39,048 nucleotides of DNA from Dysgonamonadaceae bacterium (GTDB lineage: Bacteria; Bacteroidota; Bacteroidia; Bacteroidales; Azobacteroidaceae): NCBI GenBank assembly GCA_031275735.1, contig JAISOJ010000029.1, positions 1-39,048 on the forward strand. The letters run 5' to 3'. Positions 1-39,048 of the stretch are shown one piece after another (the first letter of the stretch is position 1; each line of letters starts with the position of its first letter). A program made the position numbers and the translations under genes. Under the pieces are notes generated by a model. That model had not been told where the DNA came from. It searched no databases and worked only from the letters and a program-made list of their open reading frames with translations.

Positions 1-32
1 ATAAATCATATAAATCACAGTTCAGACAATAT

Positions 33-974
33 ATGAACAGAACAGGAATAGACATTGGCTCTACGACGCTGAAAATAATCGTGCTGGACACAGCAGGCCA
101 AATTGTTTACAAAGTTTACTGCCGACACAGGGCGAACATCCTCCAAACGCTGACGGAGGCGCTGAACGGGGCGGCGTCGCATTTTCCCGGCGTCCGTTTC
201 ACTGCCGGCATCACCGGCTCGGCGGGAATGGGCGTCGCCCTCGAAAGCGAACGGAAAAGTTTCAGTCAAAATAAAATTACATCCGAACATAAATTGCAGG
301 ACATTGTCCGGCAGGCGGACGGATACAGGGAAACGGCCGGGCGTATCAAAGGCGACTGGAAAGATGTCCAAAGCCGCGTACCGAAAAATGCCGACGGCGC
401 TTTCCTGAATCCCGTTCAGTTGAAAGGCGTCGAAGGGTCAGACCCGAAAACGATTGGCATAAAGCTGAATGAAATAGCCGACAAAACCAACACGAACGGC
501 GAATACTTCAAAATCGGTTCACTCTATGGCTTCACGCTTCAGGTTAAAACGGAAAAGACTCAAAAGGAAGGGTTATTCATGCGTGAAAACCGCTTTTTCG
601 TTGAAGGAGAGGGCAATATAAAATACAGTTACAACAACGGTCATATTGCTGCCGACCCCGTCTTAGCCTCCCAAAACTTTTTGAAAGCCCTTGAAAAAAT
701 GCCCTCGCTCATCGAAACGTATGAAGCCAAAGCGCAAGCGTTGGCAAAAGACATTCCGGCGTTGCAGGAGGTGGTAAAGACCGTATGGCGCAAGGAAGAG
801 GAACTGAAAGACCTGAAAACGGAGCCGGCGGCTTTGAACAGGAACATCGAGCTGTCCTTAAAACCCGTCGACGGGGGCGAGGACAAGAAAGAAGAAAAAC
901 AGGAAAACCGGCTTGTATTCCGTTATCGGGACAATGGCTTGCAAGAGCCGACTGCGATTCCAAAAGTGGCTTAA
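33..974 (+). pseudogene. Chimeric ORF: acyl-CoA dehydratase activase N-terminus fused to conjugative-element helicase/methylase C-terminus
   Basis: This 313-residue open frame joins two unrelated families. Residues 1 to about 72 match the start of a BadF/BadG/BcrA/BcrD-type ATPase (activase of 2-hydroxyacyl-CoA dehydratases): the phosphate-binding motif GIDIGSTTLKIIVLD lies at residues 5-19 and a second glycine-rich motif, GITGSAGMGVA, near residue 60. From about residue 73 (near nt 250) the sequence resembles the C-terminal segment of the very large helicase/N-6 methylase-like proteins of Bacteroides conjugative elements (KIGSLYGFTLQVKTE, ADPVLASQNFLKALEKMPSLIE, DIPALQEVVKTVW). Neither half can work alone: the activase lacks most of its fold and the helicase lacks its motor. 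The last residues (from about nt 900) already run in the wrong frame over a PAPS-reductase fragment. I read it as a recombination scar. Family assignments are from motif recall; the join point is approximate. Confidence 0.7.
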
Positions 975-1327
975 ACACGGCTGTAATTCGTTTGAAACAA
1001 ACCTGATTGCAAGCTACCCTTTGTCCATTTGGACAGAGAACGATGTCTGGGCTTATCCGCAAATTCAACCTGCCGTACAGTCCTGTTTATGATATGGGAT
1101 TGCGTCGTACAGGCTGTGCCGTGTGCGGTTTCGGCTGTCACGTCAAAGGCGACCGCAGGTTTTATTTCCTCAAAGAACACAAACCCAAAATCTACGGGCA
1201 TTTCATGAAGATGGAAAACAACGGCGTATCGTACAGGGAAGCCCTGCAATATTGCGGGATTGATTTCCCCGACGGCAACAATAAACAGTTGCAAATTAAA
1301 TTCCAATTGCCATTAAAACAGGTTTAA
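895..1327 (+). pseudogene. PAPS reductase-family protein of mobile elements, 5'-truncated and frameshifted
   Basis: Two frames together encode the C-terminal part of a phosphoadenosine phosphosulfate reductase-like (adenine nucleotide alpha-hydrolase fold) protein. In frame 1, nt 901-1056 give VIGTMACKSRLRFQKWLKHG, CNSFETN and then YPLSIWTENDVWAY. In frame 2, nt 1057-1327 continue with IRKFNLPYSPVYDMGLRRTG and a cysteine-rich CAVCGFGCH, then YREALQYCGIDFP. The frames join if about two bases were lost near nt 1056. The N-terminal nucleotide-binding half is absent and replaced by the helicase tail of the preceding ORF. Such genes are cargo of Bacteroides integrative elements, and a radical-SAM gene follows immediately, overlapping by about 22 nt. 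The true substrate of the family is not known to me; sulfate reduction should not be assumed. Clearly non-functional here. Confidence 0.8.
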
Positions 1328-2160
1328 TTGACGTGGACGGGCATCATTTCCCGAACCTGGCGCTGATGAAATTAGCCGCCTGTCACAGGCAAAACGGCGA
1401 TACCGTCGAATGGGTAAATCATTTGGAACGCTACGATAAGGTCTATCAATCCAAGGTCTTTACCTTCATGCCCGATGTTTCGGTCTGTGTTCAGGCCGAT
1501 GAGACTGTAAAAGAAGGAACAGGCTACAAAATGTACGATGAACTCTTTTGCGACGATACCGAACCGGATTATTCCATCTACCCGCAATATCCCCATGCCT
1601 ATGGTTTTTTGACGCGCGGTTGTGTGCGCCATTGCCCGTGGTGTATAGTCCCCAAAAAAGAAGGAAACATAAGAGCTTACCGCGACATTGAAACGGTTCT
1701 GCAGGGCAGGAAAACCGCTATTTTGATGGATAATAATGTGCTGGCGTCCGATTTTGGATTACAGCAACTCGAAAAAATCATTGACCTGAAATGCAAAGTC
1801 GATTTTAACCAGGGACTGGACAGCCGTCTGGTCACGGACGAAATTGCAAAACTCCTTTCAAAAATCAAATGGATACGGTTTCTACGGTTTTCCTGCGATA
1901 CAACTCCGGCAGTAGAGCCACTGTTGAGAGCCATTGAGAAACTGAACCGCTACGGCGTAAAAAACTACCGGATTTTCGTTTACCGCTTGTAAAAGATGTA
2001 GATGATGCCAACGAACGGTGCAAAATACTTAAACGGTTAGGCGTAAATCCTTTCGTCCAAATATATCGCGATTACGACAAAAATATTATATGGGAAATAA
2101 GAACTCCTTAAAAGGTTGGAAAACAAGCCTTTTAGAAGATATGAAAACGAATGTAAATAG
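1306..2160 (+). pseudogene. Radical-SAM family protein of mobile elements, two frameshifts and no normal start
   Basis: The sequence starting AIKTGLIDVDGHHFPNLALM carries a radical-SAM cluster motif CVRHCPWC (CxxxCxxC; around nt 1621-1644) and continues through DNNVLASDFGLQQLEKI and GLDSRLVTDEIAKLLSKI, which fits the small cobalamin-like-topped radical-SAM proteins found next to PAPS-reductase-like genes on Bacteroides elements. The frame breaks near nt 1984 (the next frame gives LVKDVDDANERCKILKRLGV) and returns to the first frame near nt 2107 (LKRLENKPFRRYENECK, stop at 2158-2160). The expected ATG before AIKTGL reads ATT at 1306; the first alternative start is GTG at 1333, which would remove conserved residues. 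Two frameshifts and a lost start make this a pseudogene. The partner gene upstream is decayed as well, so the pair was lost together. Confidence 0.8.
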
Positions 2161-2184
2161 CTGAAAATATATGATTTACGACTT

Positions 2185-3072
2185 TTAATCAATAAACCGT
2201 TTTACTAAATCATCGTACGCATCAATTCGTCGGTCACGAAGAAAAGGCCACCAACGGCGAACTTCTTCCGACCGTTTTAAATCAATTTCTACAACAAGGT
2301 TTTCCTCTTTTACGGAAGAAGCTTGCACAATGATTTCCCCTTGAGGTCCGGCAACAAAACTACTGCCCCAAAACCGAATGCCTTGCGTTATTCCCGAAGG
2401 GTCTCTTTCCCATCCCACTCGATTAACGGCTATCACAGGTAAACCATTGTAGACGGCATGACCCCGTTGAGCGATTATCCAAGCATTCTTTTGCCGCTCT
2501 TGTTCTTCAGGGGTATCCGACGATTCCCAACCAATAGCAGTGGGATAAATTAGTAAAACGGCGCCGGATAAAGCCATCAAACGGGCAGCTTCAGGATACC
2601 ACTGATCCCAACAAACCAAAACGCCTAATTTGCCTAAAGAAGTTTTAATCGGTTGAAAGCCCAAATCGCCCGGTGTAAAATAAAATTTCTCATAATAAGC
2701 AGGGTCGTCGGGAATATGCATTTTGCGGTATTTACCGGCAATGCTTCCGTCTTTTTCTATCACGACAGCTGTGTTATGGTACAAACCGGCGGTTCGTTTT
2801 TCAAATAAAGACAGAACCAAGAGGACGTTTAATTCCTTAGCTAAATGCCCGAACAATTCGGTGGAAGGTCCGGGAATCGTTTCCGCCCTGTCGAATAAAT
2901 AGGTATCTTCTGTCTGGCAAAAATACAAACCATTGTGCAATTCTTGCAAAACGATCAGTTGGGCGCCGCGGGAAACACAATTGCGCACGCTGGCAATTAG
3001 TTTGTTTGTATTTTCCTGAATATTAGCCGAATTAGCTTGTTGAATCAAACCGACGATTATCTTTTCCTTCAT
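2185..3072 (-). CDS. aguB: N-carbamoylputrescine amidase
   Basis: A cytoplasmic carbon-nitrogen hydrolase of 295 residues, full length for the family. It hydrolyses N-carbamoylputrescine to putrescine, CO2 and ammonia, the last step of the agmatine route to polyamines. The nitrilase-fold triad is visible: Glu44 (VLQELHNG), Lys117 (GKYRKMHIPDD) and nucleophile Cys154 (GVLVCWDQWYPEAAR). The MHIPDDPAYYEKFYFTPGD segment and the C-terminal RRWWPFLRDRRIDAYDDL are characteristic of AguB rather than of general nitrilases. It starts only 9 bp after the stop of agmatine deiminase on the same strand, so the two form a two-gene operon doing consecutive steps. No arginine decarboxylase, which would supply agmatine, lies in the window. 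Confidence 0.95.
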   Translation of the reverse strand: MKEKIIVGLIQQANSANIQENTNKLIASVRNCVSRGAQLIVLQELHNGLYFCQTEDTYLFDRAETIPGPSTELFGHLAKELNVLLVLSLFEKRTAGLYHNTAVVIEKDGSIAGKYRKMHIPDDPAYYEKFYFTPGDLGFQPIKTSLGKLGVLVCWDQWYPEAARLMALSGAVLLIYPTAIGWESSDTPEEQERQKNAWIIAQRGHAVYNGLPVIAVNRVGWERDPSGITQGIRFWGSSFVAGPQGEIIVQASSVKEENLVVEIDLKRSEEVRRWWPFLRDRRIDAYDDLVKRFID

Positions 3073-3081
3073 TGCAAAATA

Positions 3082-4119
3082 CTAATTTATAAATCCTTGC
3101 GGCAATTGCATTGTTACGCAATGTAAACTCCCGCGCTGCTTAATCAATGGTAAGCAGTTGATTCCGACTATCTTTCTATCGGGAAAGGCTTCCTGCAATC
3201 GTTGCCGAGCGACTACATCTAAGGAATTACCATAAAACGGCAACAATACGGCGCCATTGATAATCAAAAAATTAGCATACGTGGCAGGCAGGCGTTCTCT
3301 TTCAAAATAAACCGCTTCCGCCATCGGTAACGGAATTAAACGGTAGGGTTTGCCGTTTATGGTTTTAAAGCGTTTGAGTTCCTCTTCCATCAACGACAAT
3401 TCTTGGTAATGTTCATCGTTTACATCGGTGCATTGTACATAAGCAATTGTTTCCACATCACAAAACCGTGCCAGCGTATCGATATGACTGTCGGTATCAT
3501 CTCCTGCTAAATAACCGTGATTCAACCATAAAACCCGTTGAATGCCGAAAATCATTTGGAAGTAATCGCTTATTTCTGCTTGGCTTTTGTATTCATTGCG
3601 ATTGACAGACAACAAACATTTGGCAGTTGTCAGGATTGTTCCGGCGCCGTCGCTTTCGATACTTCCACCTTCCAAAACCATATGCAACAGGCTTTGGTAA
3701 ATTGTTTCCGGGGCAAAAGTCTGGCTTTCATACAGACGACGGGTGATTTGATTATCTTGATCGGCAGGAAATTTCAATCCCCATCCATTGAATGTAAAAT
3801 CCAGAATATGAGGTGTGTCGTTGACAAAAACGGCAATAGGACCGTGATCTCTTGCCCATGTGTCGTTAGTCGGGATTTCCCTGAAGACCACTTTGGAAAT
3901 ATCAATTTCTCCCAGAGCCTGTTTCACTTCATTAATACATGGAGAGACCACGAGTAAACGTTCTCGTTTGATAATTTCTTTGGCAATTGATACATAACAA
4001 GGAATAACCTCCTCCAACATCTCCTGCCAATCGGTACGACGGTGTGGCCAAGTGAGCATCACGCCGCTTTGTAAAGTCCATTCCGGCGGAAGTATTACAT
4101 GAAAAAAATGCTGTTTCAT
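3082..4119 (-). CDS. aguA: Agmatine deiminase (peptidyl-arginine deiminase family)
   Basis: A cytoplasmic guanidino-group hydrolase of 345 residues that converts agmatine to N-carbamoylputrescine and ammonia. Hallmarks are present in order: NDTWARDHGP (85-94), LEGGSIE (149-155), GDDTDSHIDTLARF (207-219, with catalytic His212) and the nucleophile Cys334 in GSLHCVTMQLP near the C-terminus. Length and motif spacing are normal. aguB follows after 9 bp, so the pair makes putrescine from agmatine. A good Bacteroidetes promoter sits directly upstream, with its -7 box only five bases before the ATG, implying a very short leader. Putrescine-type polyamines are the likely purpose; use of agmatine as a nitrogen source is an alternative. 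Confidence 0.95.
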   Translation of the reverse strand: MKQHFFHVILPPEWTLQSGVMLTWPHRRTDWQEMLEEVIPCYVSIAKEIIKRERLLVVSPCINEVKQALGEIDISKVVFREIPTNDTWARDHGPIAVFVNDTPHILDFTFNGWGLKFPADQDNQITRRLYESQTFAPETIYQSLLHMVLEGGSIESDGAGTILTTAKCLLSVNRNEYKSQAEISDYFQMIFGIQRVLWLNHGYLAGDDTDSHIDTLARFCDVETIAYVQCTDVNDEHYQELSLMEEELKRFKTINGKPYRLIPLPMAEAVYFERERLPATYANFLIINGAVLLPFYGNSLDVVARQRLQEAFPDRKIVGINCLPLIKQRGSLHCVTMQLPQGFIN

Positions 4120-4124
4120 GTTTG

Positions 4125-4153
4125 CAAATTTACGAAAAAATTCTTTTTTTCAA
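4125..4153 (-). promoter_or_regulatory. Promoter of aguAB
   Basis: On the minus strand TAAATTTG (4125-4132) matches the Bacteroidetes -7 consensus TAnnTTTG, with a TTG (4151-4153) 18 bases upstream at the place of the -33 box. The -7 box ends five bases before the aguA ATG, so the transcript would be leaderless or nearly so unless a second promoter lies further upstream. Confidence 0.55.
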
Positions 4154-4390
4154 TATCCGTTCTTGTTGATTACAAAAAATTATATAAATTTGTATCGTTG
4201 AAAATCTGGGTACTGGTTTAAATTGGTGGAAATTTGTCTCTTTGCAGGAAAAAAGATGAAACATACGCAAACCCTAAGTTGCCCATTTATGGCAACTACA
4301 CAGCCGTCATTTTGCGGATTTACGCGATGCGTTTGGAAACGGTTTTGAAATTGTATGAAATTCAATTTTTGGCAGTGTCTTCGTCTTATT

Positions 4391-5056
4391 TTACCAATTA
4401 ATGGGCGTTTGACCCGTTTTTATCAAGTAATCATTGGTTTTGCTGAATGGTTTACTACCCCAGAAACCGCGATGAACAGAAAGAGGAGAAGGATGCGCCG
4501 ATTTTAATACCAAATGTTTCATGGGATTGATAAAATCGCCTTTTCTCTGCGCGTATGAACCCCATAAAATAAAAACGACATGTTCTTTTTCTTCTGCTAT
4601 TTTATGGATAACAGCGTCTGTAAATATTTCCCAACCTTTATTTTGATGCGAACCCGCTTTGTGCGCTTGCACCGTTAAAGTTGCATTGAGAAGCAAAACC
4701 CCTTGCTCCGCCCATCGTTCCAAATTTCCTGAAGCAGGAATATATACGCCCAAATCACTTTTCAATTCTTTGTATATGTTTTGCAACGAAGGCGGCAGAG
4801 GAATGCCATCGTCAACTGAAAAACATAAACCGTGTGCTTGCCCCGGTTCATGATAAGGGTCTTGCCCCAATATCGCTACTTTCACTTTATCGAAAGGCGT
4901 TTTATCGAAAGCGTTGAATATTTTACTTCCTTTCGGATAAATAGTGTGCGTTACATATTCGTTTTTAACAAATTCGACCAAATTAGAAAAATACGGTTTT
5001 TCAAACTCTGAAACTAATTTTTCTTTCCACGATGATTCAATTTTTACGTCAATCAT
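4391..5056 (-). CDS. ung: Uracil-DNA glycosylase, family 1
   Basis: A 221-residue base-excision repair enzyme that removes uracil from DNA after cytosine deamination or dUTP incorporation. The water-activating loop GQDPYH (64-69, catalytic Asp66), the uracil-recognition strand LLLNATLTV (121-129, Asn124) and the HPSPLS minor-groove loop (188-193, catalytic His188) are all intact, and the length is normal. It begins 43 bp downstream of the lptD stop on the same strand and may share its transcript. About 270 bp without a convincing gene separate it from aguA. Confidence 0.97.
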
Positions 5057-5099
5057 GTTATGAATTATATTTATTTAACATTCGAGTTTCAATTTTGTA

Positions 5100-7883
5100 T
5101 CACTCTCCCCAATTCATGGCGTCGCGAGAGTTGCTGCTTTGCGTGTATTTCAAATCTTTTAATATTGAAGAATTAACCGCAATTGAAAAATTATACGATT
5201 GATACGGACCAATTGGCCGGATACTGGCAGACATAGACCAACAATGCATCTGACGGGTAACCGTCATAAAAAAGTTGGAAAATTTTTTATAATCAAAATC
5301 GTAACTGGCACTAAATGTAAGTCCCCAAGCTTTAGTAGGATTTATATTCCCTGAAAAATCCAAAGTTTGGTTGAAACGATAAGGATATTCTCGCGTTACA
5401 GTATTAAACTTTTCTCTCGCCATATCATATCCTACGGATAGCGAATAGTTGAAACTAAGATTCCAAGCAATATCGGTCAACAAATAACCATTTTCATCCC
5501 TGTTCACATCTTGTACTTTAGATTTTCGTAAGGAAGTGTGCGTTTGTTCAACGGAATTGTCTTCCATATTCTCCAAATCGGAAGACTCAGCTTCCGGAGG
5601 TAGATTACTATCTATAGCGTCATTGTCTGTTTCTCCTTTTTTAAATAAATTTTTGATCATCGAATTATTAATTGAGTAGGAAAAACTCCATCCGGTACTT
5701 CTCAGTCGTCCGATACCTTTTCCTGCTTTCCACCGGGGCACATTAATACGAGTTCCTTGTTCATTGTATGTGTACGTATCAAATTGTGCCTGAATATTGA
5801 AATTGAGCGATTGAGTAAATTTAAGACGGAGATTGACGCTTAAGTCCGACCAATTCATTGAGTCGGCAAGGAAATTATAACTCATTCCCAAGCGCAAATT
5901 ATCAATAAGGCTGATTTTTTTAGTAGAATCAGCTTCTCCGACAGGAACTTTTATTTCCAAATTATTATCTAAACTAAAATTAACACTACCTGTTCTTCCC
6001 CTTCCGGGCGCTCCCCAAAGATGACTTTCGTAAGGACTATAAGTCAAAGTATCTAGCTGTCCATTTTTATCATAATAAATTAAATCCTTATAAAAACCGT
6101 ATTTTTTATCGGAAAAATCAGGAGAACCGGAAAAATTGACTGAAGGAGTTAGTACATGGCGAATCTGCGCCTTGCTTACTTTTTTCCCAAAAATGCCCCA
6201 AATACCCCAAGGTTTGTACATCCCGTATAATTTAGTAAGAAGACTCACATTGGCGTTGTAATTATAAGTCCGGTTAAAACCATAAATGGTATCTCCCGTT
6301 ACTACGTTTCTTTTAGTATAATCATACCATTTTTCTACTCGCGACGAATACCATGTTTCCGTATAATTAACCGATGGGCTTATTGTTATATATTTCATTA
6401 AATTAAAAGAAGCGCTGACCGGAATATCATGTTTTATTCCATTTCGCCAATCTTTTATGATATTTTTTTCAAACAGATTATACTCTTTCGAAGTAACGCT
6501 GTTCATTAATAATCCGGTGTACCGTATCTTGATATTTTCATACCAACGAGGTGAGCCCACTTGCTCTTTCCGTTTAAAAGGATAAATATCCCGCATATTT
6601 ACAGTAAGGTTTGGAAAAGTAATGCTAATGGAAGTATCTCGGGATACTTGATTGATCGATGCATTAGCAGAAAATGAAAAAGGTGAATTAGGCGGACGGT
6701 AAGAGTAATTGATGCTCGAAGCTTTAGTATTTTGGGAATATTGGTTAGAATAAATACTGCTCAATTCATTTCGGTCGTACGAGCTGGTAGAAAAATTGAC
6801 GCTGGCGGAAAGTGTGCTGAAAGGATTCGCTTTAGCATCTTGTGAATGGCTCCAGTTCACTTTAAAATCTTTTGTCTTACTATAATCGTTGGCGCCTTTA
6901 TCGCCTAATATCGTAACTAAGTATCCGGCATTAAAATTCCCTGAAAATTTATAACGTTTTCGGTAAGTGGAACGGGTATTCAAACCCCATGAACCTTTGG
7001 TATAGATTTCGCCGGTGACCGCCAAATCCACATAGTCGTTAAAAGCAAAATAATAGCCGCCTTCGCGTAAAGAAAAACCTCTTGTCATTTCGTCGCCATA
7101 CGTAGGCATAATAATTCCCGAAGAATAATCGTGGGTAAAAGGGAAATACCCAAATGGAAGTGCTACAGGCAAGGGCACATCTTCTATTACAAGGTAAGCC
7201 GGTCCGAAGGCAATACTTTTACCGGGCTTCACTTTCACTTTTGTCATATGAAAATAATAATGCGGTTCCGGTTCGTCGCAAGTAGTTAATCGTCCGTCCC
7301 GCATGAAAAGATCGTCGTTAGGCATCTTTTTAGTTTTTGTTGCTGTAACATAACTCTCTCCTTGTTTGGTAATAACGTCCGTTATATACATTTTTTCCGT
7401 CTTAAAATTATAACGGACTTTTTTCATTTCGTATTGAGTTTCACCGTCTTTGAAAACAGGGTAACCAAATTCATTGCCGATAGAATCGATACCATAGGTA
7501 GCATAAACGATACTGCTGTCAGCCTCTACCTCGATATATTCACCGGTAAGATTCTGGCTTTTGTACGTCACATTCCCTTTACCGAGCAGGTACAACAGAT
7601 TACGTCCGTCCATTTTCATAATTATCGTATCTGCCGTATATTGTATCGGTGCATCAATCGCATTCGATCGGATCGAGTCGTTAGCAGCGACGGCAGTAGA
7701 GTCGGATGGTAAAATGGAAACAGAATCCGGAACAATTTCTTCCAAACCGTTTTCCGGTTGTTCGGAGATGGCGTTACCAAAAGAAATAGTATCTTGTATT
7801 ATAGTTTGTGCCGGAGCTATTTGTTGTACAAAAAACGCTTCCAACATTAAAAAGATTAAAAGATGAGGATTTTTGACTATCAT
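5100..7883 (-). CDS. lptD: LPS-assembly outer-membrane protein LptD (Bacteroidetes type)
   Basis: A 927-residue outer-membrane protein that inserts lipopolysaccharide into the outer leaflet. An N-terminal hydrophobic stretch ending near APAQ (about residue 26) looks like a signal peptide. Residues about 80-200 form the periplasmic OstA/LptA-like domain (MDGRNLLYLLGKGNVTYKSQ, then GEYIEVEADSSIVYATYG), followed by the LptD signature region FGPAYLVIEDVPLPVALPFG (226-245). The rest is a beta-barrel of alternating aromatic strands. An acidic hydrophilic stretch near residues 755-790 is probably a surface loop. Cysteines are scarce, so the disulfide assembly of the E. coli protein is not evident. 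The HD-domain gene lies 19 bp upstream and ung 43 bp downstream. The annotation lptD rests on the OstA plus barrel architecture. Confidence 0.88.
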   Translation of the reverse strand: MIVKNPHLLIFLMLEAFFVQQIAPAQTIIQDTISFGNAISEQPENGLEEIVPDSVSILPSDSTAVAANDSIRSNAIDAPIQYTADTIIMKMDGRNLLYLLGKGNVTYKSQNLTGEYIEVEADSSIVYATYGIDSIGNEFGYPVFKDGETQYEMKKVRYNFKTEKMYITDVITKQGESYVTATKTKKMPNDDLFMRDGRLTTCDEPEPHYYFHMTKVKVKPGKSIAFGPAYLVIEDVPLPVALPFGYFPFTHDYSSGIIMPTYGDEMTRGFSLREGGYYFAFNDYVDLAVTGEIYTKGSWGLNTRSTYRKRYKFSGNFNAGYLVTILGDKGANDYSKTKDFKVNWSHSQDAKANPFSTLSASVNFSTSSYDRNELSSIYSNQYSQNTKASSINYSYRPPNSPFSFSANASINQVSRDTSISITFPNLTVNMRDIYPFKRKEQVGSPRWYENIKIRYTGLLMNSVTSKEYNLFEKNIIKDWRNGIKHDIPVSASFNLMKYITISPSVNYTETWYSSRVEKWYDYTKRNVVTGDTIYGFNRTYNYNANVSLLTKLYGMYKPWGIWGIFGKKVSKAQIRHVLTPSVNFSGSPDFSDKKYGFYKDLIYYDKNGQLDTLTYSPYESHLWGAPGRGRTGSVNFSLDNNLEIKVPVGEADSTKKISLIDNLRLGMSYNFLADSMNWSDLSVNLRLKFTQSLNFNIQAQFDTYTYNEQGTRINVPRWKAGKGIGRLRSTGWSFSYSINNSMIKNLFKKGETDNDAIDSNLPPEAESSDLENMEDNSVEQTHTSLRKSKVQDVNRDENGYLLTDIAWNLSFNYSLSVGYDMAREKFNTVTREYPYRFNQTLDFSGNINPTKAWGLTFSASYDFDYKKFSNFFMTVTRQMHCWSMSASIRPIGPYQSYNFSIAVNSSILKDLKYTQSSNSRDAMNWGE

Positions 7884-7902
7884 CTAAACTCGATAAGAAA
7901 AA

Positions 7903-8442
7903 TTAACCTAAAAACAATTTTAACATTTCGTTGAACCGTTTTACGGATTCATCTCCATATTTAGAAAGATCCTTCCTTATTTGCTCTACTGTTTTCACTT
8001 TGTTTAACTTGGATTTAGAGTAAAATTTATCTGAAAAACAAATCAATTTCTCCTCCCAAGATACAGGTAACATATCTTTTTGAGGAATAGGAAGCTGATT
8101 CTGTATTATAGATTCCTTCGTCAAACCTGAACCCGTATGCCTTTCACAAACCAGAGCGTGTTTTTCGAATCCTTCTTTTCGCATAATTTCAGCACCTAGA
8201 TAACCATGACAAACATACTTAAAGTTCCCGAAACAATGTATTTTAGGCGCATTAGTTTTGAAAATCCCGATATCGTGCAAAAGGGCGGCTTCATAAACAA
8301 AATCCTTGTCAATGTTTAATTCAGGGTGCATTTGCACAATATTCAACGCTTTATTTGCTACGGCTAAGCTATGTACAAACAATATATTGTACAATAGGCT
8401 TCCCTCTTCGTAATATTTTTTGATAATATCTACTGGCGCCAT
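7903..8442 (-). CDS. HD-domain phosphohydrolase-like protein
   Basis: A 179-residue cytoplasmic protein with a complete set of HD-superfamily metal ligands: His24 (VHSLAVANKAL), His56-Asp57 (ALLHDIGIF), His79 (CHGYLGAE), His102 (CERHTGSG) and Asp138 (CFSDKFYSK). This spacing suits a single-domain HD phosphohydrolase acting on a nucleotide or phosphorylated metabolite. The substrate cannot be told from the sequence. It precedes lptD by 19 bp and probably heads that transcript, but the co-location does not prove a role in envelope assembly. A TACATTTG -7 box lies upstream. Family call is strong; function is unknown. Confidence 0.85.
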   Translation of the reverse strand: MAPVDIIKKYYEEGSLLYNILFVHSLAVANKALNIVQMHPELNIDKDFVYEAALLHDIGIFKTNAPKIHCFGNFKYVCHGYLGAEIMRKEGFEKHALVCERHTGSGLTKESIIQNQLPIPQKDMLPVSWEEKLICFSDKFYSKSKLNKVKTVEQIRKDLSKYGDESVKRFNEMLKLFLG

Positions 8443-8459
8443 TTATTGTAAAGAAAGCA

Positions 8460-8467
8460 CAAATGTA
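8460..8467 (-). promoter_or_regulatory. -7 promoter box for the HD-domain/lptD/ung cluster
   Basis: The minus strand reads TACATTTG, a full match to the Bacteroidetes -7 consensus TAnnTTTG, 17 bases before the HD gene ATG. I see no strong TTTG -33 box at the expected distance, so confidence is moderate. Confidence 0.4.
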
Positions 8468-8618
8468 CATAAAAGTACAGACATATACACAGAGCGATAA
8501 AAATTTGCTTGAAAAAGCGTCGCTTTCCACTCCGTTACAAGCGTCGCCGGTTTAGCAGGATTTGCAAAAAAACCACCACTTTCCTATATTTGAAAAATAA
8601 TACTAAACATTAATCAAT

Positions 8619-8871
8619 ATGAAGAAAGTATGTGGTTTAGACGTGCACAAAGATAGCCTCTTTTGTTCAATTTACAATGGAGAAACGTATTCGGAAGTAA
8701 AAGAATACGCAACAGCGACAGTCAGCATCTAGTCTATGGGCGAATACTTGCGGTCGGAAGGGGTTAGGGAAGTAATCATGGAAAGCACCGGTATTTACCG
8801 GATAGCGGTTTGGGACTTGCTATTGGAAATGGGTTTTGAACAGACACCGGTTAATCCGTTTTTGATTAAAC
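8619..8871 (+). pseudogene. IS110-family transposase, N-terminal remnant with in-frame stop
   Basis: The frame opens with MKKVCGLDVHKDSLFCSI, the DEDD-type start of IS110-family transposases (first acidic residue Asp8), and continues after an in-frame TAG (8730-8732) with MGEYLRSEGVREVIMESTGIYRIAVWDLLLEMGF. The IMESTGIY motif is typical of the family. About 84 codons remain; the frame is cut at 8871 where the IS4-type element begins. The remaining DEDD core and the C-terminal serine-containing domain are missing, and no continuation is found on the far side of the IS4 element. It is therefore a decayed fragment, truncated by a later insertion plus deletion. Confidence 0.85.
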
Positions 8872-10005
8872 ACTCATGTTACGCACCCTAATCAAGTAAT
8901 CACTAACTTTGCGGGATGAAAAAAGAAATGGATTTATACAGTGACTACCTGCCAAGTAGTTTTGGTCAAGTAACAGCTACCGGCTTGTCGAATTTGTTGG
9001 ATGGCTCCGTATCCCATGACAAAATAACGCGGATGTTGTCCGGAAACACTTATAATTCAAAGGATTTATGGCAGGAAGTAAAACCGTCGGTACGGCAATA
9101 TGAGAGCGAAGATGCCTGTCCAATCTTCGATGACGCCATTGTAAGCAAACCCTATAGTGACGAAAACGACCTGATTAGCTGGCGCTGGGATCACAGCAAG
9201 GGTCGCAATGAAAAGGGCATCAATTTATTGACAGCCTTTTACCACACACAATCACCGGTGGCGGCAGAGACCTTGCGTGTTCCGGTATCCTTTGAGTGCG
9301 TCAAAAAGAGTGTCCGGTTTTGCGAAATAAACACCCGGCAGGAAAAGCGCCAAAGCCCGGTCACCAAAAATGAGATGATGCGTTCGATGCTGCAACGGGC
9401 AGTCGAAAATCAACATTTTAAATTCCGTTACGTTTTGGCAGACAGCCGGTTTTCATCCCCGGACAACCTGCTTTTCATCGCCCGGTTGAAAAAGTATTTT
9501 GTGATGGATATGAAAAGTAATCGTTTATGTATGTTTTCTACCCGGGACAGGAATAGAGGCCGGTGGACAGGTATTGACAAATTGCCGCTACAGGCGGAAC
9601 AGCCCGTTAAAGTTTGGATAAAAGATCTTGAGACAGAGGTTCTTCTATGCAAATTCGTCTTTACAAACAAGGATGGTTCGACGGGAGAAATGTATCTGGT
9701 AAGCAACGATTTGGAGCTTTCCGCCAAAGATTTCCGGACACTTTACAAAAAACGGTTGAGTGTGGAAGAATATCACAAGTCTCTCAAACAGAACGTATCT
9801 CTGGAAAAGTCCCCTACAAGAACCGTGACCACGCAAAACAATCATTTATTTGCCTCCCTGTTGGCTTACATCAAGCCGGAACAATTGAAATTCATTCATC
9901 GATTGAATCATTTTGCTCTGAAATCTAAAATTTATTTCAAGGTATTGAAGAACGCTTGGAATGAACTTGAGATGATCAAAAATTATAATCCTGCGTAACA
10001 TGAGT
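8872..10005 (+). mobile_element. IS4-type insertion sequence, complete, 14-bp terminal inverted repeats
   Basis: The element is bounded by matching 14-bp inverted repeats: ACTCATGTTACGCA at 8872-8885 and its reverse complement TGCGTAACATGAGT at 9992-10005. It is 1134 bp long and carries one transposase gene that fills it almost completely; the gene's stop codon lies inside the right inverted repeat. Flanks are TTAAAC on the left and TAAAAAT on the right, so a clean target duplication is not evident. The left neighbour is an IS110 fragment and the right neighbour a truncated integrase, with no continuation of either across the element. This points to deletion or recombination at the insertion after it landed. 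Confidence 0.9.
8916..9998 (+). CDS. IS4-family DDE transposase
   Basis: A 360-residue transposase with an intact DDE triad: Asp72 (PIFDDAIVSK), Asp176 (VLADSRFSS) and Glu284. The last lies in the YREK signature of the IS4 family, here Tyr277-x2-Arg280-x3-Glu284-x6-Lys291 (YKKRLSVEEYHKSLK). The frame has no breaks and spans the element between its inverted repeats, so it may still be active, unlike the neighbouring IS110 and integrase remnants. The start ATG lies 30 bp inside the left repeat. It is oriented opposite to the integrase pseudogene. Confidence 0.93.
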   Translation: MKKEMDLYSDYLPSSFGQVTATGLSNLLDGSVSHDKITRMLSGNTYNSKDLWQEVKPSVRQYESEDACPIFDDAIVSKPYSDENDLISWRWDHSKGRNEKGINLLTAFYHTQSPVAAETLRVPVSFECVKKSVRFCEINTRQEKRQSPVTKNEMMRSMLQRAVENQHFKFRYVLADSRFSSPDNLLFIARLKKYFVMDMKSNRLCMFSTRDRNRGRWTGIDKLPLQAEQPVKVWIKDLETEVLLCKFVFTNKDGSTGEMYLVSNDLELSAKDFRTLYKKRLSVEEYHKSLKQNVSLEKSPTRTVTTQNNHLFASLLAYIKPEQLKFIHRLNHFALKSKIYFKVLKNAWNELEMIKNYNPA

Positions 10006-10928
10006 TAAAAATATATCGGAATCGGCGTATCGTTCCGAAAAAACAAGCAGCCGCCTTTTCCCCTCATACTTCTTGAACAAGGGTAATATCGCTTCGCTTA
10101 TGGCGATTTCAATATATGCCTTATCTTTTCTTTTTCCCTCTGTTTTTGTCCGGTTATAACAAAGCTTTCCATTTTTTAATTCCGTTTTCTCCAAATTGTA
10201 CAGGTCAACCGTATTTATTCCTATTAAATACAAAACAAGCAATAAAACATCATGCGCAAGAACTTCACGGGGAAGCTCCGGAGATACGTCAAGTATTTTC
10301 CTTATCGTTTCCGCATCGGTTGAGCGTTTTTGAGGAGTATCGGCGTCGGGTATTTTGATTAATCTAAAAGGCTGGTTGGAAATTTTGAATATGTTCCTGT
10401 CGTAATCATTATATTCCATACATCCTTCGTCAAACAACTTTTTGATCGTAGCCGGATACATGTTTTTTGCCCTTTTTGTATCGGAGAGGTTTTCAATCCA
10501 TGCTCTCAATTCCTTTGATGTGATGTCGGAGAAGGAGATGCTTTTCCCGTAGTGTTTTTCAATGGAATTAAGGGCGCACATATAGTTGCTGGCTGGTTTC
10601 CGCCTTCCGGCAACCCGCATTTTGTCGATATAGCTTCTTGCAAAATCCGAAAATGATATGTCTGCTGTGTCTGCTGCAAGAAATTGTTTTATCTCCCCGA
10701 CCGTCCAGCTTTCAATATTTAGATTATTTAATTTGTTCGTATACGATTTAATCTTTATCCAGCAGTTGGCCAGAATCGTGCGGTCGGCTATTTCGCCTTT
10801 CCTGATGCCGGATTTGTGAACGGACATCGAGGTTTTTATATAATCCGTCTTTGAATTATGACTGATGCGGATATAAACCGTATTCAATTCTTTGTCTTTT
10901 GTTCTAATTGCAGGCTTAAGGTTGCCAT
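10006..10928 (-). pseudogene. Tyrosine recombinase (integrase) of a Bacteroides-type element, frameshifted and C-terminally truncated
   Basis: About 300 residues of a phage/conjugative-element integrase: an N-terminal arm-binding region, a SAM-like core-binding domain (ISFSDFARSYIDKMRVAGR, then SNYMCALNSIEKHYG) and the start of the catalytic domain (LLLVLYLIGINTVDLYNLEK). The HxxR box and the catalytic tyrosine are missing because the gene stops at the IS4-type element; the open frame ends in IS sequence at 9976. At the 5' end the natural ATG at 10926-10928 (MATL) is out of frame with the body (KPAIRTKDKELNTVYIRISH) by one base, so only a TTG at 10887 opens the current frame. The tRNA-Arg gene lies about 150 bp away in the same orientation, consistent with integration at the tRNA 3' end. 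Confidence 0.85.
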
Positions 10929-11079
10929 AATTTGTAATTTATTTCGGCAAAAACAGCAAAATAATCTGGATATTTTGGAAAAAAACGGGAATGAAAAGTG
11001 AGTTTACGGTAATTTGCACGGGTTGTTTTTGATGGTAATTGTATTGATTATAAGCAAATTGTAGATTTGAATGTTTTTG

Positions 11080-11152
11080 TGACCCCGACAGGACTCAAAC
11101 CTGTGACCTGCAGAACCGGAATCTGCCGTTCTATTCACTAAACTACGGGGCC
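11080..11152 (-). tRNA. tRNA-Arg (anticodon CCG)
   Basis: The minus strand folds into a cloverleaf of 73 nt: acceptor stem GGCCCCG/CGGGGTC with one G-U pair, a D arm GTTT..GAAC, an anticodon stem GCAGA/TCTGC enclosing the loop TTCCGGT (anticodon CCG, reading CGG), and a T stem ACAGG/CCTGT. The discriminator base is A at 11080 and CCA is not encoded, so the tRNA nucleotidyltransferase in this window would be needed to mature it. A strong promoter lies upstream. The neighbouring integrase remnant suggests its 3' end served as an attachment site. Confidence 0.95.
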
Positions 11153-11171
11153 TTTTTCGTTTTTGCTACTG

Positions 11172-11203
11172 CAAAGATAAACTAATTTAAATAAACGAAC
11201 AAA
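11172..11203 (-). promoter_or_regulatory. Promoter of tRNA-Arg
   Basis: The minus strand carries TTTG (11200-11203) and, 20 bases further on, TATCTTTG (11172-11179). This matches both the -33 and -7 elements of the Bacteroidetes primary-sigma promoter at correct spacing, 19 bases before the mature tRNA 5' end. It is the best promoter in the window. The rest of the gap between the tRNA and rel (11204-11395) shows nothing else I can name. Confidence 0.7.
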
Positions 11204-11395
11204 TTATTCAATGATCATACTAGGGCAAACGCATGAAATAATTAACTTTATAGCACGAAAACGATCCAGGCATATTTATCAAAAGTAGAAGATTTTCGGA
11301 TAGAGAAAAAGTGTTTACACAAGTTGTCTGATATTTTATTGATAAGATTCACAATTTTTACGGCGATTCAGGGAGAAAAGGATAAAAAATAAAAA

Positions 11396-13594
11396 TTAGC
11401 TTCGACTTACATGCTTAACGCCTTTTATCATTTTTATCTTTTTAATAAGCGTATTCATCACCGAAGTATCGCTCAACATCACGATGAGTGTGCCTTGAAA
11501 CAATCCGTCGGAAGAATCAATTGTGATTGAACGAAGCGTTGTACCGTTTTCTTTCGCAATGACCGAAGTGATATTAGTAACAATACCAATATCGTCATGT
11601 CCTACTATTTTCAAAGTAACAGGATAGTTGGCACTTGATTTTCCCGCCCAGCGGGATTTGACAATCCGGTAACCGTATTTTTTGAACAGCACAGGAGCAT
11701 TCGAACAGTTCAAGCGGTGAATTTTTATACCTTGAGTAGAAACAAATCCAAAAATTTCGTCGCCATAAATCGGATTGCAACACTTTGCGAGCGCATAATC
11801 AATACCTGTAAGATTTTTGTCAATGACTAAGACGTCTTCTTTTTTATAAATTTCATCATTGAAAGCAGGCGCACAATAATTTTCCACACTTCGATCGACA
11901 TGTTCACTCGCTTCCTGCTCTTTCTTTTCCAATTCGAGGTATTGATCAATAATTGTATTTACATCCAAATTTCCATCAGCAATATCGGCATAAAAATCGG
12001 TGATATTTTTATATCCTTTTTTCTTGATTATTCGCATTAACCGGGCTTCTTCTTCCTCAATTTTGCGGTTTTTAAACCGGCGACGAAGCAATTCTTTGGC
12101 GTATTCAACCTGTTTAGCTGCTTGTTCTTTTAACGATTGCTTGATTTTTATACGAGCTTTGGAGGTGACGACAAAACCAAGCCAATCTTGTTTCGGCGTT
12201 TGGTTAGGCGAAGTCTGGATGTAAACCTGATCGCCGCTTTGAAGTTTGTGCCTGATAGAAACATTTTTCCCGTTTATCTTGGCAGAAACACATTTCGATC
12301 CGATTCCGGTGTGAATAGCAAAAGCAAAATCAAGAACAGTCGAATTTTGCGGTAGTTTAAACAAGTCGCCTTTGGGTGTGAAAACAAAAATTTCTTCGTC
12401 GTATAAATCCATCTTAAGATCGTGGATTAAATCTGTAGGCGACGAATCTTTGCTTTCCAATACTTCGCGAACATTATTAAGCCAATTATCCAAACCACTC
12501 TCGTTTTTCAGTCCTTTGTATTTCCAATGGGCGGCTAAGCCTTTTTCGGCAATTTCGTCCATTCGTTTAGTCCGGATTTGCACTTCTACCCAACGGCCTT
12601 CCTGTCCCATAACCGTGATGTGAAGCGATTCATAACCATTGCTTTTAGGAATGGACAACCAATCTTTCATTCTTTTAGGATTGGGTTGATACATATCCGT
12701 GACTACCGAATAGACTTGCCAACATTCGGCCTTTTCTTTTTCCACAGAAGTATCGAGAATAATCCGGATGGCAAATAGGTCGTATATATTTTCAAATTCT
12801 ATCTGTTGTTTCAAAAGTTTATTTCGTATCGAATGAATGGATTTAGTACGTCCTTTGATATCGAAATTCAATCCTAATTCTTGCAATTTTTTTTCGATAG
12901 GGGCGATAAACTCGGCGATATATTTGTCGCGCGAACGTTTGGTTTCATTGATTTTACCAGCAATAAAATCGTACATTTCCCTATCTTGGAATTTCAGGGA
13001 GAGGTCTTCCAATTCTGATTTTATCTTATATAGTCCCAAACGATGCGAAAGAGGAGCGTAAAGATAAGAAGCTTCGGCTGTAATTTGCAAACGATGGTCT
13101 TCTGTAATTTTTTTTGCCATGCGCATCAAATACAAACGTTCGGCAATCAAAATCAAAATTACCCGTACATCTTCTGCGAAAGATAAGAGCAATGTACGAA
13201 AATTTTCATTATCAATAGCGACTTTTTTATCATATAAATGATGCGTTTTAACCAATCCCCGTATAATTCCGGCAGTATCGGAATCGAAATTATTTTCTAT
13301 CTCTTTTATGTCGCAATGGTTATTTAATACTAAATGCGAAAGTAAAACGGCTAAGACAGACGTTCGTTTGAGACCGATTTCTTCTACTACAATCAAGGCC
13401 GTATGAATGGTACGATTAAGAACATTTAACCCGTAAATGTCTTTGCCATACGCGTCTTTTTCGGAAGCGGCTTCAATGTAACGCCTGACTTTGACTAAAT
13501 CGCCGGGTAAAACCATGTCCCTGACGCCTTTTAGTAACCGGCGGTAAATTTTTAAGAAAACAGCCGGATCTTCGCCTGTTAGTAGATATTCCAT
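11396..13594 (-). CDS. RelA/SpoT-type (p)ppGpp synthetase with degenerate hydrolase domain
   Basis: A 732-residue RelA/SpoT homologue. The N-terminal HD hydrolase domain keeps His64 (RTIHTALIVVEEIGL) but has lost the catalytic HD and ED pairs: the family motif LLHDxxED aligns with LLSHLVLNN (84-92), and the later ADRL motif reads AERL (151-154). The synthetase domain is intact: GRTKSIHSIRNKL (248-260), YDLFAIRIIL (271-280), RMKD (308-311), KSNGYESLHITV (317-328) and VEVQIRTKRMDEIAEKGLAA (336-355). TGS (about 402-462), the conserved-cysteine segment LAKCCNPIYGDEIFGF (602-617) and a C-terminal ACT domain (about 655-730) follow. It is likely a synthetase-only stringent-response enzyme; a second, bifunctional homologue elsewhere would have to degrade ppGpp. 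Confidence 0.88.
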   Translation of the reverse strand: MEYLLTGEDPAVFLKIYRRLLKGVRDMVLPGDLVKVRRYIEAASEKDAYGKDIYGLNVLNRTIHTALIVVEEIGLKRTSVLAVLLSHLVLNNHCDIKEIENNFDSDTAGIIRGLVKTHHLYDKKVAIDNENFRTLLLSFAEDVRVILILIAERLYLMRMAKKITEDHRLQITAEASYLYAPLSHRLGLYKIKSELEDLSLKFQDREMYDFIAGKINETKRSRDKYIAEFIAPIEKKLQELGLNFDIKGRTKSIHSIRNKLLKQQIEFENIYDLFAIRIILDTSVEKEKAECWQVYSVVTDMYQPNPKRMKDWLSIPKSNGYESLHITVMGQEGRWVEVQIRTKRMDEIAEKGLAAHWKYKGLKNESGLDNWLNNVREVLESKDSSPTDLIHDLKMDLYDEEIFVFTPKGDLFKLPQNSTVLDFAFAIHTGIGSKCVSAKINGKNVSIRHKLQSGDQVYIQTSPNQTPKQDWLGFVVTSKARIKIKQSLKEQAAKQVEYAKELLRRRFKNRKIEEEEARLMRIIKKKGYKNITDFYADIADGNLDVNTIIDQYLELEKKEQEASEHVDRSVENYCAPAFNDEIYKKEDVLVIDKNLTGIDYALAKCCNPIYGDEIFGFVSTQGIKIHRLNCSNAPVLFKKYGYRIVKSRWAGKSSANYPVTLKIVGHDDIGIVTNITSVIAKENGTTLRSITIDSSDGLFQGTLIVMLSDTSVMNTLIKKIKMIKGVKHVSRS

Positions 13595-13614
13595 TAAAAA
13601 AAATAATTTAACGG

Positions 13615-13622
13615 CAAAGTTA
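13615..13622 (-). promoter_or_regulatory. -7 box for the RelA/SpoT gene
   Basis: TAACTTTG on the minus strand matches TAnnTTTG, 20 bases before the ATG at 13594. It is back to back with the plus-strand box at 13644-13651 in an 84-bp divergent intergenic region, so the two transcripts start within a few tens of bases of each other. Confidence 0.5.
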
Positions 13623-13643
13623 GGATTTTAATTTCATAATGTA

Positions 13644-13651
13644 TATATTTG
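13644..13651 (+). promoter_or_regulatory. -7 box for the DUF4301 gene
   Basis: TATATTTG matches TAnnTTTG, 27 bases before the ATG at 13679. No perfect TTTG is seen at the -33 position. It shares the short divergent region with the promoter of the RelA/SpoT homologue. Confidence 0.5.
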
Positions 13652-13678
13652 CGAAAGTAGTTTAATACATTTAATCTT

Positions 13679-15196
13679 ATGTTAACACAGTACGACATCA
13701 AACAATTAGAATTAAAAGGTATATCCGCCAAACAATTGGAAGAACAATTGATGTATTTCAAAAAAGGATTTCCCTATTTATCTATCGTAGCTTCCGCTTC
13801 TGTTGAAGAAGGAATTAGATCAATACCGGAGGATAAGCAAGCGCTTTATCTGGACGTATGGCACAATTATTTAAATCAAAACAAAAAAATCGTAAAATTT
13901 GTTCCGGCTTCAGGCGCAGCGAGTCGTATGTTCAAAGATTTACATGCGTTTTTAGAATCCGGTCGCAATACGCCCACTACTTCTTCTGAAAAATTTTTTT
14001 TTGAAGGAATCGTCCGTTTTGCTTTTTATCCGGATTTAAATAAATTTTGTTTGGCAAATGAAGGGAAAAGTATCCCCGAATTGATTGCAAATAACGAATA
14101 TCGACCGGTAGTAGAAAATCTTTTATATGAAAAAGGACTCAATTATAGCCAATTACCTAAAGGATTGATATTATTCCATGCTTATTTTAATGAACCTCGG
14201 ACAGCTATGGAAGAACATTTGGTAGAAGGCGCTTTTTATGCATGCAACCAATCTCGGCAAATCAATATTCATTTTACGGTTTCACCTGAGCATAAAATTT
14301 TATTTGAATCATTAGCAAACGAAAAATCTCCGGAATATGCCGGGCGTTTTTCCGTAAATTATCAGGTAAGTTTCAGTGAACAGAAGCCTTCGACCGATAC
14401 AATTGCTGTCGATATAAATAATGAACCTTTTAGAGAAGAAGGCCAATTATTATTTCGTCCCGGAGGACATGGCGCTTTGATTGAAAACTTAAATGATATT
14501 CAAGCGGATATCGTATTTATAAAAAACATCGATAATGTGGTTCCCGATTCATTCAAATTACTTACGGTACATTATAAAAAACTATTAGCAGGAATACTTG
14601 TTTCGTGCCAACAAAAAATATTTGATTATCTCCGATTGATTGATTCAGGACAATATACGCACGAACAATTGATGGAAATCTATTATTTCCTCCGGGACGA
14701 GTTATATATCATAAATCCGGAAACAAAGCTCCCAGAAGAGAAAGAAATGGTTTTATATATGCGAAAAAAATTAAATCGTCCTCTGCGTGTTTGTGGTATG
14801 GTGCGCAACGAGGGCGAACCGGGTGGAGGACCTTTTTTGACAGCAAATCCGGATGGTACAATCTCTTTGCAAATATTGGAAAGTTCTCAAGTTGACTTGA
14901 AAGATCCTGCCAAAAAGATTTTATTTGAAAAAGGAACGCATTTCAATCCGGTGGATTTAGTTTGTGCACTCAAAGATTATGAAGGAAATAAATTTAATTT
15001 ACCGGAACATGTTGATAAAAATACCGGATTCATTTCGTTGAAATCCAAAAACGGAAAAGAACTCAAAGCACTGGAATTACCGGGTTTGTGGAACGGCGCT
15101 ATGTCGGATTGGAATACGGTATTTGTAGAGGTTCCGATTGAAACATTCAATCCCGTCAAAACAATTAACGATTTGTTGAGACCGGAACATCAATGA
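13679..15196 (+). CDS. DUF4301 family protein, nucleotidyltransferase-like motifs
   Basis: A 505-residue cytoplasmic protein of the Bacteroidetes DUF4301 family; no signal peptide or membrane segment. Function is not established. Two segments resemble sugar-nucleotide pyrophosphorylases: VPASGAASRMFKDL (75-88) recalls the GxGTRM nucleotide-binding loop of that fold, and RPGGHGALIENL (260-271) followed by IKNIDNVVPD (281-290) recalls the PGGHGD and NIDN motifs of UDP-sugar pyrophosphorylases. A later VCGMVRNEGEPGGGPF (near 373-388) is also strongly patterned. I infer a GT-A-like nucleotidyltransferase, which is unproven. It is a single gene, divergent from the RelA/SpoT homologue and closed by a bidirectional terminator. 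Confidence 0.85.
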   Translation: MLTQYDIKQLELKGISAKQLEEQLMYFKKGFPYLSIVASASVEEGIRSIPEDKQALYLDVWHNYLNQNKKIVKFVPASGAASRMFKDLHAFLESGRNTPTTSSEKFFFEGIVRFAFYPDLNKFCLANEGKSIPELIANNEYRPVVENLLYEKGLNYSQLPKGLILFHAYFNEPRTAMEEHLVEGAFYACNQSRQINIHFTVSPEHKILFESLANEKSPEYAGRFSVNYQVSFSEQKPSTDTIAVDINNEPFREEGQLLFRPGGHGALIENLNDIQADIVFIKNIDNVVPDSFKLLTVHYKKLLAGILVSCQQKIFDYLRLIDSGQYTHEQLMEIYYFLRDELYIINPETKLPEEKEMVLYMRKKLNRPLRVCGMVRNEGEPGGGPFLTANPDGTISLQILESSQVDLKDPAKKILFEKGTHFNPVDLVCALKDYEGNKFNLPEHVDKNTGFISLKSKNGKELKALELPGLWNGAMSDWNTVFVEVPIETFNPVKTINDLLRPEHQ

Positions 15197-15221
15197 GATT
15201 CAATTTTTGGTTTGTTAGTAA

Positions 15222-15264
15222 GAGGGTAAGCCATCTGTAAAAAACGTTTTGATGGCATACCCTC
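15222..15264. terminator. Bidirectional terminator between DUF4301 and the asmA-like gene
   Basis: A 14-bp stem with one mismatch (GAGGGTAAGCCATC at 15222-15235 and GATGGCATACCCTC at 15251-15264) closes a 15-nt A/T-rich loop. It lies between two convergent genes, with T-rich tracts on the plus-strand side (ATTTTTG near 15280) and A/T-rich sequence on the other. It should end both transcripts. Confidence 0.75.
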
Positions 15265-15289
15265 GTTCTTTGTATGCAATATTTTTGTT

Positions 15290-17956
15290 TTATTCCGTAT
15301 TTCCCTTGTTTCTCAGTTTATTTATCTGTTTTTCAGCTTCCGCATTTAATTGTTCGGCTTTTTTTTGCGCCTCCTCTTTCAATTTTTTTGCTCCGGCTTC
15401 TGCTGCTTTTACCGCAGCAATTTTGGCTAAAGGGTTGGAGGTTTTGTTCGCCTCGTCAATCAATTTCTTACCTTGTTTTTCAGCTTCACTAATCAACTTA
15501 TCGCCAGCGGCTTTGGCTTCCTTACGGATGTTTTCGATCTGTTTTTCGATTTGTTCGTTTACTTGTTCCGTCAAAGAAGCATCCGATCCTGTACCTAACA
15601 GAGAACCGGCAAGGTTTCCCAAAACCTGATCGGCAACTTCTTTTGTATCAACGCTAAAAGAGGGTTTAGTAAAAGTACCGCCGATTTTAACCGAAATATT
15701 TTTCACATATTTATTAGACAATTTATCTGCTAAGTTTATCTTGGCCATATAATCAATGGTTTGATCCAAACCGGTACTCCCGGTTAGATTCATATTACCC
15801 ATCCCTAAATTGATATCAAAAGGTTTAGTTGTTACACGACCGCCTGCGATATCAAAAGGTAATTTTAAATCTTTGATTTTCAGGTTTTTCAAAGATTCGT
15901 TTTTCAATACGTCGGCTAAACCGTTCAATACTCCTACATTGGATACTTCTACATTGTTCGATTGCAATAAACCGTTAGCGACCAATGAAGTGAGGATGGG
16001 CGTAAATCCTTCGCCCAAAGGAGAGCTGAGTTTGAGGTTTGTAGAAAAATTACCCTTTATACTTTCGAAAATCGGCGCTAATTTCTGGATAGTAACAAAA
16101 GTAGAGAATGTTTGTGTAAATGAAATCTCTTTCATGTCCAAATCCAACGAAAGATCGGGTTGCCGGGGATTTTTTCCAGTATCGTAATAACCGTTAACGT
16201 TTAATTTTCCACCCAATGCGTTTAACGATAAATTTTTCATATCTACTTTCCCTTTATTGACAAGTACTTGTCCGCTCAAGTTAGTTATATTCATATTATC
16301 GAAAATAACTTGTTTTAAATTGGCATTTAAATTAAAATAGATATTTTTCGGAATTTCGAAAAGGGTAATGGATGCTGTGTCGTTAGTCGTTTCACCTTCG
16401 GATTTTTTCATAAAATCGTTTAAATTCAAATAATTGGAATTGATAGATAGATTTCCTTTCAACGTTTCATCTTTCAAAAAATACGGAATGAAATTTTCTA
16501 ATTTACCTGTGGCTGCAATATCATTTTGACCAATTTGAGCCGAGAAAGCGCTTAAGTCGACATAACGAGGAGAAAACGAAAGAGAGGCATTGTTTAACAA
16601 AATATCGGGCGATCCTTCCGATTTAACCGACATTTGTTTAATATTCAACGTTCCCAAAGCATTTACGTTTTCATATTGTTCTTTTTGAATAGATGATAAA
16701 CGGGTCGATAATTGCAGATTAGCGTCTATATGTCCATTTAAATCCGTATTCTCTAGCGGATAGATTTCTTTTACCATTTCCAAATTCAATTGACCGACTG
16801 CCGATAAATCAACTTTCGGATCACTTACCGGGTTACTCAAGTGTAGTTTCAGGTCGAAAGGATTACTTCCTAATTCAAAATGAAACTTCGAAATATCGAT
16901 TACGGTATTATCCGCTATTCCACCTTTGTTAAAAGCATGAATATCGGTATGGATATCGGTAACAGACTTAGGCATTCCGGGATATTGGAAGAAAGCATTG
17001 GCTATATCTAATTTTACATCAAATGCGGGGAGGCTTTCTCCTTTCATGATTCCTTTAACGAAAGCGTTTAAAGTAACTTTACCTGAAGTCTTTAATCCTT
17101 TGAAATCTTTGGAATAAATAGCAGGGATTAAAGACAGGATATCTTTGAATTGAGTAGCCGGAGCATTCAACTTAATATCCATATCCATACTTTCATCTTC
17201 CAAAATGGCTACCCATCCGTCAATACCGGCTTTAATGGCGTTTATTTCAATACTATTGTCGGCAAGGGTAAATTTTTGATTTTTCAAATCGGCATCCACA
17301 TTTATTTTACTTCGTATTCCGACTTTTGACAGGTAAGGGATCTTATCCGAAACAAAAGTTAGCGAATCAATGGTAAAATCAGTTCGAATACGAGTTTCAT
17401 CAGCTGTCATATCTCCCGAAAGATTTAAGTTCAGGTTTTCTAGGGCAAGATTGGTATTAGTTGAATCATTGTCAAAATAAATACTTGTATTATAAATACT
17501 TACTTTTTTTAGTAAGAGTTTAAAGGCGGATTTTGCCGTATCCGTTTTCACTTCTTCCGTTTCCGGAGCAATGTTCCAATTGGCCTTGCCGTTTTCATGG
17601 ACAATTGCGTGTAAACGGGCGTTGTCTAAGCTTACTTTAACAATTTCATAACCCGAATTTCCAAAAAAACTTTTTATATTCACCGTTGCAGAAAGGCTTT
17701 GGGCGAAGAATAAAGTATCTCCTTCAAAATCATCCACTCCGGTAATATAAAAGTTGTCTAAACTAATAGAAGCATTAGGAAAACTTTTGATAAAATTTAA
17801 TCCTAAATGTTCAAAATCGATTTTAGCATTCATCGATTTATTGATTTCCGTTTTAACGATTTCAATAATTTTACCTTTGAAAGCGAATGGTAAAATAATC
17901 AATAATAACAAAATAACAAGTAGGGCTATGCCTACGACTTTCAAAAACTTTTTCAT
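15290..17956 (-). CDS. AsmA-family envelope protein with charged C-terminal coiled coil
   Basis: An 888-residue protein with an N-terminal membrane anchor (VVGIALLVILLLLIILPFAF, about residues 7-26) and a long beta-rich periplasmic body. The N-terminal block (IIEIVKTEINKSMNAKIDFE, then SISLDNFYITG) and the C-terminal block with SLDLDMKEISFTQTFSTF and LGMGNMNLTGSTGLDQTIDY are typical of AsmA/TamB-like proteins, which are thought to bridge membranes and move phospholipids. The last roughly 110 residues are an Ala/Lys/Glu-rich coiled coil with repeated KEAKxxxxKLxxEAEKQxxKL units, atypical for E. coli AsmA but seen in Bacteroidetes versions. Its ATG overlaps the stop of the upstream tRNA nucleotidyltransferase by 4 bp (ATGA), so the two are translationally coupled. 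Exact substrate unknown. Confidence 0.85.
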   Translation of the reverse strand: MKKFLKVVGIALLVILLLLIILPFAFKGKIIEIVKTEINKSMNAKIDFEHLGLNFIKSFPNASISLDNFYITGVDDFEGDTLFFAQSLSATVNIKSFFGNSGYEIVKVSLDNARLHAIVHENGKANWNIAPETEEVKTDTAKSAFKLLLKKVSIYNTSIYFDNDSTNTNLALENLNLNLSGDMTADETRIRTDFTIDSLTFVSDKIPYLSKVGIRSKINVDADLKNQKFTLADNSIEINAIKAGIDGWVAILEDESMDMDIKLNAPATQFKDILSLIPAIYSKDFKGLKTSGKVTLNAFVKGIMKGESLPAFDVKLDIANAFFQYPGMPKSVTDIHTDIHAFNKGGIADNTVIDISKFHFELGSNPFDLKLHLSNPVSDPKVDLSAVGQLNLEMVKEIYPLENTDLNGHIDANLQLSTRLSSIQKEQYENVNALGTLNIKQMSVKSEGSPDILLNNASLSFSPRYVDLSAFSAQIGQNDIAATGKLENFIPYFLKDETLKGNLSINSNYLNLNDFMKKSEGETTNDTASITLFEIPKNIYFNLNANLKQVIFDNMNITNLSGQVLVNKGKVDMKNLSLNALGGKLNVNGYYDTGKNPRQPDLSLDLDMKEISFTQTFSTFVTIQKLAPIFESIKGNFSTNLKLSSPLGEGFTPILTSLVANGLLQSNNVEVSNVGVLNGLADVLKNESLKNLKIKDLKLPFDIAGGRVTTKPFDINLGMGNMNLTGSTGLDQTIDYMAKINLADKLSNKYVKNISVKIGGTFTKPSFSVDTKEVADQVLGNLAGSLLGTGSDASLTEQVNEQIEKQIENIRKEAKAAGDKLISEAEKQGKKLIDEANKTSNPLAKIAAVKAAEAGAKKLKEEAQKKAEQLNAEAEKQINKLRNKGNTE

Positions 17957-19410
17957 GACTGTATTATTTTAGAATATTCATTATCGGGTTTCGTAATTCC
18001 TTTTTCTTCAGCTAATTGCATCAAATAAACATAAGCGGCTTCATATTCATTGGGAATTACTCCATCCAGTATTGCATCTTTGATCGCCGATTTTAACTCG
18101 CCTACAATTCTTCCCGGAGATAAATGAAACATTTCCATTATTTGTAACCCGTCGATGGGCGGCTGAAAATTCCGTATTCGATCTTTTTCTTCGATTTCTT
18201 TTAATTTGCTTCGTACCAATTTAAAATTAAACAGGAAACGTTTGACTTTCTCCGGATTCTTGGATGTGATATCTGCTTCACAAAGCGACATTAAATCGTC
18301 GATGTCGTTTCCTGCTTCAAACAAAAGACGCCTAACAGCCGAATCGGTCACTTCGTCGTCCGACAAGACAATCGGGCGCATATGCAAAGAAACTAATTTT
18401 TCGACGTATTTCAAATTATCATTCAAAGGTAATTTCATTCGCCGGAAAATGGATTTGAGCATTTTCATTCCGATAAATTCATGTGCATGAAAGGTCCAAC
18501 CTGTTTTGGGATAAAAACGTTTGCTTTTAGGTTTACCTATATCGTGAAATAAAGCCGCCCAACGCAACCATAAATTGTTGCTCGTTCTTGCCAGATTGTC
18601 CAACACTCTAAGCGTGTGACTGAAATTATCTTTATGTCCAATCCCTTCCTTAGTTTCAATTCCTTTTAACGCAATTAATTCGGGCAATATTATCTCCAAC
18701 AAACCGGTCTGATCCAACAATTCGAAGCCTATCGAGGGTCGGGGAGATAAAATGATTTTATTAAGTTCATCGACAATACGCTCCTTGGAAACAATTTCAA
18801 TACGATTTTTATTTCTTTCCACCGCTTCGAAAGTCTGGGCTTCAATAAAAAAGCCCAGTTGGGAGGCAAAACGAATAGCACGCAACATCCGCAACGGATC
18901 GTCGCTAAATGTAATATCTGCATCCCGTGGCGTTTTAATCACACAATTTTCTATATCCTTCAGTCCGTCGAAAGGATCGATCCATTTGCCGAAATGTTCT
19001 TTATTAAGGCAGATAGCCATAGCATTCATGGTAAAATCGCGCCTGTTCAAATCATCTTCCAACGTTCCGTCTTCCACGATAGGTTTGCGCGAATGGCGCT
19101 GGTATGATTCCTTTCGTGCACCGACAAATTCCACCTTTAAATCATGGTATGTTACCTGTGCCGTTCCGAAATTTTTGAAAACAGATAAACGGGCTTGTCT
19201 TCCTAAACGTTTTGCCGCTTCTTGCGCCAGTTGAACGCCATTTCCCACGCATACGATATCAATATCCTGGGTGGGACGATTGAGAACTAAATCCCGAACA
19301 AAACCACCGATAACATACGTTTCATATAAAAGTGTATCAGCAGATTCCGAGATAAGATTAAATATTTTTTTATCTAAAATTTGTAATATATCGGCTTGTC
19401 GTATTTGCAT
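17953..19410 (-). CDS. cca: tRNA nucleotidyltransferase / poly(A) polymerase family protein with HD domain
   Basis: A 485-residue class II nucleotidyltransferase that adds or repairs the 3' CCA of tRNAs. The nucleotidyltransferase motif GGFVRDLVLNRPTQDIDIV (35-53) carries the metal-binding Asp49 and Asp51. RRDFTMNAMA (123-132) and DPLRMLRAIRFASQLGF (171-187) are the conserved template-pocket and neck motifs. A C-terminal HD domain follows, with His265 and the LFHDIGKP motif (His289-Asp290), as in bacterial CCA enzymes with phosphatase activity. The tRNA-Arg in this window has no encoded CCA, consistent with the need for this enzyme. It is followed by the asmA-like gene with a 4-bp overlap. 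A poly(A) polymerase role cannot be excluded. Confidence 0.92.
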   Translation of the reverse strand: MQIRQADILQILDKKIFNLISESADTLLYETYVIGGFVRDLVLNRPTQDIDIVCVGNGVQLAQEAAKRLGRQARLSVFKNFGTAQVTYHDLKVEFVGARKESYQRHSRKPIVEDGTLEDDLNRRDFTMNAMAICLNKEHFGKWIDPFDGLKDIENCVIKTPRDADITFSDDPLRMLRAIRFASQLGFFIEAQTFEAVERNKNRIEIVSKERIVDELNKIILSPRPSIGFELLDQTGLLEIILPELIALKGIETKEGIGHKDNFSHTLRVLDNLARTSNNLWLRWAALFHDIGKPKSKRFYPKTGWTFHAHEFIGMKMLKSIFRRMKLPLNDNLKYVEKLVSLHMRPIVLSDDEVTDSAVRRLLFEAGNDIDDLMSLCEADITSKNPEKVKRFLFNFKLVRSKLKEIEEKDRIRNFQPPIDGLQIMEMFHLSPGRIVGELKSAIKDAILDGVIPNEYEAAYVYLMQLAEEKGITKPDNEYSKIIQS

Positions 19411-19433
19411 ATATTCGAATGAATGATTGGCTG

Positions 19434-19441
19434 CAAATATA
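19434..19441 (-). promoter_or_regulatory. -7 box for the cca/asmA-like operon
   Basis: TATATTTG on the minus strand matches TAnnTTTG, 23 bases before the ATG at 19410. No clear -33 TTTG is seen at the usual spacing. Confidence 0.45.
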
Positions 19442-19495
19442 CATGATAAAAACGAATTTTCAGATATAAATGATTTATTATATAAATATTCTTTT

Positions 19496-20905
19496 CTATT
19501 TCAATTGCTTCTTAATCCATCTTAAAATTTCGTCTAATACGACAGGTGAAAAAGTTTGTTCTATGGCAGCATATTCTGCCGGTAAACCGGTTTTACATTC
19601 CTGAAATAAATGATTGAGTCCGGGGATTTCTTTGGTCGTAACCTGTTTATTACCTCCTTTGAGTAATGCCGTTTCGATTGCCTCCAAATTCGGCTTGGCG
19701 GGAACTTGCAAATCTTTTTCCCCATTGATTGCCAAAACGGGACATGTTACCTTTTCCAGTACGGGAGCTGGATTGTATCGGATGAAATACAGCATCCATG
19801 GGCTTGTCATTCGATTGACGGATGCCTGGATAAATTGATCGTTGGTATATATTCCTTTTGATTTTTCGGTATCCGGAATATCTTGTAGGAGTTTATTTAA
19901 ATAATCGGTAAATGCAGCTTTCAATTGTGCTGTGTCGGCTATTTCCTTCAAGATATCGTACATGCCTTTATTTATGCTTTTTGCTTGTTTTCGGTCTGCT
20001 TCACTAATATTCGACGCCTCGGCAATTAAATCTTGTTGCATCCAAAGGAGTTGATCGCTCGGTATACCCATTCCCGCCAATAAAACAATAAATGCAACGT
20101 CTTTTGATCGGGCGGCAACCATCGGTGCAATTATTCCACCTTCGCTATGCCCGATTAATCCGATTTGTTGCCGGTTAATTTCGTTTCTTTGTAACAGGTA
20201 TTTTACTCCTCCTTCCACATCATTTGAAAAATCGTGAGTGGTAGCTGTCCGGAAATCACCGCTAGAAGAAGCTGTTCCCCTGTCGTCAAAACGTAGCACG
20301 GCTATTCCATTCCTTGTCAGGTAGTCTGCAATAACGAGAAACGGTTTGTGTTCCATGAGTTCTTCGTCCCTGTTTTGCGCCCCGCTTCCGCTTATCAATA
20401 CAACTGCCGGAAAATTGCCTTCCTTTTGGGGTAAAGTCAATGTACCCGCCAGTCGGATACCTGCCTCCATACTTTCGAAAGAAACCTCTTCTTCGTAATA
20501 GGGATATGGTTTCGTTGGTTCTTGCGGTCGAACAAGTTTTACCTCTTCCATCTCTTTTTTCGATAAATTCAAAGGCAAGGATAATCCCATTTGCTTGAGT
20601 GTACCGCTTATAAGGCTATCTGTACCTAATTCCCCTTCATACTCAATGCCGGCATTAACAACGGCGAATTTCAATACGGAATTTTCGAAACTCACCGAAG
20701 TTACAGGAATACCCTTTACACCTTGGTCGGGGCTATCCATTGTTGCGGTGTAAGTCCCGTCTTTTTCTTCGATATGAATTACAAGACGTAATTTTGTTCC
20801 ACCCACATTCAACGTTCCGTTCCACAAACCTTGAAAACCTTGTGCAAATCCGGATATGTTAGTAAATAATCCGGCACAAATAACGAATAAAAATATTTTT
20901 TTCAT
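19496..20905 (-). CDS. Secreted alpha/beta hydrolase with N-terminal beta domain
   Basis: A 469-residue exported serine hydrolase. A signal peptide (KKIFLFVICAGLFTNISGFAQ) is followed by a beta-rich domain of about 100 residues (FQGLWNGTLNVGGTKLRLVI, then YTATMDSPDQGVKGIPV) common in Bacteroidetes hydrolases, then an alpha/beta-hydrolase domain from about residue 140. The likely triad is Ser254 in GHSEGG, Asp398 in INGEKDLQVP and His432 in GLNHLFQ. An ISGSGAQNRDE segment (171-181) supplies the oxyanion region. The fold fits esterases and S9-like acyl peptidases, but the substrate is unknown. It stands alone, with a 657-bp gap upstream. Confidence 0.85.
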   Translation of the reverse strand: MKKIFLFVICAGLFTNISGFAQGFQGLWNGTLNVGGTKLRLVIHIEEKDGTYTATMDSPDQGVKGIPVTSVSFENSVLKFAVVNAGIEYEGELGTDSLISGTLKQMGLSLPLNLSKKEMEEVKLVRPQEPTKPYPYYEEEVSFESMEAGIRLAGTLTLPQKEGNFPAVVLISGSGAQNRDEELMEHKPFLVIADYLTRNGIAVLRFDDRGTASSSGDFRTATTHDFSNDVEGGVKYLLQRNEINRQQIGLIGHSEGGIIAPMVAARSKDVAFIVLLAGMGIPSDQLLWMQQDLIAEASNISEADRKQAKSINKGMYDILKEIADTAQLKAAFTDYLNKLLQDIPDTEKSKGIYTNDQFIQASVNRMTSPWMLYFIRYNPAPVLEKVTCPVLAINGEKDLQVPAKPNLEAIETALLKGGNKQVTTKEIPGLNHLFQECKTGLPAEYAAIEQTFSPVVLDEILRWIKKQLK

Positions 20906-21239
20906 TTAAATAATATTTATAAAATATTGAACTATAAAAAACTTCTAAGCGACCATATTAGTAAAACGGTACAATTTCCGGTAAAATGATTATTATCGTT
21001 AATAAAATACCTGTTTTACAACCTTTTATACCTGTTGATGCTTTGAATGTGCGATACAGTAGAACTATATTCCAAACAAAAATAAGAATAATTTTAATTT
21101 TATTGAAATAAAAATACATAAATAAAAAAAGGAAATTAAGTAAAAGTGATGACGCTTGCGTTTTCGGTCGGGATTTTATCCCTTAAATTGAGAGTCATTT
21201 CTCGAAAGAATAAATTTTGATAAAAAAAATAAAAAAATG

Positions 21240-21271
21240 TTTGCTTTATTTTAATTTTATGTATAACTTCG
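21240..21271 (+). promoter_or_regulatory. Possible promoter of the exported subtilase-like gene pair
   Basis: TTTG at 21240-21243 and TAACTTCG at 21264-21271 (one mismatch to TAnnTTTG) are 20 bases apart. If used, the transcript would begin near 21278 and have an untranslated leader of about 285 nt before the ATG at 21563. Confidence 0.35.
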
Positions 21272-21344
21272 CATTCTGGTTTTAGAATTATACAGCCGGT
21301 TTATGTATGAAACGCATTTTAACCCCAATATCGCTCTTGCCGCT

Positions 21345-21371
21345 TTACCGGAAAATTCCACTATCCGGTAA
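21345..21371 (+). other. Hairpin in the leader upstream of the exported protein genes
   Basis: TTACCGGA (21345-21352) and TCCGGTAA (21364-21371) form a perfect 8-bp stem with an 11-nt loop. It has no T-tract behind it, so it is not a simple terminator. It may be part of a structured leader; no known riboswitch class is recognised. Confidence 0.45.
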
Positions 21372-21562
21372 TTACGGTGTGCTGTTTCCCCGCTCCGGAT
21401 CCAAACAGGCTCTTTTTCAATCGTTTGGGAACTACGCCTAATCTCTGCACCCCAAGCGCTGAAGGAGAGCCAAACCCTAAGATAGAAAAATAAAAAATTT
21501 ACTGACAAACCAACCGATCTTTCCGGCGTTACCGGTAGAGAGATAAAGAACGGTTGACAAAT

Positions 21563-22450
21563 ATGAAAAAAATAGTTCTGTATTTATTAGCCTTATCGGG
21601 TGTATTGTTGTTGCAAATACAAGCGGTTCGGGCAGAAAGTGTGTTCTATTACTACGGGGATGAAAAAATTTATGTGGAAGAACGGGCCGATATGATTTTT
21701 CTCCTGTTTGATACGGCAGTAGTGAATGGAGAAAAAATAGAAGATTAAAAAAACGAGATCGAATCTTTTGGATTAATAGCTGATATACCGGGGGAGGGGG
21801 AGTACTGGCTATTTGCTCTTATTCAAACAATAAACGGCGACAGTGTGCCGCCTGCCCTGTATGAAAGTTGCAAAGCGAATGGAATGGTTCTTTCTGCAAC
21901 AAACGTATTGGAATATATGGGTCGCCTGGCCGGTTTAACCGACGAGTTCATTGTAAAACTCAATCCATCGTCTTCGTACGAACAGTTAGAAGAACTGGCC
22001 TTGCAAAACAACTGCGTAATTGTGGAAGGCAGATGGCTTGGCAAAGATGAATATATGCTTTCTGTTTCCAAAACATCCGAATTAAATTCGCTGCAAACGG
22101 CCAACCTGTTTTATGAAACCGGATTATTTGAATTTTCCGAACCGAAATTTTTTATTATGAATGTCTTTCAAGGACTTTCAAGTATTTTCGGTTCAAGTGT
22201 GGAATTGTTTCAAAATTACCCCAATCCGTTCAGGGAAGAAACAAGCATACGCTATACCCTGCCTGCCGGCATTGATGGGGCGGAAATCCAAATTTTCGAC
22301 ATAAGCGGCAAACGATTGAAACGGTATACTGCCGGTCAATCGGGTACTGTGGTCATAAAAAGCTCGGAACTGAAATCCGGAGTTTATTTTTATTCCCTGA
22401 TTATAGCCGGTAAGCCGGCGGATACGAAACGAATGATAATAATGCAATAA
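21563..22450 (+). pseudogene. Exported subtilase-paralogue N-terminal module joined to a T9SS sorting domain, in-frame TAA
   Basis: One uninterrupted reading phase of 296 codons is broken only by TAA at 21746-21748 (codon 62). A signal peptide (KKIVLYLLALSGVLLLQIQAV, ending near RAE) leads into about 170 residues homologous to the N-terminal region of the next gene (YYYGDEKIYVEER; LAGLTDEFIVKLNPSSSYEQ; CVIVEGRWLGKDEYMLSVSK). Where the neighbour continues into a peptidase domain, this protein passes directly into a type A T9SS C-terminal sorting domain (VELFQNYPNPFREETSIRYT, then GVYFYSLIIAGK). It therefore lacks any protease domain. The open part after the stop could restart at 21845 but without a signal peptide. 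The start is ATG 21563, not the upstream TTG at 21554. Either a recent pseudogene or a gene with a read-through stop. Confidence 0.8.
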
Positions 22451-23069
22451 AATATGCGTCATGAAAACAAAAGTATTAATTTATGTTTTAGCAACGGTAA
22501 TCGTCCTGTTTTCTCAAATGCAAGTAATGCAGGCAGAAGATCTGTTCTATTACTACGGGGATGAAAAAATTTTTATTAAAGAACGAACCGATAAGATTTT
22601 TCTCAACTTGGATTTAACGGTGGCGACTAAAGAAAAAATAAATGATTTTAAAAACAAGCTTGAATCTTTTGGATTGGTAAGCAATATAGACGAGAAAGTC
22701 ATTCCGCCATTCGTTGTTATTGAAACAAAATCCGGAGATGATATCTCATCCACCCTGTATGAAAACTGCAAAGCGGATGCAATGGTTGTTTCAGCAAGTA
22801 GCATGATGGAATATAGAGGGAAGCTAGCCGGCTTAACCGGCGAGTTTATTGTAAAACTCAAACCATCGTCTTCGTACGAGCAGCTACAGCAAATGGCGCA
22901 ACAAAACAACTGCGTAATTGTGGAAGGCAGATGGCTTGGTAAGGATGAATATATACTTTCTGTTTCCAAAACATCCGAATTCAATTCGTTGCAAGCGGCC
23001 AATTTATTTTATGAAACCGGATTATTTGAATTTTCCGAACCGAGATTTGTCATTCTAAATCCCTTCCAA
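21563..23069 (+). repeat. Tandem duplication: N-terminal modules of the two exported proteins
   Basis: The segments 21563-22171 and 22461-23069 are each about 0.6 kb and clearly homologous at the DNA level, with long near-identical runs such as ACTACGGGGATGAAAAAATT and GTAATTGTGGAAGGCAGATG in both. Small compensating indels occur between codons 70 and 100. The copies lie head to tail, an arrangement able to recombine and delete the intervening sequence. Confidence 0.8.
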
Positions 23070-25190
23070 TCCTACGACCCCTATTTCGGCGATCAGTGGG
23101 GATTGAAAAATACCGGACAGTACTCGGGAACAGCAGGAATCGATATTAATATAGAGTCTGCATGGAGGATTACACAAGGCAACAGGGACGTCAAAATTGC
23201 CGTCATAGATGAAGGTACGGAATTGGATCATCCCGATTTGGCGGCTAATTTGTTGCCCGGCCATGATTCTACCGGCCGTAACACAGGAGGAGCTCCTTTC
23301 TTTGACAATGAAGGTCATGGAACTGCCTGTAGCGGCATTATTGGAGCTGTTAAAGACAATGGAATCGGCACGACCGGCGTTGCTCCTGATTGTAAAATAA
23401 TTCCGATCAAGGCAAGTTGAGGAGGCAGATTTTATGGTTATCCTGAGGATGCTTTCAGGTGGGCTTGTAATGAAGGTAAAGCTGATGTGATCAGCTGCTC
23501 ATGGGCTGGCGGTTGGCCTAATCCTGCTCTTACAAATATTATAGACAGCGTCGCTACTTATGGCCGTAACGGATTAGGTTGTGTAGTTGTCTTTTCATCG
23601 GGGAATGACAACTACCCAGTACTCCCATATCCGTCCTATTTACCTAATGTGATTGCGGTAGGAGCTGTTTCTCCCTGTGGGGAAAGAAAATCTAAAACTT
23701 CATGCGATACGGAAACTTCATGGGGCAGTAATTACGGACAGGAATTGAGTGTTGTAGCACCGGGCGTATTAATTCCCGCTACCGATAGACAGGGAAGCAT
23801 CGGTTATAATCCAAGCGACCCTATACACCCTGATTGTGGCGGTACAATATTGACAAGTGATTATTCCAACCCGGATTATACCGTATAGTTTAATGGAACA
23901 TCGGCGGCTTGCCCGCATGTCGCCGGCGTTGCCGCTCTTGTTTTATCTGTAAATCCGGACCTTACAGCTCGGCAAGTACGGGATATTATCGAATCCACAG
24001 CTCAAAAAGTGGGAGACTACCGTTATGCACCCTTCGAGGGACACCCGAGCGGAACTTGGACCCATGAAATGGGTTATGGTCTGGTAGACGCCCATGCCGC
24101 CGTGTTCAAAGCCTGGGCTATGCTTCCGATATCAGGCCCCAATGAAATAGATTGTGCTGAAAGGAATTTTTTCGCACACCCTCTGCGCGACGCCACTTAC
24201 AGTTGGACCGCTTCCCCTAATATCGAAATTGTGTCTGGTCAAACCTCCCAGACTGTTCAAGTGAAAGGAAAATTATACAGCGCCGATAATTCCTGGGTGC
24301 GTCTGACGGTTACCTATAACGGGAAAAGGTATGTGCAAGAATGCCCGGTCGTTGTCAATATCCCCGATCGGTTTGTCCTGACTCCGGACAAGCGGGTAGA
24401 ACTTCCCGACGGCAATATACAGATGCGCATTCAGGCTATACCCCTTCCTGAAGGAGTAAAAGCCGGTAATTGCACTTATTCCTGGAGAGCTAAGGGAGGA
24501 ACTATTTCTACGGGATTTTACTTAGTCGATCCCTTATTAAACAGCGCCTCCACGTCTGAAGGAGACATTCCGTCCGGCGTGCTTGAGGTGATGAATAAGG
24601 CTGTCCTGCAAGCCCAAGGCGAAGTTTCGGGCATCGTCGAAGGCGACAGCGTGCAGGTAAAACAGTATGCGTCGGCCGGTACGGATCAGTCTTCGTCCCG
24701 TGCGGCTGTTTATGAAGTGAGTACCACTACGTCCGAAGGGGAAACCAACACGGAATATGTGAGCGTAGAAACCGACGGATCAGCTGTAACATCCGTTAAT
24801 TCAATAGTTCCGGCCATAAAAGCGCAGAGTTTTGTTATCTTGACCTATACTCCGGGTACAGCGGTTACGGTGGATTGCAGCATTACGGGATGCAATAAAT
24901 TCTATTCCGCCAGCTTGACCATCGTGTCGTGGAAGTATAGCTGTTCTTACACGCCGTCGACCCGTTCCATCCGGTTGGACAAGGACCAATCGCCTTCGGA
25001 CGAAAGCGTAACCCATACTTATCGGGTACAGTTATACAACGATCAGGGTTATATCCGGACAACGACATTTACATCCAACGAAACCACGGTACTGATACCG
25101 TTGACGGGCTTGCCGAACGGGAATTATTACATCAATGTCCTGGATGAACAAAACTGCATTGTGGAACGTAAATTCATCTTGGCCTATTGA
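22461..25190 (+). pseudogene. Exported subtilisin-like serine protease (S8) with two in-frame stops
   Basis: A single reading phase of 910 codons is interrupted by TGA at 23418-23420 (codon 320) and TAG at 23886-23888 (codon 476), with no frameshift. After a signal peptide (about residues 1-25) comes the N-terminal module shared with the preceding gene, then a subtilase domain: Asp250 (VKIAVIDEGTELDHPD), His286 (NEGHGTACSGIIGA), the oxyanion Asn in VVFSSGNDN and Ser481 in NGTSAACPHVAGVAAL. The TAG stands directly before that serine motif. A PKD/Ig-like segment (PNEIDCAERNFFAHPL onward) follows, and the end (GLPNGNYYINVLDEQN) resembles a T9SS sorting domain, less clearly than in the paralogue. 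All triad residues survive, so the stops are probably recent. A terminator follows. Confidence 0.85.
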
Positions 25191-25234
25191 GAACGTGCGA
25201 TAGGCGAAGCAAAGTTGACAAGTAATTGTCTGAT

Positions 25235-25270
25235 AGCCTAAAAAGATATTCTTTTAGGCTAAATTTTTTT
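25235..25270 (+). terminator. Rho-independent terminator after the subtilase-like gene
   Basis: AGCCTAAAA (25235-25243) and TTTTAGGCT (25252-25260) form a perfect 9-bp stem with an 8-nt loop, followed by a run of seven T (25264-25270). It lies 45 bp after the protease stop. Confidence 0.85.
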
Positions 25271-25515
25271 AATTCATTTATTATTCTTACATTTGCTTTT
25301 GCCTTTGGATTATTCATTTCACAGTTAAATTACATGAAAACTATCATACTTTTAAAAATTAAGGAAATTACGTTTCGGATCGGTATTGACAAACGTAATT
25401 TATAATTTATATTAATTTGTTTTTTATGAAACATCCATGTATTTCACATACCCAGAAGGAGGAAAATGAGTATTCGTTTACTTGTCAACTCGTTAACTCG
25501 TTAACTCATTTTCGT
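25271..25515. other. Leader region of the alpha-2-macroglobulin gene
   Basis: This A/T-rich gap contains no gene I accept. An in-frame ATG at 25417 would add 33 hydrophilic residues before the lipoprotein signal peptide, which is implausible. At about 25475-25510 it holds a run of short 7-8-nt repeat units (GTTTACTT, GTCAACT, CGTTAACT twice) of the same kind as those in the ATP synthase operon. No convincing -7/-33 pair was found; TTAATTTG near 25411 is a weak candidate. Confidence 0.5.
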
Positions 25516-28500
25516 ATGAAACGTTCCAAAATAATCAACCGTTTTTCGTTCGGCATTTTACATTCTCTATTTCTCTTTTATGTAATTATTTGTTTGCTGA
25601 GCTTATTTTTATCTTGTAGCAAAAAAGAATTTGTTCCCGATTCCGAATTTGTTTCCTATATCAACGCCTATACCGGAGGATTGGTTTCTTCTTCGTCGAC
25701 CATTCGGATAGAATTGGTTAACGGACAGGCAGACGTGGAATCCGGTAGCGCGACAAAAGAAAAATTGTTTTCATTTTCGCCTTCTATAAAAGGAAAGGCT
25801 TATTGGCTGGATAATCGGACTATTGAATTTGTTCCGGATAAAGGCGCTCTGAAAAACGGAGAAACTTATCAAGCTCAATTCAAATTAGGCAAAGTAATTT
25901 CGGTGGATAAACGGCATGAAATCTTTCATTTTTCATTCGCTGTGGAAGAAAAGAGCATTGAAATTCTGGTTCGTCCGGTGAATATATCCGATCCCGCTTT
26001 AGCGACTGTAACCGGTGAAATTCATTTGAATGAAAAATTCGAATTGGATTTAATCCAAAAGGCTTTCCAAGTGCAAATGGGCGATAAACAAGCGCTTTCA
26101 CCCGAAATTGAAGCGACCGGCGATGCACATATCTTCCGGTTTCTTCTTCGGGATATACCCCGGAAGAAAACGGATATTGATCTGGAAATAACTGTTGATG
26201 GAACGGTTCTCGGCATTGATAAAATCGTTTCGCAAACGCTAAATATTCCGGCGTTAAACGTTTTTAAAGTCCTTTCGACCGAATTAATTTCGGAGCCTGA
26301 AAATGGCGTCCGGATCACATTCTCTTATCCGCTTTCTACTACGCAAGATTTAAGAGGATTGATTATTATTCCCGAATTGTCTAATTATACCACTCAATTG
26401 AAAGATAATATAGTCGCTATCTATTTTGATCGGAGCGGGAAAGAAAAAATTACGGTTAATGTAGATAAGGGAATCAAGAATACTCAAGGAGAGAAAATGG
26501 AAGAAACTTTTTCCAAAGCTTTATCGCTCGAAATACTGAAGCCCCAAGTCGAAATATTGAAATCGGGCAGTATCATTCCTCATTCGAATAATTTGACTCT
26601 TCCTTTCCGGGCAGTTAACCTGAGCGCAGTAGATTTAAAAATCATCCAAATTTACGAGAATAATATTTTGCCGTTTTTGCAAAGAAATACACTTAACGGT
26701 TCGTATGAATTGCGCCGGGCAGGACGAATGGTCTATAAAAAAACAATCCGGTTGGATAATCCCTCTTCCCCGAAATTACAGGATTGGCAGAATTATTCCA
26801 TTGACCTTTCAAAAATTATTCGGCAAGATCCCGGGTCTATTTACCGGATAGAACTTTCTTTCAAACAGAGTTATTCGACTTATTCCTGTGATAAAAAAAG
26901 CGAAAAAACAGTTTCGGAAGACGCATCCGAGATGGTGACGCCGCTGGATGTAAGCGTGGACGAGCGAGAAGAAAATTATTGGGACAGTCCTTATCCGGAA
27001 TATGATAATTCGGACTATGATTGGGAACTTTACGATTGGGAGGAGCGGAATAATCCTTGTCACCCGTCTTATTATATGTTGTCCGAAAGAAAGGCTTCGC
27101 GTAATGTGATAATGTCCGATATCGGGGTTATTGCCAAAACTAATTCTGCCGGTAAGTGGTGGGTAGCCGTAAGTAATCTCTTGGATACCAAACCTGTTTC
27201 CGGTGTGGATATAACGTTTTACAATTACCAATTGCAGGCGGTTGCTTCTGCAAAAACCGACGTTAACGGTTTTGCTGTTGTCGAATCTAAAGGAAAACTT
27301 TTTGCATTAGTTGCCTCTGCCAATGGGCAAAAGACCTATTTACGTTTGGTCGAAGGAGAAGATAATTCCTTGAGCCGCTTTGATGTAGGCGGAAAAATCA
27401 TCGAAAAAGGCTTGCGCGGATATATTTATGGCGAACGCGGCGTGTGGCGTCCGGGCGATACCTTGCACGTTACGTTTATCCTGTACGACCTCGAAAAAAA
27501 GATACCGGAAAACCATCCTGTTTCGTTAGAAGTATATAATTCGCAAGGGCAATTTTTTACGAAACAAATATTAACCAAAGGCGTCAATGGGTTCTATACT
27601 TTTCACATTCCGACACCTGCCGAAGCTCCGACCGGTTTATGGAACGCTTACATCAAAATAGGAGGAACTTCGTTCCATAAATCGTTTCGTATCGAAACGA
27701 TTAAACCCAACCGGCTGAAGATAAATTTAGCTTTGACAGGCAAGCATTTGGACGCCTCTTCCGGAAGTGTTCCGGCTTCTTTAACTTCTTCTTGGTTGAC
27801 GGGAGCTACCGCTCATGGTTTGGAAGTGAAAGTTGAAATGACGCTGTCAAAAGCCTCTACCCAATTTGAAGGGTATGAAAATTATATTTTCAATAATCCG
27901 GCTACCGATTTTTCCTTTTCGCAATCGGAATTGTTCAACGGTACATTAAATAACGAAGGCTCAGCCAAATTCGATATGAAAATGCCGTATGCCGGAAATG
28001 CTCCGGGTATGCTGAATGCCAACATTGTTTGCCGCGTATTTGAACCGGGCGGCGATGCAAGCATTTATACGGAAAATATTCCTTTTTCACCCTTCGTTTC
28101 GTATGTAGGATTGAATTTGAACCAAGAAAAAGATAAATATATCGAAACGGATACCGACCACCGTTTTCAGGTAGTTACGGTAAATGCCGACGGGAAACCG
28201 GTAGACCGCGATAATTTGGAATACCGGATATATAAGATAGGATGGAGTTGGTGGTGGGAAAACAACAACGAAGCTTTTTCCAATTATATAAGCAATTCTT
28301 CTTTCAAACCGGTGGTTGTAGGAAAATTGAAGACGATAAATGGAAAAACCGGTTTTAATTTTAATCTTCAATATCCCGATTGGGGACGCTTTTTAGTGTA
28401 TGTAAAAGATAAAGATAGCGGACATGCCGTTGGAGGAACAGTTTATATCGATTGGCCGATGTGGCGGGGACGTTCGAATAAAACCGATCCGGATGGGATC

Positions 28501-31107
28501 AAAATGTTGACTTTTTCGACAGACAAATCCTCGTATGAAACAGGCGAAGATGTTACGGTTATTATTCCGGCGTCGGCTGGAGGAAATGCTTTGGTGGTAT
28601 TGGAAAACGGTTCGACAGTATTAAAACGGGAGTGGGTGAGATTATCTGGTCAGGAAGATACGAAATACGTCTTTAAAGCCGCGCCTGCAATGAGTCCTAA
28701 TTTTTATGTTCATATCAGCTTATTACAACCACACGCACAGACAGTCAACGATTTGCCTATCCGGATGTACGGAGTGGTTCCCGTGTTTATTTCCAATAAA
28801 GAATCCGTGTTGAATCCGCAGATAAACATGCCGGACGTCCTTCGCCCCGAAACGGAATTTACGGTAGAAGTCAGCGAAAAAGAAGGCAAACCGATGACTT
28901 ATACCTTGGCTGTGGTGGACGATGGCTTACTTGATTTAACGAATTTCAAAACACCTAATCCGTGGTCGGAATTTTATGCCCGCGAGGCTTTGGGAATCCG
29001 TACTTGGGATATGTTTGATGATGTATTAGGCGCTTTTGGCGGTAAATATTCGGCCTTGTTCAGCGTGGGCGGAGACGAAGATATGAAGCTTGCCAATACG
29101 AAAGCCAATCGTTTCAAACCGGTTGTGAAATATTTAGGACCGTTTGCTTTGAATAAGGGAGAAAAAAAGAAGCATAAAATAACATTGCCGGTTTATGTAG
29201 GCTCCGTTCGTACGATGATTGTGGCAGGACAAGACGGCGCTTACGGAAAAGCGGAAAAAACAACTCCGGTTCGTTCGCCCTTGATGCTATTGTCTTCTTT
29301 GCCGAGAGTCGTAAGCACGAATGAAGAAATCAGTCTTCCGGTCAATATTTTTGCTATGGAAAATTCGGTAAAAAACGTGTCGGTCAAAGTGGAAACCAAC
29401 GGTTTGCTCCAAATAGCAGGTGAAAACAATCAATCGATTCGTTTTACTAAACCCGGCGACGAGATGATGTATTTTCGAATGAGAACTACCTCGAAAACCG
29501 GTGTCGGAAAAGTAACTGTTACAGCTAGCGGCGGCGGAAAAATATCGAAAGAAACCATCGAAATAGATGTGCGCAACCCTAATCCGGCGGTTATTTTATC
29601 GGAATACCAATTGTTGGACGCCGGAAAAACCGGAAATTTCAATTACCGGATTACCGGAACTTCGGATGACGATTGGGTGAAACTCGAAGTTTCGAGAATT
29701 CCTTCGGTAGATATCGTTCGCCGTTTGGATTTCTTGTACAATTATGGGAATTATTGTTCCGAACAATTGACGTCGACCGCTTTACCTTTATTATACATTA
29801 CTCAGTTCAAAGACGTGGATAATGTTGAGACGGAAACTATCAAAAAAAATATCCGCGAAGCGATTCGAAGCTTATATGGACGGCAATTATCTAACGGCGG
29901 TATTGTTTATTGGCCGGGACAAAATCAGGCCAATGAATGGATTACTTCGTATGCAGGTAGTTTCCTGGTATTAGCGAAAGAAAAAGGTTTTGAAGTAAAT
30001 GAAGGCGTATTGAATCGCTGGAAAGCCTATCAATCTCAAGAAGCCCGAAATTGGTCGCCCGCTCCGGTTAATGATTATATCGCTAAAGAATCTACTTTCC
30101 AACAGGCTTTCCGCCTTTATAGTTTGGCTTTGGCCGATGCTCCCGAATTAGGAGCGATGAACCGGTTGAAAGAAACGAAAGACCTTTTCTTGCAGTCCCG
30201 GTGGCTACTGGCTACAGCGTATGCTCTCAGTGGAAAAATGCAACCGGCGGAAGAATTGATATTCAATATTTCGTCCGACATTGCGCCTTATTATTCGAGT
30301 TATACTTACGGTTCTTCCGAACGTGACGAATCTTTGATTCTTCAAGCTTTAATAGAAATGGGGCGTATGGATGCAGCTTTCAAACAAGCGCAGAAAATAG
30401 CAAAAAAACTCTCGAAACAAACGTATTTCGATACGCAATCGACGGCCTTTGCTCTGATGTCTATGGGAAATTTAGCCGAAAAAATATCCGGCACCCTTGA
30501 ATTTAATTGGACGCTAAACGGAAAAAATCAAGACGAAGTGAAATCGGGTAAAGCCTCTTACCAGATCCAATTACCTTCTAAAGCGGACGAAGGAAATCTT
30601 TCAATTACCAATAAAGGTCGCGGATCGCTTTATGTGAATTTAGTTTCGAAATCACGGCCTATCAACGATACGTTTCCATCTGTAGCAAACAATTTACATT
30701 TGGATGTTTCCTATGCCGATTTATCCGGCAAAACGATAAATGTATCGAAAATCAAACAAGGAACAGATTTTACCGCTATAATTAAAGTTTCGAATATCAG
30801 CGCTGTGGACGATTACACCGATTTGGCTTTGACGCACATCATTCCTTCGGGTTGGGAAATTTTTAACGAACGGATGACTTCCGGAGATAACGTTACGGCG
30901 TCGGATGTTTATACGTATCGTGATGTACGTGACGACCGCGTATTAACATATTTCGACTTGCCGAGGGGAAAAGCTAAAGTATTCAAAGTTCGCTTGCAAG
31001 CCTCGTATGCCGGTTCGTTTGTTTTGCCGGCTATTGCCTGTGAAGCCATGTACAATACGTCGGCGCAGGCAAGAACCCAGGCGAGTAGGGTAGTGGTGAT
31101 TCAATAA
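25516..31107 (+). CDS. Alpha-2-macroglobulin family lipoprotein with thioester motif
   Basis: A giant envelope protein of 1863 residues. I place the start at ATG 25516 because it directly precedes a lipoprotein signal peptide (KRSKIINRFSFGILHSLFLF ... LLSLFLSC, lipobox LFLSC), anchoring the protein to a membrane facing the periplasm or surface. The MG2 signature GYIYGERGVWRPGDTLHV lies near residue 640, the A2M core with MLLSSLPRVVSTNEEISLPV near 1260, and the thioester motif CSEQ at about 1414-1417 (NYCSEQLTSTALPLLYI), followed by the thioester-domain helices (LSNGGIVYWPGQ and on) and a C-terminal receptor-like domain. Bacterial homologues trap attacking proteases covalently. Many are paired with penicillin-binding protein 1C; no such gene follows here. 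It is a single gene behind a terminator. Confidence 0.92.
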   Translation: MKRSKIINRFSFGILHSLFLFYVIICLLSLFLSCSKKEFVPDSEFVSYINAYTGGLVSSSSTIRIELVNGQADVESGSATKEKLFSFSPSIKGKAYWLDNRTIEFVPDKGALKNGETYQAQFKLGKVISVDKRHEIFHFSFAVEEKSIEILVRPVNISDPALATVTGEIHLNEKFELDLIQKAFQVQMGDKQALSPEIEATGDAHIFRFLLRDIPRKKTDIDLEITVDGTVLGIDKIVSQTLNIPALNVFKVLSTELISEPENGVRITFSYPLSTTQDLRGLIIIPELSNYTTQLKDNIVAIYFDRSGKEKITVNVDKGIKNTQGEKMEETFSKALSLEILKPQVEILKSGSIIPHSNNLTLPFRAVNLSAVDLKIIQIYENNILPFLQRNTLNGSYELRRAGRMVYKKTIRLDNPSSPKLQDWQNYSIDLSKIIRQDPGSIYRIELSFKQSYSTYSCDKKSEKTVSEDASEMVTPLDVSVDEREENYWDSPYPEYDNSDYDWELYDWEERNNPCHPSYYMLSERKASRNVIMSDIGVIAKTNSAGKWWVAVSNLLDTKPVSGVDITFYNYQLQAVASAKTDVNGFAVVESKGKLFALVASANGQKTYLRLVEGEDNSLSRFDVGGKIIEKGLRGYIYGERGVWRPGDTLHVTFILYDLEKKIPENHPVSLEVYNSQGQFFTKQILTKGVNGFYTFHIPTPAEAPTGLWNAYIKIGGTSFHKSFRIETIKPNRLKINLALTGKHLDASSGSVPASLTSSWLTGATAHGLEVKVEMTLSKASTQFEGYENYIFNNPATDFSFSQSELFNGTLNNEGSAKFDMKMPYAGNAPGMLNANIVCRVFEPGGDASIYTENIPFSPFVSYVGLNLNQEKDKYIETDTDHRFQVVTVNADGKPVDRDNLEYRIYKIGWSWWWENNNEAFSNYISNSSFKPVVVGKLKTINGKTGFNFNLQYPDWGRFLVYVKDKDSGHAVGGTVYIDWPMWRGRSNKTDPDGIKMLTFSTDKSSYETGEDVTVIIPASAGGNALVVLENGSTVLKREWVRLSGQEDTKYVFKAAPAMSPNFYVHISLLQPHAQTVNDLPIRMYGVVPVFISNKESVLNPQINMPDVLRPETEFTVEVSEKEGKPMTYTLAVVDDGLLDLTNFKTPNPWSEFYAREALGIRTWDMFDDVLGAFGGKYSALFSVGGDEDMKLANTKANRFKPVVKYLGPFALNKGEKKKHKITLPVYVGSVRTMIVAGQDGAYGKAEKTTPVRSPLMLLSSLPRVVSTNEEISLPVNIFAMENSVKNVSVKVETNGLLQIAGENNQSIRFTKPGDEMMYFRMRTTSKTGVGKVTVTASGGGKISKETIEIDVRNPNPAVILSEYQLLDAGKTGNFNYRITGTSDDDWVKLEVSRIPSVDIVRRLDFLYNYGNYCSEQLTSTALPLLYITQFKDVDNVETETIKKNIREAIRSLYGRQLSNGGIVYWPGQNQANEWITSYAGSFLVLAKEKGFEVNEGVLNRWKAYQSQEARNWSPAPVNDYIAKESTFQQAFRLYSLALADAPELGAMNRLKETKDLFLQSRWLLATAYALSGKMQPAEELIFNISSDIAPYYSSYTYGSSERDESLILQALIEMGRMDAAFKQAQKIAKKLSKQTYFDTQSTAFALMSMGNLAEKISGTLEFNWTLNGKNQDEVKSGKASYQIQLPSKADEGNLSITNKGRGSLYVNLVSKSRPINDTFPSVANNLHLDVSYADLSGKTINVSKIKQGTDFTAIIKVSNISAVDDYTDLALTHIIPSGWEIFNERMTSGDNVTASDVYTYRDVRDDRVLTYFDLPRGKAKVFKVRLQASYAGSFVLPAIACEAMYNTSAQARTQASRVVVIQ

Positions 31108-31171
31108 ATCACCCTATCCTTCAACCGTAAATAATATTTTCTTTTTCGTTCCGGTTTTTAGGGCAGATTAA

Positions 31172-31540
31172 TTACCTTTTTCTACTATTTTCCAACATTT
31201 CGCTTCTTTTTTTCTTATACAGTTCCAATTGTTCGGCAGTTAAAATTCCGGAAAAAGCCGTTTCTTTTTCCTTTTCCAAAGCTAACATGGTTTCCCGGAT
31301 TTTTTCGCGGTCACCCTCGGAAGATTGGAAGATAACCTGTTGTGCTTTAGCAAATAATAGATTGACTGAATCAACAGGGGCAATTTGTTCCGATGTTAAA
31401 TTTAATTCTTTAATCATCCATTCCGTCGTCATTTTAGCGCGTTCTTCGACGCTCATTTTTTGTCCTCCGCGGGCATTTTGAGCGTTCGCTAAAGAAAAAA
31501 CCATTGACAGTAATACTGTTACACACAAGATTCGTTTCAT
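31172..31540 (-). CDS. Small secreted Spy/DUF4890-like protein
   Basis: A 122-residue protein with a signal peptide (KRILCVTVLLSMVFSLANAQ, cleavage near residue 20) and a short, highly charged helical body. It carries two LTxEQ-type motifs (ELNLTSEQIAPVD near 46 and GILTAEQLELYKKKRSEM near 98) like periplasmic Spy/CpxP-type proteins and the Bacteroidetes DUF4890 group. These motifs are usually found in helical cradle proteins with chaperone or metal-sensing roles, but the function here is not established. It sits 53 bp downstream of atpG on the same strand and converges with the macroglobulin gene. Confidence 0.7.
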   Translation of the reverse strand: MKRILCVTVLLSMVFSLANAQNARGGQKMSVEERAKMTTEWMIKELNLTSEQIAPVDSVNLLFAKAQQVIFQSSEGDREKIRETMLALEKEKETAFSGILTAEQLELYKKKRSEMLENSRKR

Positions 31541-31593
31541 AATAAATCAGAATTAAAATATTTATAATAGACTTTATACAAGCAAATCGCGCC

Positions 31594-32469
31594 CTATTTC
31601 AACGCTTCCGAGCCGCCGATAATATCCAGCAATTCGCTCGTTATCGCTTGTTGGCGCTGTTTATTAAACTGGATGGTCAACCCATCCAGAATCTCGTCGG
31701 CATTGTCGGTAGCAATCTGCATCGCCACTGTACGGGCTGCCTGTTCCGCCGCTGCCGAATCCAGCAGTATGGCGTATATCTTGCTTCGTAAAGACTTTGG
31801 AATTAAGGTGTTTAACAATGTTTCCCTGTCCGGTTCGATAAGGTAGTCCGTCGAAATGTTTTTCCCGTTCGACTTATCCGTTAAAATCACCGGCAGGAAA
31901 ATTTCTTCCATCGGCACTTGAACTGCCGTACTCTTGAAATGGTTGTAAATCAACTCCACCCGATCGACTTTATTCGTGAGAAAATCGGCGATCAACCCGT
32001 CGGCGATGGCTTTGGCTCCGTCGAAATGAGGCTTGTCTATCAACGAAAGGTAACTTCCCGCGATTTCAACCGGAAAAACCCATTTCCGCACCGCTTCTTC
32101 CACTTTTTTTCCTATCGGATAAACGGCTGTTTCACAGTTCAATTTCCGGTATTTTTCCAAGGCTTTCGCCAATAAGCGGATAATGTTGGAATTGAAAGCG
32201 CCGCATAAACTGGAATTGGACGAAAGGACTACGATAGCTACCCGTTTCACTTCGCGCGTTTCCGATAGGGGTGAGTTGAATTCTTCCGAGGCGGACGAAA
32301 GAAAACGGTTCAATATGTCGGTCAAGCGGTTTTCGTAAGGCAAAAACCGTTCGATTTGGTATTGCGCCTTGCGAAGCTTTGCCGAAGCCACCATTTTCAT
32401 CGCCGCCGTAATTTTCTGCGTCGATTTTACCGAAGCTATACGTCCTTTTATTTCTTTTAATGAAGCCAT
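31594..32469 (-). CDS. atpG: ATP synthase F1 subunit gamma
   Basis: The central rotor stalk of the F1 motor, 291 residues. The N-terminal helix IKGRIASVKSTQKITAAMKM (6-25) and the C-terminal helix ending NKQRQQAITSELLDIIGGSE are the two strands of the rotating coiled coil; SSNSSLCGAFNSNIIRLL (about 88-105) is the conserved central region. It is the last gene of the ATP synthase operon. The gap to atpA contains one copy of the 21-nt palindrome. Confidence 0.97.
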   Translation of the reverse strand: MASLKEIKGRIASVKSTQKITAAMKMVASAKLRKAQYQIERFLPYENRLTDILNRFLSSASEEFNSPLSETREVKRVAIVVLSSNSSLCGAFNSNIIRLLAKALEKYRKLNCETAVYPIGKKVEEAVRKWVFPVEIAGSYLSLIDKPHFDGAKAIADGLIADFLTNKVDRVELIYNHFKSTAVQVPMEEIFLPVILTDKSNGKNISTDYLIEPDRETLLNTLIPKSLRSKIYAILLDSAAAEQAARTVAMQIATDNADEILDGLTIQFNKQRQQAITSELLDIIGGSEALK

Positions 32470-32496
32470 GTTTTTAAATTAAGAATGAAACGGGGG

Positions 32497-32517
32497 ATTG
32501 CGGGTCTAGCCCGTAAT
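32497..32517. repeat. 21-nt palindrome, copy 1 (atpA-atpG gap)
   Basis: The sequence has the pattern ATTGCGGG-N5-CCCGTAAT, 8-bp arms with one G-U-type mismatch and a TCTAG loop. Same architecture as the copies at 35657-35677 and 36515-36535. It lies in the 75-bp gap between the atpA stop and the atpG start, where it would form a hairpin in the polycistronic mRNA without a T-tract. Confidence 0.8.
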
Positions 32518-32544
32518 GACAACTTTTTTCCAAACCCCAAAGCG

Positions 32545-34125
32545 TCATTGAAACCCTTTGACTAATTCCGTCGCCGTCTGAACAAGCAATTGCTCTACTT
32601 CTTCGTTGAGAACGCCGCTTTTGAGTACATCCAATACTTCTTTGCGGTATTTTACTTCCAGTATTTCGAGAAATTCTTTAGCAAATTCATTGACTTTTTC
32701 TACCGGCACGTCATACAGTAAACCTTTGGTTCCTGCGTAGATAATGGCAATTTCCTTCTCTACCGGCAACGGATGGTATTGCGGCTGAATAAGCAAAGCG
32801 GCATTTTTCTTTCCTTTATCCAAAGTTTTTCGCGTAACGGCGTCCATGTCGCCTCCGAATTTGGTAAATGCTTCCAGTTCCCTGTATTGCGCCTGGTCGG
32901 TCTTCAATGTACCGGCAATTTTTTTCATTGCCTTGATCTGGGCGTTTCCTCCGACTCTTGATACGGAGATGCCGACATTGATTGCGGGACGGATACCCGC
33001 GTTAAACAGGTTGGTTTCAAGGAAAATCTGTCCGTCGGTAATGGAAATCACGTTGGTCGGAATGTAGGCGGAAATATCGCCGGCTTGCGTTTCGATAATC
33101 GGCAATGCCGTCAGCGAGCCGCCTCCCTTGACAAAAGGTTTCAGATTTTCCGGCAAATCGTTCATTTGGGCGGCTACTTCATCGTTGTTGATGATTTTGG
33201 CGGCGCGCTCCAACAAGCGGGAATGGAGATAGAAAATATCGCCCGGATATGCTTCCCGACCGGAAGGGCGGCGAAGAATCAACGATACTTCGCGGTAAGA
33301 AACGGCTTGTTTGGATAAATCGTCGTAGATGACCAGGGCGGCGCGTCCCGTATCGCGGAAAAACTCCCCGATGGCAGCGCCTGCAAACGGTGCATAAAAC
33401 CGCAAAGCCGCCGGATCGGATGCTGAAGCGGCTACGACAACGGTGTATTCGAGCGCTCCTTTTTCCCTCAGGGTGTTGACGATATTGGCAATTGTCGAGC
33501 CTTTTTGCCCGATGGCGACGTAGATGCAGTAGACCGGCTTTCCGGCCAGGTAATTTTCCCGCTGATTGATGATGGTGTCGATGCCGATAGCGGTTTTCCC
33601 GGTTTGGCGGTCGCCGATGATTAACTCGCGTTGTCCGCGACCGATGGGAATCATGGCGTCAATGGCAATGATACCCGTTTGCAGCGGTTCATTTACGGGC
33701 TGACGGAAAATCACGCCGGGCGCTTTGCGTTCCAGCGGCATTTCCAGCAACTGTCCGTCGATCGATCCTTTGCCGTCGATCGCTTGTCCCAACGGATTGA
33801 TGACCCGCCCCAAAAGACCTTCGCCGGCGCGAATGGAAGCGATGCGGCCGGTGCGTTTCACCGTATCGCCTTCTTTGATCTGGTCGGTATGCCCCAACAG
33901 TACGGCGCCGACATTGTCTTCTTCCAGATTCATCACGACGCCCATTTCGCCGTTCTCAAATTGAAGAAGTTCTCCGGATTCGGCATTACTCAAACCGAAA
34001 ATGCGGACTACGCCGTCGCTGACCTGAAGTACTACGCCCACTTCTTCAAATTTTACGCGGGTGTCGATGCCTTCGAGTTGCATTTTCAGTATTTCCGAAA
34101 CTTCACTTGCTTTTATATCTGGCAT
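32545..34125 (-). CDS. atpA: ATP synthase F1 subunit alpha
   Basis: The regulatory nucleotide-binding subunit of F1, 526 residues from ATG 34125 ([16 protein letters not shown]). An upstream in-frame start at 34173 would add 16 residues translated from the repeat array and is rejected. Visible motifs are the Walker A GDRQTGKT (171-178) and the [20 protein letters not shown] block; [13 protein letters not shown] is the alpha signature carrying the catalytic arginine finger. Full length. It lies between atpH and atpG as usual in Bacteroidetes. Confidence 0.97.
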
Positions 34126-34140
34126 AATTTTTTTTTTTAG

Positions 34141-34235
34141 TAAACGAGTAGACAAGACTTGTTTACTTGTCACTCGTTTACTTGTTTACTCGTTTACTTG
34201 TTTACTTGTCACTTGTTTACTTGTCACTTGTTTAC
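34141..34235. repeat. Array of 7-8-nt units between atpH and atpA
   Basis: Read on the minus strand, about a dozen units of the types AAGTAAAC, AAGTGAC, GAGTAAAC and GAGTGAC follow each other from the end of atpH almost to the atpA ribosome-binding region. The atpH stop codon (TGA in AAC AAG TGA) is itself part of a unit. Units are imperfect and of mixed 7- and 8-nt length, with no spacers, so this is not a CRISPR. Confidence 0.85.
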
Positions 34236-34763
34236 TAATTCCAGCCGTAGCCGGTTCAATTGATTTTTCACACTTGCATCTAAACGAAAGTCTTCGATTT
34301 CCAGAATGAATCCTCCGACAATGTTTTCGTCGATTGTTGCCGCAAAATCTACCTGTTTGTCTTTTTCCTTGACAACAAGGTCAATAAGCGCTTTTTGCAT
34401 GTCAATATCCGCCTGTTCCGTTGTGGTCAGCTTGATAATCGTCCTGTTTTTTTCTTTTCGATAAACTTTGTCATACACCAAAGCGATGTGCTGCATGTAG
34501 TGTCCCCGTCCGTTCTTAATCACTAAGCGAACGGCCTGTTGACAGGCGTCGCTTGGCGTTTTGCCGGCGGCGGTGATCAGGACGTTTATCTTTTCGGCGG
34601 AAGGAACGGTCGGGTCTTCCAAAACTTTTCCCAGTAAGGGAAAAGCGGTGAATTGTTCTGACAGGGCCTTCATTTCCGCGTGAAGACGCTCTTCTTCGCC
34701 TCGTCCTGCAGCATATTGAAAAATAGCTTTGGCATAGCGTGTCGAAATTGTTCCTACATTCAT
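34224..34763 (-). CDS. atpH: ATP synthase subunit delta (OSCP)
   Basis: The peripheral-stalk cap that binds the top of F1, 179 residues, normal for the family. The N-terminal helix bundle starts NVGTISTRYAKAIFQYAAGR, and the C-terminal part ends with the conserved IDENIVGGFILEIEDFRLDA and SVKNQLNRLRLELVNK. It starts 4 bp after the atpF stop. Its final codons and stop are drawn from the short-repeat array that fills the gap to atpA, so the natural C-terminus may have been slightly altered. Confidence 0.95.
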   Translation of the reverse strand: MNVGTISTRYAKAIFQYAAGRGEEERLHAEMKALSEQFTAFPLLGKVLEDPTVPSAEKINVLITAAGKTPSDACQQAVRLVIKNGRGHYMQHIALVYDKVYRKEKNRTIIKLTTTEQADIDMQKALIDLVVKEKDKQVDFAATIDENIVGGFILEIEDFRLDASVKNQLNRLRLELVNK

Positions 34764-34767
34764 TTTT

Positions 34768-35262
34768 TTAATTTTTCTGCGCTTCTTCGATCAGCTTATC
34801 GACTAATTCGCGTTGGGCGGCTTGATTGTCCAGGTTTCTGCGGAGGATTTTTTCCGCAATGTCGATGGAAAGCGCTGCAACCTGATTCCGTATATCGCGA
34901 ATCGCCATTTCTTTTTCTTTTTGAATGGTAATTTTTGCTTCGGCAATCAGTTTGGCGGCTTCCCTGGCTGCCTGTTCTTTGGCTTCTCCGATAATCTTAT
35001 TCCGCACTTCGTTGGCGTCTTTCAGGATGCGAATTTCTTCTTCCCTGGTCCGGTGCAAAATCCGGTCGCCTTCTTCCCTGATTCCGGCAAGACGGTCGTT
35101 TGCCGCTTTCGCCGCTTCCAACGATTTGTCGATAAAGGCTTTCCGTTCATCTACCATTTTTACGATAATCGGAAAACCGTATTTGGCAAGCACGAAGAAG
35201 ACTACTCCAAAGGAGAGGAGCATCCAAAACAAGAGTCCGGGATCCGGTGTTAATAACGACAT
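34768..35262 (-). CDS. atpF: ATP synthase F0 subunit b
   Basis: The peripheral-stalk subunit, 164 residues: a single N-terminal transmembrane helix (GLLFWMLLSFGVVFFVLAKY, about 9-28) followed by a long charged coiled coil (DERKAFIDKSLEAAKAANDR onward) that reaches up to delta. Standard length and layout; 10 bp after atpE and 4 bp before atpH. Confidence 0.97.
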   Translation of the reverse strand: MSLLTPDPGLLFWMLLSFGVVFFVLAKYGFPIIVKMVDERKAFIDKSLEAAKAANDRLAGIREEGDRILHRTREEEIRILKDANEVRNKIIGEAKEQAAREAAKLIAEAKITIQKEKEMAIRDIRNQVAALSIDIAEKILRRNLDNQAAQRELVDKLIEEAQKN

Positions 35263-35272
35263 GGTTTGTTAT

Positions 35273-35521
35273 TTATAAAAGGAATCCACAAACTACAATG
35301 GCGAAAAGAGCAGCTCCTTCCACCAAAGCGGCGGCAATAATCATGTTTGTACGGATGTCTCCCGTTGCTTCCGGTTGACGTGCAATCCCTTCCATTGCCG
35401 AGGCGCCGATTTTCCCGATACCCAAACCTGCGCCAATAACTGCTAATCCTGCTCCCAATCCTGCGCCGAATTTTGCTAAACCGGCTCCTGCTGCTGCCTG
35501 TAATAAAATTGTCATTAACAT
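35273..35521 (-). CDS. atpE: ATP synthase F0 subunit c
   Basis: The rotor-ring proteolipid, 82 residues, two transmembrane helices joined by the polar loop ARQPEA (47-52). The ion-binding carboxylate is Glu68 in ALVEGAALFAIV. Glycine follows the glutamate, and the Na+-type ES/ET pair is absent, so proton coupling is expected. The start may be Met1 or Met3 (ATG at 35521 or 35515). The 216-bp gap upstream to atpB is long for this operon and is filled with repeats. Confidence 0.97.
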   Translation of the reverse strand: MLMTILLQAAAGAGLAKFGAGLGAGLAVIGAGLGIGKIGASAMEGIARQPEATGDIRTNMIIAAALVEGAALFAIVVCGFLL

Positions 35522-35737
35522 AATTTTAATAATTTAATTTTTTAATTCCTAAATCCCCTGGGGGGACTTTGGAGTTGTGATATTTGTTTTTATATTTAAT
35601 TTTCTATTTCATAATAAGTTAACGGGTAAACAAGTGACGAGCGACAGGCGGCCTTCATTGCGGACTTGATCCGCAATCTCCTTGTTTACTTGTTTTCGAG
35701 TGTTTATTAAACATGCATGTTTCATCATAATCATTCG
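35522..35737. repeat. Repeat cluster between atpB and atpE
   Basis: Three kinds of short repeat are packed here. An AAATCCCC/GGGGACTT palindrome with a two-base spacer lies near 35550-35570. Short 7-nt-type units (GTAAAC, AAGTGACG, AGCGAC) lie at about 35617-35645 and again at 35681-35705 (CTTGTTTACTTGTTT). Between them is the 21-nt palindrome copy 2 at 35657-35677. No gene or clear regulatory site is present. Confidence 0.75.
35657..35677. repeat. 21-nt palindrome, copy 2 (atpB-atpE gap)
   Basis: ATTGCGGA-CTTGA-TCCGCAAT: perfect 8-bp arms around a 5-nt loop. The substitution pair (G to A in one arm, C to T in the other) relative to the other copies preserves pairing. Runs of the 7-8-nt units flank it on both sides. 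Confidence 0.85.
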
Positions 35738-36901
35738 TTAGCCAATGTTTTCGGATTTAGGGGCATGATGCGCTTCCACCTGCGAGAGGCCGATAAAGAC
35801 CGCCGAGAGCATCGTGAATACGTAAGCCTGTATGTAGGCGACCAGTAATTCCACGCAATCAATGAATACCGTCATGATAACCGAAAGCGCCGTCATTCCA
35901 TAATTCATTGCCGTTCCCAAACTTACGGTTAAAAATATAATGCAGGTCAACCCCAGTACAATGGCGTGTCCGGCCAGAATATTCGCAAATAATCGAATCA
36001 TCAATGCAAATGGCTTGGTAAACAGCCCGACAATTTCAATTGCCGGCATAAGCGGTACGGGAACTTTCAGCCACCAGGGGACGTCGGGCCAGAATATTTC
36101 TTTCCAGTATTCCCTGCTTCCGAATACGTTCACGATAATAAAAGTGCATAATGCCAGTATACAGGTGATTGCGATATTTCCCGTCACGTTGGCTCCGCCC
36201 GGAAAAACGGGTATCAGTCCCAAAAGGTTATTGATGATGATAAAAAAGAATACCGTCAGCAAATAAGGGGTGTAACGTCTGTAATTCTTTCCGATGCAAG
36301 GTTTTATCACATCGTCCACAATACTCGTGATAACCAGTTCCACAAAGGCGACGAATCCTTTGGGTGAAGCGTTTTCCGGTTTTCCTTCCCGTTTTTTGTA
36401 CCAGTTGGCACAGGAGAGTATCAGGATAATCAGGAGAATACTGCTCATTACCAGCGAAGCGGCGTTTTTCGTCAGGGAAAAATCCCAGGGACGGACTTCT
36501 TCGTAATCCCTGCCGTTGCGGGCTTGACCCGCAATCTTCTCCACAATTTTACCTTTATAAGGCCCGTCTTGAGCAATGTAAAAACCCTTGTATGCTTCGT
36601 GTCCGTGATGAAATTTCGACGATGGAAATACGTGCCAGCCGCTTTCCTTGCTTTTCACAATGACGGGCAATGGAATGGAAATGTGCCGGCGGCCGAAAGA
36701 GGTGATGTGCCAGTCGTATCCGTCGCTTACGTGGTCGAGAATCAATTCGCGGACATTCAATTCCGGTTTTTCTCCTTCCTGATGAGTTTCTTCCGAATAA
36801 ACGTTCGTTCCCGCCAGGAGGAACAAAAGAAAGAGAAGTCCTTTTACTCTTAAAGAGATTGTATCCAAAGGACTTTTAAGACAGTTTCCTGTTTTTTTCA
36901 T
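35738..36901 (-). CDS. atpB: ATP synthase F0 subunit a, carrying an apparent palindrome-derived insert
   Basis: The membrane stator that forms the proton half-channels, 387 residues from ATG 36901. An earlier in-frame ATG at 36925 gives eight extra residues inside atpI and is less likely. A signal-like helix (GLLFLLFLLAGTNVYSEE) and an exported domain typical of Bacteroidetes AtpB (DWHITSFGRRHISIPLPVIV, then SGWHVFPSSKFHHG) precede about five or six membrane helices. The essential arginine is Arg303 in ALMIRLFANILAGHA, and the last helices end AVFIGLSQVEAHH. Between GKIVEK and EEVRPWDFSLTKN stands IAGQARNGRDY (residues 123-133), encoded by the 21-nt palindrome; relatives as I recall them have only a few residues here. 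The insert faces the periplasm, away from the channel. Confidence 0.93.
   Translation of the reverse strand: MKKTGNCLKSPLDTISLRVKGLLFLLFLLAGTNVYSEETHQEGEKPELNVRELILDHVSDGYDWHITSFGRRHISIPLPVIVKSKESGWHVFPSSKFHHGHEAYKGFYIAQDGPYKGKIVEKIAGQARNGRDYEEVRPWDFSLTKNAASLVMSSILLIILILSCANWYKKREGKPENASPKGFVAFVELVITSIVDDVIKPCIGKNYRRYTPYLLTVFFFIIINNLLGLIPVFPGGANVTGNIAITCILALCTFIIVNVFGSREYWKEIFWPDVPWWLKVPVPLMPAIEIVGLFTKPFALMIRLFANILAGHAIVLGLTCIIFLTVSLGTAMNYGMTALSVIMTVFIDCVELLVAYIQAYVFTMLSAVFIGLSQVEAHHAPKSENIG
36515..36535. repeat. 21-nt palindrome, copy 3, in frame inside atpB
   Basis: On the minus strand ATTGCGGG-TCAAG-CCCGCAAC, 8-bp arms with one mismatch. It is read in frame as IAGQARN within the exported domain of subunit a. 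Same pattern as the two intergenic copies. Confidence 0.8.
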
Positions 36902-37274
36902 TTCTTGCCAGGTAAATGGTATCAAACATTAAATAAATAAAATAAAGCGCGACAAAAATCAGCACGAAGCGTTTCGTCTCCACTTTGACCGCCAAGGCAT
37001 AAATCACTATAAATACAAGTGACAGAAGTATTTTTCCGACTTTCAATCCCAAAAAGAGATTGACGGATTGACGGGGTGTAATGCTTTTGCTTTTCCTGTT
37101 TGTAATCAGCATTACCAGGATTTCGTACAGAAAGAAAAAAGCAATTGCCGCGCCTGTTCCCGCAAGGGGAGGCGTGTCCGTAAAAATCAGCTTTCCCCCG
37201 CGTATTAAACCTGTGATTAACACTACATTCAGGAGTATCAGGTAGAGTATGTATTTATTATTGAGTGATATCAT
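36876..37274 (-). CDS. Small membrane protein of the ATP synthase operon (AtpI-like)
   Basis: A 132-residue integral membrane protein with four predicted helices (YILYLILLNVVLITGLI; GAAIAFFFLYEILVMLI; LKVGKILLSLVFIVIYALAV; FVLIFVALYFIYLMFDTIYL). A gene of this size stands between atpC and atpB in other Bacteroidetes ATP synthase operons, and by position and topology it corresponds to AtpI, thought to help c-ring assembly or Mg2+ supply. Sequence similarity to AtpI is not obvious to me, so no symbol is given. Its 3' end overlaps the atpB start by 26 bp, implying coupled translation. Confidence 0.75.
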   Translation of the reverse strand: MISLNNKYILYLILLNVVLITGLIRGGKLIFTDTPPLAGTGAAIAFFFLYEILVMLITNRKSKSITPRQSVNLFLGLKVGKILLSLVFIVIYALAVKVETKRFVLIFVALYFIYLMFDTIYLARNEKNRKLS

Positions 37275-37275
37275 A

Positions 37276-37509
37276 CTATTCTACACAAACTGATACGATA
37301 TTTTTTTTAGTTTCCACAAATCCTCCGTTGATAGTCAGTTCCGTTTCTTTTCCTTCGACGCTGTAAGTCAATTTGCCCTTGTCCAGGGCGGAAATAATCG
37401 GGGCATGACGGTTCAAAATCGTAAACAGACCGTTCACACCGGGCAAAGTCACCGATTCGGCGTTTCCGGCATAGATTATTTTTTCGGGAGAAACAATTTC
37501 CAGTTTCAT
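37276..37509 (-). CDS. atpC: ATP synthase F1 subunit epsilon (short form)
   Basis: A 77-residue protein matching only the N-terminal beta-sandwich of epsilon (LEIVSPEKIIYAGNAESVTL, then PGVNGLFTILNRHAPIISAL and ELTINGGFVETKKNIVSV). The C-terminal helical hairpin that inhibits ATP hydrolysis in many bacteria is absent, as is usual in Bacteroidetes, so this enzyme cannot be autoinhibited by that route. It lies 1 bp before the AtpI-like gene and 55 bp after atpD, with short-repeat units in that gap. Confidence 0.95.
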   Translation of the reverse strand: MKLEIVSPEKIIYAGNAESVTLPGVNGLFTILNRHAPIISALDKGKLTYSVEGKETELTINGGFVETKKNIVSVCVE

Positions 37510-37515
37510 TTTTTT

Positions 37516-39048
<1,533 letters not shown>

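Follow-up and report, generated by a model that had tools for sequence, protein, structure and literature searches.

The atpB gene of this Dysgonamonadaceae bacterium, which encodes ATP synthase subunit a, carries a short palindrome within its coding sequence, raising the question of whether a repeat has entered a conserved gene in frame and, if so, what kind of repeat it is. In the window (the whole stretch of 39,048 nucleotides that was analysed), atpB was recognised by its frame and a Pfam match and lies on the minus strand at 35738–36901, counted from its first ATG at 36901. The stop-to-stop frame (35738–36925, 396 residues) is open through the palindrome and matches PF00119 (ATP-synt_A) over residues 163–379 (E = 2.3e-57). 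The palindrome itself (36515–36535, minus strand), characterised by position search, alignment with the genomic copies and codons, has the CGTC-REP-like form GTTGCGGG-CTTGA-CCCGCAAT and is read as IAGQARN. Alignment of 50 AtpB sequences and the codons delimit a whole block, IAGQARNGRDY (36503–36535, minus strand), between GKIVEK and EEVRPW at approximately residues 132–142 of the stop-to-stop frame, upstream of the PF00119 domain and probably within an exported, tolerant domain of the protein.

The original prediction had placed the same palindrome in two gaps of the ATP synthase operon as well as in atpB, and all three copies were located with no more than two mismatches. Pattern search recovered a solo copy with two mismatches in the atpB–atpE gap (35657–35677, minus strand) and a further solo copy, with one mismatch to the stem pattern, just past the end of the atpA frame (32545–34173) at 32497–32517 on the plus strand. 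The atpB copy differs at one position from ATTGCGGG-N5-CCCGCAAT; its first stem pair is gone through loss of the end base, and its tag is lost, the degenerate GGCA standing where GACA or GACG is usual. At up to three mismatches the window contained four matches to the pattern compared to 0.30 expected, and none of 100 shuffles reached four; the fourth match (2722–2742, three mismatches) is probably due to chance. The atpB–atpE gap measures 225 bases, as against 23–90 bases in 17 of the 20 other genomes in which the script found atpE, all lengths resting on a crude start call. No Rfam match at gathering thresholds was present in 30000–39048.

A total of 28 sites at up to two mismatches were detected in the genome, a 76% complete draft of 114 contigs, and these were spread over many contigs; the reversed-pattern control gave none. 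The palindrome is therefore not rare in its own genome; rarity was the outcome that the original prediction had named as speaking against an insertion. At up to one mismatch, matches were present in 23 of 58 genomes including the window's own (333 in G027, 174 in G006, 139 in G010 and none in many others), and the reversed control matched in only one of the 58 (G015, one site). G027 and a contig of Candidatus Symbiothrix dinenymphae have 2,419 identical bases in common.

The stem (ATTGCGGG / CCCGCAAT) comprises 8 bp beginning with AT and encloses a loop of 5 nt. A tag, GACA or GACG, followed the core in all 30 distinct exact copies of the G010 loci and all 31 of the G027 loci, as well as in eight of nine copies in the window genome, although the tag was no part of the search pattern behind these counts. 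The ninth copy (L048) has GTC on the opposite side, with its loop in inverted orientation with respect to the repeat. Opposite the tag, copies in G010 and G027 mostly read AGGGG; AGGGG and AGGAG correspond to the CYCC tail reversed, and on the other strand the element takes the form [CT]GTC-ATTGCGGG-N5-CCCGCAAT-CCCCT. A short unpaired tail is thus present, mostly CYCC and not the CCA that prevails in published families. In close pairs the tags tended to point outward (18 of 24 pairs in G027, drawn from 100 of 312 places, and 7 of 7 in G010, drawn from 68 exact places).

According to the sections of the published description available to us, REPs of the CGTC superfamily have a CGTC end (or TGTC/CCTC) outside the stem, a stem of 8–9 bp starting from AT, a loop of 4–5 nt, a short and mostly CCA unpaired tail, a predominance of head-head dimers and no associated transposase gene (PMC3733652). 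Judged by its sequence, the element has the anatomy of this superfamily, and comparison of its 8-bp stem and 5-nt loop with the published lengths indicates that the family is probably CGTC-2. The same sections equate Rickettsia RPE-4 with the CGTC-4 REP and RPE-6 with the CGTC-1 REP, and treat RPE-1 as a longer, separate element; the analogy with Rickettsia palindromic elements drawn in the original prediction was apt, and closer than supposed, RPE-4 and RPE-6 being members of the superfamily whose anatomy the element shares (PMC3733652). They also record CGTC-REPs from Bacteroidetes and, in several species, REPs within genes, so that events of this type have a precedent, although the original prediction knew of no description for a Bacteroidetes subunit a (PMC3733652). 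Searches of the open-licence literature found no description of the element or its peptide in these bacteria.

AtpB was found in 50 of the 58 genomes and all 50 sequences were aligned, some of them partial (e.g. that of G016). Residues of the palindrome occurred in the turn after GKIVE in three sequences only, those of the window genome G000 (KIAGQARNGRDYEE), G031 (KIASQARNDRDFNEADYE) and G010 (SIGGIAGQARNDSRGGVRPPTDNMPQE), and were absent from this turn in the other 47; the same residues are thus not a general property of relatives, which would have argued against an insertion. The AtpB of G010 has a second copy, IAGQARNDGHAQ, just past the hydrophobic N-terminus. Within the genus the turn mostly takes the LASGEE form, and its length varies in more distant families. 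Relative to TLASG relatives, the net gain was 7 residues (21 nt) in the window, 12 in G031 and about 20 in G010, the first of these values arising because K and 11 residues replace five. The roughly eleven added residues that had been predicted are indeed present as IAGQARNGRDY, but the net gain is 7, and by the alignment the atpB event, strictly, combines an insertion with the replacement of a short turn.

Of the 21 palindrome bases, 20 matched the genomic repeat in G000, 20 in G031 and all 21 in G010. Fifteen bases that stand between two GAT triplets in G031 are lacking in G000, possibly as a result of a later deletion in the window genome. The block exceeds the bare palindrome in both G031 (net gain of 12 residues) and G010 (about 20), and no target duplication was readable at the AtpB blocks. 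The turn of G013 (L012) reads KIAVAGEEEPGE in a genome without the palindrome at up to one mismatch; more speculatively, it could be what decay has left of such an insertion.

In a tree of AtpB from which the block had been removed, G000 was sister to G016 (96/85) and then to G017 (95/97), both blockless, while G031 grouped with G029 and G006 (88/85, weak) and G010 with G027 and G005 (100/99), neither of which has the block. The position of the G010 block among blockless G027 and G005 is most simply explained by a separate event, and by tree and alignment the turn appears to have been hit separately at least twice. The blocks of G000 and G031 may have one origin, by descent with losses or by exchange, or may be separate. 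It is conceivable, if somewhat doubtful, that simple descent does not apply to these two blocks and that they reflect either a single origin followed by recombination between species or a turn that acts as a preferred target. Such a reading draws on the KIVEKIA and trailing DYE common to both, on their separation in the tree (the G031 grouping being the weak one) and on the 20 codons before the block, where G000 shares 85% identity with G031 and 68% with G016. However, this upstream comparison spans 60 bases and is reversed downstream (88% for G000–G016, 75% for G000–G031), the G016 gene is partial, and an ancestral insertion subsequently lost in G016 and G017 fits equally well.

Copies inside reading frames were also encountered in many other proteins. 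Six of the 28 sites in the window genome fall in stop-to-stop frames of at least 300 residues, namely a GH43 frame (near its start), AtpB, RsmF, two HsdR-like frames and C114:897, the last of which is doubtful (two mismatches, odd loop) and lay outside the Pfam scan. Of 130 distinct copies across the named loci, 54 are found in frames of at least 130 residues; in-gene counts of this type rest on long open frames, which select survivors, and the rate of gene breakage is not readable from them. Pfam matches were obtained for 25 of 30 scanned frames (five of the 30 from the window genome) and not for the other five, the 30 being taken from 35 frames picked by length and position with the window genome included. 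In G010, 12 of 30 examined copies were located in frames of at least 300 residues, and 10 of the 12 lie over 20 residues past the frame start; eight of these 10 were scanned, the frame that holds the copy having a Pfam match in every case, and the other two are those in AtpB.

A homologue could be aligned on both sides of the copy in PurH, PAD, peptidase M3, MiaB, MnmE and AtpB. Against solved or related proteins, MnmE has an in-frame insertion of 15 residues; MiaB of G010 has one of 20 residues containing two copies, and in PurH the copy lies within 45 unaligned query residues. In G027, Pfam matches flank the copy in a C26 peptidase and an amidohydrolase, and do so at a looser distance in QueA and a class I tRNA synthetase, which we take to be IleRS by its DUF5915; the G027 loci L294–L297 represent one copy and are not independent. 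By these alignments, in-frame copies occur in MnmE, PurH and MiaB of the genus, and probably in further housekeeping genes. A ketoacyl synthase frame (L127:4453-5727) holds three copies, at residues 93, 252 and 392. Two close opposite copies, both in frame, are read as HCGLD[PS]QS and then IAGQARND in L138 and L161, and a similar pair in the other order is present in MiaB of G010. Translated in all six frames, the element is stop-free in four (forward IAGQARND and LRVKPAMT, reverse VIAGLTRN and HCGLDPQS), and all four occur among the in-gene copies, as expected for passive survival.

The insertion in atpB is real, in frame and CGTC-REP-like, and the lineage is one in which copies often lie within genes. 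We consider it highly likely that the block is a solo CGTC-tagged REP (8-bp stem, 5-nt loop, probably CGTC-2) which entered atpB in an ancestral bacterium and was passively tolerated. It would have persisted there since the reading frame stayed intact and the short turn ahead of the first membrane helix can accommodate additional residues. With four stop-free frames, many hits within genes would be survivable whenever the added length is a multiple of three, and selection would presumably purge the remaining insertions, which break genes. The block is presumably translated and the turn presumably exposed; alignments to solved ATP synthases start at residue 144 or later and do not reach the block. 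Passive in-frame survival of this kind, rather than a gain of function, would account for the use of four reading frames, for targets that are unrelated and for the decayed state of the copy in atpB.

It is very unlikely that the block has been co-opted, either altering the ATP synthase or forming an mRNA hairpin that regulates atpB translation. A computed fold of the 61-nt atpB RNA (−16.8 kcal/mol, z = −2.97, with 3 of 200 shuffles as good) points to a stable hairpin, and the turn was struck at least twice, both of which would be in keeping with such a role. However, the two operon copies outside atpB resembled same-strand shuffles (z = −1.16 and 0.45), the window copy is devoid of its end base and tag, the block is missing in 47 of 50 genomes, and the presence of the element in unrelated proteins in four frames argues for tolerance; a regulatory role for the hairpin is not supported. 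More improbable still is an artefact of assembly or binning, for which a draft of 114 contigs and 76% completeness would give some room, given the intact frame, a block at the same place in two other genomes with different flanks, and a palindrome found on many contigs. Natural variation in turn length that is palindromic by chance is the least credible reading, since, for all that this length varies elsewhere (e.g. KIAVAGEEEPGE in G013), the block matches the repeat at 20/21 (G000, G031) or 21/21 (G010) bases and the reversed control found 0 sites in the window genome.

Beyond these relatives, an exact search of the GTDB collection for a 27-base form of the element yielded at least 119 stretches. 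Titles among the 80 loci listed included Bacteroidota, Campylobacterota and Sulfurovum, Clostridia, Endomicrobium and Parendomicrobium, Desulfuromonadales, Coriobacteriales, Hydromonas, Gastranaerophilales and Ignavibacteria; the carriers are mostly MAGs, many apparently from the termite gut, among which single cases may be mis-binned. Going by these titles, exact copies occur in MAGs assigned to several phyla. The host of the atpB insertion is itself a probable insect-gut bacterium. Separately, dimers in G010 (L261) and G027 (L305) were seen between frames of matching size (496/497 and 360 residues), possibly representing an old shared intergenic copy.

Eight viral contigs contained the 24-base form. 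One phage copy is situated in a lambda-type portal gene (PF05136; PHROG portal), where it forms a 48-nt in-frame insertion compared to a 65% identical relative that shows a 48-base gap. A small phage gene by the major head gene, with head and tail genes as neighbours, holds the element in frame as LRVKPAMT, with one copy in each of two contigs (L237:12528 and L241) and two in a third (L238:3938 and 4007). In the four remaining viral contigs the copy fell within no long frame. Phage genes such as these, in which the element occurs once or twice, offer insertion events open to study. A wider interpretation, in which one exact, transposase-less palindrome spreads across phyla as a ready-made in-frame protein linker, carried between hosts by phages, whose genes also hold in-frame copies, and with the AtpB turn as a repeated and independent landing site, is in our view unlikely. 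The present analysis adds the in-frame copies in MnmE, PurH, MiaB and phage genes, the two or more hits to the AtpB turn and the exact copies in MAGs of several phyla. CGTC palindromes that colonise proteins in frame are thereby described for a Bacteroidales genus, in one genome of which 10 of 30 examined copies lie deep in long frames.

What moves CGTC-REPs was left open by Di Nocera, De Gregorio and Rocco 2013, in the sections available (PMC3733652); copy number ranges from 0 to 333 across 33 sequenced relatives, and a comparison of their gene content could address this. PF01797 matched in 9 of 20 genomes searched (8 above cut-off). A Y1 transposase match was present in 8 of 11 genomes with at least 16 copies compared to 1 of the other 9, a comparison which ignores kinship and includes the weak match of the window genome below cut-off; G027, the genome with the highest copy number, had no PF01797 match. 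Y1 being commoner in palindrome-rich genomes, a transposase may act from elsewhere. Loci were available for 30 of the 33 Y1_Tnp matches, some cut by contig ends, and a true copy was seen in 1 of these 30, approximately 1.15 kb from the gene; three further pattern matches, in other loci, were weak and not true copies. All 10 scanned Y1 proteins scored best as IS200/IS605 transposases (8 above the cut-off of that model), and none reached the REP_Tyr_transpos cut-off. No RAYT was found beside copies. A PF01797/RAYT protein as the dedicated transposase was rejected, as copies do not flank the genes and the 10 scanned proteins are IS200/IS605-like.

Inverted ends similar to GGCTGTCTCAAAAG / CTTTTGAGACAGCC (at up to three mismatches) enclosed 15 of the 28 window-genome sites, e.g. 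L002, L003, L035, L047, L109 and L113. Additionally, a script flagged 15 of 23 listed window-genome copies for a neighbouring second [CT]GTC palindrome, usually CGTC-ATCCCGC...GCGGGAT-CTCC; visual inspection adds L110, and in L046, L102 and L111 the partner is a different one. With about half of the sites between inverted ends, mostly with the partner palindrome, this arrangement suggests that part of the family may spread as an IS-borne MITE. The atpB copy had no terminal inverted repeats within 130 bases at up to three mismatches, and neither inverted ends nor a second palindrome accompanied the copies in atpB, at 32497 or at 35657.

Compared with known systems, the family resembles IS-derived MITEs in the inverted ends around those 15 of 28 sites and differs from them in that such ends are missing at the three operon copies. 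REPINs are grouped with GTAG REPs and RAYT transposases. With the GTAG REPs that accompany RAYT, the element shares small palindromes, often in inverted pairs, mostly intergenic and sometimes intragenic, but its tag is GTC and not GTAG and its copies have no RAYT beside them. It is closest to the CGTC-REPs, the family being probably CGTC-2: although the tail is CYCC here as opposed to the mostly CCA tail there, and the present bacteria and genes are absent from the part of the published text available, the [CT]GTC end, the 8-bp stem starting with AT, the 5-nt loop, the unpaired tail, the mostly tag-outward dimers, the lack of an adjacent transposase gene and the occurrence of some intragenic copies are held in common (PMC3733652). 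From the Rickettsia palindromic elements it is set apart by belonging to another CGTC family by stem and loop, and by a host of a Bacteroidales lineage, not Rickettsiales; with them it shares the presence of short in-frame palindromes in protein genes, here those for AtpB, MnmE, PurH, MiaB and the phage portal.
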